NCBI GenBank assembly: GCA_017404145.1
Contig: JAFRCW010000045.1
Location: 1-64,000, forward strand
Direction of reading: 5' to 3'
DNA: 64,000 nt
Source: Ruminococcus sp.
GTDB taxonomy: Bacteria; Bacillota; Clostridia; Oscillospirales; Acutalibacteraceae
The notes under the pieces are model-generated. The model was not told where the DNA came from. It saw nothing but the letters and a program-made list of their open reading frames with translations, and did no database searches. Made by a program: the position numbers and the translations under genes. Shown here piece after piece: positions 1 through 64,000 of the stretch. The first letter of the stretch is position 1; each line of letters begins with the position of its first letter.

Positions 1-29
1 GAAGCATTGTCTTTACAAGGCTGCATAAG

Positions 30-77
30 AAAAACCGCAAATTCCGGATAGACTAAATCTAACCAAAATCTGCGGTT
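30..77 (-). terminator. Intrinsic terminator after the yjdF-like gene
   Basis: Two arms, AACCGCAAATT and AATCTGCGGTT, pair with one mismatch around a loop. Read on the minus strand, the helix is followed by a T-rich stretch (TTTTTTCTT). It lies about 30 bp beyond the stop of the neighbouring minus-strand gene, where a terminator is expected. Confidence 0.7.
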
Positions 78-107
78 ATTCATATTATTTTGTGAAAAAT
101 ATTTTAT

Positions 108-497
108 TTATTTCTCTGTCCTCTTGACGGGATGCAGTTCACTTTGCTTTTGTGCTTCTTTTTCTTCGCGGGATTGCTGTTTTCGTTCGGTTTTCATCAG
201 CTCATACTGCTGTTGTAACGCCTGCTGAGATTTGGTACCCACTCCGGTATGCTCTAACTGTTTTCGCGCGGCGCGCTGACGGCGTTTCAGGTTATCCGCT
301 TTTTGCTTTTGCTGTGTCTTGATCGGTGAGCTGAATTTCAGCCGATCGCCGCAGGACAGAACAAACGCGTAAATCTCCGCGTCGGTCGGCTCCGCACCAA
401 AGGTGACCTTACATACCGACAGCTTTCCCCCATCCGTTCGCTCAAACACACCGACCCAGAAAGGATCCTCAAAATAAACTGTCAGCTTTGATTCCAT
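108..497 (-). CDS. yjdF: YjdF-like (DUF2992) protein
   Basis: A 129-residue protein of the YjdF/DUF2992 family, whose molecular role is not established. The N-terminal half (residues 1-55) is a compact domain beginning MESKLTVYFEDPFWVG, typical of the family. The C-terminal half is extremely rich in Lys, Arg, Gln and Glu and is likely a helical, possibly nucleic-acid-binding tail. In other Firmicutes this gene often sits behind the yjdF RNA, a riboswitch that senses azaaromatic compounds. Here only 25 nt separate it from the stop of the upstream reductase gene, so there is no room for that RNA, and the gene is probably read as the last member of the upstream operon. Family assignment is from recognised sequence; function is unknown. 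Confidence 0.8.
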   Translation of the reverse strand: MESKLTVYFEDPFWVGVFERTDGGKLSVCKVTFGAEPTDAEIYAFVLSCGDRLKFSSPIKTQQKQKADNLKRRQRAARKQLEHTGVGTKSQQALQQQYELMKTERKQQSREEKEAQKQSELHPVKRTEK

Positions 498-522
498 ATC
501 AGATTCTGCTATCCAAACCGAC

Positions 523-1209
523 TTATTTGACGGTAGAATTGACGATCGCGGCGTACTGATCGTCGGGGATCATAGGAGAACATATCTGTGCAAACAGTTC
601 TTTCTCTATCTCTCCGGTCTCGGCGTACTGACGTCCCGCCTTTCCGATCAGCTCCAGCCGCGGGACGGTGACGACCGCCGCCTCGGGCGCGTTGAACATC
701 GGGCTCTCGGGAACTGTGATCATCGTATGGTGATTGGGGAAACACAGCCCAAACTGCGCTACGGCGGGCTCAAAGTTATGTGCGCTGTTGGGGAATCCGC
801 AGCCGCAGATCATCAGGTATTTCAGATGAGAGTAATCCGCCTGACCGACATGCTCATACCGCTCTCCCACCTTTTGCATCGCCATCGAGGACAGCGGCAG
901 GGTACGATCAAGGAGCGCTTTCAGCGGCGCGGGCATTCCGTAGCAGTACAAAGGATAGCTCCAGATCAGCAGATCGCTGTCTAAGATCTCTTCCAAAATA
1001 CCGCGCAAATCATCGTGATGGATACACTCTCCGCCGTTTCTCATACAGACAAAACAACCGGTGCAGTACTCAATATGCTTTTCAACCGTGTGGATGACTT
1101 TCACTTCATTCTGCGACGCCTCGTTCATCCCGTCGATAAAGGCGCGGGTGATCTGCATGGTGTCGCTTTTGTCCTTTTTCGGACTGCCGTTTAATACCAA
1201 TATTCTCAT
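523..1209 (-). CDS. Flavodoxin-fold NAD(P)H-dependent oxidoreductase
   Basis: A 228-residue protein beginning MRILVLNGSPKKDKSDT, the beta1-loop signature of NADPH-dependent FMN reductases that binds the FMN phosphate. A Cys pair, YCTGCFVCMR (about residues 50-59), and the segment SYPLYCYGMPAPLKALLDR match the family of iron-sulfur flavoprotein/FMN reductases. Such enzymes reduce quinones, nitro or azo compounds with NAD(P)H in the cytoplasm. The reading frame is open further upstream, but the chosen ATG starts the conserved fold and overlaps the preceding acetyltransferase stop by 4 nt (ATGA), implying coupled translation. The physiological substrate cannot be told. Confidence 0.85.
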   Translation of the reverse strand: MRILVLNGSPKKDKSDTMQITRAFIDGMNEASQNEVKVIHTVEKHIEYCTGCFVCMRNGGECIHHDDLRGILEEILDSDLLIWSYPLYCYGMPAPLKALLDRTLPLSSMAMQKVGERYEHVGQADYSHLKYLMICGCGFPNSAHNFEPAVAQFGLCFPNHHTMITVPESPMFNAPEAAVVTVPRLELIGKAGRQYAETGEIEKELFAQICSPMIPDDQYAAIVNSTVK

Positions 1210-1760
1210 TCTCCGGCGATCTCCTTTCTCATCAATATGACCTCCTGCCATCCGGTCAGTCGTGAGCGAAACCCCTTCGGGTTTCTTCCGTATTCGACAA
1301 AGCCCTCGCTCAGATAGAGGTTGACGGCGCTTTGGTTCTCCGCGACGACTTCGAGTTCCATCTGTTCGAAGCCGCCTTTTTCGGCGCACTCGATACATGC
1401 TTTTGTCATTGCTCTGCCGATACCGAGTCCCCAATACGCCTTATCAACGCTGATGCCGAAATCACAGCGGTGGCGTACTTTCTCGTTGTTTCTGATCATC
1501 TCGATCCCCGCGCACCCGACGGCAACGCCGTCGATTTCGGCGAAAATCTCGATCTCTTTTTCGCTGTCTGTTTTTTCCTGCAGATACTTCCCTTCCTCTT
1601 CCGCGGTGAACTTCACTTCATCGGGATAAGAGAGCAAAAAGTCAGTCTGCCGATGTGTCAGGATAAACAGATCAAGCAGCGCCTGTCCGTCTTTCTCTGC
1701 AGCGTTGCGAAGAATGCATTCTCTGCCGTCCTTTAACGTAATCGTTTTATTGTATTGCAT
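1206..1760 (-). CDS. GNAT family N-acetyltransferase
   Basis: A 184-residue single GNAT domain. The acetyl-CoA pyrophosphate-binding loop is visible as YWGLGIGRAM (about residues 109-118), preceded by a strand with CDFGISVDK and followed by the AENQSAVNLYLSEGF segment that forms the last acetyl-CoA-contacting helix. It transfers an acetyl group from acetyl-CoA to an amine; the acceptor (antibiotic, amino acid, protein N terminus) is unknown. It is the first of four acetyltransferase genes in the next 4 kb, and lies 6 nt after the methyltransferase stop and 4 nt into the reductase, so these are likely one transcript. Confidence 0.88.
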   Translation of the reverse strand: MQYNKTITLKDGRECILRNAAEKDGQALLDLFILTHRQTDFLLSYPDEVKFTAEEEGKYLQEKTDSEKEIEIFAEIDGVAVGCAGIEMIRNNEKVRHRCDFGISVDKAYWGLGIGRAMTKACIECAEKGGFEQMELEVVAENQSAVNLYLSEGFVEYGRNPKGFRSRLTGWQEVILMRKEIAGE

Positions 1761-1766
1761 TGTTTC

Positions 1767-2483
1767 TCACTTCTTTCTCAAAACGATTTTGATAAAATTC
1801 AGGTACTTGCCGCCGCCCGCTTCCATCGTTTTGCGATCGCCGACGGCATATTCGTTGTCCTGTTTCAGCCAATCCGCCCAGACCTCGTCGTTTGACTCCA
1901 TCTCTGAGACACAAACCACCTCCGCGCCTTGACACGCGCTGACGATTTCTCTCCAATATGCCGCGTCATGGATATAGTCGAGCTGTTCCGGCGTCCACGA
2001 AAGCAGCAGTTCCGGAGGCAGATGATCGTGACAGTCTTGTTTCATCCCCGGGACAGCGATATAGACATAGCCGCCGCTCTTCACAAACGGGAGGAGCTTG
2101 TTGTCGAGATAGTCGCGGTCACGTCCGAAATAGTTGTAGGAATCCACCGATACGACCGCGTCAAAGAACTCTTTTTCAAACGGCAAATTATCTGCGTCTG
2201 CCTTGACGGGAATGATCTGTTCTTCTGTCAGTCCCATTTCTGTAAAGAACTTTTTGTTTTCATCCGGGTCGCTCCAAAGATCGGCGGCATAGACCCGAAA
2301 GCCGTATTCTTTGACAAGAAACACGCTTGTCAACCCCTGACCGCTGCCCAAGTCACAGACGACCGCTGAGGCGGGGATCTGATGATCTGTCATCAATTCT
2401 TCCTCGAGCTTGATGGGATTCGGTCCCATGATCTTCGCCATCAGTGCAGGGGTGTTATATTTTTCACTTAACGGATAGTGCAT
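1767..2483 (-). CDS. Class I SAM-dependent methyltransferase
   Basis: A 238-residue protein with a Rossmann-type methyltransferase core. Motif I is VVCDLGSGQGLTSVFL (about residues 40-55), motif II acidic end VYAADLWSD, and motif IV region FFDAVVSVDSYNYFG. It should bind S-adenosylmethionine in the cytoplasm and methylate a small molecule. A clean AAGGAG ribosome binding site precedes the ATG. It is translated between two acetyltransferase genes with short gaps. The substrate cannot be inferred; neighbours suggest small-molecule modification or detoxification. Confidence 0.87.
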   Translation of the reverse strand: MHYPLSEKYNTPALMAKIMGPNPIKLEEELMTDHQIPASAVVCDLGSGQGLTSVFLVKEYGFRVYAADLWSDPDENKKFFTEMGLTEEQIIPVKADADNLPFEKEFFDAVVSVDSYNYFGRDRDYLDNKLLPFVKSGGYVYIAVPGMKQDCHDHLPPELLLSWTPEQLDYIHDAAYWREIVSACQGAEVVCVSEMESNDEVWADWLKQDNEYAVGDRKTMEAGGGKYLNFIKIVLRKK

Positions 2484-2509
2484 TTTATCTCCTTTTTTCT
2501 ATAAATGAA

Positions 2510-3373
2510 TTATTCTTTCCAATAGAATGTAAAATGTTTTTCTTTATGAAAACCGAGCTTTTCATAAAACGCGGCGTCGGAAATCACATACGCTTTCTTT
2601 GCGCCGAGCGTTCTCGCGCGGTTCAGCGCTTCATACAGCAGCGCTTTCGCGACGCCCCTGCCTCTGTAGGAAGGAATCGTACAGACAGGCTCAACATAGA
2701 CATAGTCGGTCTTTTCACTGTACCACAGACAGCAGTATGCGGCCTTCTCTCCGGCTGTGTTTTCGGCCGCTATACTCAGATAGGGGATCAGGTGTCTGCG
2801 GATCTGCGGGATGATCGGATCTTGCTCCTCAAACTCTTCTCTGTCGGTTCCGTGGTCAAAACCCTGCCACAAAAGCCACTGAAAATCATACGGCTCCTTC
2901 TTCGGATCCAGTGAAACGATACGTAATCCATCCATCAGATCGGCTGTCAGCTCTTTATTCAGATCAATGCTCATCACAGTCTCCGTCTGTTCGGTTTTGA
3001 CAAAGCCCGCTTGCTTTGCCGCTTCGATCTCAAACGTATTCTCATCGCAGATCGCAATTCCCAGACCGGAATCATCCTTTAATTCTTTGTACGCGTATGC
3101 CAAAATCTCGGGATACAGCTCGGCAAATCCGGGCAGTACGCCGCAGAATGCCTCGCCGAAATACATATCATAGATCGCCGCGCCGACAACACGGTTATCA
3201 TCAATCCACAGACCGATGGAAGACGACGCGTTTTTGTCAAATTCGGGATGCTCCGTCATCCACTCGAACCGCGCCCAGTTCCAGTTGATATGATGCTTCT
3301 CATGGCGGTTCAGCTCGATCAGAAAATCACAAACCGCCTCATAATCCCTTTTGGTGTAGTTCTTAAAAGTCAT
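2510..3373 (-). CDS. GNAT family N-acetyltransferase, two-lobe type
   Basis: A 287-residue protein in which the C-terminal half is a clear GNAT domain: VEPVCTIPSYRGRGVAKAL (about residues 230-248) carries the R/Q-x-x-G-x-G/A acetyl-CoA loop, followed by LGAKKAYVISDAAFYEKLGF. The N-terminal half also has a GNAT-like beta/alpha pattern but no obvious loop motif, so it may be a degenerate lobe. AGGAGG lies 9 nt before the ATG. The acceptor substrate is unknown. It sits in the same minus-strand run as three other acetyltransferase genes. Confidence 0.85.
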   Translation of the reverse strand: MTFKNYTKRDYEAVCDFLIELNRHEKHHINWNWARFEWMTEHPEFDKNASSSIGLWIDDNRVVGAAIYDMYFGEAFCGVLPGFAELYPEILAYAYKELKDDSGLGIAICDENTFEIEAAKQAGFVKTEQTETVMSIDLNKELTADLMDGLRIVSLDPKKEPYDFQWLLWQGFDHGTDREEFEEQDPIIPQIRRHLIPYLSIAAENTAGEKAAYCCLWYSEKTDYVYVEPVCTIPSYRGRGVAKALLYEALNRARTLGAKKAYVISDAAFYEKLGFHKEKHFTFYWKE

Positions 3374-3424
3374 ACTTTATTTCCTCCTCTCACTGTGAAG
3401 AGTTTATGTTTCATTCATCTGATT

Positions 3425-4495
3425 TCAGCCGTGCGGACGGGACAGCTCCATCTCAAAGCATTTCCAATCCTCCTCAAAAAAGCGGCAATAACGTACCGTC
3501 TCTTCGCCGGAATCGATAAAGCCGACCGAGCGATAACACCGGTATGCGGTGGGATTGTTCTCAAATACAACAAGTGTGATCTTTTGCACTTTTAATTCTT
3601 TAAAAGCATAATCTGCTGCCGCTCGGAGCATTTTCCTGCCGTACCCCAGCCCCCGCTTCTTATCATCCACAATGACAAAGCCGAAGCGAAGGATCGTTTT
3701 TTCTTCATCGAGATACCGCAGGATCATATGCCCGACGATACCGCTTTCATCCACCGCAGTCATCGGAAAAAAGCTGCCCGCCTTCATACATTCTCCGTAA
3801 TGGCGGTTCATATCCTCCGCTGTGATCGGATACCGCTCATATCTATCGGCGCACCATTTTCGAAACGACACTTCGTCACGGATCCACGAAAGGATCACCT
3901 CTGCGTCAGATGCCTGATACGGTCTTAAAGAGAACATTCTTTTCTCTGTCAGAGTTTTCCAATGTTCTTTTGTCAGGTATGAATAGTGTTCCGTCCGGAT
4001 ATCGCCCATCAGGACGCAGGGCTTGTTCTCCTCCGTATGATGATAGAGAAAGCCGCACTTTTCCTGACAGCGTTTTGACTTTTCGTTCCCGTCATAATAA
4101 CCGCACCACAATGCCGTACAGCCCAGATCCTCAAACGCGTGCCGCTGGATCGCTCTGACTGCCTCGGGAATATAGCCGTTGCCCCAGAACGGGAACCCGA
4201 TCCAATAGCCGATCTCGAGCTCGGTACCGCTCGCCTTTTCCTGTGTCTGTGTGGGCGTTTTCAGCCCCACGCACCCCACCGCGCGGTTGTCCTCTTTCAG
4301 GCATACCGCATAGTTTTCATCCGCGGACAGAACCGTTCGGATGACTTCGCGGCTGTTCTCCACACTCGTATGTACCGGCCAGCCGGTGATCGGACCGACC
4401 GCGGGATCCTTCGCGTATTCATATAAGCTCTCTGCGTCCGACTCCTGCCACGGACGAAGAATCAGTCGTTTTGTTTTTATCTCCATATTGATCAT
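3425..4495 (-). CDS. Tandem GNAT acetyltransferase (two complete domains)
   Basis: A 356-residue fusion of two GNAT domains. Domain 1 (about residues 4-165) is RimJ/RimL-like: it starts with MEIKTKRLILRPWQESDAE, has the loop IGFPFWGNGYIPEA, and ends with a Cys-rich helix ALWCGYYDGNEKSKRCQEKC. Domain 2 (about 190-350) restarts with FSLRPYQASDAEVILSWI and has VDDKKRGLGYGRKML as its acetyl-CoA loop. Each restart looks like the beginning of a free-standing enzyme, so the gene arose by fusion of two acetyltransferases. Several ATG codons are possible; the chosen one begins MINMEIKTKR, with AAGGAA about 12 nt upstream, and lies 17 nt after the preceding acetyltransferase. Confidence 0.85.
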   Translation of the reverse strand: MINMEIKTKRLILRPWQESDAESLYEYAKDPAVGPITGWPVHTSVENSREVIRTVLSADENYAVCLKEDNRAVGCVGLKTPTQTQEKASGTELEIGYWIGFPFWGNGYIPEAVRAIQRHAFEDLGCTALWCGYYDGNEKSKRCQEKCGFLYHHTEENKPCVLMGDIRTEHYSYLTKEHWKTLTEKRMFSLRPYQASDAEVILSWIRDEVSFRKWCADRYERYPITAEDMNRHYGECMKAGSFFPMTAVDESGIVGHMILRYLDEEKTILRFGFVIVDDKKRGLGYGRKMLRAAADYAFKELKVQKITLVVFENNPTAYRCYRSVGFIDSGEETVRYCRFFEEDWKCFEMELSRPHG

Positions 4496-4512
4496 CTGCT
4501 TTCGTCGTTCCT

Positions 4513-5025
4513 TCAGTTCAATTCTCTTTGTGCTACGATCAGCTCTCCGTACTCGTCGAGCCAAGCATCCTTCTCAGGGACAAATCCGTTCTTTGTCCAG
4601 AAACTTTTCGCTTGGTCATAACGCTTGCCGTACGCCAGCCGCACCGCTTCATATCCAATTCTATTCAGCGTATCGCATAACTCCGTGATGACAGCGGTAC
4701 CGATCCCCTGTCGGTGAAGCTCTTTTGCTACCATCAACATCCCGATATAACAGGTCTTTTCATTCGGATAGCCCTCGATCAGGTCGAGTATCGCGATCAG
4801 CTTGTATTTATCATAATAAGCGAGAAAATGCTTCTGCGCTTTTTCACAGCCATCGGGCAGGATATTCATATCCTTAATCAGCTGTTCTCTTGTCACGGGT
4901 AAAGAAAAGTATGTAAAATAAAACCGATTGGAGCAGTAGAGCGCAAACAGCTCTTCAAAATCGACCGTTTCCGCGTCAGCTACGCGGTATTTTTTTGATA
5001 ACTCTTGAGGCTTGATGTGTATCAT
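4513..5025 (-). CDS. GNAT family N-acetyltransferase
   Basis: A 170-residue GNAT domain. The acetyl-CoA-binding loop is VAKELHRQGIGTAVITELC (about residues 99-117), preceded by a strand containing CYIGMLM and followed by YGKRYDQAKSFWTKNGF. It is therefore expected to acetylate an amine using acetyl-CoA. The gene stops 17 nt before the tandem GNAT gene, consistent with one transcript, and starts 26 nt downstream of the PAP2 phosphatase stop. The substrate is not deducible. Confidence 0.86.
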   Translation of the reverse strand: MIHIKPQELSKKYRVADAETVDFEELFALYCSNRFYFTYFSLPVTREQLIKDMNILPDGCEKAQKHFLAYYDKYKLIAILDLIEGYPNEKTCYIGMLMVAKELHRQGIGTAVITELCDTLNRIGYEAVRLAYGKRYDQAKSFWTKNGFVPEKDAWLDEYGELIVAQRELN

Positions 5026-5051
5026 AGCTTTAACTCCCGCTTTATATAAAT

Positions 5052-5699
5052 TTATTCACTGCCTTTGATCACCTGAAACAGCGACAATAATACAACACTG
5101 ATCAGTATGCCGCCGATGATGTCCGTGAACCAGTGAACGCCTGCGATCAGCCTGCCGAATACCGTTACACCGATAATAGCATAGCAGACTGCCTGCAGGA
5201 CTCTGCGCAGCGCTTTTTTCTTAATATATTTCTTCATCAATATCGCGGCGCTCCCCATGATCACACAGACCAATAATGTATGTGAGGATGGGAAAGACGC
5301 TTCGAGACGCGTGCCGCCGGGCATCATGATCGGACGGTAGTTGACGATCACGTTCTCAAACAGCAAATACAACCCGATCACCAAAAGGTACAGCCCGCCT
5401 AAAGTAAGTATCTCACGGTCGACTTTCAACAGGCTTCTTCTTTTGATCCACTGTATAAGACCCGTGATCGCAAACAAAAACGAGGTCAGAACCGCCGCGA
5501 TCCCCAGCCAATCTGTGATATGATACCAGATCATATTGACCCCGAACAGTTCAAACACAAACCTGTTGAGATGAGACAGCCCGATAGATGTTTCCTGCGG
5601 TCCGATCGGGGCAACGTCAACCAAGCGGATCAAAAGAATCAGTATTACTGTCAGCGCGCCGCTGATAACTGCCGTGAATATTCTGCGTTTCTTTTTCAT
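5052..5699 (-). CDS. PAP2 family membrane phosphatase
   Basis: A 215-residue integral membrane protein with about six hydrophobic segments. Two of the three PAP2 motifs are complete: PSSHTLL (motif C2) and GRLIAGVHWFTD (motif C3, R-x5-H-x3-D). Motif C1 is present only as RP in ENVIVNYRP; the usual Lys six residues before RP reads as Glu. The family removes phosphate from lipids such as undecaprenyl diphosphate or phosphatidic acid at the outer membrane face. The start was placed at MKKKRR because AAAGG lies 9 nt before it; the frame is open further upstream. The changed C1 residue may lower activity or alter the substrate. Confidence 0.85.
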   Translation of the reverse strand: MKKKRRIFTAVISGALTVILILLIRLVDVAPIGPQETSIGLSHLNRFVFELFGVNMIWYHITDWLGIAAVLTSFLFAITGLIQWIKRRSLLKVDREILTLGGLYLLVIGLYLLFENVIVNYRPIMMPGGTRLEASFPSSHTLLVCVIMGSAAILMKKYIKKKALRRVLQAVCYAIIGVTVFGRLIAGVHWFTDIIGGILISVVLLSLFQVIKGSE

Positions 5700-5793
5700 A
5701 TGTATCATCCTTTCACAATGATCTGAGTTCATTGTGAACCCATAGGGATGATACCGCAAGAAACGCACGTTCACACGGCTGACACGAAGCGTG

Positions 5794-6396
5794 TCACTTA
5801 CTTTTTAAGAGCAGAAATCCTTTGATCACAAAGAGGAACAGATAAATCACGCCCGCGTACGGCTGTCTTGTCAGGATGAAGAGGACCGTTCCGATCACAG
5901 ACAAAGCGACGCCCGTGATCAAACGGTGCCGATTCCAGACAGGCTTGTCAAAATTACTGATCACCACGCCGCAGAAACCGTTGAGCATTGTTAAGCCGAT
6001 CACTGCGATAAAGGTGATCTTCAGCCATTCGCTGACACCGGTCATCGCAAAAACGGTAACCGATGACGCTCCCGCTGAGCCGTTTCCGAACAGCGGAAGA
6101 AAATACAATACCGCCGCGAAGCAATCGAGAATACCGCAGATCAGCGCGGTGTATTTTCGGGTGGCGGCTTTTTTATCCTGTTCGGCAAGCGTAACGATCT
6201 CTTCGCCGCCGATCAGCTCGTCGATCGTCACGTGAAAGTATTTCGCAATCACCTTTAAGGAGTCAATGCTCGGGTATCCTCTGCCGGATTCCCATTTTGA
6301 TATCGCGGTGCGGGAGACGTAGAGCTTTTCGGCAAGTTCCTCCTGCGTCAGGTGTTCGTCATTTCTGAGCTTTTGCAGTTTTTCGTTAAATTCCAT
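5794..6396 (-). CDS. XRE-type transcriptional regulator with membrane tail
   Basis: A 200-residue protein. Residues 1-60 are a Cro/C1-type helix-turn-helix: LTQEELAEKLYVSRTAISKW is the recognition region, followed by IDSLKVIAKYFHVTIDELIG. After a short linker (about 65-80) come roughly four hydrophobic segments (about 80-198). Membrane-tethered XRE regulators of this shape are common in Firmicutes and are thought to react to membrane state, though targets are rarely known. It starts 1 nt after the GyrI-like gene stop, so the two are very likely co-translated. It may regulate the PAP2 gene downstream. Confidence 0.85.
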   Translation of the reverse strand: MEFNEKLQKLRNDEHLTQEELAEKLYVSRTAISKWESGRGYPSIDSLKVIAKYFHVTIDELIGGEEIVTLAEQDKKAATRKYTALICGILDCFAAVLYFLPLFGNGSAGASSVTVFAMTGVSEWLKITFIAVIGLTMLNGFCGVVISNFDKPVWNRHRLITGVALSVIGTVLFILTRQPYAGVIYLFLFVIKGFLLLKSK

Positions 6397-6397
6397 T

Positions 6398-6901
6398 TTA
6401 TCCCTTCTTCACCGGTACCCAGATGCCGCACTCATAATCGGCGGATCGGGGATCTCCCGCGGAATAAACTTCCAGAGTAGCCATACCGTTCGCCTGATAG
6501 TTCTTCCCTTCGTTCGGGAACCACTCCTGCCAGACATAGGTGTTGAGAGTCTGCAAAGACTCCGGCATAGGACCTTTCGTGGTAAACACCGCCCAATTAC
6601 TCTCCGGGAACGTATAAAGCTCCAGTCCCTCGGGCACTTCACCGCCCTGATAGAGCCCCGCGATCCAATAATCAAAGCCGTTTTCGGATTCCGCACAGAT
6701 CGCGAACATACCGATTTGATTATCAAGAAGCGCTTTTTCGATCGGGGTCTGCGGCTGCATCGTCTGCCACAGACGGGCGTACTTTTCGTTATATTCCTTA
6801 TCCCAGAACTCGGGGCATTTCTGATAGCCTTCGTTCAGTTTAATTTCCGTGTGATAACCGATCAAGGTCATTTCGTTTTTCTTTTCGTAGGTAAGATTCA
6901 T
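6398..6901 (-). CDS. GyrI-like effector-binding domain protein
   Basis: A 167-residue stand-alone GyrI-like/AraC effector-binding domain. Typical pieces are the opening strand EMTLIGYHTEIKL, the central GMFAICAESENGFDYWIAG with a conserved Glu and aromatics, and the closing block EWFPNEGKN with TLEVYSAGD near the end. Stand-alone members bind small hydrophobic or aromatic ligands and some hydrolyse or sequester them. There is no helix-turn-helix in this protein. It is followed 1 nt later by the XRE regulator, suggesting a ligand-sensing pair, and preceded by a TetR gene in the same direction. GGAGG lies 7 nt before the ATG. Confidence 0.82.
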   Translation of the reverse strand: MNLTYEKKNEMTLIGYHTEIKLNEGYQKCPEFWDKEYNEKYARLWQTMQPQTPIEKALLDNQIGMFAICAESENGFDYWIAGLYQGGEVPEGLELYTFPESNWAVFTTKGPMPESLQTLNTYVWQEWFPNEGKNYQANGMATLEVYSAGDPRSADYECGIWVPVKKG

Positions 6902-6970
6902 CGTATTTCCTCCGTTAAAAATTCAATGTTTGTTGTCAAGTTATATTTCCGCTTCGGGAATCTATGATCT

Positions 6971-7594
6971 TCATTTTTGCACCAATTCTGTGAAAATCGC
7001 ATCCTTATCAAAGTTGCCGTCCGGCAATCCCGGGATCTCCTTATACGCTTTGCAGATCGAAAGGCTGAACTCGGTGAGGATCGCGCTGATCTCATCGTCC
7101 GTGTAGGGACATTCTCCTGTCACGATCAGCGTCGTAAAGCTGTATGCCACCAACCATAAATCACGGAAGTACTTGTCGGCGGTATCCGCGTCCATATGAT
7201 AGATCCGCATAATCGACTCGCGCACCAGCTCCTGAGAGAGCCGCAGAACCGCCATCGCGCTGCCTTTGACCCCGTCGGGCGGCGACAGGAACAAGTATTT
7301 GTACAGCTCCGTCTCTTCTCTGGCAAATCGCAGATACATCTGACCGACGCCAAGCGCGGGGATCGGCAGTTTCAGTCCGTCCAGTACATATTTCCGGTAG
7401 AGATCCTCGGCGAAAAGATAAACCTCCCGCTTGAGCTCCTCTACGGTGTCAAAATAGGTAAACAGCGGTCTCGAGGACACCCCGAGCGCGGCGCCCACCT
7501 CCCGGGCGGTAACCGCGCCTATCCCCTTTTCTCTGGTGATACTAACGGCGGCAAGGATGATCTCGTCTTTGGAAAACTTTACTTTCGGCGGCAT
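6971..7594 (-). CDS. TetR family transcriptional regulator
   Basis: A 207-residue regulator. Residues 1-55 are a TetR helix-turn-helix: SKDEIILAAVSITREKGIG then AREVGAALGVSSRPLFTYFD. The rest is helical and should bind an unknown ligand and dimerise. The start MPPKVKF was chosen because AAGGAAG lies 7 nt upstream. It has its own strong sigma-A promoter, which is back to back with the promoter of the ECF sigma operon; a shared operator could control both directions. Downstream in the same direction are the GyrI-like and XRE genes, which it may also control. Confidence 0.88.
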   Translation of the reverse strand: MPPKVKFSKDEIILAAVSITREKGIGAVTAREVGAALGVSSRPLFTYFDTVEELKREVYLFAEDLYRKYVLDGLKLPIPALGVGQMYLRFAREETELYKYLFLSPPDGVKGSAMAVLRLSQELVRESIMRIYHMDADTADKYFRDLWLVAYSFTTLIVTGECPYTDDEISAILTEFSLSICKAYKEIPGLPDGNFDKDAIFTELVQK

Positions 7595-7654
7595 AACGGC
7601 ACTTCCTTTAATATTACACAACTTTCGTTATGCAACGTATGTTATCTATCGAAT

Positions 7655-7683
7655 AGTATACTTCCCATTTACAGTACTGTCAA
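7655..7683 (-). promoter_or_regulatory. Sigma-A promoter of the TetR gene
   Basis: On the minus strand, TTGACA (-35) and TATACT (-10) are separated by exactly 17 nt. A perfect 10-bp palindrome, ACAGTACTGT (7671-7680), lies across the -35 side of the spacer, and CTATCGAATAG sits just downstream of the -10; both are candidate operators for autoregulation. Confidence 0.75.
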
Positions 7684-7709
7684 TAGATATTTCGGATTTT
7701 TTGGACAAC

Positions 7710-7738
7710 TTGAAAACAAGGAAAATTTTTTATATAAT
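7710..7738 (+). promoter_or_regulatory. Sigma-A promoter of the ECF sigma operon
   Basis: TTGAAA and TATAAT with a 17-nt spacer, about 55 nt before the GTG start of the sigma gene. The sequence is of the housekeeping type and no clear ECF-type (AAC plus CGT) promoter was found, so the operon need not depend on its own sigma factor. Confidence 0.75.
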
Positions 7739-7791
7739 ATTTGTAACGTTTCGGCGTTTTTCTTATCTTACTATCGAAAGGCGGTGAGAAT

Positions 7792-8265
7792 GTGACGGAT
7801 TTCGACGGATTGTACCGGGAACAACAGTCGGCTGTCTACCGGTTTCTCTTCAAGCTCAGCGGCAGCGCACACCTCTCCGAAGAGTTGACGCAGGAGACCT
7901 TTTATCGCGCGTACATCAATCTCCCATCTCTCAGAGACGAGAGCAAAGCGCGCATCTGGCTGTGTCAGATCGCAAAAAACTGTTACAACGCGTACTGTAA
8001 CGAAAAGAAAAAGCAAGTTCCTCTGGAGAATACCGCAGAACCGGAGGCGCCAGATATCGCGGACTCATTTGCCGAGAAAGAGCTCAGCAAAAAAGCTTTC
8101 TCCAAACTACACGAGTTGGAGGAGCCGTACAAAGAGGTCTTTATGCTCTCGGTTTTTGCAAATCTTTCTTTAAAAGAAATAAGTGAGCTGTTCGGCAAAA
8201 GTGAGAGTTGGGCGAGGGTCACATTCTTCCGCGCAAAGAAAAAACTGATCGAAAAGTTGAGGTAA
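7792..8265 (+). CDS. ECF-type RNA polymerase sigma factor
   Basis: A 157-residue protein with only sigma regions 2 and 4, as in ECF sigma factors. Region 2 spans about residues 5-70, with ELTQETFYRAYINLPSL and ARIWLCQIAKNCYNAY; region 4 spans about 105-155, with YKEVFMLSVFANLSLKEISE and the recognition helix KSESWARVTFFRAKKKL. It directs RNA polymerase to a specific promoter set, normally in response to envelope stress. The start is GTG; an in-register ATG two bases earlier runs straight into a stop. AAGGCGGTGA precedes it. It forms an operon with an anti-sigma factor and two lipoproteins. Confidence 0.9.
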   Translation: MTDFDGLYREQQSAVYRFLFKLSGSAHLSEELTQETFYRAYINLPSLRDESKARIWLCQIAKNCYNAYCNEKKKQVPLENTAEPEAPDIADSFAEKELSKKAFSKLHELEEPYKEVFMLSVFANLSLKEISELFGKSESWARVTFFRAKKKLIEKLR

Positions 8266-8270
8266 GAAAA

Positions 8271-8870
8271 ATGAACTGTCAAGTAATTCAGGATTTATTG
8301 ATACTGTACTCCGACGGATGCTGTTCCGACGAGAGCAAAATGCTGGTCGAAGAACATCTGAAAACCTGCCCTGAATGTCAAAAGGCGCTGGATGAACTCA
8401 ACGCACTTTCCGCACCCGATACAGCCGCGGCAAAGCTCCCACAGACACCGCTGAAAAAAGTCGATGCGCTCAAGGCGTCCGTCATTCAGTCCGCGCTGAT
8501 GTTCCTCACGTTCGCAGTACTGGTCGTCGGTGTCACGCTCGAAGCGTATACCCCCTCGGGCGCGCAGAACGGCATCTGGGCGTTCTCGCTGATCATCCCC
8601 GCCACCGGACTCTTCCTCTCTCTGCCGAACTGGTTTTTCGTTCGTTTCTACCGCAGCAGAAAGGCTTTTTCCAACGACTCCGTATTGCTGACGCTGTTAT
8701 TCACCGTATGCGGATATCTCTGGGGCGTGATCCATTACAGCGTATTCACAGCAGAGCTCTCCCCCGCCTTCCCGATCGCTCTCGGCGCGGGCGCGCTGTT
8801 CTCTGCGGTATGCTGTGTTCTGTCTAAGCTGTTGTCTAACCGCTACGCACAGCTGCTCGGGAAAGAATGA
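8271..8870 (+). CDS. Membrane anti-sigma factor with zinc-finger domain
   Basis: A 199-residue protein. The N-terminal domain (residues 1-45) has the anti-sigma zinc-finger pattern H-x3-C-x2-C seen in EEHLKTCPECQKAL, with upstream Cys residues in YSDGCCSDE. Four hydrophobic segments follow (about residues 75-195), placing it in the membrane. By family behaviour it should hold the neighbouring sigma factor inactive until a membrane or envelope signal arrives. It starts 5 nt after the sigma stop. No periplasmic sensor domain is evident; the loops are short, so the signal may be sensed within the membrane or via the two lipoproteins encoded next. Confidence 0.87.
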   Translation: MNCQVIQDLLILYSDGCCSDESKMLVEEHLKTCPECQKALDELNALSAPDTAAAKLPQTPLKKVDALKASVIQSALMFLTFAVLVVGVTLEAYTPSGAQNGIWAFSLIIPATGLFLSLPNWFFVRFYRSRKAFSNDSVLLTLLFTVCGYLWGVIHYSVFTAELSPAFPIALGAGALFSAVCCVLSKLLSNRYAQLLGKE

Positions 8871-8876
8871 TGACCT

Positions 8877-9401
8877 ATGAAAAAGATCATATCTTTCCTC
8901 TTGGCGGCGGTACTGCTCGTCCCGTGTTCCGGATGTACGATTCTTTATTCCGACCCGCCGACTGTTGAGTCGATCGACAGCTTTGTGACAGAACATTATG
9001 AGATCATTACCATCGTCGCGGACTATCTGCTGAGCTTTGACAGCATAGACTATCAATATATATTTGTCAATGATAACGGCAAATCACTCACGCTCGTTTG
9101 GTCCTCAGGCAAAAAACCGGGCGGAGAAAACTTCAAAATAGAAGACGACGACGTTCTCAAAAGCATCGCCGTTCTGCGTCAAAAGGGCTGTACCTATATC
9201 ACGAAGGATTCCCGCAACAACGTCGTAACCTTTGAACTGTGGGCTAGAATCATCGGTGAAGCAGACTGCAGCTTCGGATGTCCGATCGATCCTTCCAAAG
9301 AACCGCAGATAGAGTTCCAGACCGAGATCGTTCCCCTTTCCAAAGAAAACTGGTACTATCTGTTTTCGGACTACGAAGAATGGAGGATCATAAGCAAATG
9401 A
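8877..9401 (+). CDS. Uncharacterised lipoprotein
   Basis: A 174-residue protein with a lipoprotein signal peptide: MKKIISFLLAAVLLVPCSGC, ending in a lipobox-like SGC, with the Cys at about residue 20 expected to carry the lipid anchor. The mature part is acidic and contains no domain that I recognise. It starts 6 nt after the anti-sigma gene and overlaps the next lipoprotein gene by 4 nt, so it belongs to the sigma operon. It may be an extracytoplasmic component of the signal that the anti-sigma factor reads, but this is inference from position only. Confidence 0.8.
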   Translation: MKKIISFLLAAVLLVPCSGCTILYSDPPTVESIDSFVTEHYEIITIVADYLLSFDSIDYQYIFVNDNGKSLTLVWSSGKKPGGENFKIEDDDVLKSIAVLRQKGCTYITKDSRNNVVTFELWARIIGEADCSFGCPIDPSKEPQIEFQTEIVPLSKENWYYLFSDYEEWRIISK

Positions 9402-9784
9402 AAAAGAAAATTACGGCGATCATCGCGATACTGCTATGTGTTGTCATCTGCTTTTCGCTTTCCGCCTGTCTCACACCGAAAGAGATCACCGTATCGTTAT
9501 TGTTCCCTTTTATGATGTGCGCCAGTTACGGCGAGACGCTTCTGGAAACCTCCACCTCTCCCGACGGGACTTATACGCTTGACGCGTATCTGACCAACGG
9601 CGGCGCTACAACCGACTTCGGCATCAAGGTGTATCAGCACACGCTGTTCGGGAACAAGCTGATCTATCACCGCTACCACAAAGATACGGTCAGCATCCGC
9701 TGGGACAGCGACAGTATCGCCGTCATCAACGGCGTCAAGCTTGATCTCTCCAAAGGCGAGACCTACAAAAACCTGGAGCGTTGA
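9398..9784 (+). CDS. Lipoprotein with DUF5412-like domain
   Basis: A 128-residue protein with a lipoprotein signal peptide (ITAIIAILLCVVICFSLSAC; Cys at about residue 24). The mature part contains TSPDGTYTLDAYLTNGGATT and a strand-rich tail ending SIAVINGVKLDLSKGE, which resembles the DUF5412 family of small secreted Firmicute proteins. The function is unknown. Its ATG overlaps the preceding stop (ATGA). Last gene of the ECF operon; a terminator hairpin follows about 25 nt later. Confidence 0.78.
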   Translation: MKKKITAIIAILLCVVICFSLSACLTPKEITVSLLFPFMMCASYGETLLETSTSPDGTYTLDAYLTNGGATTDFGIKVYQHTLFGNKLIYHRYHKDTVSIRWDSDSIAVINGVKLDLSKGETYKNLER

Positions 9785-9808
9785 GGGTGAAAAAATTATC
9801 AAATATAA

Positions 9809-9847
9809 ATGCCGGAGAACGGGTACATTATCCCGCCTCCGGCGTTA
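9809..9847. terminator. Hairpin between convergent genes
   Basis: Arms GCCGGAG and CTCCGGC enclose a loop; the plus side continues as GTTATTATTTATT. It lies between the end of the lipoprotein gene and the end of the opposing membrane protein gene, so it can serve both. Confidence 0.6.
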
Positions 9848-9860
9848 TTATTTATTCAGC

Positions 9861-10742
9861 TCAGAACCAGATGCCCGGGCAGAGGACGAACGCGTCAAAC
9901 AGAAGCACCGCCGCCGCGATGATCCAGAGAACGATCTTCTTCTCTGCGCAGGGAGAGAAGTAATAGACGTTATCCTTTCTGGGCTTGACCATATGCGCGA
10001 CAAACATATAGCCCCAGAAGAAGCCGATCATACCGAAGATGTTGATGATCGGGCTGATGATCAAAAAGCTCTCCATACTCGCTCGCGCGACCGGACCGCG
10101 CATCTCCACCAGCGTGAACACAACGGCGTTGACCAGATACGGGATCAGGTAGATCGCCAAAGCGACGCGGTTGCGCTCCTTCTTGTCGTTATTATCCTTG
10201 ATGAAGTGGAACGCCTGACGGTAAGCAATATAGAAAACAAGGAGAATACCGATGCATCCGATGACCAGCATCGTGATCCTGAGGACGATATTGCCGTCGA
10301 AATTCTCAAACACCTTTGCCCAGTCGCCCTGCTGGATGTCGGGATCGGGGTCGGGATCATACAGAAAGAAGTCTCTGAGAAAATAGCCGAAGCCCATGCT
10401 GTAGTGCATCATCGTTGTCATCAAAACAAGCACACGGCTCAAAGGTCCGAGCTTTGCCTTCTTGAGCACGATCAGCAGAACGGTGCCGATCACAATGTTC
10501 ATCAGCGCCGCAGAGCCTGAGAACATCACTTTCCAGAAGCCCGAGTCAAGGTTCGCTGTCGCTGTCCCGTCAACGGTCCCGGCACAGCCGAAGGCAAGCA
10601 CCTCGGGCTTCGCGCCCGCGAGCATTTGGGTGATCAGGTGGGTCGCCTCGTGCACCGGCGCGGTCAGGTTCATCGCGATGATCCCCAGCGCGATACAGTT
10701 GAGGATCAGAAAGATTCTTTTTCCTTTATTGGTATCAGTCAT
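9861..10742 (-). CDS. Integral membrane protein with HExxH motif
   Basis: A 293-residue membrane protein with about seven hydrophobic segments. The second segment region contains APVHEATHLITQML (about residues 29-42), a HExxH zinc-site pattern close to a membrane segment, which is how M50-type intramembrane metalloproteases begin. A second conserved acidic site of that family (LDG or NPDG type) was not found, so activity is uncertain. A loop with alternating Asp and Pro (DPDPDPDIQ, about residues 127-135) is unusual. No operon partner: it is convergent with the sigma operon, and a repeat element lies upstream. Could equally be a non-enzymatic membrane protein. Confidence 0.75.
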   Translation of the reverse strand: MTDTNKGKRIFLILNCIALGIIAMNLTAPVHEATHLITQMLAGAKPEVLAFGCAGTVDGTATANLDSGFWKVMFSGSAALMNIVIGTVLLIVLKKAKLGPLSRVLVLMTTMMHYSMGFGYFLRDFFLYDPDPDPDIQQGDWAKVFENFDGNIVLRITMLVIGCIGILLVFYIAYRQAFHFIKDNNDKKERNRVALAIYLIPYLVNAVVFTLVEMRGPVARASMESFLIISPIINIFGMIGFFWGYMFVAHMVKPRKDNVYYFSPCAEKKIVLWIIAAAVLLFDAFVLCPGIWF

Positions 10743-10764
10743 AGTGCTACCTCAATTGATTCTG

Positions 10765-10949
10765 TCATTCCGAGGGAGCGATCAAGCGACCGTGGGAATC
10801 CCCCTGTCACAAAAATAGTTATTAGTTATTAGTTGTTAGTTGTTAGTGTGTAGGGTCCTGCGGACGGCTGTTGAAAGTTGCTAACCACTATCCACTAAAC
10901 ACTAACCACTCATATTGGGGGATTGCCGCGGGCGTTGCCCTTGCAATGA
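10765..10949. repeat. 185-bp inverted-repeat element with heptamer arms
   Basis: The left end begins TCATTCCGAGGGAGCG and closes with GGGAATCCCCC; the right end is the same kind of sequence inverted (GGGGGATTGCC to TTGCAATGA). Between them, the left arm has four heptamers of the form TTATTAG/TTGTTAG and the right arm four heptamers of the form CTAACCA/CTATCCA/CTAAACA, largely complementary to the left set. Ends of this kind recur as intergenic repeats in many bacteria. No coding capacity seen. Confidence 0.7.
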
Positions 10950-10975
10950 TATAATGGTATTTCGATAGTGAAATA

Positions 10976-11440
10976 TTACTTCCTGTTATAGATCGTGTCG
11001 TTGCCGGCAGAGTCCTTGATGTTCAGGACGTCGCCGTCGAGTGTATATTCCAGATGTGAAGCGGCGTCGTCGCCATCAAACTGAATGCTCACTTCGGTAT
11101 CGGTGATCGTATAGGTAAAGTTCATCACATCGCCGAATATATCATAGGTACCGGTGCCGTCATCGTTGAAGGTATAGGTAAAGCCGCCGTACTCATATTC
11201 CCAAATACCGACAATGCTTTTGTCGGACGCGTCGGCTTTTGCAGCTTCGGTCGCAGCGGCAGCTTCGGTCGCAGCGGCAGCTTCGGTCACGGCAACAGTT
11301 TCAGCAGTAGTTTCTGCCGTTTCATTCTTAGTATTATCGCCGCACGCTGCAAGCGAAAGGATCATTACCGCGGCGCACAGCAGCGCAAAGGTTTTCAAAA
11401 GTATTGCTTTGATATTCAGCTTTGATTTTTTCTCTCTCAT
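10976..11440 (-). CDS. Lipoprotein with Ala/Glu/Thr linker and beta domain
   Basis: A 154-residue protein. It has a lipoprotein signal peptide (TFALLCAAVMILSLAACG; Cys at about residue 34), then a low-complexity linker built from repeated TEAAAA units (about residues 45-75), then a C-terminal strand-rich domain starting SIVGIWEYEYGGFTYTFNDD and ending LNIKDSAGNDTIYNRK, similar to DUF5640-type lipocalin-like domains. The linker would hold the domain away from the membrane. GAGGA lies 6 nt before the chosen ATG. Function unknown; it stands alone between two repeat elements. Confidence 0.82.
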   Translation of the reverse strand: MREKKSKLNIKAILLKTFALLCAAVMILSLAACGDNTKNETAETTAETVAVTEAAAATEAAAATEAAKADASDKSIVGIWEYEYGGFTYTFNDDGTGTYDIFGDVMNFTYTITDTEVSIQFDGDDAASHLEYTLDGDVLNIKDSAGNDTIYNRK

Positions 11441-11522
11441 GTCGTTCCTCTCAAAAATCCAACAGCCTGTCAAGCCCTAACCATTGAACGGATAGGAAAT
11501 AACAGCCTGTTGTAACAGCATC

Positions 11523-11690
11523 TTATTTCTTCTTCATATTCGCATTGACGATCGACAGGATCGCTATAACGATACCGCCGACAAAAACGGACAGCCAGCA
11601 ATACTGCCACGAATTGGCTACAAAGCCCCAGATCACCATCACCGCCACAGAAACGATTGCAACGATAGGTATCCACATTTTCAGATTCAT
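11523..11690 (-). CDS. Small two-helix membrane protein
   Basis: A 55-residue protein, almost entirely two hydrophobic segments (VAIVSVAVMVIWGFV and WLSVFVGGIVIAILSIV) with a positively charged C terminus NMKKK. A very strong ribosome binding site (AAAGGAGG) precedes two adjacent ATG codons; the second is 6 nt away and was taken as the start. It lies 82 nt downstream of the lipoprotein gene start region on the same strand, without overlap. Function unknown. The strong ribosome site makes a real gene likely. Confidence 0.65.
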   Translation of the reverse strand: MNLKMWIPIVAIVSVAVMVIWGFVANSWQYCWLSVFVGGIVIAILSIVNANMKKK

Positions 11691-11800
11691 CATGCTCCTC
11701 CTTTCGACAGATTTATCTTTCACGGTCATTATAACCAAGTTTGGAATCGGCTTCAATAGAATCGGCACAAGCGGTATCAAATAAGGAGTGAACGGTATAT

Positions 11801-11992
11801 AAAGGCTCCCTTTGGTAAAGGGAGCTCCCGCGGGAGCGGGTGAGGGATTGTATCAATAGAGCGCAGCGACCAACCATATAAAATGGTTTCTCGCTAACAC
11901 TCGATCAATTCTGCAATCCTTCCGAGTTCGCTTGACGCGAACCCACCTCCCTTTACCAAAGGGAGGCAAGTCGGCGGGAGCAAGCCCCCGCC
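11801..11992. repeat. Inverted-repeat element in a 437-bp gene-free gap
   Basis: The gap between the small membrane protein and the Cys-rich gene (11691-12127) is mostly repeat. Arms GGCTCCCTTTGGTAAAGGGA and its inverted partner (about 11941-11967) frame 170 bp, and each arm is itself a small hairpin. Both arms continue inward with related GAGGGATTG or GGAAGGATTG sequence, so this is two inverted copies of one repeat. A further hairpin, GGCGGGAG-CAAG-CCCCCGCC, follows at 11973-11992. No gene was seen inside. Confidence 0.7.
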
Positions 11993-12049
11993 CTACGGCG
12001 GACCTTATTACCGTTTGCTCCCGTATAACTACCATTCGTTCCGAAACCG

Positions 12050-12078
12050 TTGATTTGTGAACCGCCGTATCCTATAAT
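12050..12078 (+). promoter_or_regulatory. Sigma-A promoter of the LytTR operon, with LytTR-like site
   Basis: TTGATT and TATAAT with a 17-nt spacer, about 50 nt before the Cys-rich gene. ACCGTTGAT (12046-12054) overlaps the -35 and fits the LytTR-binding pattern; a weaker copy, ACCGTTTGC, lies at 12010-12018. This suggests that the LytTR protein encoded in the operon regulates its own promoter. Confidence 0.65.
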
Positions 12079-12127
12079 AGACATAGTCTTTCATAAGGAT
12101 CTTTTGGAAAAGGGGTGAGCTTCCGAT

Positions 12128-12346
12128 ATGCCGAACAAGACAACGCAGCTTGAAACGGTCATACGCGGGAGCTGCTCTTTTTTTGTCTGCCGAATGTGCC
12201 GGACAAAATACGGATGGGAGCATCAGGCGTGGTGCGATTATGCCGCGCTGACGCAGCCTGAGTGCAAAGACTGCGCCTATTATGAGCACAGACTTCGACG
12301 GTGCAGACACCCGGCAAAAAAACGGAAATGGAGGGACGCGGGATGA
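12128..12346 (+). CDS. Small Cys-rich protein, possible zinc ribbon
   Basis: A 72-residue basic protein with nine Cys: pairs in CSFFVCRMC (about residues 16-24), single Cys in AWCDYA, then CKDCAYYEH and RLRRCRHP. The spacing suggests one or two metal sites. I do not recognise the family. It follows a good sigma-A promoter and a GGGGTGA ribosome site, and its stop overlaps the LytTR ATG by 4 nt (ATGA), which strongly supports real translation and coupling to the regulator. A role as a sensor or partner of the LytTR/DUF3021 pair is inference from position. Confidence 0.65.
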   Translation: MPNKTTQLETVIRGSCSFFVCRMCRTKYGWEHQAWCDYAALTQPECKDCAYYEHRLRRCRHPAKKRKWRDAG

Positions 12347-12813
12347 AAAAAATCAATATCCGCTTTGAACAGGACAAGACGCTCGATCAAATCGACGTTG
12401 TGATCCGCGCGAGCGAAAAAGATCACAGTGTCAATGAACTGATCGATCAGCTGTCACGGAATATGCCGAAAAAACTGACGGTTCTGGACAGAAACGGCTG
12501 TCCCTGTGTCGTTGAAGAAAACGATATCATCACCGTTACCTCGGACGGCAAGCAGGTGCGGGTGATGACAACAGAAGGCGTCTTTACAGCCAAGCAGACG
12601 CTGCAAAACGTCGAAGGGATCCTCAGCAGCCGTTTGTTCCTCAGGATCTCACGCTTTGAGATCGTCAACCTCTTAAAAATCCGAAAATACGACTTCACCA
12701 TCGGCGGTACGCTCCGTATCGAATTTGAGGGCGGAATGGAGACATGGGCGTCCCGCCGCTACATTCCGCTGATCAGAGAAAAGCTTTCACAGGAGGAGGG
12801 ATATCTATGTTAG
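12343..12813 (+). CDS. LytTR DNA-binding domain regulator
   Basis: A 156-residue protein. An N-terminal region of about 55 residues (KKINIRFEQDKTLDQIDVVI) precedes a LytTR DNA-binding domain (about 60-155) with the family pattern VVEENDIITVTSDGKQVRVM, EGILSSRLFLRISRFEIVNL and IRKYDFTIGGTLRIEF. LytTR proteins of this size paired with DUF3021 membrane proteins are common in Firmicutes and regulate their own operon, often with transporters or quorum functions. It overlaps the Cys-rich gene and the DUF3021 gene, so all three are translated together. Confidence 0.88.
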   Translation: MKKINIRFEQDKTLDQIDVVIRASEKDHSVNELIDQLSRNMPKKLTVLDRNGCPCVVEENDIITVTSDGKQVRVMTTEGVFTAKQTLQNVEGILSSRLFLRISRFEIVNLLKIRKYDFTIGGTLRIEFEGGMETWASRRYIPLIREKLSQEEGYLC

Positions 12814-13268
12814 CGAAAACGTTGAAGCGCGCCGGGATCGGTTTTTTGCTCGGCGTTGTGATCGGCTATGCGCTCTCCGTCCTGATGGGTCTCGATAACC
12901 CTGATGTATTCATATCCGTACCTCCGCGACTTCTCACGCTCACCGGAAGTGTTCCGGTATCGCAGATATTGCAGGGGCTGTTCTCGGGGATTTACGGCGC
13001 GGTCTGTTTTGCGACAATGAGCTTCTATAAGATCGAGCGCTGGCCGCTGGCGCTGGCGACCGGCGCTCACTGCGCAGTCATCGTACTGCTCTATATTCCC
13101 GTAGGGCTGTTCTTAGGCTGGCTGAACAGTCCGCTCGAGATCCTGATCGTTGCGGGATGCCAGCTGGTCGGGTTCTTCATCATCTGGCTGATCATGAACG
13201 CGATCTATAAAAAGCAGGTCAAAGAGCTCAACGAAATGCAGGAGCAGTTTTCACAGAGGAAGAAGTGA
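12807..13268 (+). CDS. DUF3021 membrane protein
   Basis: A 153-residue protein with four hydrophobic segments (about residues 10-28, 50-70, 80-100 and 110-130) and a charged C-terminal tail rich in Gln, Glu and Lys. The arrangement and its position directly after a LytTR gene identify DUF3021, thought to be the membrane partner that modulates the LytTR regulator. Its ATG overlaps the LytTR stop by 7 nt, with AGGAGGG upstream. No terminator of its own; a repeat element follows. Confidence 0.87.
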   Translation: MLAKTLKRAGIGFLLGVVIGYALSVLMGLDNPDVFISVPPRLLTLTGSVPVSQILQGLFSGIYGAVCFATMSFYKIERWPLALATGAHCAVIVLLYIPVGLFLGWLNSPLEILIVAGCQLVGFFIIWLIMNAIYKKQVKELNEMQEQFSQRKK

Positions 13269-13285
13269 AAAGCGGGATAACACCG

Positions 13286-13442
13286 TGTAGGGACGGGTCT
13301 TGACCCGCCCGACCGAAAATCAATTTGATTTTCGGTATTGTATAACATTGATATTCTATCCCACGTTTTTTGATAACAATTATAAGCCCAATGTCGTACT
13401 GCTTATGCAGTACGAACGGGCGGGTCAAGACCCGCCCCTACA
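13286..13442. repeat. 157-bp MITE-like element with nested palindromes
   Basis: Outer arms TGTAGGGACGGGTCTTGACC and the inverted GGGTCAAGACCCGCCCCTACA frame the element. Each arm contains its own small palindrome (GGGTCTTGACCC). Inside are two further palindromes: CGAAAATCAATTTGATTTTCG near the left and CGTACTGCTTATGCAGTACG near the right. It ends 50 bp before the ATG of the dockerin protein, so it may contribute that gene's leader or promoter. No coding capacity. Confidence 0.75.
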
Positions 13443-13491
13443 AAGCATATGTAATTGTATTCACATAATAAAATCCGAAAGGAGAAAACAA

Positions 13492-16443
13492 ATGAAGAAA
13501 AAAGTATTAGCGATCCTGCTGACGCTTGTCATGCTTATCGGGATCATCCCCATGAGCGCGCTGTCTGCGTCGGCGGACGTCGACGAGGGCGGTTCCGGTC
13601 AAGGACTGGAAATGCCCACGCCTCAAAATGTACAGGCGACTTTGATAGGCTTTGTTGAAGCTACAAGCGGCAAAGCGCTGGTAGTCGAGATCGAATGGGA
13701 CGCGCTGCCGTCCGATATTGATGGCGGCTATAAGTTCGTCGAGATGTATCCGTCTTTGAAAGAAGATGAGAACCTGAGCTTGCCCATGAGCTTTGAAGCG
13801 TGGATGGGTCAGGCTACCCTGATCCCTGTCGACGAGCTGACGGAGGGCGGCATCGGCTATGTGACCAAGGACGGACGCTCTAAGCTCCGCTCAGTCGTCC
13901 ATATCCTGCGGGAGGGCGATCTGAAGGTCGACGATAACGGTATGGCTTGCGGCGTCAAGGAAAACGACAAGGTCGACATCGACATCTACACCGCGGGCTA
14001 TGATCCCAAAACACAGACGAACGGAGAATCCGAGCATCAGCACGTCGAGATCGTCTACACCGAGGAAAACGTCAAGAACAAAAAGACGTTTACCGCCGCG
14101 GTGGACGACAAGACCGTCGCGCCTCCTGCCGAGGTCGTGCTGCCCTACACCGGTCAGCCGCAGGCTTGTCCTTACACCGACCAAGCGGGCTATTATGTAA
14201 CGCTCAATGATCCCGAGACCGATGCGGGCATCTACACCGCTGTTCTGCTTCTCCGCTCGGGCTATAAGTGGACGGACGGATCCACTGAGGGAAAGCCGGC
14301 GATCTGGGCGATCAACAAAGCGACCATCACCTCGGTCACGCTCCGGAATACCGAGCTCACCTACAATACGCAGGAGCAGCATCCCGGGATCGCGAGCGTT
14401 ATGGCGGATACCCTCACGGTTCCCGCCGACGGTTACACCGTGTCGTACTCCGAAACTCCTCTCTACGCCGGCAAATATACACTTACCGTCAAGGGCAAGG
14501 GCAACTTCACCGGTTCCGCGTCCGCTGAGTTTGAGATCTTTACAGTCACGGCGGACACCTGTAACCACGTTGATTATTATTGGAGATATGAGGACAATAA
14601 GGACGGCAAGACCCATAAGGTCTTCTGCTGGAATTGCGGCGGCTGCCTGAATAACTCAGAGAGTCATCAGATCGTATATGACGCGATCAATAATATGGAC
14701 GGCGAGCCCATAGGCGTATACAACCCGCGCTGTATCCACTGCGGATATGAGGGCGATTCGGTGTTCTGCAACCACACGGACGAGCTGGAATATACCGACA
14801 ACGGTCTCGGAACCCACAAGGTCACCTGCAAGCGCTGTAAAAAGGTGGTCGCCGAAAAGGAATCGCATACGATCGTCACCACGCCGATCGCAACGAATGT
14901 CGGCGGCGTTGAGGTGTATCTCGGTCAGTTTACCTACTCCTGTGAAAAATGCGATTACTGCGCAGGATTCACCTGCGACCACAAGGGTACCGACAGAATC
15001 GAATATACTCCCCAAAACACCGCGTATCCCAATTATACCCACATCGCGCGCTGCGCGAAATGCCTTAAGCTGCTGGTCGACGATCAGGAAGCCTGCACCT
15101 CAGACGGCAGCTGGGAGCCGTCGAGCTTAACGACCCACACCTCGCATTGCTCCGTATGCGGTCAACTAATGACAGGCTACCACGACTTCAGAGGGACGCG
15201 TAAAATCACTAAGTTCGAGGCGACTCCCTATAAGGGCGGTTTGTTCAATCTGTTCACCAGATATAACTACCGCGTCTATTATACCGAGACCTGTAAGGTA
15301 TGCAAGGGCGTACGGAGCGGTTATTTTGATAATCCCATGCCTTCGTCCGAGAACTGGGCAGACTTCAGATCAGCCTTACAGTCCATCGTCAATATGAGCC
15401 CCGAACAGCTGCAAAGCTACGCCGATAATGATATTCTGGGTTATGGTAAACACTATCTGATGATCCCCGCGAATATGTTGAGTTTGATCTATGAAGCTAC
15501 CGGAACAAACGAGATGAACTATGCCAATCTGGATTCATATTTCCTGCTCAACTTGACGAACACAAGCGATGAGGGCAGCTGTAAGATGTTCGACAAAGAC
15601 GGCAAAGAGATCGCAAGTCACAAACCCGATGACAATAAATTGATCGCTCCGTCCGGCGCAGGCGGAATCACCGCGTCCGGCGGCGAGGAAGAGGGCATCG
15701 ACGAAAGCGAGCTAGAGATGTGGAGCTTCACCGACGGGGACGGCGCGGCGCTCGGTGTCAGCACCGACCTGCTGATGTCGCTCGAGGACGGCGAACATAC
15801 CCTCACCGCCTGCTTCTCCAATGAGAACGGGGACAGAGCAGCCGTCACGATGCTGTTCACCATCTATACCGCCGACGACGGGCAGAAAGCGCTCAAGGAT
15901 CTGCATCCGGCAGGCACTATGATCAATGCCGACGGCGATATCGTCAGTATGAACCTCTCGAAAGATACCCTGATCTATACCGGCGGGCCGCTTGAACTCC
16001 CCGCGGTCACCCTGACCTCTGAGACGGGCGTCGAGTACGCTGAGGACGAGGACTACACCCTGACCTACTATCAGGTCGTCGAAAACGAAGACGGCGAATA
16101 TGAAGAGGTCGAGATTGCCAAAGAGGATATCAAAGATATCGGTACATATAATGTCGTTGCAACTCCTACCCGCAACGGCGTGCTTTCGGGCGAGGCGTGG
16201 GCGCAGTTCATGTTTGAGAAAGAGAACCCCACGATTCTCGGCGATGCAGACGGCGATGGCAAGGTAACTGTCCTCGACGCGGCCACGATCCAAAAGGTCA
16301 AGGCGAGCATCGATGTTCCGTACTCCGATGAAGCGGCGGCTGACGTTGACTCAGACACCGGCGTTTCTGTCCTCGACGCAACTTGGATCCAGAAGCATCT
16401 CGCCTCTCTCCCCTCTCCCTCGGGCATCGGCAAGCCGATGTAG
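13492..16443 (+). CDS. Secreted dockerin protein with Cys-pair repeats
   Basis: A 983-residue extracellular protein. A signal peptide (LAILLTLVMLIGIIPMSALS, about residues 5-27) is followed by an uncharacterised strand-rich region, an MBG-like stretch (about 205-350, with VLPYTGQPQACPY and YAGKYTLTVKGKGNFTGS), then a Cys-rich region (about 355-570) of repeated units of the form H-x4-C-x2-C with a later His, such as THKVFCWNCGGC, THKVTCKRCKK and THTSHCSVCG. A further domain precedes a C-terminal type I dockerin (about 913-983) with two calcium repeats, LGDADGDGKVTVLDAATIQK and DVDSDTGVSVLDATWIQ. The dockerin should attach it to a cohesin scaffold. No catalytic domain recognised; binding or structural role likely. 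GGAG precedes the ATG. Confidence 0.85.
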   Translation: MKKKVLAILLTLVMLIGIIPMSALSASADVDEGGSGQGLEMPTPQNVQATLIGFVEATSGKALVVEIEWDALPSDIDGGYKFVEMYPSLKEDENLSLPMSFEAWMGQATLIPVDELTEGGIGYVTKDGRSKLRSVVHILREGDLKVDDNGMACGVKENDKVDIDIYTAGYDPKTQTNGESEHQHVEIVYTEENVKNKKTFTAAVDDKTVAPPAEVVLPYTGQPQACPYTDQAGYYVTLNDPETDAGIYTAVLLLRSGYKWTDGSTEGKPAIWAINKATITSVTLRNTELTYNTQEQHPGIASVMADTLTVPADGYTVSYSETPLYAGKYTLTVKGKGNFTGSASAEFEIFTVTADTCNHVDYYWRYEDNKDGKTHKVFCWNCGGCLNNSESHQIVYDAINNMDGEPIGVYNPRCIHCGYEGDSVFCNHTDELEYTDNGLGTHKVTCKRCKKVVAEKESHTIVTTPIATNVGGVEVYLGQFTYSCEKCDYCAGFTCDHKGTDRIEYTPQNTAYPNYTHIARCAKCLKLLVDDQEACTSDGSWEPSSLTTHTSHCSVCGQLMTGYHDFRGTRKITKFEATPYKGGLFNLFTRYNYRVYYTETCKVCKGVRSGYFDNPMPSSENWADFRSALQSIVNMSPEQLQSYADNDILGYGKHYLMIPANMLSLIYEATGTNEMNYANLDSYFLLNLTNTSDEGSCKMFDKDGKEIASHKPDDNKLIAPSGAGGITASGGEEEGIDESELEMWSFTDGDGAALGVSTDLLMSLEDGEHTLTACFSNENGDRAAVTMLFTIYTADDGQKALKDLHPAGTMINADGDIVSMNLSKDTLIYTGGPLELPAVTLTSETGVEYAEDEDYTLTYYQVVENEDGEYEEVEIAKEDIKDIGTYNVVATPTRNGVLSGEAWAQFMFEKENPTILGDADGDGKVTVLDAATIQKVKASIDVPYSDEAAADVDSDTGVSVLDATWIQKHLASLPSPSGIGKPM

Positions 16444-16484
16444 GATTACTTTACCCAAAACTAACAGAAACCGCTTCATAGAAA

Positions 16485-16525
16485 AACTGCCCGACAGATA
16501 CCAACTCTGTCGGGCAGTTCCTTTT
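16485..16525. terminator. Strong bidirectional terminator
   Basis: A perfect 14-bp stem (AACTGCCCGACAGA with TCTGTCGGGCAGTT) and a short loop, followed by CCTTTTATTATTTTTTA on the plus strand and preceded by AAAA, giving a T-run on the minus strand. It ends both the dockerin gene and the long biosynthetic operon coming from the right. Confidence 0.88.
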
Positions 16526-16536
16526 ATTATTTTTTA

Positions 16537-17118
16537 TCAGTCGCTTATGTCTGACAGGGACACTGTCTCATCGATTCTTCTTCCGCAATCCTGCAGGATT
16601 GCGGATTCATCCGCTCCGATCATATCCAAGCCGGTCGCCTGTATCAGCCTGACGTCGGGGATCCCGTAAAAGCTCTTCGCCAGTTCTCTGACATAGCCGA
16701 AGCCGTAATCCGTCGGCGCGTATTCTCCGCCGGCGGTTGTCACATAAAAGAGCTTCTTCGCCCGACACAGACCGACGGGAATCCCGTCAGAGGAATAGCG
16801 GAAGGTGATCCCCACCACATTGATCTGCTCGAGATACCGTTTCAGATCGGCGGGAAACGATAAGTCCCAGTACGGCGCGGCGATCACGATCGTATCCGCT
16901 CCGGCGAACTCTCTCGCGTATTGGAACAGCGGATCGTCAGATGCGCCTTTGGCGATCAGGCTGTCTCTGCGCCGCAGAAAGTCCTCGTTGACAGCAGGAA
17001 ACGTTATCTCCGATAACCGTCGCTCCGCTACCGTATCGTTCAGCTGTGATAAAAGATAATCCGCCAGCCGCTTCGTCCGTGATCCGGCGCGAACGCAGGC
17101 GTTGATCAGCAGAATCAT
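16537..17118 (-). CDS. Flavodoxin-fold NAD(P)H oxidoreductase (AzoR-like)
   Basis: A 193-residue protein of the flavodoxin-like NAD(P)H dehydrogenase/azoreductase family. The FMN-binding first loop is MILLINACVRAGSRTKRLAD; the second is IVIAAPYWDLSFPADLKRYL (about residues 77-96), and a third contact is VTTAGGEYAP. It should be a soluble FMN enzyme that moves electrons from NAD(P)H to a quinone, azo or imine-type substrate. It starts 56 nt after the NRPS stop on the same strand, with AGGAG before the ATG, and no terminator lies between; the first terminator comes after it. It is therefore plausibly the last gene of the biosynthetic operon, where it could change the oxidation state of the product. 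Confidence 0.87.
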   Translation of the reverse strand: MILLINACVRAGSRTKRLADYLLSQLNDTVAERRLSEITFPAVNEDFLRRRDSLIAKGASDDPLFQYAREFAGADTIVIAAPYWDLSFPADLKRYLEQINVVGITFRYSSDGIPVGLCRAKKLFYVTTAGGEYAPTDYGFGYVRELAKSFYGIPDVRLIQATGLDMIGADESAILQDCGRRIDETVSLSDISD

Positions 17119-17174
17119 AATAAACTCCTGTCATTTGATTGTGAAAAGCCGATCATCGATGGTGATGAGGATAA

Positions 17175-20100
17175 TCAGCGATTCAGGTTGTCTTTGTCGA
17201 AGAAGCGGAAGCCTTCGAGCGCGTTGATGAAGTGCATGACATACTTCTCGTTGCTCGCGTTCCAGAAGAATCCCGTACGCGCCAGTATCTGGGTCGTATA
17301 ATGCGACTCAAACGGCACCATGATGACCGTTTTGCCGTGAGCGAGATTCATATACGCGGTCATACTGGAGAGGATCGCCGCCTTCTCCGGATCCTTCTGC
17401 GCCTCGGTCAAAGCGTCGGAGAACTCCTCATACTCCACCATACGGATATTCATACCGTTTTTATTCATCTGGCGGATGATATCGCCCAACGGCAGGGTAT
17501 GGTTGTTGACCGCGTTGAACACACAGCAGGCCTTCGGAGTACGCGACAATCGCAAAAACGCCTCACAGGAGGTATCGATCGGTCCCATACACACCGGACT
17601 CTCAAACATCGTATACGGGAAACAGCCCAAGATACTGTAGGAACGCAGTCTGCCCATGAAGTTGTTGGTCAAAAAGTTGATCTGGAACTCGCCGTCGCTC
17701 TCGCGCGCCGCAAGGGTACCGACGCGGATGATCTTCGCGTCAAGACCGCGTTCTGCTGCCGCTTCCAGCACCATCCTCTCTCCCATCAGCTTGGAGGAGG
17801 TGTATTTGTTGTCAAGCGTCTGTCCGAAATAGAGCGATCTCTCATCCAGCATCTGCTTTGTAAGCTTCGAGGGATCCTCCGTCGTGCCGGATACGGACAC
17901 GGTGGAGAAGTGGATCAGACGCGCGTTGATTTTTTCACACAGCTTCGCGCAGTTGACCGCTCCGCCGACGTTGATGTCCTCAATATCGGTACCGCTGGAG
18001 AAATGCTTGACGTTCGCGGCGCAGTTGAACACCGTGTTGATCGGCAGTTTTTCACACTGCTCGAACAGCGCGTAGTCTGTAACGTCGCCTTCGAGCGCCA
18101 CGACGCGGTTGTCGAAATCTTCGGAATACTTTTCGTCGAAATAGTAGTACATCATACTCTTCAGACGGTCGCGGACGGACTTGTAACGGCCCTTGCGGAT
18201 CATACAGTACGCCGTACCGCTTTCCTCAGAGAGATACTGTGCGAGCAGATGCATACCCATATAACCCGTAGCGCCGGTAATCAGAACATTGCCAATTTCG
18301 CGGGATTCTCCCTCGAGGAAGGCTTCTACCGTGTTGCCTTCGAGCAGCGCGTTGATCTTGGAATAGTCGTAGTTATCAAAATCGAACAAGCCGCCGGTCT
18401 CGATCGGAGTCCCCTCGCTGAACAGCTCGGCAAGCGCGCGCGGCGTGTTGCACTTGAAGATATCGCCGTAAGTGATCGGATAGCCGTTTTCCGACGCCTC
18501 CAGCACCACAGAGGTAACGACCAGTGAGGTGCCTCCGATCTCAAAGAAGTTATCCAGCGCGCCGACACGGTCAAGATGCAGCGCCTTACGGAAGGCTTCG
18601 CAGAAGAATTTTTCCGTATCGTTAGCGGGAGCGATATATTCCGCCAAAGTGACGGGAATCGGATCGGGCAGAAGCCGGATGTTTGTCTTGCCGTTGTCGG
18701 TCATCGGCATTTCAGCCATCTGTAGGTACGCTGTCGGCACCATATAGTGCGTGAGCGTCTTTTTCAGCTCGTCTCTCAGCGCCTCGACGTCTATGGCAGT
18801 ATCGGCGGTGAAGTATGCGCACAGGTTATCCTGGTTGTTGAGCTTGCGGATCACAACGCTCGCCTTCTTGATATGTGGCTGCGCCTCCATCAAGCCCTCG
18901 ATCTCGCCCAGCTCGATGCGCAGACCTCTGAGCTTAACCTGGTTATCCAGTCTGCCTAAAATTATCACGTTGCCGTCTTTATCCCATTTGGCGTAGTCGC
19001 CCGACTTGTAGACTCTCTCGCCGCAAAAATCGATAAATTTCTGAGCTGTCATCTCGTCGAGGTTCTTGTAGCCCTTTGCAACGCCCGCGCCGCCGATATA
19101 CAGCTCGCCGATCACGCCGTAGGGAGCGAGGTCGCCGAACTTATCCACGATATACTCTTTGTAGTTGAGCAGCGGTCTGCCGACAGTAATATATTGCGCG
19201 TCGTTGAGACAGGCGCCGTTGCAGGATACGGTGATCTCCGTGGGGCCGTAGGTGTTGATGATAGAAGCGTCGGGCGCGGCGGCTTTGATGCTGTCGCGCA
19301 GAGAGAGCGGATACGCCTCGCCGCCCGACATAATCACCTTACAGGACGCCAGCGCTTTGACAAAAGGCGGATACTCCATATACTGCGCCAGACGCGACGG
19401 CGTAGCGTTGATACAGTCGACCTTGTAATCTTCCATCAGCTTCGCCAGCTCGCGCGGATCGTTCATCTGGTCGTCGCCCGCAAACACCAGCGTCTTGCCG
19501 TTGCAGAGCGTCGCAGCGTGCTCCTTAAACGACATATCAAACGACACCGTCGTAACGGAAAGATAGGTATCGATGTCGTTCTTCAGCGCGTAGATATGGC
19601 GGTTGGCGGGATGCGGATAGAGATAGTTGCATATGCCCTCATGCGTAAGCATAACGCCCTTGGGCTTTCCGGTGGAACCGGAGGTATAGATCATATAAGA
19701 CAGCGCGGAGCTGTCGATACTCACATTCGGATTTTGTATATTGCCGCCTGTCAGGAGATCTTCTATATCGATCGCCTTTTCGGGGCTGTAGTCGCCGAGT
19801 TTGTCCTTAGTGGTGACGATAAAGGACGCGCCGGAATCGGTGATGATATGGTTGATTCTGTCGGCAGGATACTGCGGATCGCACGGGATAAAGGCGGCTC
19901 CCGCCTTATTCACACCGAACATACACACCAAAAACGCCGAGGTTCTGGGCAGCAGCAGCGCAATGCTGTCGCCGGGCTTGATGCCGCGTTCGATCAGGAG
20001 ATTTGCCGCGCCGTTCGCCTTCTCGTTGAGTTCACGGTAGGTATATGTTCCGTCCACCGCAATCAGCGCCGTGCGGTCGGGCGTTTCCGCCGCGCGGTCT

Positions 20101-23100
20101 TCAAAGAGCTTGTGCAGGAGCTTGACGGGAATCTCGCTTGTCCCCTCCACGCTGAAATCGATGAGCTTTTTCTCCTGCTCATCGGGCAGCGCCAACGCTT
20201 CTCTGACGGTAGACGCTCCCTTAACAAGCAGCCGAACGGTGTTGCGAAATTGAGAAACAAAGTTTTCTGCCACCTCGTCCTCGAACAGCAGAGAAGAATA
20301 CTGCACCGTCACGCTGAGCTTGTTCTCTCTCCGGTACATCACGATACCGATGTCGCGGCTCATTTTTTGCAGAGGAGAATACATATCGACGCTAAGCCCG
20401 TCATTCTGATACGCTTCTGGCATCCATAGATAGTTGACGCTCACATCAAAAATAGGATTGCGGCTCTCGTCGCGCTGTTTGACAAATTCGGCGACAACAT
20501 CTTCAAACGGTAAGGACGCGCCGTAGGTCGCGCTGCGTACCGCTTCTCTGACAGAACCGATACAGCTTTCTGTATCGCTGTCTCTCGGCACACGGATACG
20601 AACGGGAGCGGTGTTGACGAACATACCGATCACGTTCTCTGCGCCGGCAGGACGCATATTGGTCGGGATTCCCAGCACCACATCCTCGGACGCGGTATAC
20701 TGACCGAGTGTCATCGCGACCGCCGAGAACAGCAGCTCAAACTCGGTCGCCTTAAAGCGGCGCGCTGTCTTCCCTATCGCGGAAAGCAAAGCGCGGTCCA
20801 TATCGAAAGTAATCAGTCTGTCCGAGGTCGGATGTACCTTCGGACGTTTGCCCTTAATGGGCATTTCGTTGACCGGAACGCCGTCTTTAAACAGTTCTTT
20901 GTAGAACGCCAAGCCGTTCTTTGGATCTTCCTGCTTATCGTACAGATCCGACAAATCAATTTGGTCGGCTTTGGGCAGATTTCCCCCTATCGCCTCGGAT
21001 AATTCACGGATAAAGGCAGGCGCGGAGCTTCCGTCAAATGCGATGTGATGGATCGCCAGATGAAGGATCAGTGATCCGTCCGGCAGGGTATACAGCGTCG
21101 GACGCACGGGGATTTCTTCGTTCAAATCAAAAGGAACGGCGTAGTTGTCAACGATCTCCTTGACCTCTTCCCACGAAGCGGCAGATTTTTCCACTGTCAC
21201 GGGAAGTTCCTCCGCCATAATTCTCACGGGAACGCCGTTCTGTTCTCCGTAGTAAGAACGAAATGCTTCATGCGCCGCGAACACGGCGTTAAGCGCCTTG
21301 ATCGCTGTTGTTGCGTCACAGCCCTTCAACGAGACCGCGATATTCAGATTATAAACGGTTGAGTTCTCATTGAGCTTTTGCTCAATATACACGCCTCTCT
21401 CCGCGGGCGTCAGCGGATAACAGGACAGCGCTTTATGCTGATGCCGCGTCTTTTCCGCAGACGCTTTTTTGATCAGCGCCTTTTCGATGCCGCGCGGGGT
21501 TTTTCCGTCAAAAATATCCTTGATGGAAACAAAATAAACGGAACATTCCTTGACGACCAGCGTGGACCGAATAGAATCGCCGCCGAGCGCGAAGAAGTCG
21601 TCGTCAATGCCGACGCGCTCCACGCCGAGCACCTTTTCAAAGGCGGCGCAAAGCGCCTTTTGCAGATCGGTTGAGGGCGCAGTATATTCATTTTTGAACG
21701 CGCCCGCCTCGGGAGCCTTGAGCGCACCTCTGTCAAGCTTGCCGTTCATATTAACGGGCAGACGATCCAGCTTCACAAAGAAAGAAGGGATCATATAAGA
21801 CGGGAGCTTCTCTGTGATCGCCTGACGGATATCCTCCGCCTCTACCGGCTCTTTCTCCACATAGTACGCAACAAGATATACCTGACCGTAATGGTTTTTA
21901 AAATCCTTAACGGCACAGTCAAAAATACCGTCCGTATTCTTGATGATCGCCTCGATCTCGCCCGGCTCTACACGCTGACCGTTGATCTTTACCATCCAGT
22001 CCTTTCGGTTGAGATAGATGAAATTGCCGTTTTCATCTTTTCGGCAAATGTCGCCCGTTCTCAGCAGGGTTCTGCATCCGTCCTGCTCATAAAACGGGTT
22101 GTCCGCAAACGTCTCGGCAGTCTGCTCCGGCAGATTCAGATAGCCTGTCGCGAAGTGACCCGCTAAGCAAAGCTCTCCCTCGTCGGCCGGCTGATCCGTC
22201 TCGTCGAGCAGATATGCTTTCACGTCCCCGATCGGCTTGCCGATGGGCGTATTGTCGTATTTTTTATCGATCGGAAACATCATCACCGCGCCCGCGGACT
22301 CGGTCTGACCGTAACCGACAAGGATTTGGAACTCGTCGCTGAAGAGTTCGGATACTCTTTCACTGCCTGTATGGACCAGTTTCAAAGAATCGCCCTTATT
22401 TTGAAACACCTTGAGCATTTTGGGGCTGATCCAAGTGCGGTTGATTTGATTTTGCTCAATATAGTCCGCCAGAAGCTCGGGATCGCGGATCGCCTCATAG
22501 GGCATCAGATATACTCCCGCTCCCGCGCACAGCGGAGCGAATACATCTCCGACCGCGACAACAAAGGTAAAGGAAGCGCCTAAGGCGGAGCGGTAGCCGA
22601 CTGACATCGGACAGTAATCTTTCAGATACCGGCAGACCGCGTCGGAAACGCTGAGATGAGAATGCAGAACGCCCTTCGGCTTTCCGGTAGAACCGGAGGT
22701 ATAGATCAGCACTGCCGGGTCCGCTTCATCGGGAATGATCTCCTGCGCAAGCGGCTCCTCGTTCTCGATCCTTCTCAAAAACCGTTCGTCGATCACGACG
22801 CTCGCCTTGCAGTCGTCCCTGATATAGGTGATCCTCTCTAAAGGATATGTCTCGGACAGAGGCGCAAAGCCCGCGCCCGCCAGCCAGACGCCGTACATAG
22901 CGGCGACATATTCCTTGCCGCGAGGGAGCGTAATCAGCACAAAGTCGCGCGGTTTCACACCGCAGCGTGTCAGCTTGCCCGCGATTTTCAGAGCGTATTC
23001 GCTCATTTCGCGATAGGTAAACAGGTTGTTATCACTCTCGACTACGGCGGGGTGGTCGGGATATTGACGGATAATTTCCTTTAACTTTTGTACAGCCAGT

Positions 23101-23105
23101 TCCAT
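17175..23105 (-). CDS. Nonribosomal peptide synthetase, A-T-C-A-T-reductase
   Basis: A 1976-residue two-module NRPS. A1 (1-465): YTSGSTGKPKG at 135-145, YGQTES at 265-270, catalytic Lys456. T1: LGGDS with Ser511. C (about 560-980): complete HHIAFDG at 686-692. A2 (about 995-1480): YTSGSTGKPKG, YGPTE, Asp1190 and Lys1473. T2: IGGTS with Ser1527. Reductase (about 1604-1976): GATGYMG at 1611-1617 for NAD(P)H, with Thr1735, Tyr1768 and Lys1772 as the catalytic set. The reductase should release the chain as an aldehyde. The order matches AusA-type synthetases that make dipeptide aldehydes and pyrazinones. A1 has Thr180 or Val182 where alpha-amino-acid domains have Asp235, so its substrate is probably not an ordinary alpha-amino acid. 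It starts 4 nt after the CapA-like gene. No phosphopantetheinyl transferase lies in the window. Confidence 0.95.
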   Translation of the reverse strand: MELAVQKLKEIIRQYPDHPAVVESDNNLFTYREMSEYALKIAGKLTRCGVKPRDFVLITLPRGKEYVAAMYGVWLAGAGFAPLSETYPLERITYIRDDCKASVVIDERFLRRIENEEPLAQEIIPDEADPAVLIYTSGSTGKPKGVLHSHLSVSDAVCRYLKDYCPMSVGYRSALGASFTFVVAVGDVFAPLCAGAGVYLMPYEAIRDPELLADYIEQNQINRTWISPKMLKVFQNKGDSLKLVHTGSERVSELFSDEFQILVGYGQTESAGAVMMFPIDKKYDNTPIGKPIGDVKAYLLDETDQPADEGELCLAGHFATGYLNLPEQTAETFADNPFYEQDGCRTLLRTGDICRKDENGNFIYLNRKDWMVKINGQRVEPGEIEAIIKNTDGIFDCAVKDFKNHYGQVYLVAYYVEKEPVEAEDIRQAITEKLPSYMIPSFFVKLDRLPVNMNGKLDRGALKAPEAGAFKNEYTAPSTDLQKALCAAFEKVLGVERVGIDDDFFALGGDSIRSTLVVKECSVYFVSIKDIFDGKTPRGIEKALIKKASAEKTRHQHKALSCYPLTPAERGVYIEQKLNENSTVYNLNIAVSLKGCDATTAIKALNAVFAAHEAFRSYYGEQNGVPVRIMAEELPVTVEKSAASWEEVKEIVDNYAVPFDLNEEIPVRPTLYTLPDGSLILHLAIHHIAFDGSSAPAFIRELSEAIGGNLPKADQIDLSDLYDKQEDPKNGLAFYKELFKDGVPVNEMPIKGKRPKVHPTSDRLITFDMDRALLSAIGKTARRFKATEFELLFSAVAMTLGQYTASEDVVLGIPTNMRPAGAENVIGMFVNTAPVRIRVPRDSDTESCIGSVREAVRSATYGASLPFEDVVAEFVKQRDESRNPIFDVSVNYLWMPEAYQNDGLSVDMYSPLQKMSRDIGIVMYRRENKLSVTVQYSSLLFEDEVAENFVSQFRNTVRLLVKGASTVREALALPDEQEKKLIDFSVEGTSEIPVKLLHKLFEDRAAETPDRTALIAVDGTYTYRELNEKANGAANLLIERGIKPGDSIALLLPRTSAFLVCMFGVNKAGAAFIPCDPQYPADRINHIITDSGASFIVTTKDKLGDYSPEKAIDIEDLLTGGNIQNPNVSIDSSALSYMIYTSGSTGKPKGVMLTHEGICNYLYPHPANRHIYALKNDIDTYLSVTTVSFDMSFKEHAATLCNGKTLVFAGDDQMNDPRELAKLMEDYKVDCINATPSRLAQYMEYPPFVKALASCKVIMSGGEAYPLSLRDSIKAAAPDASIINTYGPTEITVSCNGACLNDAQYITVGRPLLNYKEYIVDKFGDLAPYGVIGELYIGGAGVAKGYKNLDEMTAQKFIDFCGERVYKSGDYAKWDKDGNVIILGRLDNQVKLRGLRIELGEIEGLMEAQPHIKKASVVIRKLNNQDNLCAYFTADTAIDVEALRDELKKTLTHYMVPTAYLQMAEMPMTDNGKTNIRLLPDPIPVTLAEYIAPANDTEKFFCEAFRKALHLDRVGALDNFFEIGGTSLVVTSVVLEASENGYPITYGDIFKCNTPRALAELFSEGTPIETGGLFDFDNYDYSKINALLEGNTVEAFLEGESREIGNVLITGATGYMGMHLLAQYLSEESGTAYCMIRKGRYKSVRDRLKSMMYYYFDEKYSEDFDNRVVALEGDVTDYALFEQCEKLPINTVFNCAANVKHFSSGTDIEDINVGGAVNCAKLCEKINARLIHFSTVSVSGTTEDPSKLTKQMLDERSLYFGQTLDNKYTSSKLMGERMVLEAAAERGLDAKIIRVGTLAARESDGEFQINFLTNNFMGRLRSYSILGCFPYTMFESPVCMGPIDTSCEAFLRLSRTPKACCVFNAVNNHTLPLGDIIRQMNKNGMNIRMVEYEEFSDALTEAQKDPEKAAILSSMTAYMNLAHGKTVIMVPFESHYTTQILARTGFFWNASNEKYVMHFINALEGFRFFDKDNLNR

Positions 23106-23109
23106 AGTA

Positions 23110-24306
23110 TCATTCCTTTTTATCGATTGCCGTTTTCAAAATTTTGACGGCAATTTCGTTTATTTCGTCATTTGTCAGCATCATATACATACCCATGAGC
23201 TGCTGCTTAGTGTATCGGTTCATCAGATATTCCGCGATCTCAGCGGAGCTTTTTTTCTGAAGCTCGTCTCTGTCCTCAGGATCGATCCCGGGGAAAAACG
23301 GCAATAAATGCGGGATCCAGAATTCGATCAAACGTTGGTATTCCCGTTCAAAGGCAAGCTGCGCTTCTTTGTCGCCGAGCAGCAGTCTTTCGTGCAGACG
23401 GCTGCGCTCATCAAAATCGGTAAAATCCTGATTTTCGTCATAGCGGCAGCCCAACTCCGTACGCCGCACCAAATGCTTGTTGACAGAAAAGCCGTCGTCG
23501 GAGAATGTTACTTCCAGCAGGATACCGTTTCGCGTATATTCGGAGACGGTCTTGCTGAGATTGAAACAGAAATTGCCTTGACCGTAGAACAGATAGGCGC
23601 CGTTGTACCGTTCTTCAAAGCCGACGGCATGGGTATGCTGTGAAATGATGATATCCGCGCCGTTATCTGCCATCCTGTGAAAGCGGCGGCGCACGACAGG
23701 CGTGTTGAGATGGGTCATTTCCACGCCGCCGTGATACAGCACGACAAGATAGTCGCACTGCTCTTTCAAAGCGGCAAGCTCTCTGCAAACGATATATTCA
23801 TCGTAGCCGAACGCGCCCGCTTGATCCTCTGAAGGCGTGTTAAAGCGAAACAGCTCCGTAACCGTATATAAGATGATGGTTTTATCGTGAAGACGCAGGG
23901 TGATATAGCGGCTGATCGACGACGCGTTATCACCGGTTCCGAAATACGCTATCCCGTACCGTGTCAGCGCGGCGCGCATTTCGTCGTGACCGGTTTTGCC
24001 GAAATCCAGGGTATGGGTATTGGCGAGCGTCGCGGCGTTGAGACCGAGCTTTTTCAGCGCGTTGAGCGAATCGGTAGGCGCTTTGACCAAAGGTCCGATC
24101 TTTTCGACCGGTTCTCCGGTATCGGTCAGACAGCCTTCTAAATTACATATCCTGTAATCGGCTTTTGCGAACAGCTCGCAAACACGATCGCCGAACAGCG
24201 TCTCAATATCTCCCGCCCGGAACAGTTCGATGTTCGCGGGAACGGGAAAGGTATCGCCCGCAAAAAGGATCGTTGCGTTTTTACTCATATTTTCAAATTG
24301 CCTCAT
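23110..24306 (-). CDS. CapA/PgsA-like metallophosphatase-fold protein
   Basis: A 398-residue protein of the CapA/PgsA (poly-gamma-glutamate synthesis) family, which has a calcineurin-like metal-binding fold. Visible family blocks are ILFAGDTFP (about 14-22), NLEGCLTD, LANTHTLDFGKTG (usually NNHxxDYG), LYHGGVEM and SQHTHAVGFEERYNGAYLFY followed by GQGNF. There is no signal peptide or membrane anchor, unlike PgsA of Bacillus, so this form is cytoplasmic. A C-terminal part (about 290-398) is helical and not usual for the family. Its ATG overlaps the CapK-like stop by 4 nt and the NRPS starts 4 nt after it. In this operon it likely modifies an amide- or phosphate-containing intermediate; the reaction is not known. 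Confidence 0.88.
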   Translation of the reverse strand: MRQFENMSKNATILFAGDTFPVPANIELFRAGDIETLFGDRVCELFAKADYRICNLEGCLTDTGEPVEKIGPLVKAPTDSLNALKKLGLNAATLANTHTLDFGKTGHDEMRAALTRYGIAYFGTGDNASSISRYITLRLHDKTIILYTVTELFRFNTPSEDQAGAFGYDEYIVCRELAALKEQCDYLVVLYHGGVEMTHLNTPVVRRRFHRMADNGADIIISQHTHAVGFEERYNGAYLFYGQGNFCFNLSKTVSEYTRNGILLEVTFSDDGFSVNKHLVRRTELGCRYDENQDFTDFDERSRLHERLLLGDKEAQLAFEREYQRLIEFWIPHLLPFFPGIDPEDRDELQKKSSAEIAEYLMNRYTKQQLMGMYMMLTNDEINEIAVKILKTAIDKKE

Positions 24307-25655
24307 TTCTGCTTTGACAGATACATCGGCGTCTTGCCGCCTCTCTGGTTATGAATCGGAGGTTGAGATGACCAAAGCACTCTTACGTCTTCACAGCCAG
24401 CTTCTTTAAAATAGGCGTCGATTTTTTCTGCAAGTCCGCTCAGCACATCTTCCGGATCAAAGCCCGCCGCTGTAACGCCGCGCAGCTCCATGGTATTGCC
24501 GTCGAGCTGAACGAACTGATAACTGCAAAGCCCCTCGCAGAATTTCGCCTTGACCTCCAGTGCCTTGGTGGTAAAGTTCTTGCCGCCGATCGTAAAGGAA
24601 TCCCACGTTCTGCCCCTGATCTCCATAACAGGCAGGGAGAAACACTCATGCGGATCGTTGTTGATACGGATAGAATCGCCGACAAAATAGCGGATGATCG
24701 GCTGAACAAAGTTAGTCAGATCCGTCACCAGAATACCGGAGGAAAATTCTCCGCTGTCCTTCATCGGCTGACGGTTTTCGTCCACCGGCTCGACAATGAC
24801 CCAGTCCTCGTTGATATGCAGATGAGGACAGTCGTGGGTCATCGCGATCTCGCCGCCTTCTGTCATACAGTAATTGTTCAAAACCGGACAGCCGAACACA
24901 TCGTGAACACGGTGATAGCTTTCTTCTGTCAGCAGCTCCGCCGAGCTGATAATCAGCCCTAAGGAAATGTTCAGATTGCCTTTCGCCTGTTCTTCCGCCA
25001 GCATCACCAGCGACGGAGGATAAGCGACAAGGATCTCGGGCTGAAACGCGTTGAGCTTTTCCACCATCTGATCCGCGCTGTCCATAATGGAGATCGCGGT
25101 AATGTTGTCCTCATAGCCCGGGAACTGCGCCTTGGTTCTCATATATGTTCCATAGCTTGAGGCGGATGTGGAAATATGAACGATAAACGCGGTTTTGTGT
25201 TTAGAGTGATCAAAATATGCCTGCCCGATGCCGTAAAACAGTCTTTGCGCGATCAGCTGACCGTGAATCATATTGCGGTGGTTGTCGCGCACCATCGGCA
25301 ATGGCTCTCCGGTGGAGCCGGAGGTCTGCAGGGCGGTATATTTTCCGAGGAACAGAGAATTGTCGGATGCGTCGCGGTTCAGATAGGCGCGCACCTTATC
25401 GACCGTTACTTCGGGATCCGTCACCCATTCGTTATAATGCGCCAAGCCGTCCGCCTTATCGAGTATCGGCAGATCCTCCGGCGCAAAGTCCTGAGGAACA
25501 TCTCTATACAGCTCGCGCAGATACGAAGAATGTTCTCTCGCGTAATTCACCAGCGTACGCAGACGTTCCTGCTGTAAAGCTTTTCTTTCATCATGTGAAG
25601 CCAAAGCGCCCTCTTCAACCAGACGCCGCGCTTCTTCTAACGATATTGTTTTCAT
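24303..25655 (-). CDS. CapK/PaaK-like adenylate-forming enzyme
   Basis: A 450-residue protein of the phenylacetate-CoA ligase/CapK branch of adenylate-forming enzymes. Blocks: LQTSGSTGEPLPMVRD (about 105-120, the ATP-phosphate loop), VAYPPSLVMLAEE, NNYCMTEGGEIAMTHDC (about 262-278, the active-site Glu motif) and FVGDSIRIN, with a C-terminal GGKNFTTKALEV lid. It should activate a carboxylic acid as an acyl-AMP and pass it to CoA or a carrier protein. Three adjacent ATG codons follow GGAGG; the third (7 nt away) was chosen. It lies between the ABC exporter and the CapA-like gene, with overlaps or near overlaps. It may supply an acyl building block to the NRPS, whose first A domain looks atypical. 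Confidence 0.9.
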   Translation of the reverse strand: MKTISLEEARRLVEEGALASHDERKALQQERLRTLVNYAREHSSYLRELYRDVPQDFAPEDLPILDKADGLAHYNEWVTDPEVTVDKVRAYLNRDASDNSLFLGKYTALQTSGSTGEPLPMVRDNHRNMIHGQLIAQRLFYGIGQAYFDHSKHKTAFIVHISTSASSYGTYMRTKAQFPGYEDNITAISIMDSADQMVEKLNAFQPEILVAYPPSLVMLAEEQAKGNLNISLGLIISSAELLTEESYHRVHDVFGCPVLNNYCMTEGGEIAMTHDCPHLHINEDWVIVEPVDENRQPMKDSGEFSSGILVTDLTNFVQPIIRYFVGDSIRINNDPHECFSLPVMEIRGRTWDSFTIGGKNFTTKALEVKAKFCEGLCSYQFVQLDGNTMELRGVTAAGFDPEDVLSGLAEKIDAYFKEAGCEDVRVLWSSQPPIHNQRGGKTPMYLSKQK

Positions 25656-25669
25656 CATCATTCCTCCGT

Positions 25670-27445
25670 TCATTCGCCCATAGATACGCCGCCGGCATAC
25701 ATAGAAGCGTAATACCCCTGTCTTTGAAGTAATTCTTCGTGACTGCCGACTTCTTTGATATCGCCGTCCACCATAAAGATGATCTGGTCGGCGTTGCGGA
25801 TCGTATAGAGACGGTGCGCGATAATAAAGCTGGTTCTGCCTTTCATCATCTCCTGCATCGCTCTGGTGATGACCTCTTCGGTCTTGGTATCGACCTGGGA
25901 GGTCGCTTCATCGAGGATCAGCACCTTCGGGTCTGCGATGATCGCGCGCGCGATAGACAAGAGCTGTTTTTCACCGGCGGACAGCGCCGAGTTCTCGTTG
26001 CTGAGATAGGTGTCGTAGCCGTCCGGCAGGCGTTCGATAAAGCTGTCGCAGTAAGCGGTTTTTGCCGCCGCGATCACTTCCTCACGCGTCGCCCCCGGCT
26101 TGCCGAAAGCGATATTTTCGGCGATAGTGCCGTCAAAGATCCAGGTCTCCTGCAGCACCATACCGAACGCGCTGCGCAGGTTCTGTTTGGACAGCGCTTT
26201 GGTATCGATATCGTCGAGCGTGATAGTACCGCCCTGTATATCGTAGAACCGCATCAGCAGGTTGATCAGTGTGGTTTTTCCCGCGCCGGAAGGTCCTACG
26301 ATCGCCATCGTCTGACCCGGCTTTGCGGTAAAGGATACATCCTCCATCAGCGTTTTTTCCGGCACATAGCCGAACTTCACGTGATCAAAGGAAACTTTTC
26401 CTTTCATATCGGGAATACTGAGCGAGGCGGTGGGTTCCTCCTCAGGTTCTTCGTCCTCGTCAAGGAAATCGTAGATACGTGCCGCCGAGCTGAGCGAATC
26501 CTGGAAGTTGTTAAAGGTCACAGACAGCTCCGTGATCGGCACGCCGATCATATTGCCGTAGAACAGAAACGCCATAAATTCGCCTAAGGTCAAATGACCG
26601 TTCATCATCATAATACCGCCGATCAGACAAAGCAGGATGTAAGACGCTTTCGCCATCAGATCGCCGAACGGTCTCATAAAACCGGAGGTAAAACGCGAAC
26701 GGACATAAAGCCGCTCGAACTCGCGGTTCATTTCATCAAATTCTTTTTCTTTTTCCGCAACGCGGTCATAGGCTTTGATGATCGTGTGGTTGGAATAGGA
26801 GTCGGAAACCAGTGAATTCATCTTTCCGAGCTGCATATTGGTCTGCTTGAACATCTTATTGGTCATTCTCGCGATCACACGCAGACCGATCATCGTCAAC
26901 GGAATCGCGATAATAAAAATCAGCGCCAGAAACACGTTGGTAAACAGCATCATCACACAGATCGCGACCATCAAAATCCCCTGTCCGAGCAGTGAGGCTA
27001 CCGTAGACTCGATACCGTTGGATAAGTTGACCATATCGTTCGTTACACGGGACTGTGTATCGCCGAGCGGATGGTTATCGGAGTATTGAATGGTCAGGCG
27101 GTTGAGCTTTTGTCCCGCCCTGTTCCTGAGGATCAAAAGCAGGTTCTGGGAGATAAATACCATCGTACGGTTGATAAAGCCGTCCGCGCCGTAACCGATA
27201 AAATAGAGCAGCGCGAGGATAGCGCATCCCATCAAGAGCTTCTTGTAGTCAAAATCGCCGGTCGTGACAAACTGCTGCATCATATCGGTGATCCAGCTGA
27301 CGACCTTTGGCGCCGCTGCCAGACAGATCTTGATCACAATAATGATCCCGAACGCCAACCAGAAATGGCGGCGGTATTTTCCCATATCGGCGAACAGCCG
27401 CCTGATCACGCCTTTGCGTTTCGGTGTCTTTGTTTGTTTCGCCAT
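25670..27445 (-). CDS. ABC exporter half, catalytically complete NBD
   Basis: A 591-residue fused transmembrane/ATPase half-transporter. Residues about 20-310 hold six membrane segments; 345-591 are the nucleotide-binding domain with Walker A IVGPSGAGKTTLINL, signature LSAGEKQLLS (not the usual LSGGQ), Walker B VLILDEATSQVD with the catalytic Glu, and the H-loop His in IIAHRLYTI. It pairs with the neighbouring half-transporter, in which the Glu and His are lost but the signature is normal. Such heterodimers export drugs, lipids or peptides. The start (MAKQTKTPKRK) follows GAGGAG by 8 nt and lies 5 nt after the partner stop. Likely exports, or gives resistance to, the operon product. Confidence 0.93.
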   Translation of the reverse strand: MAKQTKTPKRKGVIRRLFADMGKYRRHFWLAFGIIIVIKICLAAAPKVVSWITDMMQQFVTTGDFDYKKLLMGCAILALLYFIGYGADGFINRTMVFISQNLLLILRNRAGQKLNRLTIQYSDNHPLGDTQSRVTNDMVNLSNGIESTVASLLGQGILMVAICVMMLFTNVFLALIFIIAIPLTMIGLRVIARMTNKMFKQTNMQLGKMNSLVSDSYSNHTIIKAYDRVAEKEKEFDEMNREFERLYVRSRFTSGFMRPFGDLMAKASYILLCLIGGIMMMNGHLTLGEFMAFLFYGNMIGVPITELSVTFNNFQDSLSSAARIYDFLDEDEEPEEEPTASLSIPDMKGKVSFDHVKFGYVPEKTLMEDVSFTAKPGQTMAIVGPSGAGKTTLINLLMRFYDIQGGTITLDDIDTKALSKQNLRSAFGMVLQETWIFDGTIAENIAFGKPGATREEVIAAAKTAYCDSFIERLPDGYDTYLSNENSALSAGEKQLLSIARAIIADPKVLILDEATSQVDTKTEEVITRAMQEMMKGRTSFIIAHRLYTIRNADQIIFMVDGDIKEVGSHEELLQRQGYYASMYAGGVSMGE

Positions 27446-27450
27446 ACCGC

Positions 27451-29172
27451 TCACTCCTCTCTGTCCAGATAACACTGCGTCTGATAGATCTCCTGATATA
27501 CCTGACAGGTTTTCATCAGCTCTTCGTGCTTACCCTGACCGGCGATACGGCCTTTTTCCAATACGATGATATGATCCGCGTCGCGAACGGTACTGATTTT
27601 CTGCGCTACCATAATAATCGTGCGGTCTTTCAGCATTTCATCGATCGCGGCGCGCGCTTTTTGTTCTGTGTGCGCGTCCAGCGCGGAGAAGGTATCGTCA
27701 AATACATAGATCGGCGCTTCTCTCGCCAAGGTACGGGCGAGCGAAAGACGCTGCCGCTGACCGCCCGAAAGGTTCATACCGCCCTGCGACAGCATAAAGT
27801 CCGGTCCCTCTTCCTTTCCCTCAAGTATCTCGGAAAAGCAGGACGCGTCGCAGGCTTGCCGGATCCGCTCCTCTGAGGCGTCGGTGCTGATATTGTTGCG
27901 TACCGTATCCTGAAATATCATCGGACGCTGGGTTCCGTAAGAGAAGCAGGAGCGAAGCCACTCTTCGTCGCAGTTGCGGATACTGACGTCGTCGATCAGA
28001 ATATCGCCGAAGGTAGGCAGGTACAAGCCCTGCATCAAATTCATGATCGTCGTCTTGCCGCTGCCGGTCGTACCGATAAAAGCGGTCGTCTTGCCGGGCT
28101 GCGCCGTAAAGCTGATGTCGGCGATGACGTCGAGCGCGCCGGAATAACCGAATACGACGTTGCGGAATTCTACCTTGCCCAAGGTCTTTTCCTTTTTGAT
28201 ATGCTCTGTGCTGTTATAGGTCGTCGGTTCAAAGTCGAGCAGTTCTTTGATTCGCTTCGCCGAAACGACGCCCTTGGGCAGAAGATTGATGACATACGGA
28301 ATCGTCATCAGGCTGAGAATAAAGTAAGATATGTACTGAAAAATCAACAGCAGTCCGCTGATGGATGCCATCGCGTGCTGTACCTGAGCCGTGCCGACAA
28401 TATAAATCAGCACGACGACCCAGTTCATCACGACCAGACCGATCGGCGACAGGAAGTTGATTTTCTTGTTCGCAAGGATCGCCTCCTCATATGCCGACGC
28501 GTTGCCTAAAGAGGATTTTTCATCCACCGGTTTCTCGTTGGTGAACGCGCGGATATGACGAACGCCGACAATGCGTTCCTTCATAATAAGGTTGATTTTA
28601 TCGAGCTTCTGCTGAAGCCTTTCAAATCCGTTTTTTGACCTCGCGCCGAAGATTACCAAGAAGGTGACGGTTCCCGTGAAGAAAAACGCAAGGATCAAAA
28701 AGATGACGGCGTTGAACGAAGCGATAATGATCAGCTCCGTAATGAGCAGGATCGGCAAAGCCATCCACACGCGGAGCATATTGATCGTAACGATGGAAAC
28801 GTTGACAACATCCGCCATGGTTCTGTTCACCAGCGTCGACTCGCCGAACTTGACAAAGTCCTGCGGAGAGAGAGAGTTCGCCTTTGTAAAGCAGGCGCGC
28901 CGCAGCGCGAAGGTAAAACCCGCCGTCGCCTTGGAGCTGAAAAAGGCGCTGAAAACCGAGCAGACGCCGATGATCAGTGTGAAAACGATCATCCATATGC
29001 CGCTCTGCCAGATCACGCCGGTATTCTGCTTGCTGACGCCGTTATCAATGATGTTCTTGGATTCCGGCACCAGAAAACAAATCTGAACCACATAGGTAAT
29101 AGCGGTAAATATAAAGGTCGCTATCACAAACGGCATATAGCGCCCTAAATATCTTTTAAACAGTGATAACAT
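27451..29172 (-). CDS. ABC exporter half, degenerate NBD
   Basis: A 573-residue fused half-transporter: six membrane segments (about 15-300) and a nucleotide-binding domain (about 330-573). Walker A FIGTTGSGKTTIMNL and signature LSGGQRQRLS are normal, but Walker B reads YVFDDTFSALD with Asp in place of the catalytic Glu, and the H-loop His is Gln (IIMVAQKISTV). This is the degenerate partner of a TM287/288-type heterodimer. Together with the partner gene it gives one working site and one crippled site, as expected for such exporters. It starts 12 nt after the ATP-grasp stop, inside the biosynthetic operon. Confidence 0.93.
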   Translation of the reverse strand: MLSLFKRYLGRYMPFVIATFIFTAITYVVQICFLVPESKNIIDNGVSKQNTGVIWQSGIWMIVFTLIIGVCSVFSAFFSSKATAGFTFALRRACFTKANSLSPQDFVKFGESTLVNRTMADVVNVSIVTINMLRVWMALPILLITELIIIASFNAVIFLILAFFFTGTVTFLVIFGARSKNGFERLQQKLDKINLIMKERIVGVRHIRAFTNEKPVDEKSSLGNASAYEEAILANKKINFLSPIGLVVMNWVVVLIYIVGTAQVQHAMASISGLLLIFQYISYFILSLMTIPYVINLLPKGVVSAKRIKELLDFEPTTYNSTEHIKKEKTLGKVEFRNVVFGYSGALDVIADISFTAQPGKTTAFIGTTGSGKTTIMNLMQGLYLPTFGDILIDDVSIRNCDEEWLRSCFSYGTQRPMIFQDTVRNNISTDASEERIRQACDASCFSEILEGKEEGPDFMLSQGGMNLSGGQRQRLSLARTLAREAPIYVFDDTFSALDAHTEQKARAAIDEMLKDRTIIMVAQKISTVRDADHIIVLEKGRIAGQGKHEELMKTCQVYQEIYQTQCYLDREE

Positions 29173-29184
29173 AACGACCTCCGA

Positions 29185-30063
29185 TTATGCCGTTGTGATC
29201 AGACGGAGCATTGCTCTCCGGTATGAGCCGTCCTCCACAGCGTAATCCGGCATACCCGGCGTACAGTTGACCTCGCCGATCACGTAGCCGTCTTCTGTCC
29301 TCAGTAAATCGATGCCGCAGATCCTGAGACCGACCGCCTTCACAACGCGCCTGCAAAGGTCAAGAACCGAATCATCCGGCTCAAAGCTGCGATAATAACC
29401 GCCCAGATGCACATTGGAACGAAATTCATCGGGATTGTTGGAAATACGCTGAATCGCATACAGCACCTGATCGTCCGCCATACATACGCGGAAGTCGGTA
29501 CCCTTGGAGGTCGCGATAAACTCCTGCGCAATGGTAGACATACCGTTCTCCTTGGGAATCGCGGCAAGATACTCCGCGATCTCCTCTTCGGTATTCAGCA
29601 GCACGACGCCGCTGCCCTGCGCGCCGTCGCTGGGCTTCAATACGGCAGGCAGACCGACTTGCTCCACCACCAGCTTTGCGGGTGTGCTTTCGGTGACGAT
29701 CATGGTTTTTGCCTGCGGAAGATTTTCTTTTTCCAGCACTAACGCAGTCAGCAGCTTGCTGCAAACGACTCTTTTTCCTTCGATGCCGTTCAGACTGCGC
29801 GCGCCCAAGGAGGTAAGTCTGTCCGAAATTCCTTCGAACACCTCGTTATAGTGTCCCCACAGCAGAAAGACGTCGGGAGGAGCTGTCTGTTCGCCGCAGA
29901 CAAACAGCTTCGTCTGTCCGTTGTGTCCCATGGTAAACACCAGATCGTCCATACGCATGGTCGTATGATGAATGCCTCCGGGAACGATATCCGCGTGATC
30001 CAGACTGACCTGTTTGATTTCCTCATATCCGCCGCCTTCGCCTACAATAATCCAAAATTCCAT
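29185..30063 (-). CDS. RimK-like ATP-grasp ligase
   Basis: A 292-residue ATP-grasp protein, first gene of the biosynthetic operon. After an N-terminal domain (1-95) come the ATP-grasp parts: CSKLLTALVLEKENLPQAKT, the glycine-rich ATP loop LKPSDGAQGSGVVLL (about 158-172), the hinge IAQEFIATSKGTDFRVCM and the metal-binding end CGIDLLRTEDGYVIGEVNCT (about 247-266). Such ligases join a carboxylate to an amine through an acyl phosphate, as in RimK tailing of S6 or peptide ligation. Here it probably adds or pre-joins an amino acid around the NRPS product. An upstream TTG is possible; the ATG was chosen because AGGAGG lies 8 nt before it. Confidence 0.9.
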   Translation of the reverse strand: MEFWIIVGEGGGYEEIKQVSLDHADIVPGGIHHTTMRMDDLVFTMGHNGQTKLFVCGEQTAPPDVFLLWGHYNEVFEGISDRLTSLGARSLNGIEGKRVVCSKLLTALVLEKENLPQAKTMIVTESTPAKLVVEQVGLPAVLKPSDGAQGSGVVLLNTEEEIAEYLAAIPKENGMSTIAQEFIATSKGTDFRVCMADDQVLYAIQRISNNPDEFRSNVHLGGYYRSFEPDDSVLDLCRRVVKAVGLRICGIDLLRTEDGYVIGEVNCTPGMPDYAVEDGSYRRAMLRLITTA

Positions 30064-30095
30064 CAAAAAATCCTCCTGCTGATTGTATTTGAATT

Positions 30096-30104
30096 ATTGT
30101 AACA
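30096..30104 (-). promoter_or_regulatory. Extended -10 promoter of the biosynthetic operon
   Basis: On the minus strand, TGTTACAAT has the TG-n-TACAAT shape of an extended -10 box. A consensus TTGACA lies only 9 nt upstream, too close to act with it; no good -35 is found at 17 nt. Transcription would begin about 25 nt before the ATP-grasp gene. Confidence 0.5.
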
Positions 30105-30237
30105 TATTTTTGTCAAAAAAGGTATCCCTATTTTCAATTTTTTTGCATTTTTATGAATGAAAATCGGTAATCACACACGTTCAAAATGCGTTCTCTTTTT
30201 CAGAAGTCATTTTCACATAAACGCAGCTCCATCAAAT

Positions 30238-30267
30238 AAGAGGGTATCCCGCAAAGGACACCCTCTT
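30238..30267. terminator. Hairpin after the HAAS-type gene
   Basis: Arms AAGAGGGTATCC and GGACACCCTCTT pair over 12 bp with one mismatch around a 6-nt loop. It lies between the HAAS-type gene and the start of the biosynthetic operon and separates the two. The following minus-strand T-run (TTATTT) is short. The rest of the 285-bp gap holds only the operon promoter. Confidence 0.65.
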
Positions 30268-30348
30268 ACCAATAATATGACTATTACATTGATTTAAAAA
30301 AATATTGATTACTGTTTGCAAAAGAATATTTGTTTCAAAGGTTATTTT

Positions 30349-30939
30349 TCAGAAAATTATGAGCAGCCGCTTGATGTTGAAAAACATCTTCTGCGTCAGA
30401 ATACGCAGTCCTTTTGTCGCGGCCCTGCTGACAAAGAATATCAGCACGGAGAATCCTACGCCGAACAGCCCCGCGCCGATCACGGCGAAGCCCTTTGGAA
30501 GCTCTCCCCAAAACAAAAGAACTATGCCCGCCGCCGTAGCGATCAAGCTGACGATCTCCAGAGACGTTCCGACTACCCACATTGAAATCACGACAGCGCA
30601 GACGGCAAGATAGAGAAAAAGCGCGACCGCGATCATTGCGATCAGCAAAGAGATCCAGATCGGAGAGGTGAGACTCAACAGCACGATCTCCCGCGGTTTC
30701 AGATCACGTAATCTTCTGATTCTTTCTTTCACGAGTTTTGGCAGAGGATAAGCGGAAAGGATCCCTATAGCGATCTCGTTGATGTCGCCGACCTCCGCTG
30801 TGGCGGCGTCTTCCGTATAGCCGTAGCTGATCACGCCGTCAACCATCTTGCCGTAATGGCGGATTTGATCCTCCCGATCCTTCTGCGGCAGCCACGAAAG
30901 CCTTGTTTGAAGCTCAGAAATATATAGCTGTTTCGTCAT
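30349..30939 (-). CDS. DUF1700/HAAS-type membrane protein
   Basis: A 196-residue protein. The N-terminal 75 residues (KQLYISELQTRLSWLPQKDR and YGYTEDAATAEVGDINEIA) form the helical HAAS/DUF1700 signalling domain; three to four hydrophobic segments follow (about 80-185). Proteins of this class normally stand beside a PadR-type regulator and are thought to relay a membrane signal. No PadR gene lies next to this one; the neighbours are a DUF3592 protein upstream and the biosynthetic operon downstream. Function is therefore open. Confidence 0.82.
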   Translation of the reverse strand: MTKQLYISELQTRLSWLPQKDREDQIRHYGKMVDGVISYGYTEDAATAEVGDINEIAIGILSAYPLPKLVKERIRRLRDLKPREIVLLSLTSPIWISLLIAMIAVALFLYLAVCAVVISMWVVGTSLEIVSLIATAAGIVLLFWGELPKGFAVIGAGLFGVGFSVLIFFVSRAATKGLRILTQKMFFNIKRLLIIF

Positions 30940-31089
30940 ATTGATCTTATCCTGTATTCTTCATCAATAAATGTTTTTCTGCCAACGCAAAACTCAAATG
31001 ATATGATAACATTTTGAATTGTCTTTTCAGAATCGGTCTGCCGATTCGTAACGGTTGGCATCGGACCGACGGTCAACCCGGATAGAATA

Positions 31090-31491
31090 TTACGCCCGCG
31101 ATGAAATAGCAAACACCGCAAATGGCAAAATAAACGCCAACAAAATCATCGCGATCCCGCCGAAAAGGAGGATCTTGAAGGCTTTATAGGATTTGTAACG
31201 GTGCGCCAGTGAATCCTTCGGCTTTTTGGGATTATACCAGATGGTACAACGATCTCCGACTCTCTTCGCCTCCGGACTGTTATCAAATGTTTTTAACTGA
31301 TATTCGATCCCGTCAACGCGATAGGAATAATAATACTCATATCGGGTGACGTCGCGGGAGGTATTCTCTCCTATTTTGATCAGTGTTCCCTGTACCTGCG
31401 CAGAACAGCGGGTATGCTTTCTCATCACAGCCAGATAGATGATAATCAGCATGATTCCTAAGAGAAACAACGTCAAACAAACAACAGCCAT
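31090..31491 (-). CDS. DUF3592 membrane protein
   Basis: A 133-residue protein with one N-terminal and one C-terminal membrane segment (about 3-22 and 105-130) enclosing an extracytoplasmic or cytosolic strand domain. The family blocks are SRDVTRYEYYYSYRVDGIEY and RVGDRCTIWYNPKKPKDSL, typical of DUF3592, which has no known biochemical role. AGGAGG lies 7 nt before the ATG. No operon partner within 100 nt. Confidence 0.83.
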   Translation of the reverse strand: MAVVCLTLFLLGIMLIIIYLAVMRKHTRCSAQVQGTLIKIGENTSRDVTRYEYYYSYRVDGIEYQLKTFDNSPEAKRVGDRCTIWYNPKKPKDSLAHRYKSYKAFKILLFGGIAMILLAFILPFAVFAISSRA

Positions 31492-31597
31492 CCTACTGCC
31501 TCCTGCATAATAATTAATTCAATGAAATGATTATACCATGCCCCATCTCCTATTGCAAGTCGTGAATATACGTGTTTTCGATTCATTTGTAAAATAT

Positions 31598-32395
31598 CTA
31601 TTCTGACAAAAACGTATGCAGCAGTTCCTTAAAAACCGCCGCCCATGCAGTTTCGTGATGACGCTGTTCGGGAATGATCTCCACCTTCAGCTTTTCTTTC
31701 GGATAGAATTCGGAGATCGCTTTTGCTACCGCTTCCGTGCCCTCGCAGATTTCCTGCTCCAGCTGATCGTTCGAACCGCTGTATAAATAGAGATACGGAG
31801 CGTTATTTGAGACGATTCCCTTTGTCCAGTGAATCACATCCTCATCCGAGTACATAGGAAACGCAGGCGAGAAAACGCCTCCCAAGCAGAACTTGTCCGG
31901 ATGGCTCAGCACGGTAAAATACGCCTGCAAGCCGCCGGAAGAACTGCCGCAGAAGGCGGTGTTCTCTCTGCCTGTCAGAACAGGAAAACGTTCTTCGATC
32001 TCGGGCATCACCGTATCGGTCACAAATGCGTCAAACGCTTCTCCGTCGGGGATCATCAGTCTCCTCATTTCTTCGGGTATTTCGTCGGGATAGCGAAGCG
32101 CGCCGATGCTTTTCGGCGTCAGATCGCTTGTGCGCTGAATAGGACCTTCATCGTTATAAATACCGACAATGATCGCCGCTTTGCCGCTTTTGTGCTGTTT
32201 TTCTCTTACCGCTTCACGGGTATACCAACAGCCGAACTGACCCGGATGATCGTCCTCAAAAAGATTCTGTCCGTCCGTCATATAGATAACGGGCAAGCGT
32301 TCGCCGTCGCCGTGTTCGGGAACAAATACACGCACGGTCTTGTTATTACCCTTATACGGTAAATGGAATTCAAATAACGCTTCGTTGATGATCAT
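31598..32395 (-). CDS. Alpha/beta-hydrolase esterase (esterase D-like)
   Basis: A 265-residue hydrolase of the putative esterase family (Esterase D/Fes-like). The opening RVFVPEHGDGERLPVIYMTD contains the oxyanion-forming strand; the nucleophile elbow is FCGSSSGGLQA (Ser at about residue 151), the acid is likely in YLYSGSNDQLEQE and the catalytic His in QRHHETAW near the end. There is no signal peptide, so it acts in the cytoplasm on ester-linked groups such as acylated sugars or siderophores. It has its own start with AAGAGGA upstream and no clear operon partner. Confidence 0.86.
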   Translation of the reverse strand: MIINEALFEFHLPYKGNNKTVRVFVPEHGDGERLPVIYMTDGQNLFEDDHPGQFGCWYTREAVREKQHKSGKAAIIVGIYNDEGPIQRTSDLTPKSIGALRYPDEIPEEMRRLMIPDGEAFDAFVTDTVMPEIEERFPVLTGRENTAFCGSSSGGLQAYFTVLSHPDKFCLGGVFSPAFPMYSDEDVIHWTKGIVSNNAPYLYLYSGSNDQLEQEICEGTEAVAKAISEFYPKEKLKVEIIPEQRHHETAWAAVFKELLHTFLSE

Positions 32396-32534
32396 ATCCG
32401 TTCCTCTTTTATTCCATAATGATCTTTAACAGCCGGCGATACAGCAAAGCAAAACCGCGGACAGTATCACCGCTATCATTTTTCACTGATCAATACCTCT
32501 GAATCATCGTGTTCAATCTGTTTTTTCTTGGTTT

Positions 32535-33068
32535 TTACTGAATATAGACGATCGCCGTTTTGCGGAGCGCCGTGACGATACGGATGATCGCGGAATAGAT
32601 CAGACCCGCACAGTAAAAATAGACGATCATTCTCGGAGATTCGATAAAAACAACGCACAGGATCGCCACGGCAAGATTGATGATTCCCGAGATCAGGCTG
32701 AGTTTCCATAACGCCGTCTGATACTTTTTTGCCTCCAGACTGCGAAGAACATCGATTGCGCCCGCAAAAGCGTAGATCACCAACAGATACAGTACAATGT
32801 ATATTCGCGGGATATCTGTCAGCATCATGGTAAACATACCTAAATCCAAAATAATGATGCCCAGATACAGCATGATCCTTCCGCCTACCATATGCCGCGC
32901 CATCGTAAAATAATAAATCAGCCTTGTGATTCCGTAGATAAACAGAGAAAGGCTCAGGATCGCCGCTGTAATGACAATACCCTCTTGAGGAAAAGCGATC
33001 AGGATCACACATCCCAGAATGATCAATACGCCGATCACGATATTTTTGATTCGCTGACCGCTGCTCAT
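32535..33068 (-). CDS. DUF308 (HdeD-like) membrane protein
   Basis: A 177-residue protein made of six closely packed hydrophobic segments, with short charged loops such as GQRIKNIVIG at the start and RSLEAKKYQTALWK in the middle. This is the DUF308/HdeD pattern, a membrane family of unknown function with some members tied to acid resistance. It overlaps the stop of the DUF6765 gene by 4 nt (ATGA), so it is the last gene of a three-gene membrane/DUF6765 operon. Confidence 0.82.
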   Translation of the reverse strand: MSSGQRIKNIVIGVLIILGCVILIAFPQEGIVITAAILSLSLFIYGITRLIYYFTMARHMVGGRIMLYLGIIILDLGMFTMMLTDIPRIYIVLYLLVIYAFAGAIDVLRSLEAKKYQTALWKLSLISGIINLAVAILCVVFIESPRMIVYFYCAGLIYSAIIRIVTALRKTAIVYIQ

Positions 33069-34237
33069 TCTTTTATGCCTCCTTCTTTCTTTTTGACAAG
33101 CCCTTTAAAATCCTTGTTTCCGCGAAAGCCTTTTTTCTCATAATCAATAGAGTAACCTGCAAGCTTGTTGCCGGACTTAAAGATTCGATTCGTCACCATA
33201 CTCTTCTGCGAAAGCGCCGCGAGGATGAATTTGCCGAGGAAGGTGTCGTCCTTTTGATCCTTTCCGGCTTGGAGATATTCCTCCTGATAACGCTCCAGAT
33301 CAAATTCGTCGATCACACAGCCGGACAGCTTCTCTCCTAACGCTTTCCAGTCCTGACAGGCGCCTGCTTCACCCTGACGCTTGCTCAGGATCTCTTTGAT
33401 CTGAGACTCCCACGGCGCGACCTTCTCGGTGTCGTAGGTATCCTTCTCAAAGGTCTCAGTCTCGCCGCGTAAAAAACGAAGCGCGTATACCATCTGACAA
33501 AAGGCGTTAAAATACTCTTTGGGATTATCCTTGAGAATCTCCTCATAGTCCGCCCACGCGGGCAGGTATCGGTAGCGGATAAAACTGTAGTCGGGCAGAT
33601 GTCCCGCCCTGCCGTGACCGAGATTCATGATCGCATTCTCGCTTGCCTGATACAAGCTGTTGACATAAACGCTTTTGTCAAAATCATCGGGAGCGGTAGT
33701 GCTGTGGATGAACTTGATCTTCCGTTTGGCAAAGCCTTCACCCTCGGGGATCAGTTCATAGAAATGATAGTTGGTATTGTTGATCACCAAAGACGGCGTA
33801 CCGGCAAAGTAGCTGTGCGCCCATGTGTCCGCCAGCACATGCATCGCGACGCCCGCCGCCTGCAGAGAACCGTCTTTGGCAAGCTTCACGGTATCAATAA
33901 GCAGATCACTGTTCGGCTTGCAGATCAGACGGTATTTGTTCAGATACTTTTTGCCGCATCTCTTTCTGGTCGCATAGAGATCATAGGGCAGAAAATGAAA
34001 CGACGCCCAGATACGCGTGATATTCTGCAAGCTGACGCGGTCGGTTCTCGCATCCATCATTTCGAGCTGCAGCTGTGTCGTCGCGGCGGAACGCGGCGCC
34101 TTCAGCTTTGAGAGCAGCGTTGCGGAGCACCGGTCGACGAACTGAGCGCTGTAGCATACCGTAAGACTTTCCTCATGAGAATAGCCCGCGAGATATGCCG
34201 CGCAGTAGGTAGCGTAATAATGAAAATCCTTTTGCAC
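33065..34237 (-). CDS. DUF6765 protein
   Basis: A 390-residue protein of the DUF6765 type, starting QKDFHYYATYCAAYLAGYSH and continuing with CYSAQFVDRC. His and Asp residues in VAMHVLADTWAHSYFAGTPS resemble the metal-binding segments of zinc-dependent phospholipase C, to which the family may be distantly related; this is inference. A GTG start was chosen because GAGG lies 7 nt before it; another GTG two codons earlier overlaps the upstream stop. No signal peptide. It is coupled to the membrane genes on either side. Confidence 0.78.
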   Translation of the reverse strand: MQKDFHYYATYCAAYLAGYSHEESLTVCYSAQFVDRCSATLLSKLKAPRSAATTQLQLEMMDARTDRVSLQNITRIWASFHFLPYDLYATRKRCGKKYLNKYRLICKPNSDLLIDTVKLAKDGSLQAAGVAMHVLADTWAHSYFAGTPSLVINNTNYHFYELIPEGEGFAKRKIKFIHSTTAPDDFDKSVYVNSLYQASENAIMNLGHGRAGHLPDYSFIRYRYLPAWADYEEILKDNPKEYFNAFCQMVYALRFLRGETETFEKDTYDTEKVAPWESQIKEILSKRQGEAGACQDWKALGEKLSGCVIDEFDLERYQEEYLQAGKDQKDDTFLGKFILAALSQKSMVTNRIFKSGNKLAGYSIDYEKKGFRGNKDFKGLVKKKEGGIKE

Positions 34238-34239
34238 GG

Positions 34240-34719
34240 TCACACCTCACTTATCTCTTTCTTGAGCTTTTTGACAGTGAAAGCGGCAACCAACAGCTCG
34301 ATCATCACGACCAAATTTGTCACCTCCACAATAGTGGAAACCGTCAATTCCAGCAGAGACTCATCCGGGTTCGAGCCGAAAATGAGCAAAAGAAGAGATC
34401 CCAGAGAAGAGAGCGCAATCAGAATAGCAAAAACGATATAAGCATAACCCTTTTTCTTTCCGAAGCCCTCCGCACGGGCGGACAGACCGACAAACAAGCG
34501 TATTCCGAAATCGGTCAGCACAAGAAATGCCAAAATCACGTAAACGATGACCTTGACCAACAGTTCGTTCGGCATTTTTTCAAACATCTGTTCCCTCATA
34601 TCGTTTCTGAGAATCAGAAGCAAGAACGTTTTCAACACGCTCCATAATCCGAACGCGATCACACCCAAACCGCTGACCGTCAGCAGATTTTGATAACGCC
34701 TCATTTTCACTTCTTTCAT
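34240..34719 (-). CDS. Four-helix membrane protein of unknown function
   Basis: A 159-residue protein with four hydrophobic segments (about residues 12-30, 50-70, 85-110 and 125-145) and the charged C terminus VKKLKKEISEV. I do not recognise the family. AAGGAG lies 7 nt before the ATG (MKEVKMRRY). It is the first gene of a unit with the DUF6765 and DUF308 genes, with 2-nt and 4-nt junctions. Directly upstream begins the first of the two structured repeats, whose left end is only 13 bp from the start codon and includes part of the ribosome-site region. Confidence 0.72.
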   Translation of the reverse strand: MKEVKMRRYQNLLTVSGLGVIAFGLWSVLKTFLLLILRNDMREQMFEKMPNELLVKVIVYVILAFLVLTDFGIRLFVGLSARAEGFGKKKGYAYIVFAILIALSSLGSLLLLIFGSNPDESLLELTVSTIVEVTNLVVMIELLVAAFTVKKLKKEISEV

Positions 34720-34731
34720 ATCTTCTCTCCT

Positions 34732-35009
34732 TAACCAACCGAGAACAAATCCGAATCTGGTTTTGACGGGCATATTTGCCCCCGCTCATTGATAAAATCC
34801 TTGCGAACCCGTCAGGGTTCGCTGCGGTTTTGCCGCGATCGGACGCAAATCTGCTCCGGCAAAACTCCAAAGGACTGGAAATGAGCAAGATTTCGTGCAA
34901 GTCTCGGTGCAGAAAGTGCAGGCAGGCTGGCGCCTGCCAAGGTTGATAAGCCGAGAATTGCCGAAATATTGCCATTTGCAGCGGGTTCGGATTTATTCTC
35001 GGTTGGTTA
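34732..35009. repeat. Structured repeat element, copy 1 (278 bp)
   Basis: This and the next copy fill a 604-bp gene-free gap. Outer arms TAACCAACCGAGAACAAATC (34732 on) and the inverted GGATTTATTCTCGGTTGGTTA (to 35009) pair over about 26 bp. Inside is a conserved core (34794-34856) containing hairpin GCGAACCC-GTCA-GGGTTCGC (34803-34822), then a second hairpin GGCAGGC/GCCTGCC near 34921-34938 and the words CTCGGTGCAGA and GATAAGCCGA. Copy 2 shares core and words but has different arms. No coding capacity seen. Likely a structured RNA or a mobile hairpin element. Confidence 0.75.
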
Positions 35010-35285
35010 GGATGGCGAGAGTCGAACCTCAATCGGTTTTTAGCGGCATGTTTTAGCCTACTCTTCGTCAAAATCCTCGTGAATACGTCAGTATTCACTG
35101 TGGTTTTTCCTCGATTAGACATAAAATCTGCTCTCTAAAAACTGCTTCGCACCGAGAATGAGATATTTTTCATGGATTTCTCGGTGCAGAGGAGGAGTAA
35201 CCCTGACGGGTTGCGATCGACGATAAGCCGATAAAGACTGAAAAAGACTCATTATCGGCGGTTGGGGTTCAACTCTCGCCATCCT
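35009..35285. repeat. Structured repeat element, copy 2 (277 bp)
   Basis: Directly abuts copy 1. Outer arms AGGATGGCGAGAGTCGAACC and GGTTCAACTCTCGCCATCCT pair over 20 bp with one mismatch. The core (35070-35133) aligns with copy 1 and its hairpin is GTGAATAC-GTCA-GTATTCAC (35079-35098): same loop, three base pairs changed on both sides. A further stem, ACCGAGA/TCTCGGT, follows. The last bases are 38 bp from the end of the glycerophosphodiesterase gene. Confidence 0.75.
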
Positions 35286-35323
35286 ATCCGGCGCATATTA
35301 CAAACGATTATCGGAAGGAACTC

Positions 35324-37084
35324 TTATCGTCCGAACAGAAAAGATAATACTCCGTCAAATGCTCTGTCGAGCAGCGCTCTGCTTTTCAGAACTGCCGTAA
35401 CTTGTTTTGCTCCCGCTATGTTATCGGTAATGATTCCGTCAGCGTCGCTGTTAAGAAAAGTGTACAGATCATCGTAATCGTTGACCGTCCAGACAAAAAT
35501 CTTTTTCCCTTTTTCATGGATACTCAGGATCATGTCGTCGGTAGCGGTTTCCTCTTCCAGCGCAAGAGAATCACAGTTAAGCGACGCGGTATCGCCGAAG
35601 GAAGCAAACGCAAGATACCCTGTTTCCATCTCAGGGTAGTTGGTCTCAATATAATCGATCAGGTTATATTTCAGAGAGATCAGAACCGCCTCGTCCTCCA
35701 TCTGATATTCCTTGATGATCCTGACGGCGTCCTCCGCCATCTGCTCATCAGCAGTCTCTCCCTTAAGCTCAACATAAAGCGTCACTCTGCCGCGGCACGC
35801 TTCGAGCATTTCTTCTAAGGTCGGTACCGGCTCCCCGTCAACCCTAAGCTCCTTAACTTGAGCTAAAGTCATTTCGGAGGGCTTCTTATCTACACCGGCA
35901 GTCCTCTTAAAATTCGCGTCGTGATTGACGACATAATATCCGTCCGAGGTACGCTGGATATCAATTTCCGATCCTGACGCGCCGAACCGATACGCAGCGT
36001 CAACGCCCGCTGCGGTATTCTCCGGTGCTTCGCTGCCTCCGGCGCGGTGCGCAATATAAACAGTGTTGTTATCATTCGGAAATAATGTTTCCCCAAAGAT
36101 CGTAACGAATGAGGTGATCCCGACGATGGCCAAAACGGCACCTATCGCGACAGCAATCACCAAGGGAGACTTGCGGTTCTTTTTCTTTTGATACTCCCAC
36201 CCGCCTGCGCTCTGATAACGCTTGTAGAGCATCGTGAGCTTCAATAAATAAAACGGCAGGAAAAATGCCAAAATGAACAGTATTAAGAACGCCGCGACAA
36301 GCGTTATCGCCATAGAAACAGGCAGATTCGCGCTCTCGGATAACGGAATAAACGATTTCACGAAAACAATAAGAAAGAAGAGCGCAACAACGATCACGAT
36401 CACTAAAAAGTACAGCACAAAGAACAATATAATATTCTTGATGAAATCCTTCAGGTTCTTCCTGATAAGGCGTACAGAGTTGCGTCCCGATTCTTTCAGG
36501 CTCATCTGATCCAGCAGCGTTCCGTGCAGGATAAACATAAATATCACGCCTAAGAAAATCAAAGCGGCAAATACAACGCCTACTCCGATCAAATATAAAG
36601 GCTTGGAGTAGATGACCGAGGTGATAAATTTCGGGATATAAAGATTCTGCGTCAGCGAGATGGAAACGCCGAATCCCAAAATCGGAGACAGCAAAGATAA
36701 ATACAGTACAATCACAAGACCTCTGGGATTCAAAAAGCGCCTGAGCGACAGAAAGCCCTCTTTGATACAGAACAGAACATTCGGCTTCTCTCCGCCAAGG
36801 ATACGTCCGCAGAGGATCACTAACGCGTTGATATCCATACCGACCAAGAAGAACAGCGTCAGAATCGCAAGCAGGATGATCACATATCCCTGCCATGTGG
36901 TGAACAAGAACAGAAAATCGCCGCTGCTGAGCGCAACTCTTCCCGTTCCTCGGATCAGCAATCCGCAAAGCTGTGAGAATCCCAACATCCACAGACTCGT
37001 CACGACAGACGTCAACAGCTGATAGAGCAGCAGAGCGGGCAGCGCCTGTCTGTACGGTAAAATCCACTGCTTGATTCGTTTCAT
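35324..37084 (-). CDS. Membrane glycerophosphodiester phosphodiesterase
   Basis: A 586-residue protein. The N-terminal half (about 10-320) holds roughly eight hydrophobic segments of the GPDPase membrane-domain type. The C-terminal half (about 338-575) is a GDPD catalytic domain: IAHRAGGSEAPENTAAG with the HR and E-N-T residues, SEIDIQRTSDGYYVVNHD with Glu, Asp and the second catalytic His, and YVELKGE later. It should split glycerophosphodiesters, from lipid or teichoic-acid turnover, into glycerol-3-phosphate and an alcohol, with the catalytic domain outside the cell. The start was placed at MKRIKQWILPYRQ. It stands alone. Confidence 0.9.
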   Translation of the reverse strand: MKRIKQWILPYRQALPALLLYQLLTSVVTSLWMLGFSQLCGLLIRGTGRVALSSGDFLFLFTTWQGYVIILLAILTLFFLVGMDINALVILCGRILGGEKPNVLFCIKEGFLSLRRFLNPRGLVIVLYLSLLSPILGFGVSISLTQNLYIPKFITSVIYSKPLYLIGVGVVFAALIFLGVIFMFILHGTLLDQMSLKESGRNSVRLIRKNLKDFIKNIILFFVLYFLVIVIVVALFFLIVFVKSFIPLSESANLPVSMAITLVAAFLILFILAFFLPFYLLKLTMLYKRYQSAGGWEYQKKKNRKSPLVIAVAIGAVLAIVGITSFVTIFGETLFPNDNNTVYIAHRAGGSEAPENTAAGVDAAYRFGASGSEIDIQRTSDGYYVVNHDANFKRTAGVDKKPSEMTLAQVKELRVDGEPVPTLEEMLEACRGRVTLYVELKGETADEQMAEDAVRIIKEYQMEDEAVLISLKYNLIDYIETNYPEMETGYLAFASFGDTASLNCDSLALEEETATDDMILSIHEKGKKIFVWTVNDYDDLYTFLNSDADGIITDNIAGAKQVTAVLKSRALLDRAFDGVLSFLFGR

Positions 37085-37250
37085 TTGAATTCGACCCCCA
37101 ATTACGATAAAAATTCCCAATACAGCATCCCTGATAAAATTCTGTTGTCAGCGGGAAATTACAGTAATTATAATATCATATTTCTTCTCATTCGACAAGA
37201 GCGATTGTTTCCTTTTTTAAGCTGTTTTGCGCTGTAACAACGAAAAAGAA

Positions 37251-37285
37251 GCTGTCGCAGAACTTTTTGTTCAGCGACAGCCTTT
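37251..37285 (-). terminator. Terminator after glgB
   Basis: Perfect 8-bp stem GCTGTCGC/GCGACAGC with a 15-nt loop; on the minus strand it is followed by TTCTTTTTCG. It lies about 65 bp beyond the glgB stop. Between the two, at 37320-37335, TAGGATGGCGGGAGTTG resembles the left end of structured repeat copy 2. Confidence 0.8.
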
Positions 37286-37346
37286 TCTAATATTACGGTT
37301 CTATTACTATACGAATTTTAGGATGGCGGGAGTTGATTCGCGCCTG

Positions 37347-39242
37347 TCAGGGAAGCTTGACGATAATCACCTCAAAAGGACGCAGACCGTAGCGCAGTCG
37401 GAACGGTCTTCCGTCGCACCATACATTTTCGGCGTAAAGCTTAGGACTGCCGCCGATCTCTTCGGGACCGCCGGCTCCGGGAAGATTATCATAGGTGCTG
37501 AACAGTCTGGTATACTCTCCGCCCATCGGAACGCCGCTTGCAAAGTCGTGATGATGCCAAGGAGAAAAGTTGCATACCACCAGAACGGCGCCGTCATAAT
37601 TGAATGGGTTTTTCCGGATGTAACTGATAATATTGGCGTCGGCATAATTCTTGTTGACCCATTCAAAGGTCTTGCTGTCCTTTGAGTCGGTATACAGCGT
37701 CGGAGTACTGCGATAGATGAAATTCAGCCGTCTGACCGTCAGCAAAACGTCGCGGTGACTGAACTCATCCGCCAGATGCCAGTCAAGACTCTTGCCGAAA
37801 TCCCAGTCGGCGTCCTGCGCGAAGTCCTGACCCATAAACAGCAGTTTCTTTCCCGGGAAAGTAAACTGGAACGCATAGAGCGCCTTGACGCCGCCGAAAC
37901 GGTCCCCGAAGCTGCCGGGCATTCTCGCGAGAATAGAACCCTTTCCGATATTCACTTCGTCGTGTGACAGAACGAGAATAAAATTCTCCGTGAACGCGTA
38001 GTCGGGAATATGCGTCAGCTCACCGTGGTGATAACGGCGTTCGAGGAAGTCATAGGACAGATACTTCAGCGTATCAAACATCCACCCCATATTCCACTTG
38101 AATGTAAAGCCCAGACCGCCGACATGCACATCGTTGGTGATGCCCTGTTCGATCGACGAGTCCTCCGCCAAAAGATAACCGGTCGTTCTCTCGGTCAGTT
38201 CGCGGTTGAGCTGTTTTAAGAAATCGGTGCTTTCTAAATTGATATGACCGCCGTGAATATTCGGACGCCATTCGGTACGGCTGAAATCCGCGTACTGCAT
38301 CGCCGCGACAGCGTCGACCCGCAGCGCGTCGATATGAAACTCTTCGATCCAGTAAAACGCGCTGGAGATGAGGAAGGACCGCACCTCCGGCTTGCTGTGA
38401 TCAAAGGCGTATGTTCCCCAGATGGGGAATTCTGCTCTCAACGGATCGGCGGATTCATACAGAGGCGTGCCGTCAAAGCGTCCCAGCGCGAATTCATCCT
38501 TCGGGAAATGCGCCGGTACCCAGTCGAGGATCACGCCGATCCCGCTCTGATGCAGTCGATCCACCAGATATCGAAAATCGTTGGGCGTTCCGTAGCGAGA
38601 GGTAGGAGCAAAATAGCCCGTCACCTGATAGCCCCACGAGGGATCAAAGGGATATTCGCAGATTCCCATCAGCTCGACATGCGTATAGCCCATATAAGTA
38701 ACATACTCGGCGAGCTGATCGCCTAATTCACGGTAATTCAAAAAGCCGTCCGCATCGTCTTCACCGCGATAACCCTTTTTCCACGAGCCCAAATGCACCT
38801 CATAAACAGACATAGGATTTTTCATCACTTCGGAATGATGTCTATGGCTCTGATACTCGCTGTCATTCCATCGGTAGCCCGATAAAGAACAGACCACAGA
38901 GGCGTTGTCCGGTCTCAGCTCATAGCGGAAGGAATAAGGATCGCTTTTGTACCGCTTGACGCCGTCGGCTCCGGTGACGGCATAGCGGTAGGTATCCCCG
39001 CTCTTGACATGGGGCACAAAGCGTTCCCATATGCCGTCATAGCTTCGCTCCATATGATGCTCTTTCTCCTCGTCGGCAGAAACGCAGACCACAGATACAT
39101 CCTGCGCGTTAGGCGCCCAAACAACAAAGCGGGTACCTCTCACGCCGTCTTGGGAAACAATATGCGCTCCCATTTTTTTATAAACACTGTAGTTCGTTCC
39201 CTGATGAAAGAGAAAACTCTCTAATTCTGAAAAAGCGCTCAT
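37347..39242 (-). CDS. glgB: 1,4-alpha-glucan branching enzyme
   Basis: A 631-residue GH13 branching enzyme, which cuts alpha-1,4 glucan and re-attaches the piece in alpha-1,6 linkage during glycogen synthesis in the cytoplasm. An N-terminal CBM48-type domain (about 25-115, FVVWAPNAQDVSVVCV) precedes the catalytic barrel (about 150-510), with conserved regions ILDWVPAHFPKD, IDALRVDAVAAM (nucleophile Asp), LLAEDSS (acid Glu) and VLSHDEV (Asp). The C-terminal beta domain ends with LRYGLRPFEVIIVKLP. Length matches the family. AAGGAGG precedes the ATG. It is not in a glycogen operon here but has its own promoter and terminator. Confidence 0.96.
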   Translation of the reverse strand: MSAFSELESFLFHQGTNYSVYKKMGAHIVSQDGVRGTRFVVWAPNAQDVSVVCVSADEEKEHHMERSYDGIWERFVPHVKSGDTYRYAVTGADGVKRYKSDPYSFRYELRPDNASVVCSLSGYRWNDSEYQSHRHHSEVMKNPMSVYEVHLGSWKKGYRGEDDADGFLNYRELGDQLAEYVTYMGYTHVELMGICEYPFDPSWGYQVTGYFAPTSRYGTPNDFRYLVDRLHQSGIGVILDWVPAHFPKDEFALGRFDGTPLYESADPLRAEFPIWGTYAFDHSKPEVRSFLISSAFYWIEEFHIDALRVDAVAAMQYADFSRTEWRPNIHGGHINLESTDFLKQLNRELTERTTGYLLAEDSSIEQGITNDVHVGGLGFTFKWNMGWMFDTLKYLSYDFLERRYHHGELTHIPDYAFTENFILVLSHDEVNIGKGSILARMPGSFGDRFGGVKALYAFQFTFPGKKLLFMGQDFAQDADWDFGKSLDWHLADEFSHRDVLLTVRRLNFIYRSTPTLYTDSKDSKTFEWVNKNYADANIISYIRKNPFNYDGAVLVVCNFSPWHHHDFASGVPMGGEYTRLFSTYDNLPGAGGPEEIGGSPKLYAENVWCDGRPFRLRYGLRPFEVIIVKLP

Positions 39243-39344
39243 ATTATCCTCCTTGCAGGCGGAAGTAATTGCGTTGAAGAATCCTCTCCGAAATTCCGCT
39301 TTACTGACGGTTCACGGATTCTCTTGGCATAAAACACATACATT

Positions 39345-39373
39345 ATAGTACTATATACGGCAACACAAATCAA
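39345..39373 (-). promoter_or_regulatory. Probable glgB promoter
   Basis: On the minus strand, TTGATT and TACTAT with a 17-nt spacer, about 100 nt before the ATG; a TATAAT overlaps the downstream side of the -10. The remainder of this 207-bp gap shows nothing else. Confidence 0.55.
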
Positions 39374-39449
39374 GGTGATTCGTCAAAATTTTCCGTAATT
39401 TATTGTCTTTTATTTTTCTAATAAAGAACAATATCTTTTAAAACCGATA

Positions 39450-40133
39450 TCACGATCGTTTCATTTTTCTCTTGATTTTATTAACGATCAACAGATACAC
39501 GATCCCTACGAGTATAAACACAATACCCAGCGCCGTTATCCACCAGACGCATCCCATAAAGGGAAGCTCCTCGCAAAATCCGAACGCCCCCGCGGGACTG
39601 TCCCAGTTGAGGAAGAAATAAGGATATTTTTGTCCTTTCAAAAACTCCCATCCGGCAAAATAAGCTATCTCCGCATAGATGCCGTATGCCAAAGGCGGGA
39701 TCAAGACAAGCGGCAAGTGGGTTTTCTTTATATCTCCGTATACTGCGATAATAAAAAAATCGACGATAAAAGCGATCGGCACGATCAAATGGGTCAGGAC
39801 GTTATACACGGTCCAAGCCAGATCGCCCAGTGTCGGCGCCAAAACGAAAGTAAAAACTGAGCATGTCATCGTGATTGACACCGCCCCGACATAATCGAGC
39901 ACATACCAAACGCCGCTGATTTCCTTGCCGCGCAGCATCAGCACAAGTCCTGCGGCGCTGACCAGCGCAACAGCAATATTCGACTGGATCGTAAAGTACA
40001 TAAACACGCGACTGCCGCTCATAAATCCGCCCATACCGGATATCGCGCTGAGAAAAGTACCGACAGAAGCGGCAAGGATCACGATACACTTCAATATCAC
40101 AGAAAGGATTCTTTTGTTCTTCGGAATACCCAT
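39450..40133 (-). CDS. Pr6Pr family membrane protein
   Basis: A 227-residue protein with six hydrophobic segments. The blocks YFTIQSNIAVAL, TCSVFTFVLAPTLGD, VLTHLIVPIAFIVDFFI and YPYFFLNWDSPAGAFGF are characteristic of the Pr6Pr family (distantly FAR-17a/AIG1-like), whose bacterial role is unknown. The start was set at MGIPKNKRIL because AGGTGG lies 8 nt before the ATG; a GTG four codons earlier is possible. It lies downstream of the amylase gene but a hairpin separates them. Confidence 0.83.
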   Translation of the reverse strand: MGIPKNKRILSVILKCIVILAASVGTFLSAISGMGGFMSGSRVFMYFTIQSNIAVALVSAAGLVLMLRGKEISGVWYVLDYVGAVSITMTCSVFTFVLAPTLGDLAWTVYNVLTHLIVPIAFIVDFFIIAVYGDIKKTHLPLVLIPPLAYGIYAEIAYFAGWEFLKGQKYPYFFLNWDSPAGAFGFCEELPFMGCVWWITALGIVFILVGIVYLLIVNKIKRKMKRS

Positions 40134-40260
40134 AACAAACACCACCTGCTCCCTGTTTCAAAAGACCTTTATATCATAACAGAAAACAACAAAAAAGACT
40201 ATAAAAATCATATGGAAAAATGCCTGTATCCGACAAATTTTTTCTGCCGACATACAAAAC

Positions 40261-40291
40261 GCTCCGGATCATCATAACGATCATCCGGAGC
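40261..40291 (-). terminator. Hairpin after the amylase gene
   Basis: Arms GCTCCGGAT and ATCCGGAGC enclose a 13-nt loop. On the minus strand it is followed by GTTTTGT. It lies 24 bp past the amylase stop. Confidence 0.65.
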
Positions 40292-40314
40292 TGTAGTTTC
40301 GCATCAATCGACTG

Positions 40315-42048
40315 TTATATCGGTTTACCGATGTTCGGATTGGCGGGAAGCTGCGCCTTGAATTTCTGGATCTGGGTCGCGTCGATCACGGAGATCACTC
40401 CGTCCTGATCGGCGTCAGCCGCAGCCTCGATAAAGGTCTGTACGGAAATCTTTGCCATTTTCTTCTGAATCAAGGTAGCGTCAATGACAGATACCACCCC
40501 ATCGCCGTCGGTATCGCCGAGGAGACATCCGGTAACTTCGGTCGGAGCCGTTGTCGGCTTCTCGGTAGGAGCTGACGTCGGTTCCTCTGTCGGTTTTTCG
40601 GTCGCGGGAGAGGTCGGAGCTTCTGTCGGAAGAGGCTCAGGGTCTCCGTAGATAACCGCGATGCCGCAGCTGCCCAGATGACCCTTGATGGTGGTCTCGG
40701 TAACCGTCCAGCTCGTACCCGACACCTCATCGGTATAGATACCCGACGGAACCATGGAGTTGCTGTTTTTCACCGTGATGTCAACGTCGGATTTGGTCGT
40801 CGATACAATGACCGCTCCACGCTCGCGGCTGATTACATAGTTGCCTTTTGTCGTATAATAATTCTCAGCGGTACCGACCATCGCGTTGTGGAAATGGTTG
40901 ACCGCGGCGATCTCCTTAGAGGTAAAGTGCGTGCTGCCCTTTTTTCCGGCATAAATACTGCCGTAATTTTTCTCAAAGGGTCTGGAGAGATACAGCGTCT
41001 GAGCATCCGCTCTCGCGCCTAAAATCGCGTAGACCTTATCGATCGTGCTTTGGTCAATATTCTTCGTCCAGCCGTCGGTGTTGCTGTAGGTATCGTGGCT
41101 CTCACCCCAGTAAACAAGACGATCGGCGCTGACGCCGCGTGTCGTCCAGTAACCCGTGCTCTTATCGCTCTCTTTGTTCTTACAGGCGCTGATGATCATA
41201 GCGCTGTAGGAATCGTCGGTCACTCCGAGATATCCTGCGTATTCCTGAATCAAAGCGTTGTTGACGCTTGCGGCGACCGTCTTGCCGGCGGGACCCTCGA
41301 GGACCTCGCCGTAGTTATACATATCGGGATCGATCACATTCGCCCAGAACGAGCAGTTCTCCGAGGGAAGACTGATGTGCTTGGCGGCGTCCCAGCGGAT
41401 GCCGTCGACGCCCGCGCTCTTGAGGTTTTGGACCAGCGCGGAAACCTTGCCCTGCACATAGGTATGCTCGGAGTTCAGATCGGGCATACCGATATTCTTA
41501 TGGGTCAAATCATAGCGGTTGTCATAGTCGTTACACGGTCCCTGATTATGGAAGTAAGCGGAGTTTTTCATATCATTGTCGATACTGCCCGCCCACGAGC
41601 CGCTGTTGCTGCCCGCGAGATGGTTCGCGACAACATCGACGATGATCTTGACGCCGTACTTGTGAGCTTCTGTACAAAGAGTTTTGAGGTCGTTGTAGGA
41701 GCCGAGCTCGTTGCCGACGGAAAAGCCCTTGGGCTGATACAGCCAGTACCATGTGGATCCGCCGTCATGCGCCTGCAGCGGAGAAGTCTGCACAGAGGTA
41801 AAGCCCGCCTCCGCGATATTGGGCAGCTCCTCCTTGATCTGGGAGAGCGTCCAGTTAAAGCACTGGAGAATATTACCGTCTTTGCACTGATCGGGCAGTC
41901 CGTAGTCCGCGCCCGACAAGGCAAGATCGTCACAGGCGGATATTTCGTTCAGATCCGCTTCTTCCGCCGTAACCGTCACGGCGCCCGCGGTCAGACACAT
42001 CACCGTCAGACATAAGGCGAGTAAAGCGCTGATCCATCTTTTCTTCAT
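40315..42048 (-). CDS. Secreted dockerin-bearing alpha-amylase (GH13)
   Basis: A 577-residue secreted starch-degrading enzyme. Signal peptide: WISALLALCLTVMCLTAG (about 4-28). GH13 barrel (about 55-360): IIVDVVANH (region I), GIRWDAAKH (region II, nucleophile Asp), NYGEVLEG (region III, acid Glu) and WGESHD (region IV, an uncommon form of the NHD motif). A beta C-terminal domain (about 375-455) follows, then a PT-rich linker (TEAPTSPATEKPTEEPTSAP) and a type I dockerin (about 505-577) with GDTDGDGVVSVIDATLIQKK and DADQDGVISVIDATQIQKF. The dockerin should dock it to a cohesin scaffold, as in the amylosome of R. bromii. GGAGGG precedes the ATG, and a strong promoter lies upstream. Confidence 0.94.
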   Translation of the reverse strand: MKKRWISALLALCLTVMCLTAGAVTVTAEEADLNEISACDDLALSGADYGLPDQCKDGNILQCFNWTLSQIKEELPNIAEAGFTSVQTSPLQAHDGGSTWYWLYQPKGFSVGNELGSYNDLKTLCTEAHKYGVKIIVDVVANHLAGSNSGSWAGSIDNDMKNSAYFHNQGPCNDYDNRYDLTHKNIGMPDLNSEHTYVQGKVSALVQNLKSAGVDGIRWDAAKHISLPSENCSFWANVIDPDMYNYGEVLEGPAGKTVAASVNNALIQEYAGYLGVTDDSYSAMIISACKNKESDKSTGYWTTRGVSADRLVYWGESHDTYSNTDGWTKNIDQSTIDKVYAILGARADAQTLYLSRPFEKNYGSIYAGKKGSTHFTSKEIAAVNHFHNAMVGTAENYYTTKGNYVISRERGAVIVSTTKSDVDITVKNSNSMVPSGIYTDEVSGTSWTVTETTIKGHLGSCGIAVIYGDPEPLPTEAPTSPATEKPTEEPTSAPTEKPTTAPTEVTGCLLGDTDGDGVVSVIDATLIQKKMAKISVQTFIEAAADADQDGVISVIDATQIQKFKAQLPANPNIGKPI

Positions 42049-42093
42049 AACATTCCCTCCCGCGTCATATTGATTCAAAGGATTCCATTTTCA

Positions 42094-42122
42094 ATTATAC
42101 TGGCTTTCGCCGTTTGTGTAAA
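42094..42122 (-). promoter_or_regulatory. Amylase promoter
   Basis: On the minus strand, TTTACA and TATAAT with a 17-nt spacer, about 45 nt before the ATG. No cre-like operator could be identified with confidence. Confidence 0.75.
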
Positions 42123-42254
42123 GTGCCAAATGAAAAAAAGCAGAAAAAAACATCCAATAATATCATCTGAACAGAATGCGTTTCCTGCCGAAGCTTCAAA
42201 AAGTAACCTGTCGGGTATTGCAAAGCAATTCTTCTTTTGTTATCATAATGAACG

Positions 42255-42279
42255 ATCCACCCGCAGAAAACGGGTGGAT
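42255..42279 (-). terminator. Terminator after cstA
   Basis: Perfect 9-bp stem ATCCACCCG/CGGGTGGAT with a 7-nt loop, about 30 bp beyond the cstA stop. The minus-strand tail (CGTTCATTATG) has few T residues, so efficiency is uncertain. Confidence 0.6.
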
Positions 42280-42309
42280 TCTGTTTATCTTATAAAGATT
42301 CGGTCGAGA

Positions 42310-43779
42310 TCATTCGCCTTGCCGATCAGACAGAATGTTATATTTTACAGATCGATTTTTGCGGATCAGAGCGATCAGATAGATCACGAAGAGAATAACC
42401 GCCGCCGAGGCTCCCGCTATATAAGAAAAAGTCTGATCAAGCTGAAAGCCTTCTTCCGCCATAAGGATATAGGTCAGGCTGACCGCCGTCATAAAGGATG
42501 CGGGGAAAGCGGTCAAAAGAGAGCCGAAGCGGTATTTGCCTTTCTTCAGCAGATACGCGGTCGCAACCCATAACGCGATCATCGCGAGCGTCTGGTTGCT
42601 CCACGAGAAGTAGCGCCAGATGATTTGGAATCCGTCGTTGTTGATCATAGCGAACCATGTCAGTACACCGCCGACGATCAAAAGCGGGATCGTGATGATC
42701 AGTCGGTTGATGATCTTCTTTTGATTGAGCTTAAAGGTCTCGGCAAGGATCAGCCGCGCGCTGCGAAAAGCGGTATCGCCCGAGGTGATCGGACAGACGA
42801 CCACGCCTGCGACCGCCAGTATGCCGCCGACCGTGCCCAAAACTCCCGTGGAGATATCGTATACCACGTTGGAGGCGCCGGCGCTCAGGGCTTCGTTCAG
42901 AGCTTCTGTCGCGCCGTAATACGCTACGCCTGCCGCCGCCCAAACGAGAGCGATCACCGACTCGGATATCATCGCGCCGTAAAAGACCTTTCTGCCTTCC
43001 TTCTCACTTTTGATACACTTCGCGATCATCGGCGACTGGGTCGCGTGAAAACCGGATACCGCGCCGCAGGCGACTGTAATGAACATATACGGCCAGACGG
43101 GTGTGCCGTCGGGGTGAAGATTCTGTAAAGAGATCTCGGGGATCGTATATTTGCCGCCGGAGAACAGAATACCGCCGATCACCGCGCACGCCATCACGAT
43201 CAGCAGTATGCCGAAGACGGGATAGAGCCTGCCGATGAGCTTGTCGATCGGCAGAAGCGTCGCTAACAGATAATAAACCAAAATCACGACCGCCCAGAAG
43301 GTGCCGTTCATCCATCCGGGTGTGAGCTTGTCGAGCAGTCCAGCGGGACTGAAGACGAATACCGTGCCGCACAGCACCAGCAGTACGACCGAAAAGATAC
43401 GCATGATCCACATAACGGCTTTGCCGAGATAAGTACCGCTCAACTCGGCGAGCGACGCGCCCTTGTGACGGGAACTGATCATACCGCTCATATAGTCGTG
43501 AACCGCACCGCCCAAGATCGAGCCGAACACGATCCACAGGAACACGACCGGTCCGAACACCGCGCCCATCAAGGCGCCGAAGATCGGTCCCGTTCCGGCA
43601 ATATTCAGAAGCTGTACCAAAAACGCCTTCCATGTTTTCATCGGTACGCAGTCGACACCGTCGTTGATCGCAATAGCGGGCGTCTGTCTGTCATCGGGCG
43701 CAAAAATCTTTTCGGTAACTCTTCCGTACACCAGATAGCCGATAATCAAAACGGCAAATGACATCAATAACGAGATCAT
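42310..43779 (-). CDS. cstA: CstA family peptide/pyruvate transporter
   Basis: A 489-residue membrane protein of the carbon-starvation CstA family, short form, with about 12-14 hydrophobic segments. Family blocks: DGVDCVPMKTWKAFLVQL (about 42-59), NIAGTGPIFGALMGAVFGP, GGAVHDYMSGMISSRHKG (about 95-112), and GFHATQSPMIAKCIKSEKEG near the middle. CstA proteins take up peptides or pyruvate, usually when preferred carbon runs out. AGAGGGAGA precedes the ATG, with a sigma-A promoter about 70 nt upstream. It stands alone. Confidence 0.92.
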   Translation of the reverse strand: MISLLMSFAVLIIGYLVYGRVTEKIFAPDDRQTPAIAINDGVDCVPMKTWKAFLVQLLNIAGTGPIFGALMGAVFGPVVFLWIVFGSILGGAVHDYMSGMISSRHKGASLAELSGTYLGKAVMWIMRIFSVVLLVLCGTVFVFSPAGLLDKLTPGWMNGTFWAVVILVYYLLATLLPIDKLIGRLYPVFGILLIVMACAVIGGILFSGGKYTIPEISLQNLHPDGTPVWPYMFITVACGAVSGFHATQSPMIAKCIKSEKEGRKVFYGAMISESVIALVWAAAGVAYYGATEALNEALSAGASNVVYDISTGVLGTVGGILAVAGVVVCPITSGDTAFRSARLILAETFKLNQKKIINRLIITIPLLIVGGVLTWFAMINNDGFQIIWRYFSWSNQTLAMIALWVATAYLLKKGKYRFGSLLTAFPASFMTAVSLTYILMAEEGFQLDQTFSYIAGASAAVILFVIYLIALIRKNRSVKYNILSDRQGE

Positions 43780-43850
43780 AATCTCCCTCTTTTCGCTGTG
43801 GATTAGTTCTAAATTATTAAAGTTATCTGTGTCTGTACCTATTTATAAAA

Positions 43851-43879
43851 ATTATAGCACATTTTTTGATCGGTGTCTA
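43851..43879 (-). promoter_or_regulatory. cstA promoter
   Basis: On the minus strand, TAGACA and TATAAT with a 17-nt spacer; the -10 is preceded by TG-C, giving an extended -10. About 70 nt of leader precede the ATG. The gap 43780-44083 otherwise holds an open stretch at 43866-44048 and the terminator of the maoC gene. Confidence 0.72.
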
Positions 43880-44034
43880 TCATCTTTCCGGTATTACGGC
43901 AATAATAAATAATTTCGTTGAATCGCTCTCACACATCGGGAGGTCGTTTTTGTGGATCTCGACAGATCGAAATAAGAACGGCGGAACGTCCGGATACTTC
44001 TATGAGAAATACGGCTCATGGGAAAGCGTGATCG

Positions 44035-44076
44035 AAAAAGCGACTTAACCCTTGTGTTTAAGCCGCTTTTTTCTGT
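44035..44076 (-). terminator. Terminator after the maoC/ior operon
   Basis: Arms AAAAAGCGACTTAA and TTAAGCCGCTTTTTT pair over 14 bp with one mismatch. The arms supply T-runs on both strands; the minus strand reads CGCTTTTTCG after the stem. It sits 10 bp past the MaoC stop and ends the ior operon. Confidence 0.8.
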
Positions 44077-44083
44077 AAATATT

Positions 44084-44515
44084 TCACATCATCCTGCGTT
44101 TTACGACAGCTTCCGTGACGGCGGTCAAAACCAAATCGCCGTTTTGGTTATGCACATCGATCGCTACCTCGGCAATACCGTTTTTCTCATTTCGTATCAC
44201 CAGATTGGTGACCGCCGCTTTGCCGGTCAGCGTATCACCGGCGAACACCGGCTTGGTCCATTCGATCTTGGTCGACTTTCCCGCCAGAAGCTCCTCACCG
44301 AAAAAATCCACCTCCAGATACTTCGCCCAAACTTCAAGAAAAGACATCACACCCGGCGCGATAAGCCTGCCGAAATGTGTGGTTTTTGCGTATTCCTCAT
44401 CGGTATGAAGCGGCGTGTTGTCGTATTCTTTCGCAAACGCCAGCATCTTCTCATAATCGATCACAGCCGGCGCAAGCTCAACCGTCATCCCGAGTTTTAA
44501 ATCATCAAAATACAT
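44084..44515 (-). CDS. MaoC-like hot-dog-fold dehydratase
   Basis: A 143-residue single hot-dog domain of the MaoC type. Blocks: GMTVELAPAVIDYEKMLAFA, then DNTPLHTDEEYAKTTHFGR, which carries the Asp and His pair of the (R)-specific enoyl-CoA hydratase motif, then RLIAPGVMSFLEVWAK and PVFAGDTLTGKAAVTN. It should hydrate or dehydrate an acyl- or enoyl-CoA. It is the last gene of the operon with paaK and iorAB, so its substrate may be an aryl-acyl-CoA. GGGGAG lies 7 nt before the ATG. Confidence 0.88.
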   Translation of the reverse strand: MYFDDLKLGMTVELAPAVIDYEKMLAFAKEYDNTPLHTDEEYAKTTHFGRLIAPGVMSFLEVWAKYLEVDFFGEELLAGKSTKIEWTKPVFAGDTLTGKAAVTNLVIRNEKNGIAEVAIDVHNQNGDLVLTAVTEAVVKRRMM

Positions 44516-44630
44516 CCCATCTCTCCCCTATCTTTTCAAGAAAACTGCCGGCATACACATCGCTATAAGCTTTGCCGCAATATTGATACAATCCCTTTCT
44601 AAGCAGCTTCTCCTTCACCGGATCACTCAT
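44505..44630 (-). CDS. Possible 41-residue protein between paaK and maoC
   Basis: An open frame of 41 residues (MSDPVKEKLLRKGLYQYCGK, then a charged and aromatic tail) that overlaps the paaK stop by 8 nt and runs 11 nt past the maoC start. It fills the only gap in the operon, so translation would be continuous from paaK to maoC. The composition looks protein-like, but the ribosome site is weak and I do not recognise the sequence. It may be a real small protein, or a leftover of a longer gene. Confidence 0.4.
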   Translation of the reverse strand: MSDPVKEKLLRKGLYQYCGKAYSDVYAGSFLEKIGERWDVF

Positions 44631-45864
44631 CTCTGTGATCGAATACTCTCTTGGTCTTTTTCTCGCTGCGGGGCAGCGTTCCCAGAGAAACGACCACAAC
44701 TTTGGGAGTGACGCTCATCTTGGATTTGAAAGCGTTTCTGATAGCCTCGCCTGTCTTATCAAAGTTCACGCGACCTTCCGCTTCGACCGTCAGAAGAATA
44801 ATATCGCGGTTTTTCTCATCGTCATGCGCAATATCGATCTTGTACTCGCTCGATACGCCGTCAACGGTACCGAGCAGTTCTTCGACCTGACTGGGGAACA
44901 TATTCACGCCGTGCACCTTGAACATATCGTCGGATCTGCCTTTGATGATATCCAGCCTCGGATAGCGACTGCCGCACGGACACTCTCCCGGAATGATCCT
45001 CGACAGGTCATGGGTGCGGAACCGAAGCAGCGGCGCGCCTTCCTTGACAAGGGTGGTAATGACGATCTCTCCCTCCTCGCCGTCAGGAACGTTCTCTCCG
45101 GTCACGGGATCGATGATCTCTGTATAGAGATAATCATCCCAGATATGCATTCCGGTCTGGAGACTGCAGTTGACGCCGATACCGGGGCCGTAGATCTCTG
45201 TCAGTCCGTAGATATCATACAGCTCGATCCCCAGCTCGTTCGCGATATACTCGCGCTTCTTTTCGCTCCAGCGCTCCGAGCCGATGACGCCCTTCTTCAG
45301 ACAAATGTTCTCTTTGAGTCCGCGCTTGTTGATCTCTTCCGCCAGCAGAAGCGCATAGCTGGAGGTCGCGCAAATGACGGTAGATTTCAGATCCTGCATC
45401 ATACTGAGCTGTTTCTCGGTGTTGCCGGGACCCATCGGGATCGCCATCGCGCCGAGCTTTTCACAGCCCGCCTGAAAACCGATCCCCGCGGTCCACAGAC
45501 CGTAGCCGGGCGTGATCTGGATGCGGTCCTCTTTTGTGATGCCCGCGGTCTCGTAGCATCTGGCGAACATTGTCGCCCAGTCGTCTACATCTTTTGCGGT
45601 ATAGGGGATGATGACAGGCTTTCCTGTCGTACCCGAGGAAGAATGGATACGGACGATCTCGCTGTCGGGAACGGCTTGGATGCCCAAGGGGTAGGCGTTT
45701 CTCAGCTCCGCTTTATCGATAAAAGGGAGCTTCTTAAAATCATCCGGAGTTTTGATTTCGGTGATGCCCATTTCTCTGTACATCCGTCCGAAATAATTCT
45801 CGGATTTAAGGATCGCCTGCAGGCGATCGTTGACAAGCGCTAACTGTTTCTCACTGATTTGCAT
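44623..45864 (-). CDS. paaK: Phenylacetate-CoA ligase-type enzyme
   Basis: A 413-residue AMP-forming aryl-acid CoA ligase. Blocks: RIHSSSGTTGKPVIIPYT (about 72-89, phosphate loop), IQITPGYGLWTAGIGFQAG, YDIYGLTEIYGPG (about 213-225, active-site Glu), FRTHDLSRI (adenine/ribose contact) and LPRSEKKTKRVFD with the C-terminal catalytic Lys. It forms acyl-CoA from phenylacetate, indoleacetate or similar acids. It is translated directly after iorB with a 14-nt overlap. Paired with iorAB, a CoA ligase of this type can also run in the ATP-forming direction to conserve energy from aromatic amino acids. Confidence 0.94.
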   Translation of the reverse strand: MQISEKQLALVNDRLQAILKSENYFGRMYREMGITEIKTPDDFKKLPFIDKAELRNAYPLGIQAVPDSEIVRIHSSSGTTGKPVIIPYTAKDVDDWATMFARCYETAGITKEDRIQITPGYGLWTAGIGFQAGCEKLGAMAIPMGPGNTEKQLSMMQDLKSTVICATSSYALLLAEEINKRGLKENICLKKGVIGSERWSEKKREYIANELGIELYDIYGLTEIYGPGIGVNCSLQTGMHIWDDYLYTEIIDPVTGENVPDGEEGEIVITTLVKEGAPLLRFRTHDLSRIIPGECPCGSRYPRLDIIKGRSDDMFKVHGVNMFPSQVEELLGTVDGVSSEYKIDIAHDDEKNRDIILLTVEAEGRVNFDKTGEAIRNAFKSKMSVTPKVVVVSLGTLPRSEKKTKRVFDHRDE

Positions 45865-46450
45865 AGTTCTCTTCTCCTATCTGATAACCTGCCTCAAATG
45901 CGGCAAGATTCTTTTCTCTGAATCGTTCGGGAACAATGCGGATGATCGTGTCGCGGACCGTATCCGCGCTCAGCCCCAGCCTGCCGACTCCCGCCGCGGC
46001 TCCCAGAACTGCCACATTAAAGAATTTGGTCGAGCCAAAAGGTGCGCACAGCTCGTCGGAATCAAGGACGAGACAATCACACATTGAACGGACAAACGCG
46101 ATCTCCGCTTTTCCGTCGTATGCTTCAGAACTTCCTAAGGTTGTCGGCTTGACGGGAACACAATTGACGATCACAAAGCCGTCCTTCTTGAGATATTTCA
46201 AATTTCTGACCGCTTCACTCGGCTCGAACGCGATCAGCAGATCCGCTCCGCCTATGGGAATCAGAGGAGAATACGCGTCTTCTCCGATCCTGACGTGGCT
46301 GGTGACAGGACCGCCTCTCTGCGCCATACCGATGGTCTCCGCGGAATGCGCCGCATAGCCTTCTTCCATCGCGGACGCCGCGATGATTTTGGAGGCAAGG
46401 ACGGTTCCCTGACCGCCTACGCCGCAGATCAAGATATCCTTCTTCATCAT
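45851..46450 (-). CDS. iorB: Indolepyruvate:ferredoxin oxidoreductase, beta subunit
   Basis: A 199-residue gamma/beta-type subunit of 2-oxoacid:ferredoxin oxidoreductases: KDILICGVGGQGTVLASKII at the N terminus is the hallmark, followed by AHSAETIGMAQRGGPVTSHV, which contacts CoA. With IorA it oxidises indolepyruvate and other arylpyruvates, made from aromatic amino acids, to aryl-acetyl-CoA while reducing ferredoxin. Two adjacent ATG codons follow GGAGG; the first overlaps the iorA stop by one base. It overlaps paaK by 14 nt. Confidence 0.94.
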   Translation of the reverse strand: MMKKDILICGVGGQGTVLASKIIAASAMEEGYAAHSAETIGMAQRGGPVTSHVRIGEDAYSPLIPIGGADLLIAFEPSEAVRNLKYLKKDGFVIVNCVPVKPTTLGSSEAYDGKAEIAFVRSMCDCLVLDSDELCAPFGSTKFFNVAVLGAAAGVGRLGLSADTVRDTIIRIVPERFREKNLAAFEAGYQIGEENYANQ

Positions 46451-48240
46451 CACACGCCTCCTATCGCTTTGACGGCGCACAGCTGAGCGCACAGCCCGCA
46501 GCCGGTGCAGAGATTCTCGTCGATAACCGCTTTGCCGTCTTTTACCGAAAGCGCGGGACAGCCGATCTCTCTGATACAGCGCAGACAGCCGATACACTTT
46601 TCGGTATCCACTCTCATTTTACCGGTTGGCTTGGTGATCGCAACGCAGGGAGATTTGAAAATGATCACCTTGACGCCTTTGATCTCGGCGCACTCTCTGA
46701 CCGCCGCGACCGCCGCGTCAAGATCCAGCGGATCAACAGTCATGACCTTTTTCACACCGATCGCGGTCAGGATCTTTTCAATACTGACTTTTTCCACCGG
46801 CGTCGCCATCAGGTTTCTGCCGGTACCCGGATGAGGCTGGTGACCGGTCATCGCCGTCGTGGAATTATCCAGAATACAAAGGATGATATCGGCGGCGTTG
46901 TACACAGCGTTGACCACCCCGGTGACGCCGGAGGCGAAAAACGTCGAGTCGCCGATAAACGAAAATGCGGTCGCGTCGGGATCCATATGATAGAAGCCCT
47001 GCGCCATGGTAACGCCCGCGCCCATACACAGACAGGTGTCCACCATATCGAGAGGCATCGCGTTGCCCAATGTATAGCAGCCGATATCGCCGCAGAAATA
47101 CGCTTTCTTGCCCTTCATCGCTTTTTTCACCGCATAGAAGGAGGCGCGGTGAGGACAGCCCGCGCACAGCACGGGAGGACGAACGGGAGGCAAAGGAGCG
47201 CCTAAAAGATCCGCGCCTCGCTCGGATATCTCCAGCCCTAAAAAACTGCCGATGATCCGTCTCGCGCTGTCCGCGTCATTCTCTCCGCTCGGCGGCACGT
47301 CGCCGGTCAGCTTGCCGCGCACATTGATTTTCGAATGGTGTTTTCCGATCAGTTTCAGGATACTTTCTTCGATATACGGGCTGAGCTCTTCAAAACAGAG
47401 TACTTCGCTCACACCTTCGAGCGCTCGGAGCAAAAAGCTCTCGGGCAAAGGATAGGGTGTTCCCACTTTGATCAGCCGGACGTCGGGACAGTCCTTCAAA
47501 AACTCCGCCGCATAAGCGTAGCTGACGCCCGTAGCAACAACAGCCTTCTCTGAACTGCCTGCCACTGTATTATATCGTGATGAGGAAAATTCCTCCCCTA
47601 TTTTCACATTCCTTTTCTCTATCATCGCGTGGTTTTGAAAGGACAGCCGCGGAAAGATGACCCACTTTTTAGAGTCCTTGACAAAGCCTTCGTACTCTTT
47701 TGCCTCAAAGACATCCGGCGCATCAATCGACGCGTAGGCGTGATCGACTCTGGTAGTGGGTCGCAGGATCACCGGCGTTTGGTACTTTTTTGAACAGTCA
47801 AAAGCGTCCTGTACCATCTCAAACGCTTCTTCGGGAGAGGAGGGGTCAAAGACAGGGATCCGCGCAAACTCCGCAAAGCGTCTGGTGTCCTGTTCCGTCT
47901 GGGAAGAGATGGGACCGGGATCGTCCGCCGATACGACGACCATACCGCCCTTGACGCCCACATAGGCAAGACTCATCAAAGGGTCCGATGCTACGTTCAG
48001 CCCCACCTGCTTCATCGTCACCATCGCTCTGGCGCCGCTGTACGCCGCGGCAGCAGCAACCTCCATCGCCGCCTTTTCGTTCACAGACCATTCCACATAC
48101 ATTCCCTCATGCGGATATTTGGCGATCGTCTCGATGATCTCGGAGGAAGGCGTTCCCGGATAGCCCGCGACCAGATTCACTCCGGCAGAGAGCGCGCCCA
48201 GCGCAATCGCGCCGTTGCCCATAACATACTGTTTACTCAT
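46450..48240 (-). CDS. iorA: Indolepyruvate:ferredoxin oxidoreductase, alpha subunit
   Basis: A 596-residue thiamine-diphosphate enzyme subunit. The N-terminal pyrimidine domain starts MGNGAIALGALSAGVNLVAG with YPGTPSSEI; the pyrophosphate domain (about 360-510) has CAGCPHRASFY, FCGDIGCYTLG and the metal motif SFIGDSTFFASGVTG; two ferredoxin-type [4Fe-4S] motifs end the protein, CIGCLRCIREIGCP and CTGCGLCAQLCAVKAI (about 545-595). Length matches the family. It performs the decarboxylation of arylpyruvates and passes electrons through the clusters to ferredoxin. GAGGA precedes the ATG. First gene of the iorAB-paaK-maoC operon. Confidence 0.96.
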   Translation of the reverse strand: MSKQYVMGNGAIALGALSAGVNLVAGYPGTPSSEIIETIAKYPHEGMYVEWSVNEKAAMEVAAAAAYSGARAMVTMKQVGLNVASDPLMSLAYVGVKGGMVVVSADDPGPISSQTEQDTRRFAEFARIPVFDPSSPEEAFEMVQDAFDCSKKYQTPVILRPTTRVDHAYASIDAPDVFEAKEYEGFVKDSKKWVIFPRLSFQNHAMIEKRNVKIGEEFSSSRYNTVAGSSEKAVVATGVSYAYAAEFLKDCPDVRLIKVGTPYPLPESFLLRALEGVSEVLCFEELSPYIEESILKLIGKHHSKINVRGKLTGDVPPSGENDADSARRIIGSFLGLEISERGADLLGAPLPPVRPPVLCAGCPHRASFYAVKKAMKGKKAYFCGDIGCYTLGNAMPLDMVDTCLCMGAGVTMAQGFYHMDPDATAFSFIGDSTFFASGVTGVVNAVYNAADIILCILDNSTTAMTGHQPHPGTGRNLMATPVEKVSIEKILTAIGVKKVMTVDPLDLDAAVAAVRECAEIKGVKVIIFKSPCVAITKPTGKMRVDTEKCIGCLRCIREIGCPALSVKDGKAVIDENLCTGCGLCAQLCAVKAIGGV

Positions 48241-48346
48241 TTCATCATCCTCTTGTGTACGTTTTTTCAACTTTTCTATCATATCACAATTCCATATAAA
48301 TTTCTACCCCTATCAGCGAAATAAAAAGAAACCTTCCGTGACTTCA

Positions 48347-48375
48347 TTGACTTTTTTGAACCCGTTTTGTATAAT
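48347..48375 (+). promoter_or_regulatory. Sigma-A promoter of the PrsW-like gene
   Basis: TTGACT and TATAAT with a 17-nt spacer, about 33 nt before the ATG. The iorA promoter must lie in the same 168-bp divergent gap; TATGAT near 48285 on the minus strand is a weak candidate. Confidence 0.78.
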
Positions 48376-48408
48376 GGTTTCAGCCAATGACCAAAGGAGA
48401 GTCGTCCC

Positions 48409-49158
48409 ATGTTATCCATCGTCTTTTTTCTTCTGAGTATCATCCCTTCCGTACTGTTATGCGTTCTGCTCAAAAGACGCCATCGGGAGGATTTGTTTTA
48501 CAAAAAGACCTGTAACATTACGTTTGTTGTCGGCTTGCTCTGCGTGCTTCCGATCGTCGCGGTCTCCGGCACGCTGTATATCTTGAATTTCGTCCTCAAA
48601 CTGACCGTATTCAAAGGTATCCCTGTTCTGGTATATCAAGCGATCTACAACTTCATCGTGCTGGCGCTTGCCGAAGAAGTTGTCAAATATGTCTCGTTTC
48701 GTCTGATCATCAAAAAACGAAACGCCGCGTATTCATGGGCGGATATTGTCGCCGTGATGGTCATTCTCGGCGCCGCCTTCGGACTGAGCGAGGATATTCC
48801 TTACGCCGTCGGCGCGGACGCGATCACGATGCTGGTGAGAGGCTTTACCATGGGTCATGTCAGCTACGGCTTCCTCATGGGCTGGTTTTACGGCAAAAGT
48901 CTTTCTTCCGGCAAAAAGCGCTTCAAAGTAATTGCCGTGATCCTGCCGTGGCTGCTGCACGGAGTATATGATTTTTCGCTGTCTCCCGATCTGATTGCAT
49001 GGAACGATAATCTGGTCATCATATCGTTATTGATGGCGTTGATCGACGTCGCGCTGGTTGTTTTGACAATCATTTTCTTTGTGCGTTCCCGCAAGAAGGA
49101 ACGGTACAACACCTCGTTGACAGAAGGTCCTAAAGAGCCTGCAGCGTCAACCGTCTGA
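48409..49158 (+). CDS. PrsW-type intramembrane protease
   Basis: A 249-residue protein with about seven hydrophobic segments. PrsW motifs are in order: LALAEEVVKYVSF (about 84-96, the EExxK catalytic pair), GHVSYGFLMGWFYG (about 149-162, with the metal or active-site His) and PWLLHGVYDFSL (about 182-193). PrsW of Bacillus cuts anti-sigma factor RsiW to release an ECF sigma factor. A possible target here is the anti-sigma factor encoded at 8.3 kb, but no sequence evidence links them. It has its own strong promoter and AAAGGAG ribosome site. Confidence 0.86.
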   Translation: MLSIVFFLLSIIPSVLLCVLLKRRHREDLFYKKTCNITFVVGLLCVLPIVAVSGTLYILNFVLKLTVFKGIPVLVYQAIYNFIVLALAEEVVKYVSFRLIIKKRNAAYSWADIVAVMVILGAAFGLSEDIPYAVGADAITMLVRGFTMGHVSYGFLMGWFYGKSLSSGKKRFKVIAVILPWLLHGVYDFSLSPDLIAWNDNLVIISLLMALIDVALVVLTIIFFVRSRKKERYNTSLTEGPKEPAASTV

Positions 49159-49422
49159 TCGGATGAAAACAGCATAGGCGAACGATATGCGGCACATTGT
49201 CTGCTGCAAAAGAATCGGTGATAACACAGCTGCGTCGAGGACGATTCCCATATTCGCACAGAAGATAACCCCTTTCCCCGATACTGCCAAGAAGGCAAAA
49301 AACGACAAATTCCGAAATTATAATTCTGTTTCAGAATTTTAGCAACCAATACATATGATAAAATAATATTTGTTACGGCAGTCTCAGCCGCAATGAAAAA
49401 TGACACTTAAGGAGAAATCAAA

Positions 49423-50079
49423 ATGAAATTTGAAAACGCTTACAAAGGCGTCAAGAGAATCTTCTCAGCGGAAATTCTCTCCCTGATCTATGCCGTCACG
49501 CTCGGCTGCGGTCTGATCTTCGGTTTAGCTACTTCAATAGCGGCTGCAGAAAGCAGCGAAGGCATTTTTGTGATTTTCGGCACTCTCTCGCTCGTTCTGA
49601 TGATCGGCGGCGGCGTCATCGGCATCATCGCTTTCATCCTCAAGATCGTCGGTATTTCCAATGCCGCCAAAGATGAACCCGCGTTCAGCACTGCCTTGGC
49701 GTTCATCTTTATCTCGATCGTTCTGCTCTGTACCAACGTGGTTTTCCAGACTGTCAGCCCGCTGGTTGCGGATATCTCCAACACTGTGGTAAAGTGCTGT
49801 GAGCTTGCCTGCACCCTTTTCATCATCCAGGGCGTCATCAATCTGGCAAACCGGTGCAACAATGCGGATATGGTTCGCAAGGGCAACAACATTTTCAAAG
49901 TCATCCTCGCCATCTATACGCTGATCATTATCGCACATATCATGGTCGCCATCTTCAGAGCAAACCCTGTGACCGCGTCTATTGCTCTGATCCTGATGAT
50001 CACCGCTATGGTGCTTGCCATCGTTCAGTATCTTATGTTCCTTTCTTTCCTCGCGAAAGCGAAAAAGATGCTCGCTTGA
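49423..50079 (+). CDS. Six-helix membrane protein of unknown function
   Basis: A 218-residue protein with about six hydrophobic segments and few charged loops; a Cys-rich stretch, VKCCELACTLF, lies near residues 125-135. I do not recognise the family. AAGGAG lies 9 nt before the ATG. It stands alone between the PrsW gene and a strong terminator. A small hairpin, AATTCTG-TTT-CAGAATT (49322-49338), lies upstream and may end the PrsW transcript. Confidence 0.75.
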   Translation: MKFENAYKGVKRIFSAEILSLIYAVTLGCGLIFGLATSIAAAESSEGIFVIFGTLSLVLMIGGGVIGIIAFILKIVGISNAAKDEPAFSTALAFIFISIVLLCTNVVFQTVSPLVADISNTVVKCCELACTLFIIQGVINLANRCNNADMVRKGNNIFKVILAIYTLIIIAHIMVAIFRANPVTASIALILMITAMVLAIVQYLMFLSFLAKAKKMLA

Positions 50080-50093
50080 TCAACCGATTTCTC

Positions 50094-50123
50094 AGCCGTC
50101 CGAATTTCGGACGGCTTTTTTTA
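50094..50123 (+). terminator. Strong terminator
   Basis: Stem AGCCGTCCGAA/TTCGGACGGCT of 11 bp with a minimal loop, then TTTTTTT. It ends the six-helix membrane protein gene 15 bp after its stop. Confidence 0.9.
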
Positions 50124-50177
50124 TACAAAACAGACAAAAACGCGCCGTGATCTTTGTGCGTTCTTCACGGCGTTCTT

Positions 50178-50187
50178 ATGGTATAAT
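50178..50187 (+). promoter_or_regulatory. Extended -10 promoter
   Basis: TATGGTATAAT has the TG-n-TATAAT form, about 42 nt before the ATG of the next gene; no good -35 is visible at 17 nt. An inverted repeat CGCCGTG/CACGGCG (50142-50172) lies just upstream. Confidence 0.6.
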
Positions 50188-50228
50188 ACATACAGATATC
50201 CCCTATCAAACCGCAAAGAGGAAACCGT

Positions 50229-51110
50229 ATGAAAAACCCGTTTAAAAAATGGAACAAAAAGCGTCAAGCAGAAGAAACGATCCCGCCTGTCACAGAGGAG
50301 CCTAAATCAGAACAGATCGCGGAAGAATCCGCCCCTCTTCCCGCGGACAAGTCCGGGGACGACGGCTTCACCGAATGGGCGCGCACCCAAACCCGCGGCG
50401 GGATCGAACGGCGCGAGCGCAACGATATTTTTGAAGCGTACTCGGTCTTCGGTACGGACACAGAGGGAAATCTTCTCGTCCGGCTCTATCACCGATATCC
50501 CGAACACGAAAAGGAATTCTCGCTCTCCTACAGCCGCAAACTCAGCTTTGAAGAATTCAACCGCAGGCTGCTCACAGAGCTCGACCGCGGCGATCTGAAA
50601 TTTTCAAAATACCTCTCCTGTATCGAAAAGGCTCATCCCGATAAGAACAGTGAGGCAGCCGGAGAGCTGAGCGAATCCGATGAAGCGATCCTGCGCGATT
50701 TCTGTGAAGCGGCGGATATCCTGCAAAACAAAACCTATCTGCATTCGGGAAGTGTGTTTCGCTGTGAGTGTGAGAGCGCGGTCGGCGCAGAGAGGCTCAA
50801 CCTGTGGTTTCGCAGACCTCTCCCCTATGACGCGCTTGACGAAGAGATCGGCGGCGTCAAAAAAGACCTCATCGACGGCTTTGACATTGACAATCTCTGG
50901 ATCATGGGCATCTTCAACCGTCTCAGAGAACGCTGCGGCAAAATACAGGTGTGGCGGCTGACCTCTGAATGGACGATCGAACAGGAATCGCTCTGTCTTT
51001 TTGCCGCACAGGAATTTCCCGGGCTCGGGGGCATTCTCCTTATCGCTGTGGGCGAGGCGGACAGCTTCAAACACTTCGGCTTCTACTCTCTCGACTTCTC
51101 CAAAAAATAA
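50229..51110 (+). CDS. Uncharacterised soluble protein, charged N terminus
   Basis: A 293-residue protein without signal peptide or membrane segments. Residues 1-45 are low-complexity and rich in Lys, Glu and Pro (MKNPFKKWNKKRQAEE). The remainder is acidic, with blocks such as AYSVFGTDTEGNLLVRLYHR and LSFEEFNRRLLTELDRGDL; the C-terminal part (about 190-293) contains three Trp-rich segments. I do not recognise a family. It has its own promoter, and a shared terminator with the convergent DUF296 gene. Confidence 0.75.
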   Translation: MKNPFKKWNKKRQAEETIPPVTEEPKSEQIAEESAPLPADKSGDDGFTEWARTQTRGGIERRERNDIFEAYSVFGTDTEGNLLVRLYHRYPEHEKEFSLSYSRKLSFEEFNRRLLTELDRGDLKFSKYLSCIEKAHPDKNSEAAGELSESDEAILRDFCEAADILQNKTYLHSGSVFRCECESAVGAERLNLWFRRPLPYDALDEEIGGVKKDLIDGFDIDNLWIMGIFNRLRERCGKIQVWRLTSEWTIEQESLCLFAAQEFPGLGGILLIAVGEADSFKHFGFYSLDFSKK

Positions 51111-51123
51111 ACGCACAATACAA

Positions 51124-51153
51124 AACCGCCTGCGCAATACAGGCGGTTACATT
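51124..51153. terminator. Bidirectional terminator
   Basis: Perfect 9-bp stem AACCGCCTG/CAGGCGGTT with a 7-nt loop; ACATTTTT follows on plus, TTTTGT on minus. It lies between two convergent genes. Confidence 0.85.
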
Positions 51154-51155
51154 TT

Positions 51156-51590
51156 TCATTCAAAGTCCCAGATGCGGATGCCGAGCTCTTCAACATATTT
51201 TCTGCCGATACAGCCCTCCGCGGGGGTCAGGACGATCTCTCCCGTCAGACCTATCGTCGCCTCCAGAAGATGACCGGAAAGGACCTCCGGTTTATTCCCC
51301 TCGCCGTGAAAAGCAAAGGACGCGTGGGCATGGATGTAGGGCTTGTCCTCATAAAACGTCACGTTGCCGTCTAAGGACACCAGCTCAAGCAGACAGTACA
51401 GCTCTCTCCGGCGGTAAACCTTGTGATCGAAGTCAAACACGCCGACTTTCGCGCTCTCACATCCGCCGATCCCCTGTATCTGCGCGGTTTTGATACGCTC
51501 CTTTTCACATACGCTGATCAGTGATCCTATGATCTCGTCGCCTTTGTCAAGACGTACATAATACTTTTCACCGAATTTTCTGTATTCCAT
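51156..51590 (-). CDS. PCC/DUF296 domain protein
   Basis: A 144-residue single PCC (DUF296) domain, a fold also found in plant AT-hook proteins and in bacterial stand-alone proteins. Typical features are RLDKGDEIIGSLISVC at the start, the IQGIGGCESAKVGVFD loop, and HAHASFAFHGEGNKPEVLSG with three His (about 96-112) that are a likely metal or ligand site. Bacterial members often trimerise; the function is not settled. The start was placed at MEYRKFGEKYY. A promoter with a perfect dyad in its spacer lies just upstream. Confidence 0.87.
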   Translation of the reverse strand: MEYRKFGEKYYVRLDKGDEIIGSLISVCEKERIKTAQIQGIGGCESAKVGVFDFDHKVYRRRELYCLLELVSLDGNVTFYEDKPYIHAHASFAFHGEGNKPEVLSGHLLEATIGLTGEIVLTPAEGCIGRKYVEELGIRIWDFE

Positions 51591-51634
51591 ACGCTTCTCC
51601 TTTGCTTTTACGTCGGTTTGTTTCCTGCCTTTAC

Positions 51635-51663
51635 AGTATATCACATCCGTGAGGATGTGTCAA
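51635..51663 (-). promoter_or_regulatory. Promoter with operator-like dyad in its spacer
   Basis: On the minus strand, TTGACA and TATACT with a 17-nt spacer. A perfect inverted repeat, CACATCC-GTGA-GGATGTG (51642-51659), almost exactly fills the space between the two boxes. A protein bound there would block RNA polymerase. Confidence 0.8.
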
Positions 51664-51684
51664 AACAAATTGGATCCTCTCTCC

Positions 51685-51713
51685 TTTACATTTTTCTGTT
51701 TCTGTAGTAAAAT
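51685..51713 (+). promoter_or_regulatory. Sigma-A promoter of the 82/149-residue gene pair
   Basis: TTTACA and TAAAAT with a 17-nt spacer, about 40 nt before the next ATG and divergent from the DUF296 promoter. Confidence 0.65.
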
Positions 51714-51756
51714 CATAGTAAACCATAACGCCTCCGCAGAATTCAGGTGACAGAAT

Positions 51757-52005
51757 ATGAAAAAGCTTCATTTATTTCATTCAGCAGGAAAAGACCGCCC
51801 GCGCAAGAGACGGTTCGAAACAGCTTCCTTCGATCCCGAAAAGCAGTATCCCGCGATCCGATGTTCCATCTGTACGGGAGAAAAGGTCGCGGGCTTTCGG
51901 AATAACGACGGCTCCTTTACGGAGGTCATGCTGATCCGTTCTCCCAAGGATGAGCAGGAGTTCAAAGAACTGTACGGCATCGATCAGCTCAAAACCGAAT
52001 ACTGA
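51757..52005 (+). CDS. Small conserved hypothetical protein (82 aa)
   Basis: An 82-residue basic protein starting MKKLHLFHSAGKDRPRKRR and containing FDPEKQYPAIRCSICTGEKV, GFRNNDGSFTEVMLIRSP and a C-terminal EFKELYGID. Small proteins of this pattern are, as far as I recall, widespread in gut Clostridia and sometimes carry a misleading aspartate dehydrogenase label; the sequence has no dehydrogenase fold. AGGTGA precedes the ATG. It is followed 17 nt later by the 149-residue gene, probably one transcript. Confidence 0.7.
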   Translation: MKKLHLFHSAGKDRPRKRRFETASFDPEKQYPAIRCSICTGEKVAGFRNNDGSFTEVMLIRSPKDEQEFKELYGIDQLKTEY

Positions 52006-52022
52006 GAATACGGAGCAATAAA

Positions 52023-52472
52023 ATGAATCTGAAACCATATGACGGAAAACGCGTCAGAATCTTTGAAAAAAACGGAGAGTGCTTTGAAGGGATCTGTGAC
52101 TACTGCGGCAAGGAATACTGCATGCATGAGTTCGGACAAGAGGAAGAGTGTCTGCAAATTGCTAACTTTCTGTTCTTTAAGAACAATATCCGAAGCGTCG
52201 AAGTGATCGAATCCTATCAAGATCCCTTCGGCAGTCTGGAGAAGTTGAATTTTCAAGACGGCGTCGACAGTATCGCCGATGAGCTGTTCTGTGAAGAAGA
52301 GGAGCACATCTTGCGTATGCTCAAATGTCTGACATACTCTCTGACGCCGGATCACGACAGCCGGCACATCGACAAAAAAGCGCTCGCCGAAATCCTGCTG
52401 GAATTGCGGGATACCGATATCAGCGACATTTGTCAAAAAGAAATCACAGCCATCCTCAAGCAATTAGGATGA
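52023..52472 (+). CDS. Hypothetical protein with SH3/LSM-like start
   Basis: A 149-residue acidic protein. The N-terminal 55 residues (PYDGKRVRIFEKNGECFEGI, CDYCGKEYCMHEFGQEEECL) look like a small strand barrel with a Cys/His cluster that could bind metal. The rest is helical, with SLTPDHDSRHIDKKALAEIL. No family recognised. It follows the 82-residue gene closely and is ended by a clear terminator. Confidence 0.7.
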   Translation: MNLKPYDGKRVRIFEKNGECFEGICDYCGKEYCMHEFGQEEECLQIANFLFFKNNIRSVEVIESYQDPFGSLEKLNFQDGVDSIADELFCEEEEHILRMLKCLTYSLTPDHDSRHIDKKALAEILLELRDTDISDICQKEITAILKQLG

Positions 52473-52502
52473 ACCTTCCTCCCATTATCATCACACAGTG
52501 AA

Positions 52503-52532
52503 ACCGCCTGTTTTCACAGGCGGCTTCTTTTA
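52503..52532. terminator. Terminator between convergent genes
   Basis: Stem ACCGCCTG/CAGGCGG with a 6-nt loop, then CTTCTTTTAT on the plus strand. It lies 30 bp past the 149-residue gene and before the stop of the opposing APTQ-repeat gene. Confidence 0.8.
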
Positions 52533-52570
52533 TGGGGGTTATCTATTCAAAATCAAGGAAGAAGGCTGTT

Positions 52571-53431
52571 TTACTGATAATCGCTGATCCCGGACAGATC
52601 GCTGATATTCAAAAGGCTGAGCTTGTCGCCGGGGATAGCGGGATAAGAACTGCCGGAATCGATGACGCCCTGCTTCCGGATGTCGACGCTGAGCTTGTTG
52701 TTATCGTCAACGATCACTGTGCCGTAGGAATAGCTGTTTTTATACGCTGTATAAAGGCAGAGGCAGCCGTTTTGATCGAGATAAGCGGTAGCGTGAGATG
52801 TGCTGATCTTGCCGAGGCTTGTCAGCTCGCTGTCGCCGATCATATAGATCTTATCATAGGCCTTTGCTTCATCCTTCCCATAGGACAGCACCAGCACTTT
52901 GCCCTCGATACCGTCTAGCTTGGTGACTGCGTAACCGTTCGCGCCGCTCGAAGTGATCACGTTTTTGAGAACTTCATAGGTGGTGGAGCCGGTCTCGACC
53001 TGAGTAGGCTCTTCGGTAGGCTGAGTCGGCTGCTCGGTGGGCTTCGGAGCGGGAGCTTCCGTAGGATCTGTAGGCTTCGGAGCAGGTGCCTGAGTCGGCG
53101 CTTGGGTCGGCGCTTGGGTCGGCGCTTGTGTGGGTTTCTGTGTCGGCGCCTGTGTAGGAGCCTGCGTGGGCTTTTGGGTCGGCTTTTGAGTCGGCGCCTG
53201 TGTGGGAGCTTGCGTAGCCTGCTCTGTGGGAGCGGTGGAAGCCGTCTCGGAAACGATCTGTGTCGCGGTCGTCGGAACGGAAGGCTCTTCTGCGTTTGCG
53301 CTGACGCAAGCAGTGATGACAACAGCGGAGGCTGCCGCTACGGTAGCGAGTACTAATGATGCGATGAGTATTTTAATATTGTTCTTTTTGGTATTGTCCT
53401 TTTTCATATGGTTCATATTGTTGTTCTTCAT
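52571..53431 (-). CDS. Exported protein with Pro/Thr/Gln repeat stalk
   Basis: A 286-residue exported protein. An N-terminal membrane anchor or signal segment (IKILIASLVLATVAAASAVV, about 18-40) is followed by a long stalk (about 55-155) of four-residue repeats, APTQ and KPTQ, then PKPTDPTEAP and further PT units. The C-terminal domain (about 160-286) is strand-rich: NGYAVTKLDGIEGKVLVLSY and YDKIYMIGDSELTSLGKIST. The stalk would span the cell wall and is likely glycosylated or simply extended; the terminal domain is of unknown function. AAAGGAGAG precedes the ATG. Its repeat number is likely to vary between strains. Confidence 0.8.
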   Translation of the reverse strand: MKNNNMNHMKKDNTKKNNIKILIASLVLATVAAASAVVITACVSANAEEPSVPTTATQIVSETASTAPTEQATQAPTQAPTQKPTQKPTQAPTQAPTQKPTQAPTQAPTQAPTQAPAPKPTDPTEAPAPKPTEQPTQPTEEPTQVETGSTTYEVLKNVITSSGANGYAVTKLDGIEGKVLVLSYGKDEAKAYDKIYMIGDSELTSLGKISTSHATAYLDQNGCLCLYTAYKNSYSYGTVIVDDNNKLSVDIRKQGVIDSGSSYPAIPGDKLSLLNISDLSGISDYQ

Positions 53432-53518
53432 GATGATCTCTCCTTTTCTTTTTGATGGAATCCTTTTTTTGATTGTTTCATCGTCTCGGATTTGTGTTTG
53501 TTTTTCCTCTCGACTGTG

Positions 53519-53547
53519 GCTATAGCATAACATACCCACTATGACAA
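53519..53547 (-). promoter_or_regulatory. Promoter of the repeat-stalk gene
   Basis: On the minus strand, TTGTCA and TATAGC with a 17-nt spacer, about 85 nt before the ATG. Confidence 0.55.
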
Positions 53548-53627
53548 GATAGGGACAAAAATACGGACAAATTTAATTTTTTTAAAAATTTTTTCAAAAG
53601 CCCTTTTTTCTGCCGTACAATCCGATA

Positions 53628-53656
53628 TTTACTTTTTGTGAAACGTCGTATATAAT
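53628..53656 (+). promoter_or_regulatory. Promoter of the alarmone synthetase gene
   Basis: TTTACT and TATAAT with a 17-nt spacer, about 35 nt before the chosen ATG. It probably also drives the two-component genes that follow. Confidence 0.72.
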
Positions 53657-53691
53657 AGGGATATGTGATCATTGGACGAAGGATGAAGCAT

Positions 53692-54300
53692 ATGAATGAA
53701 AAAGATTTGAAATTCTACGGTATCTACGCAAAGAGGCTGACAGAAATCGAACAGATCCTTTTCACAGAGATCCGCTCGATGCTCGACAGCGTCAGCACCG
53801 ATCCCGAGACCGCTCTCGCCGAGCATCTCAAAACTCGCATCAAGGATTCGGATAGTCTGAGAGAAAAGCTCAGAAGATTTGATCTTCCCGAGACCGCCCA
53901 AGCAGGGTTGAATCATCTCTCGGACATCGTTGGCGCGCGGATCATCACCCATTTCGTCGGCGACATCTATACCGTGCTGGATATGATCGAAAAAAGCGAC
54001 AAGTGGCAGCTCGTTGTCACGAAAGACTATATCGCCTCCCCGAAGCCCAACGGTTACCGCAGCCTGCACACACTCCTGCGTATGCCCTTCGGCTGCGGCG
54101 GTATTTCCACTATCGACGTTGAGATCCAGCTGCGTACCATCGCGCAGGATTGCTGGGCGAGTCTGGAGCATCAGCTCAAATATAAGAAAACCATCCACAA
54201 CACCAACCTGATCGTCAGCGAGCTCAAGCGGTGCGCCGACGAAATGGCGTCCACCGATCTCTCGATGCAGACCATCAGAGATCTGATCCGGAATACATAA
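53692..54300 (+). CDS. Small alarmone (p)ppGpp synthetase
   Basis: A 202-residue single RelA/SpoT synthetase domain without hydrolase or regulatory domains, of the YjbM/YwaC type. Key blocks: LSDIVGARIITHFVGDIY (about 83-100), the ATP/GDP-binding KDYIASPKPNGYRSLHTLL (about 112-130), the catalytic IDVEIQLRTIAQDCWASLEH (about 144-163) and QLKYKK. It should make (p)ppGpp in the cytoplasm from ATP and GDP or GTP. An ATG three codons upstream is also possible; the chosen one has GAAGG at 9 nt. It precedes the two-component pair by 13 nt on the same strand, so stress signalling genes are transcribed together. Confidence 0.92.
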   Translation: MNEKDLKFYGIYAKRLTEIEQILFTEIRSMLDSVSTDPETALAEHLKTRIKDSDSLREKLRRFDLPETAQAGLNHLSDIVGARIITHFVGDIYTVLDMIEKSDKWQLVVTKDYIASPKPNGYRSLHTLLRMPFGCGGISTIDVEIQLRTIAQDCWASLEHQLKYKKTIHNTNLIVSELKRCADEMASTDLSMQTIRDLIRNT

Positions 54301-54313
54301 AAGAGGAAACCAT

Positions 54314-54982
54314 ATGAAAATACTTTACGCGGAAGATGAAAGACAGCTCTCGGTAGCTGTCACGGAAATACTGAAAATGGAAGGCTTTGAGGTCACCTCT
54401 GTCTACGACGGCGCGCAGGCGCTGAACGCCGTCAGAAACGACTACTTTGACGCCGTAGTGCTGGATATTATGATGCCCGTCATGGACGGTATCGAGGTAC
54501 TGCAGAAAATGCGCGAGGAAGGAAACTACACCTCGGTGCTGATGCTGACCGCCAAGGCGACCGTCAACGACAGGATCACCGGTCTCTCCTCCGGCGCAGA
54601 CGACTATCTCTCGAAGCCCTTCGCGATGAAAGAGCTGGTCGCAAGACTCAACTCGATGATCCGACGCAACACCGGCTACCGTCACTCGATCATCAAAGCC
54701 GCCAATATCGAGCTGGACACCAACTCCTGTGAGCTGAAATCCGATAAGGGCAGTCTCAGGCTCAACAATACCGAAGCGGAGCTTCTCGCCTTCTTCATCA
54801 AAAACCCCGACGCTTTTCACACCGCATCCGAAATCAATATCCAGGTCTGGAGAGGAAAGGAAAGCCCCGAGAAGGCGCAGCTCTACGCCTTCTATCTGAA
54901 AAACAAGCTCAGACAGATCCACTCTGATCTGAATATCATCATTGAACAGGACGCTTATGCGCTCAAAGAGGAAACCATATGA
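54314..54982 (+). CDS. OmpR-family response regulator
   Basis: A 222-residue regulator. Receiver domain (1-118): MKILYAEDERQLSVAVTEIL with the acidic pair, phosphoacceptor Asp in VVLDIMMPVMDGIEV (about residue 51) and Lys in ADDYLSKPFAMKEL. Winged-helix DNA-binding domain (about 128-220): LRLNNTEAELLAFFIKNPDA and KNKLRQIHSDLNI. It is phosphorylated by the kinase encoded next, with which it overlaps by 4 nt. Target genes are unknown. Confidence 0.95.
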   Translation: MKILYAEDERQLSVAVTEILKMEGFEVTSVYDGAQALNAVRNDYFDAVVLDIMMPVMDGIEVLQKMREEGNYTSVLMLTAKATVNDRITGLSSGADDYLSKPFAMKELVARLNSMIRRNTGYRHSIIKAANIELDTNSCELKSDKGSLRLNNTEAELLAFFIKNPDAFHTASEINIQVWRGKESPEKAQLYAFYLKNKLRQIHSDLNIIIEQDAYALKEETI

Positions 54983-56226
54983 GAAAGCTGCGCAGAAAAA
55001 TCGTTCTCGCCGCCTTCGCCTCCACCGCGGTCATCTTTCTGCTGACGATCATCGTGATCGGATCGGTGCTTCATTTTCAGATGATACGCCGCGCAGATCT
55101 GATGACCGAAGTGATCGACGAATACGGAGACGCGATCCCGTCGAAAGAAACGCTGGCAAAATCAAAATCCGCCGTCAATCTCTACCTATATGACTTTGAC
55201 GAAGAAACCCGCTACAAAATGCGTTATTTCACCGTCAGCTACCGTGACGGTGAAGCGATAGCGGACACCAGCCATATCACCATCAGCTCCGACGATGCGA
55301 TCGATATCGCGGATCATATTTTGCTCGATTTTTCCTCCACGGGGTACTATCAGGACTATCGTTACCGTGTCTCCGAAAAGACCAACTCGGTCATCGCGCT
55401 CGACTGGTCGGCGGAGCTGGAATCGCTTCGCGCGATGATGCTGATGATCTCGCTGATCGCGGTTTTATTCGTCATCGCGATCACGATACTGTTCTACTTC
55501 TTCTCCAAACGCGTGGTGCGTCCCTTCGAAGAGAACGCCAAAATGCAGAAGCAGTTTATCACCGACGCGAGCCACGAGCTGAAGACCCCGCTCGCCATCA
55601 TCTCCGCGAATGCCGAGGTTCTCGCCTATAAGGACGGCGAAAACGAATGGATCAGCAATATCACCGAACAGGTGGAACGGATCGGCGGACTGATCAACGA
55701 GCTTTTGACCCTCAACCGTCTGGAGGAGATCGATCAGAACATCGATATCCGTTCCGTCGATCTGAGCAAAATCGCGGAGAATACCTGCGCCGACTTTGAA
55801 GAGGTTTTCAAAGCCAAAAACGCGGCGGTTACGAAAGAGATCGACGATAACGTCGTCATCAATGCCAATCCCGATCAGATGAAACGGCTCTTCTCCGTAC
55901 TGGTAGAAAACGCCGCCAAGTATGTCAGCGAAAGCGGCGCTTTTACTCTCAGGCTCAAAAAGGATCTGCGCCATACGACGCTCTCGGTATTCAACACCTG
56001 TGAGATCGACCCGAGCGTTGACTATAAGCTGTTGTTCGACCGCTTCTACCGTCCCGATCTCTCCCGCACCTCCCAGACAGGCGGTCACGGCATCGGACTC
56101 TCCATCGCCAAGCGTATCGCTGTTCTCCATAACGGCAACATCGAGGCAATCCCCCGCGACGACGGTCTGACCTTCAACGTCACCCTTTCCAACCGTCTGA
56201 AAGCCGACAAAAAAGAAATCTCGTAA
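54979..56226 (+). CDS. Sensor histidine kinase
   Basis: A 415-residue membrane kinase. Membrane segments at about 10-35 and 150-175 enclose an extracytoplasmic sensor of about 110 residues without a known domain. HisKA (about 185-245) has the phosphoaccepting His in FITDASHELKTPLAII; the ATPase domain (about 290-405) has DQMKRLFSVLVENAAKYV (N box) and TGGHGIGLSIAKRI (G box). It phosphorylates the regulator encoded just before it. The short size and OmpR partner match Firmicute systems that monitor the envelope. Confidence 0.95.
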   Translation: MRKLRRKIVLAAFASTAVIFLLTIIVIGSVLHFQMIRRADLMTEVIDEYGDAIPSKETLAKSKSAVNLYLYDFDEETRYKMRYFTVSYRDGEAIADTSHITISSDDAIDIADHILLDFSSTGYYQDYRYRVSEKTNSVIALDWSAELESLRAMMLMISLIAVLFVIAITILFYFFSKRVVRPFEENAKMQKQFITDASHELKTPLAIISANAEVLAYKDGENEWISNITEQVERIGGLINELLTLNRLEEIDQNIDIRSVDLSKIAENTCADFEEVFKAKNAAVTKEIDDNVVINANPDQMKRLFSVLVENAAKYVSESGAFTLRLKKDLRHTTLSVFNTCEIDPSVDYKLLFDRFYRPDLSRTSQTGGHGIGLSIAKRIAVLHNGNIEAIPRDDGLTFNVTLSNRLKADKKEIS

Positions 56227-56238
56227 TAACGTCAAAAG

Positions 56239-56265
56239 GGCTGACCGAAAAACGGTCAGCCTCTT
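56239..56265 (+). terminator. Terminator after the two-component pair
   Basis: Perfect 9-bp stem GGCTGACCG/CGGTCAGCC with a 5-nt loop, then TCTTTGTAT. Confidence 0.8.
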
Positions 56266-56333
56266 TGTATGATAATACCGGTTTCTAATATCGAATATAT
56301 TATAACAACCGTCTTTATATTTTTCTATACAGC

Positions 56334-56366
56334 AACAGCGCCGTATGCTTACGGCGCTGTTATTTC
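56334..56366. terminator. Hairpin at the end of the phosphorelay operon
   Basis: Perfect 12-bp stem AACAGCGCCGTA/TACGGCGCTGTT with a 4-nt loop, placed just beyond the stop of the hybrid kinase gene. T-runs are modest on both strands. Confidence 0.65.
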
Positions 56367-56367
56367 T

Positions 56368-59300
56368 TTATGACTGCAGTACTTCGTTCAGCAGCTTGAG
56401 CATCTCGGGGATGTCATAGGGCTTTGCCAGATGACCGTTCATCCCCGCCTGAAGCGCTTCTTTGCGATCCTCCTCAAAGGCGTTCGCCGTTACGGCGATG
56501 ATCGGGATGTTCGCCTTTTTCTTATCGTCAAGCAGGCGGATCAGCCCCGCCGCCTCATAGCCGTCCATCACGGGCATCTGAATATCCATCAGAACCGCGT
56601 CATAGCAGCCCTCGTCGGCATCCTTCACCATGCGAACAGCCTCTTCGCCGTTTTCGGCAACGTCCACAGAGAAACCGACTCCCTCGAGGATCGAGACCGC
56701 GATCATACTGTTGAGCTCGTTGTCCTCGGCAAGCAGGATCCTCCTGCCGCTGAAATCGAACTTCTCATCCTCCTGCTCCTCCTGCGCGGCGATCATATGG
56801 AAAGGCTCCGCGAGCGCGGATTTCAGCTCTGACATAAACAGCGGTTTGGAGACAAAGCCGGTTACACCCGCCTCACGCGCTTCTATCTCGATATCCGACC
56901 AGTCGTACGCGGTCAGGACGATGATGGGATCGTCGTCTCCGATCACGCTCCGGATCCTTCTGACCGTTTCGATACCGTTGAGATCGGGCATCAGCCAGTC
57001 GATAATGTATACCCGGAACTTATCCCCCTGATCAAAGGCTTCTTTCGCGCGGATAACCGCCTCTTTACCGTAGTTGGTCCAGTCGGGATGCATCCCGATA
57101 TCTCTGAGCATCGAGCAGATGGACAGACAGGAGTTGGTATCGTCGTCCGCCACCAGCGCGCGGAGTCCTCTGAGCTTTTCCAGATCGAAGCTGTCGCTCT
57201 GACCGCCCGCGATCTTGCAGGGGATATCCACAACGAATTCGCTGCCCTTGCCGACCTGAGAGGTAACGGAGATCTTTCCTCCCATCAGGTCGACGATATT
57301 CTTGGCGATCGCCATACCGAGACCTGTTCCCTGAATACCGCTGACGGTGGTGTTGCGCTCGCGGGAGAACGCCTCAAAGATCGTCTCGAGGAACTCCTCG
57401 CTCATACCGATGCCGTTGTCCTTGATGCGGAACTCAAATGCGGTCATTCCCGCCGCGTCACAGGGCTTCTCGATCACGCGGAAGCTGATCGTGCCGCCCG
57501 ATGGGGTGAACTTGACGGCGTTGGTCAGAATATTGAGCAGCACCTGACTGAGTCTGAGCTTATCGGCGACGATATCTTCATTCTTCACATCCTGCGTATC
57601 AATAAACAGCTCCAGCTGCTTTGCTTTGACATTCGACTGGATGATCGTGCGCAGATCGTGTATCAGATCCGGCAGATGGATCTCGGTTTCGTCGATCTTC
57701 ATCTTGCCGCTCTCGATACGGCTCATATCCAGCACATCGTTGATCAAGGAGAGCAGATGACGGCTGGAGACAGAAATCTTGGAGAGATAGTCCTGCACCT
57801 GCTGCTTGTTGTCGATATGTGTCGCCGCCATCGCCGTGAAGCCGACGATCGCGTTCATCGGCGTGCGGATATCGTGAGACATATTATTGAGGAAGGCGGT
57901 CTTTGCGCGGTTAGCGTTTTCCGCCGCTATCAGCGCGTCGGAGAGCGCCTTCTGGCTTTCGGCGAGCTCCTTATTTTTCTCCTCAAGCTCAAGTCTGGAT
58001 TTTTCCTGATTGCAAAGCTCGTTTCTCTTTCGGATAGCGTTGCGTATCAAGAAAAAGATAATCAGAGCCGCGATGCCGATGATCAGAACAACAAACAGCG
58101 GCATATAGTCCCTGAGCATATCGGTGAAGGTATAATGATACAGTCCCTCGGTATAGCGATAGGCAAGGTTCTGAAAATATTCGGCGCCAAGTATACCGAT
58201 ACCGCGGTTGATCAGCTTCAAAAGTCCTTCGTTGCCGATCTCCACACCGAACCCCTTGTCGTCGCTGTAGGGAAGCTGACGCAGAGACAGCTTTTTATAT
58301 TTTGAATTTTTCAGATATTCCAATGAACGGATTCCGTTGAGCACGGTACAGCCGACCTCTCCGGTAAGCACTGCGTTAAGACAGTCATCGATCGTCGGAT
58401 AATACTTGATCTCCGCCTTTGGAAAAGCAGCCCTGACATAATAATACTGCATCCGGTTATTCTCGTTGACGGCAACCGATTTTTCGGTATTGCCATCATA
58501 CTCGCCGAGATACACCAGATCCGTCAAAATCGTGGTAACGGGCTGTGACTGGTAGATGCCGTTCTCTTCGCAGTAATACAGTCCTCCGCCGACAGGGAAC
58601 GCGACGTCGATCACGCCCTCTCCCATATCGGCTATCATCTCGTCATAGTTGTCATAGCCCTGATAAGACACGCTGAGTTCCGGGATACTAAGCTTTCGCA
58701 GGAGAGCGGGCATCAGATCAGAGACCATACCTGACACTTTGCCGTCTTGATCCGCATCACTGTAGGGTAAGAAGTTGGTCAGATAACCGACCGTCAGGCT
58801 GTCGTGTTCATCCAGCCATTCTCTTTCCGGCTCCGAAAAAGTGCGGCTCGATATCTTAACAGGATAGTATTTGTTATTCAGCGTGTTCAGGTAGTTCGGC
58901 TCTTCCGACTCAAGAAGCCTCTGGGCGGTGTTGAGTTCTGCGAGCAGATCCTCACGGTTGATATTGACGCACAGATAGTAGTCACATTCACCGAAGGAAC
59001 ATAGCACCTCGGCGCGGTTCCTGCTGTAGACTCCGTCGTCCTCTGCCGCGAGAATATTGATCTGATTCTGATCAAAAGCGGTAAACAGCGGATCATAGTC
59101 GTCAAAGACCTTGACGGTCGCGTCGATCCCGTTGCTGTAAAGATAGCTCTCCAGCACCCCTTCGACCGCGCTGTTCAGCACGCCGAAGGTAAGGCCGTTC
59201 TGGGTAGCCGGATCGGCGGTGATCCCGACATCGGGCGCGTGCTTGATGAGGTTATAGGTTTCGTGTCCCATTCTTTTCTCGGGATACGCGATCAGCCCAT

Positions 59301-59646
59301 CTCTCTCCTCTTTATATGCCAATCCCGCCAAAAAGTCGATCTCCCCATCCAAGAGCTTCTGATACAGATCGGCAAAGCTGCCGTAGACATACTCGTACCG
59401 CCAGCCGGTATACTCCGCAATCTTCAGGTAATACTCATATGCGTAGCCGGTCTTGACCGAGCCGGATTTCGCGCCCTCCTGAAACACCTCGTTCTCATAA
59501 TAGCCAACCCTCACCGTTTTAGACCGGATCGGCTGCGCAAAAGCAAGAACGGGCAGTGTCGCTGACAGCAGCAAAGCCAGACACACGGCGACAGACAGCA
59601 GCCGCGCGCCGGCAAATACTCTTCTGTTTTTCTTTAAAATGTTCAT
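56368..59646 (-). CDS. Hybrid histidine kinase with two solute-binding domains
   Basis: A 1092-residue membrane kinase. Signal segment (about 10-37), two tandem type 3 solute-binding domains (about 45-265, TVRVGYYENEVFQEGAKSG; about 285-505, SLTVGYLTNFLPYSDADQDG), membrane segment (about 515-545), HisKA with His in NNMSHDIRTPMNAIVG (about residue 587), ATPase domain (about 695-805), and two receivers: REC1 with Asp in YIIDWLMPDLNG (about 882) and REC2 with Asp in AVLMDIQMPVMDG (about 1018), both with the conserved Lys (SKPLF, AKPYD). It should sense small ligands such as amino acids outside the cell. GGAGGG precedes the ATG. Last gene of the phosphorelay operon, next to an HPt gene. Confidence 0.93.
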   Translation of the reverse strand: MNILKKNRRVFAGARLLSVAVCLALLLSATLPVLAFAQPIRSKTVRVGYYENEVFQEGAKSGSVKTGYAYEYYLKIAEYTGWRYEYVYGSFADLYQKLLDGEIDFLAGLAYKEERDGLIAYPEKRMGHETYNLIKHAPDVGITADPATQNGLTFGVLNSAVEGVLESYLYSNGIDATVKVFDDYDPLFTAFDQNQINILAAEDDGVYSRNRAEVLCSFGECDYYLCVNINREDLLAELNTAQRLLESEEPNYLNTLNNKYYPVKISSRTFSEPEREWLDEHDSLTVGYLTNFLPYSDADQDGKVSGMVSDLMPALLRKLSIPELSVSYQGYDNYDEMIADMGEGVIDVAFPVGGGLYYCEENGIYQSQPVTTILTDLVYLGEYDGNTEKSVAVNENNRMQYYYVRAAFPKAEIKYYPTIDDCLNAVLTGEVGCTVLNGIRSLEYLKNSKYKKLSLRQLPYSDDKGFGVEIGNEGLLKLINRGIGILGAEYFQNLAYRYTEGLYHYTFTDMLRDYMPLFVVLIIGIAALIIFFLIRNAIRKRNELCNQEKSRLELEEKNKELAESQKALSDALIAAENANRAKTAFLNNMSHDIRTPMNAIVGFTAMAATHIDNKQQVQDYLSKISVSSRHLLSLINDVLDMSRIESGKMKIDETEIHLPDLIHDLRTIIQSNVKAKQLELFIDTQDVKNEDIVADKLRLSQVLLNILTNAVKFTPSGGTISFRVIEKPCDAAGMTAFEFRIKDNGIGMSEEFLETIFEAFSRERNTTVSGIQGTGLGMAIAKNIVDLMGGKISVTSQVGKGSEFVVDIPCKIAGGQSDSFDLEKLRGLRALVADDDTNSCLSICSMLRDIGMHPDWTNYGKEAVIRAKEAFDQGDKFRVYIIDWLMPDLNGIETVRRIRSVIGDDDPIIVLTAYDWSDIEIEAREAGVTGFVSKPLFMSELKSALAEPFHMIAAQEEQEDEKFDFSGRRILLAEDNELNSMIAVSILEGVGFSVDVAENGEEAVRMVKDADEGCYDAVLMDIQMPVMDGYEAAGLIRLLDDKKKANIPIIAVTANAFEEDRKEALQAGMNGHLAKPYDIPEMLKLLNEVLQS

Positions 59647-59698
59647 AGCGCCCTCCGGTATTTTGCAAAGAATATTTCTGATATCGGAAGCTTCGGTT

Positions 59699-60040
59699 TT
59701 AATCGCACATCGCCTTGAGCTCGTCCCTCTTATCAAGCAGATCTTTCAGCAGAGGCGTATAATCCATCTCGCGCCTGACGCGCAGATGCTCGGTGATCTC
59801 GCTGCTTTTCTCGTACATCGGGGTCAGCGAAAGATTTCCCAGAACACCCTTTAAGGCGTGAGCAGCTTCAAAGGCGCCGTCAAGATCGTTTTTTTCGATC
59901 GCATCCTTCAGTTTATCAAAGTTGTCCTCCTTGACAACCATTCCTATCAATCTCAAATACAGAGCTTCGTTGCCATAGCAGCGGGCAAGACCCTCCGCAG
60001 TATCTGCGCCGAAATCGTTGAGCTTATCAATTGTAACCAT
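59699..60040 (-). CDS. HPt phosphotransfer protein
   Basis: A 113-residue four-helix HPt domain. The phosphoaccepting His lies in AFEAAHALKGVLGNLSL (about residue 61), the standard H-x-L-K-G pattern. It should shuttle phosphate between the receivers of the hybrid kinases and the response regulator encoded next to it. Two adjacent ATG codons follow AGGAGG; the second (5 nt away) was taken. Genes on both sides are within 55 nt. Confidence 0.93.
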   Translation of the reverse strand: MVTIDKLNDFGADTAEGLARCYGNEALYLRLIGMVVKEDNFDKLKDAIEKNDLDGAFEAAHALKGVLGNLSLTPMYEKSSEITEHLRVRREMDYTPLLKDLLDKRDELKAMCD

Positions 60041-60066
60041 CATTTCCTCCTGTAGACCTGTGCATG

Positions 60067-60915
60067 TTATTCTGTATATAACGCCGTGTGACTTCCTGCT
60101 GTAAGACTGTCACATGCCGCTTCTGCCTTTTTAAACCAAGTGTCTGTCGGCTGGGTCTTATCCACGTTCTCAAGAATACCCGCCTTGAGAGATACGCCTG
60201 TTCCGAAGCCGGTAACAAGCTGTTCCTCGACCTGCGTGATCAGCTCTTCATAGTTATTTTTGTGCGCGCAGAAAACATAGATGAGATTCTCTTTCGCGCG
60301 GCAGGCAATGCCTCTTCTGCCCGCGATCTGTTCCTTGATGAGCTTTGCGGCTTCTTTGATAACTTGTCCGTCACCGCCGCTCTCGACCCTGATTGCCACA
60401 GCGTCTGTTCCCATCTTCAGACCGTCAACCACACGGCGGATATATGCATCGAAAAACAGCTTGATATACAGACCCGTCTCGTCGTCCTTTTCCAGAGACC
60501 GGATCAGCTTTTTCTCCTCGCTGAGCTCGATGATCCGCTCGCACCGTGCGAGAATGACCTCGGGCATACGGTAAGGCTTGGTGATAAAATCATCGGCTCC
60601 CATACGGATCGAACGCACTTCGGCGCTCTTCTCAGAGGTCATCACGATGATCGGGATGGTCTTGAGCTTTTCATCCGCCTTGCATGCTTCGAGCACCTGA
60701 AAGCCGCTCATCTGCGGCATCAGCAAATCGAGCAGGATCAGTGAATACGGCTCCTCTGCGTGATAGAGCGCCTCCATCGCCTCTTTGCCGTTGGAAACAC
60801 CGGTAACGTCATAATTGAGGGACAGTATCGCTTCAATCAGCTCGCGGTTGATCAGTTCATCGTCAACCGCCAAGACCCTTCTTTTCTTTCTGCTTGATTT
60901 CAAAAAATGATTCAT
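60067..60915 (-). CDS. Response regulator with degenerate GGDEF-like output
   Basis: A 282-residue protein. Receiver (about 12-132): RRVLAVDDELINRELIEAIL, phosphoacceptor Asp in LILLDLLMPQMSGFQ, Lys in DDFITKPYRM. The C-terminal part (about 145-280) has the layout of a GGDEF domain (DDETGLYIKLFFDAYIRR, later GILENVDKTQPTDTWFKKAE) but the GGDEF signature itself is missing; the position reads around RAKENLIYVF. It therefore cannot be expected to make cyclic di-GMP and may instead bind a nucleotide or a partner protein. No DNA-binding domain. Likely the output of the phosphorelay with the HPt and hybrid kinases. Confidence 0.85.
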   Translation of the reverse strand: MNHFLKSSRKKRRVLAVDDELINRELIEAILSLNYDVTGVSNGKEAMEALYHAEEPYSLILLDLLMPQMSGFQVLEACKADEKLKTIPIIVMTSEKSAEVRSIRMGADDFITKPYRMPEVILARCERIIELSEEKKLIRSLEKDDETGLYIKLFFDAYIRRVVDGLKMGTDAVAIRVESGGDGQVIKEAAKLIKEQIAGRRGIACRAKENLIYVFCAHKNNYEELITQVEEQLVTGFGTGVSLKAGILENVDKTQPTDTWFKKAEAACDSLTAGSHTALYTE

Positions 60916-60978
60916 ACAGATTCTCCTTGTTCTATTCTACGGACCTGCCGTGATGCTGTATTCATTTCATCGACGCCG

Positions 60979-63792
60979 TCAGCGGATCAGCTCCTCCAGC
61001 GTCGCATAAAGCTGTTCGGGTTCTACGGGCTTGGAAAGATGCGCGTTCATCCCCACCTGCAGCGAACGCTGAACGTCCTCGGCGAACGCGTTCGCGGTGA
61101 GCGCGATGATCGGAATACTCTGAGCGTCTTTTCTCAGCAGCGCGCGAATCGCCGCGGTGGTCTCCAAGCCGTCCATCACCGGCATACGCACATCCATCAA
61201 AATCGCGTCATAGTAGCCGGGAGCGCTGTTATCAAACATCGCCAGCGCCTCTTTGCCGTCCTTCGCGTGATCGGCTTCAATGCCTTTCATCGAAAGAACC
61301 TGCATCATGATCTCCGCGTTGATCGGCATATCCTCCGCCAGCAGGATCCTTCTGCCGGCAAGCTCCTTTTTCAAATTGCTGTTCTCTCTTCCCTGCATCA
61401 GCGCCTTTTGAATCTCGGCGCGCGCAGAAGCGGAAAACTCCTCTCTGGAGAGATAGACAGAAGCGCCCGCTTCGATCACTTCGCTCTTGGCTTCATCGTT
61501 GCGGTAGGCGGTCGTAACGATAACGGTCTCTCTGTCGCGGTAACGCTCCTTGATCTTGCCGATCAGATTGAGACCGCATTTCCCGGGAGTTTTAAAGTCC
61601 AGCAAAATAAAGCTGTAGGGTTCGTTTTTGGCGTGCTGCACTTCCATCGCGTACAGCGCGTCTTCACCGCAGGAGGCGGTATCGTAAGCAACGCCGATGC
61701 TTTCCAGCGTCTTACAGGTGCTTTCCATCGTGACCGGATCGTTATCCACGATCAGCGCCCTAAGCATTAAGGGATCAAACAGCGTGTTGTCTCCCGCGTT
61801 ATGTTCACACTCTTTCAGAGTAACATTCACTGTAAAGGTGGTTCCGACACCCTTTTTTGACTCCACCGAAATATCGCCGTTCATCATCTCGACAATGTTC
61901 TTGGTGATCGCCATTCCCAGACCGGTGCTGCCGAAAGGACTGCTGCGGGTAGAATTCTCCTGGGAGAACGCGTCAAAGATATGCGGCAGGAAGCTCTCAT
62001 CCATACCGATCCCTGTATCGCTGATGACAAAGCGCAGCGTCGCCTGATTATCAAACCGCGCGACCCTCACAACGGTCAGGCGGACGTCTCCCGGCGCTTC
62101 GGTGAACTTGATCGCGTTGGACAGGATATTGATAATAATCTGCTTGAGCTTGGTATCGTCGCCGAAATACCAGTCGTCTACCTCTCCCTTGACAAAGCAT
62201 TCAAAGTTCAGTCCCTTTTCCTTACACTGCGCCTGAACCATCGTCCGGATCTGACCGATCATTTCCATCAAGGAGAATTCTGCGTTATGCAGCGTCATCT
62301 TGCCCGATTCGATACGGCTCATATCGAGGATATCGTTGATCAGGCTCAGCAGATGACCCGCGCTCTCACCGATCTTCTCAAGACAGTTTCGTGTCTGATC
62401 GCTGAGCGTCGGATCTCTGAGCGCGATGCTGTTGAGACCGATGATCGCATTCATCGGCGTACGGATCTCATGGCTCATATTCGAGAGGAAGTACGTTTTT
62501 GCCTCGTTGGCGTGCTGGGCGATATTCAAAGCGTCGGCAAGGATTTCGTACTGCTTTTGCTCTCTCTTAAGAACGTCTGTCACATCGGACTTGAGCAGCA
62601 AAAAGAAATTCGTCTTAAGATCCACAGCGTAGAAGGTAAACACTTTGTAGTAGATTACACCCTCTATCTCACAGGTCACATGGACCGTATAGGATTCGTT
62701 TTCTTTGAGGTACTCGGCGATCGTTTCGGTGGAAAACGCTTTTTTCAGATCATCGATGTTATGTACCTTTTTAGACGCCGCGGGGAGCACCTGGTTCTTG
62801 ATATAATCCGAATAAATACCGTTGTTCCATTTGGGAAAAATGCTTCCCTTGGAGATCTTGGACGCGTCGCCGATCATCACGCTGTAGTTATTGTCCACGA
62901 TATAGGTAACCATATCGTACTGGCGCACCAGCACCTTCTCGTTGAGCACCTCGGAAACTCTCTCGTTGTTATACTCGGTCTCTGTCGCGAACAGCATCAG
63001 ATCGGAGGAATCGGGATCATAAGCCACCGCCTGCGCAAAACGGACAAAGCACTGCTTTCCCGACCGGCGGCGGCAGTAAGTGACAAAGGTCGCCGGAGGC
63101 TCGCCTTTATAGAAACGGTCCTTGAGCCTGTCGATCTCAAAGCACTCATTAAACCGCTCCCGATCGCCCTTGATCAAAAAGCTGTCCAGCCTTGCCTGAA
63201 GAGAATCCCGGGAAACCTTTCCCACCACATCCTCCTCATAGAGGTCGATTCCGCTGATTTTCTCGATCCTTCCGGTGTTGAGGTTGGTCAGCACAGCGGT
63301 AAGGGCGGTCTTCGACGACGCCTCAAGCTGTTCAAGCATCGTATTGAAAACATTGTTCCGTCGGTTGTTCTCCTCCTGTGCGAGGTACTTATCGGTGATA
63401 TCGCCGATAAAGACATAGTACACGCTGCCGTATCCGGGAAGCTCAGAGAGATGACCGTAGTCGTCCACCCAGCGGATCGATCCGTCTCGCCTTACGATGC
63501 GGTATTTGACAAAGTCGCGGTTCTGGTTGTGGTAATTCGCGATCTGTTCCTCGATCGACTTCTCGATCGACGGATAATCCCTCGGATATACCATTCCGCG
63601 GAAGGTATAGCCGGTCAGCAGCTTGAAATCCAGCAGATCCTTGCACCCGAACATCTTGATCGTCGCGCTGTTGACATAAATCAGCTCGGTGCTTTCATCT
63701 GCTCGGTATATAAAAAATCCGCCGGGAACCTGCTCGCCCATCCATTCGATCGCGGTGGGAAGATAGCCGCTGTTCAGTAATTTGTTAAACAT
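60979..63792 (-). CDS. PAS hybrid histidine kinase with two receivers
   Basis: A 937-residue kinase without obvious membrane segments. A PAS domain (about 15-135) contains IYRADESTELIYVNSATIKM, YRIVRRDGSIRWVDDYGH and FIGDITDKYLAQEE; a second long sensor region (about 150-410) is not recognised. HisKA His lies in LSNMSHEIRTPMNAIIG (about residue 440); the ATPase domain follows (about 545-665). REC1 (about 685-805) has Asp in ILLDFKTPGKCG but Arg in place of the conserved Lys (YLSREEF), so it may be a pseudo-receiver. REC2 (about 820-935) is complete (AILMDVRMPVMDG, LSKPVE). First gene of the phosphorelay operon, with its own promoter. Confidence 0.93.
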   Translation of the reverse strand: MFNKLLNSGYLPTAIEWMGEQVPGGFFIYRADESTELIYVNSATIKMFGCKDLLDFKLLTGYTFRGMVYPRDYPSIEKSIEEQIANYHNQNRDFVKYRIVRRDGSIRWVDDYGHLSELPGYGSVYYVFIGDITDKYLAQEENNRRNNVFNTMLEQLEASSKTALTAVLTNLNTGRIEKISGIDLYEEDVVGKVSRDSLQARLDSFLIKGDRERFNECFEIDRLKDRFYKGEPPATFVTYCRRRSGKQCFVRFAQAVAYDPDSSDLMLFATETEYNNERVSEVLNEKVLVRQYDMVTYIVDNNYSVMIGDASKISKGSIFPKWNNGIYSDYIKNQVLPAASKKVHNIDDLKKAFSTETIAEYLKENESYTVHVTCEIEGVIYYKVFTFYAVDLKTNFFLLLKSDVTDVLKREQKQYEILADALNIAQHANEAKTYFLSNMSHEIRTPMNAIIGLNSIALRDPTLSDQTRNCLEKIGESAGHLLSLINDILDMSRIESGKMTLHNAEFSLMEMIGQIRTMVQAQCKEKGLNFECFVKGEVDDWYFGDDTKLKQIIINILSNAIKFTEAPGDVRLTVVRVARFDNQATLRFVISDTGIGMDESFLPHIFDAFSQENSTRSSPFGSTGLGMAITKNIVEMMNGDISVESKKGVGTTFTVNVTLKECEHNAGDNTLFDPLMLRALIVDNDPVTMESTCKTLESIGVAYDTASCGEDALYAMEVQHAKNEPYSFILLDFKTPGKCGLNLIGKIKERYRDRETVIVTTAYRNDEAKSEVIEAGASVYLSREEFSASARAEIQKALMQGRENSNLKKELAGRRILLAEDMPINAEIMMQVLSMKGIEADHAKDGKEALAMFDNSAPGYYDAILMDVRMPVMDGLETTAAIRALLRKDAQSIPIIALTANAFAEDVQRSLQVGMNAHLSKPVEPEQLYATLEELIR

Positions 63793-63844
63793 TCTTTCAC
63801 TCCGTTTTTGATTTGCTGGTAGAGTTATCAATATATTCAGATTT

Positions 63845-63873
63845 ATTATACACTATTTCTCGGTGAATTACAA
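63845..63873 (-). promoter_or_regulatory. Promoter of the phosphorelay operon
   Basis: On the minus strand, TTGTAA and TATAAT with a 17-nt spacer, about 50 nt before the ATG of the PAS hybrid kinase. The remaining 127 bp to the window edge hold an open frame (63877-64000, plus strand) that could be the start of a divergent gene cut by the window. Confidence 0.72.
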
Positions 63874-64000
63874 TAAAACAGATGCAGATTTTTTGATAGA
63901 ATTGGTTATTTTTACAACGTGAAGTATCCGCGACAAGAAAATCGTGCCATCGTCACGCAGTTTTTGCATAGCTATCGCCCGATGCCGACTCAGCAGCGAA

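Follow-up and report, generated by a model that had tools for sequence, protein, structure and literature searches.

A probable MITE-like foldback element with a covarying fold, present as a head-to-tail pair in Ruminococcus and spread over at least 58 genera

The window analysed here, a stretch of 64,000 nucleotides of DNA from Ruminococcus sp., carries two head-to-tail units of 278 and 279 nt (both terminal TAs counted), each closed by an outer helix of 25–26 bp (Table 1). A single TA is common to both, probably because insertion of one copy used the TA that flanked the other. Inside, the two units align without gaps over 67 nt at 70% identity, and the words CTCGGTGCAGA and GATAAGCCGA recur in both in the same order. 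Their inner hairpins, GCGAACCC-GTCA-GGGTTCGC in copy 1 and GTGAATAC-GTCA-GTATTCAC in copy 2, have the same loop and differ by exactly three pairs, each altered on both sides. The initial annotation of this DNA had pointed out the nearly equal head-to-tail units, their closing helices, the aligned core with its two words and the paired changes around a constant GTCA loop, and all were verified. Compared with shuffled sequences, single-strand folding gave z = -13.6 for copy 1 and -8.5 for copy 2 with DNA parameters, and -11.0 for copy 1 with RNA parameters; no shuffle equalled the folding of either copy. Given these z-scores and the homologous copies elsewhere in the genome, the resemblance and the folding of the two copies are far beyond chance. 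A 180-aa open frame on the minus strand (34580–35122 of the window) passes through both copies and could be annotated as a gene by automatic pipelines. We rejected it as a chance frame because variability over the family does not depend on codon phase; in the family copies frames are not kept open either, which speaks against any coding function.

Table 1. Features of the two element copies, with positions in the window
Feature	Position	Strand	Basis
Copy 1, complete element with TA at both ends	34732..35009	+	TA...TA ends; 99% identical copy C12:52160-52437 in the same genome
Copy 1 left TA	34732..34733	.	TA-to-TA ends
Copy 1 P1 left arm (terminal inverted repeat, tip ACCAACCGAGAA)	34734..34759	+	Covarying pairs 34740-35000, 34741-34999, 34742-34998, 34758-34983
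Copy 1 P2 arm, long irregular hairpin	34760..34865	+	Folding, covariation; CM R1 match 34760-34874
Copy 1 P2 apical hairpin GCGAACCC-GTCA-GGGTTCGC	34803..34822	+	34804-34821 and 34805-34820 covary
Copy 1 mini hairpin TCC-AAA-GGA between arms	34866..34874	+	Genus structure and folding
Copy 1 P3 arm	34875..34981	+	34876-34980, 34877-34979, 34878-34978, 34882-34974, 34890-34967 covary; folding
Copy 1 P3 apical module: conserved TGC(A/G)GA / GA(C/T)AAG internal loop and GGCAGGCTGGCGCCTGCC hairpin	34906..34953	+	Also in second element family
Copy 1 P1 right arm	34982..35007	+	Folding and covariation
TA common to both copies	35008..35009	.	Sequence; TA duplication demonstrated at other copies
Copy 2, complete element with TA at both ends, different subtype	35008..35286	+	Relatives L087, L096, L102 in other genomes
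Copy 2 P1 left arm (tip GGATGGCGAGAG)	35010..35035	+	Folding
Copy 2 P2 arm	35036..35142	+	CM R1 match 35036-35151; folding
Copy 2 P2 apical hairpin GTGAATAC-GTCA-GTATTCAC	35079..35098	+	Sequence
Copy 2 mini hairpin TGC-TTC-GCA	35143..35151	+	Genus structure and folding
Copy 2 P3 arm	35152..35259	+	Genus structure and folding
Copy 2 P1 right arm	35260..35284	+	Folding
Copy 2 right TA	35285..35286	.	TA-to-TA ends

The genome that contains the window has five further relatives of these copies. One is 99% identical to copy 1 (C12:52160), others stand at 93%, 87% and about 77%, and among the further copies is a form related to copy 2 with an internal deletion. Matches occur in 28 of 100 genomes of the genus, and nine near-identical copies were counted in one genome. 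A covariance-model search beyond the window, as suggested in the initial annotation and run with a model built on the P2 arm, showed that, of 300 genomes from the taxonomic family, 106 carry the element and that these hits reach 58 of 135 genera; the best E value outside the genus was 1e-22, and the copy numbers per genome are lower bounds (12 candidates scored per genome). A pattern scan of GTDB genomes yielded 109 stretches; the rumen and gut MAGs they come from bear labels such as Ruminococcus, Clostridia and Clostridiales, and in one case Veillonellaceae. Across genera, complete elements measure 275–279 bp, with identity averaging 62%. Spread on phages or plasmids was rejected, with no copy in PLSDB or INPHARED and one in IMG/VR. 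This one copy (L374:646-924, on a 5,030-base contig) sits in a tailed-phage head cassette, with an apparent portal gene on one side and an apparent protease gene on the other, and suggests that phages or prophages may carry the element. Many MAG contigs (e.g., L155, L160, L196, L210) end inside the element, at the conserved apex of P2. Because of these internal contig ends, assemblies are broken and copy numbers underestimated, and MAG annotators should mask the element.

In the fold, helix P1 closes the element, and within it stand two long arms, P2 and P3, separated by a mini hairpin. In 44 copies from the genus, 94.8% of the cells at 86 core pairs are paired, two-sided changes affect 49 pairs, and neither any of 500 shuffles nor any slid register came near the real structure on covariation measures. 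The same fold and length are found in 63 sequences from the whole family (mean identity 62%, minimum 46%). On these we applied a home-made covariation test on the R-scape idea, whose null places substitutions on a tree. About 36,000 column pairs entered the test and 19 were significant at E<0.05; 18 of these fall exactly in the predicted structure, spread over P1, P2 and P3, and the nineteenth (34911-34947) lies inside the P3 internal loop and is present in the genus structure. On the genus alone, where the same phylogeny-aware test has no power, it gave no significant pair; the seven top-ranked co-changing pairs are all helix pairs. The conserved structure with compensatory change that had been proposed from two copies is thus borne out in much larger alignments. 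Unpaired residues are fixed at 90–100% over more than 20 genera (e.g., 34798, 34801, 34823, 34831, 34834), and partners separated by 90–260 nt show covariation as strong as that of the short hairpin. Many separate pairs interchange all four Watson-Crick combinations while the bulges are kept. This last behaviour would be unusual for recognition sites and makes it quite unlikely that P2 and P3 are paired inverted protein-binding sites in linear double-stranded DNA, with half-sites co-evolving with a dimeric protein, even if the terminal inverted repeats (TIRs) are inverted sites in any case and the P3 apical module recurs in a second family with other TIRs, which a binding site could also do. 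About 100 nt of extra sequence occupy the P3 apex in L005 (own genome, C16), L077–L079 and L083, so that this apex tolerates insertions. On the P3 arm, the P2 model also gives weak matches to the opposite strand (e.g., L049:1618-1733, L057:1520-1636), which may mean that the element arose by inverted duplication.

That the element is mobile is near certain. Nearly all complete copies have TA at both ends, and joined flanks identified empty sites: L057, L056 and L040 carry the element where relatives have a single TA without it (L057/L125, with 93% flank identity; L056/L126; and L040/L128-L129, which rests on more diverged relatives with another base in place of the T of this TA). A 20-nt end remnant survives in a relative at one site (L127). 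The dispersed copies, the TA duplication and the empty sites confirm the initial idea of a mobilised hairpin repeat. The target, compared over 104 sites, is symmetric, W-S-S-T-TA-A-S-S-W, with a T before and an A after the target TA and with G/C enriched at positions -3, -2, +2 and +3 (p 4e-6 to 1e-10). Such a target points to an enzyme that would act symmetrically on double-stranded DNA. Transposition of single-stranded DNA of the IS200/IS605 type, which entails no target duplication and an asymmetric target, does not agree with the TA duplication and the symmetric target.

The outer tips of copies 1 and 2 differ, and the initial annotation had considered the outer helices unrelated and argued against a MITE on the grounds that it would normally share its ends. 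Pairwise, for these two copies, the helices do look unrelated; yet other copies bridge them by many intermediate tips (e.g., GGATGGCGAGAG, GGATAGCGGGAA, AGGTAACGGGAG, GGGTAACAGGAG, GGGTGACAGGAA, GGGTGACTGTAA), and one tip occurs on both core types, with a copy 2 core in L096 and a copy 1 core in L045. Changes in the tips affect both P1 arms together. Ends are shared within a subfamily and drift gradually between subfamilies, and the argument against a MITE does not stand. With intermediates between the tips and joint change of the two arms, the ends belong to a MITE family that has diverged. Many copies with identical ends and target duplications had been named as the mark of a plain MITE: the duplications exist, as TA, but the ends drift between subfamilies. 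Once the intermediate tips emerged, capture of a new tip from the flank by each copy was abandoned as an explanation. One chimera, L109 (G017:C35), joins the right part of a type 1 core to the left part of a type 2 core and retains palindromic outer tips.

The element shows the defining features of the bacterial TA-MITE class (Correia/ERIC/RUP), its larger size and branched shape apart, and would be a variant of that class. Like Correia/NEMIS, ERIC/IRU and RUP repeats (PMC2229807), it is non-autonomous, non-coding and intergenic, with TIRs, 5'-TA-3' ends, target duplication and pairing of the 5' and 3' ends. It differs from them in its 276 bp, against about 100–200 bp for the class (a size criterion that is descriptive, not mechanistic), in its two long arms and mini hairpin instead of one stem-loop, in tips that drift while the core is kept, in its presence in at least 58 genera, and in that no IS partner was found. 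The bcr1/BCR repeats of the Bacillus cereus group (PMC6542083) are likewise dispersed, are confined to one bacterial group, measure 100–400 bp and show mobile features, but their mobility is tied to TTTAT repeats and possibly to site-specific recombination where the element has TA duplication and long TIRs. The CIR repeats of Caulobacter and Brucella (PMC2229807) are also small, with two conserved hairpin arms; however, these are joined by a linker, without TIR or end closure. Integron attC sites (PMC3053210, PMC6393395) are imperfect palindromes of diverse sequence and shared features that are recombined as folded single-stranded DNA, the enzyme reading extrahelical bases. The element resembles them in its conserved fold, variable sequence and retained unpaired bases, and might by analogy work alike through folding at the DNA level, without being a member: attC sites belong to gene cassettes inserted at attI by a tyrosine recombinase acting on the bottom strand, whereas the element goes into TA at a symmetric target. 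We found no earlier description of it in the open-licence literature searched.

We consider that the two units are probably copies of a non-autonomous, MITE-like transposable element that inserts at TA, is mobilised in trans and keeps its fold at the DNA level. An enzyme supplied in trans would bind the P1 terminal inverted repeats and place the element in double-stranded DNA at a TA, which is duplicated. Its gene-less body of 276 bp is preserved as an imperfect foldback of constant size, with pairing that would be maintained in DNA, in an extruded or single-stranded folded form, and not in an RNA made from one strand. The fold would most likely aid propagation of the element by offering the mobilising or replicating machinery bulges and loops that are conserved.

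Structural covariation is usually taken as proof of a functional RNA, and a structured noncoding RNA family had been the other proposal of the initial annotation. In a functional RNA, G-U pairs are tolerated on the working strand and A-C pairs are not. In the family set the element has 200 G-U to 160 A-C cells, against 200:13 in the tmRNA of the same genus, and states common to at least five sequences number 10 G-U to 12 A-C (Fisher test on states, p = 0.003); dead copies, as they decay, bring symmetric noise into this test. The consensus of the two strands folds equally well (energies of -178 and -177), copies lie between genes whose orientations are unbiased (16/14/10/8), and Rfam returned no match at the gathering threshold nor at E<=5. 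Nearly equal G-U and A-C, equal folding of the strands, random orientation and the lack of a coding frame favour pairing at the DNA level, and a DNA-level foldback is likely but unproven. Against it counts the genus, where non-Watson-Crick states inherited by at least five copies lean 8 to 1 towards G-U, as in an RNA. This lean, the U-G majority at four pairs, the strong covariation and invariant unpaired residues such as those of the TGC(A/G)GA/GA(C/T)AAG internal loop would all suit a mobile structured noncoding RNA, transcribed and functional as a folded plus strand, with the TIRs as its closing helix. The family-wide G-U and A-C counts, the symmetry of the strands, the unbiased orientation and the empty Rfam search nevertheless make such an RNA unlikely; folding with DNA or RNA parameters did not discriminate between the two readings. 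The intergenic position would also fit a cis-regulatory RNA, an attenuator or terminator of the neighbouring genes, but with no bias in gene orientation, and with sites that vary between species and are often empty, this is highly improbable.

The complementarity might instead be a by-product of replication, template switching between inverted repeats homogenising the hairpin arms, so that paired changes would come about in a single step without any selection on the fold. Homogenisation of inverted-repeat arms by this process is documented (PMC7202029, PMC8604942), and it predicts as many G-U as A-C states, in line with the observation. Homogenisation should, however, erase bulges, whereas the element keeps its unpaired residues nearly invariant across genera; the fixed total length and the strong covariation of distant pairs also argue against it, and we view this explanation as doubtful, though worth weighing. 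We thus have a gene-less mobile element of at least 58 genera with strong covariation and almost no preference for G-U, a combination for which the standard inference from covariation to RNA would mislead. It provides a natural data set for asking whether DNA shape is selected or made by template switching.

To return to the MITE-like reading, the element has the TA duplication and the long TIRs usually seen in IS630 derivatives, and the pneumococcal RUP has been attributed to IS630-Spn1 (PMC2229807). An ordinary MITE of a resident IS630/Tc1-mariner transposase is nonetheless improbable: no DDE_3 (PF13358, IS630) match came from 44 element-bearing genomes (14 within the genus, 30 outside it) with a control search positive elsewhere, a result to be read knowing that draft MAG assemblies lose repeats and that absence of a transposase there is not proof. 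Tip pairs 1–4 kb apart, as expected of an autonomous copy, were sought in the genomes examined and none surrounded a gene-sized insert; unpaired tips were truncated copies or remnants. DDE_Tnp_1 (IS4/IS5) is encoded by six genes in 5 of 10 genomes, and was discarded as a partner because none has matching TIRs; one tip that lies close to a hit is part of a nearby element. With no IS630 transposase found in this bacterial family, the agent that moves a TA-inserting element becomes a question in itself. A rather unlikely answer is that a non-IS630 enzyme recognises the element as folded DNA and yet inserts it into double-stranded TA targets; if true, this would be a new mobilisation system, with shape, not sequence, as the conserved signal. 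Two identical, internally deleted copies of 158 bp (L354, L355) occupy unrelated sites, which suggests that the TIRs suffice in cis and that an intact core is not strictly required, and makes a role of the fold in transposition less secure. Mini palindromes of 33–59 bp, consisting mainly of TIRs, were also seen (L356/L357, L364, L371, L121, L123, L147).

A second family of TA-flanked hairpins, 155–157 bp long and with the TIR TACTA...TAGTA, is present in the same genome as the window (L010 C39:31693, L011 C2:33397, L014 C54:12972, L015 C43:33347, L017 C36:8487, L018 C5:1802). It shares with the window element only the P3 apical module (GCAGGCAGGCTGGCGCCTGTCAAG and its flanks), and modules seem to move between element families. 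In L115 (G083:C4), an element of this second family, with ACTAAT/ATTAGT ends, is nested in a remnant of the first.
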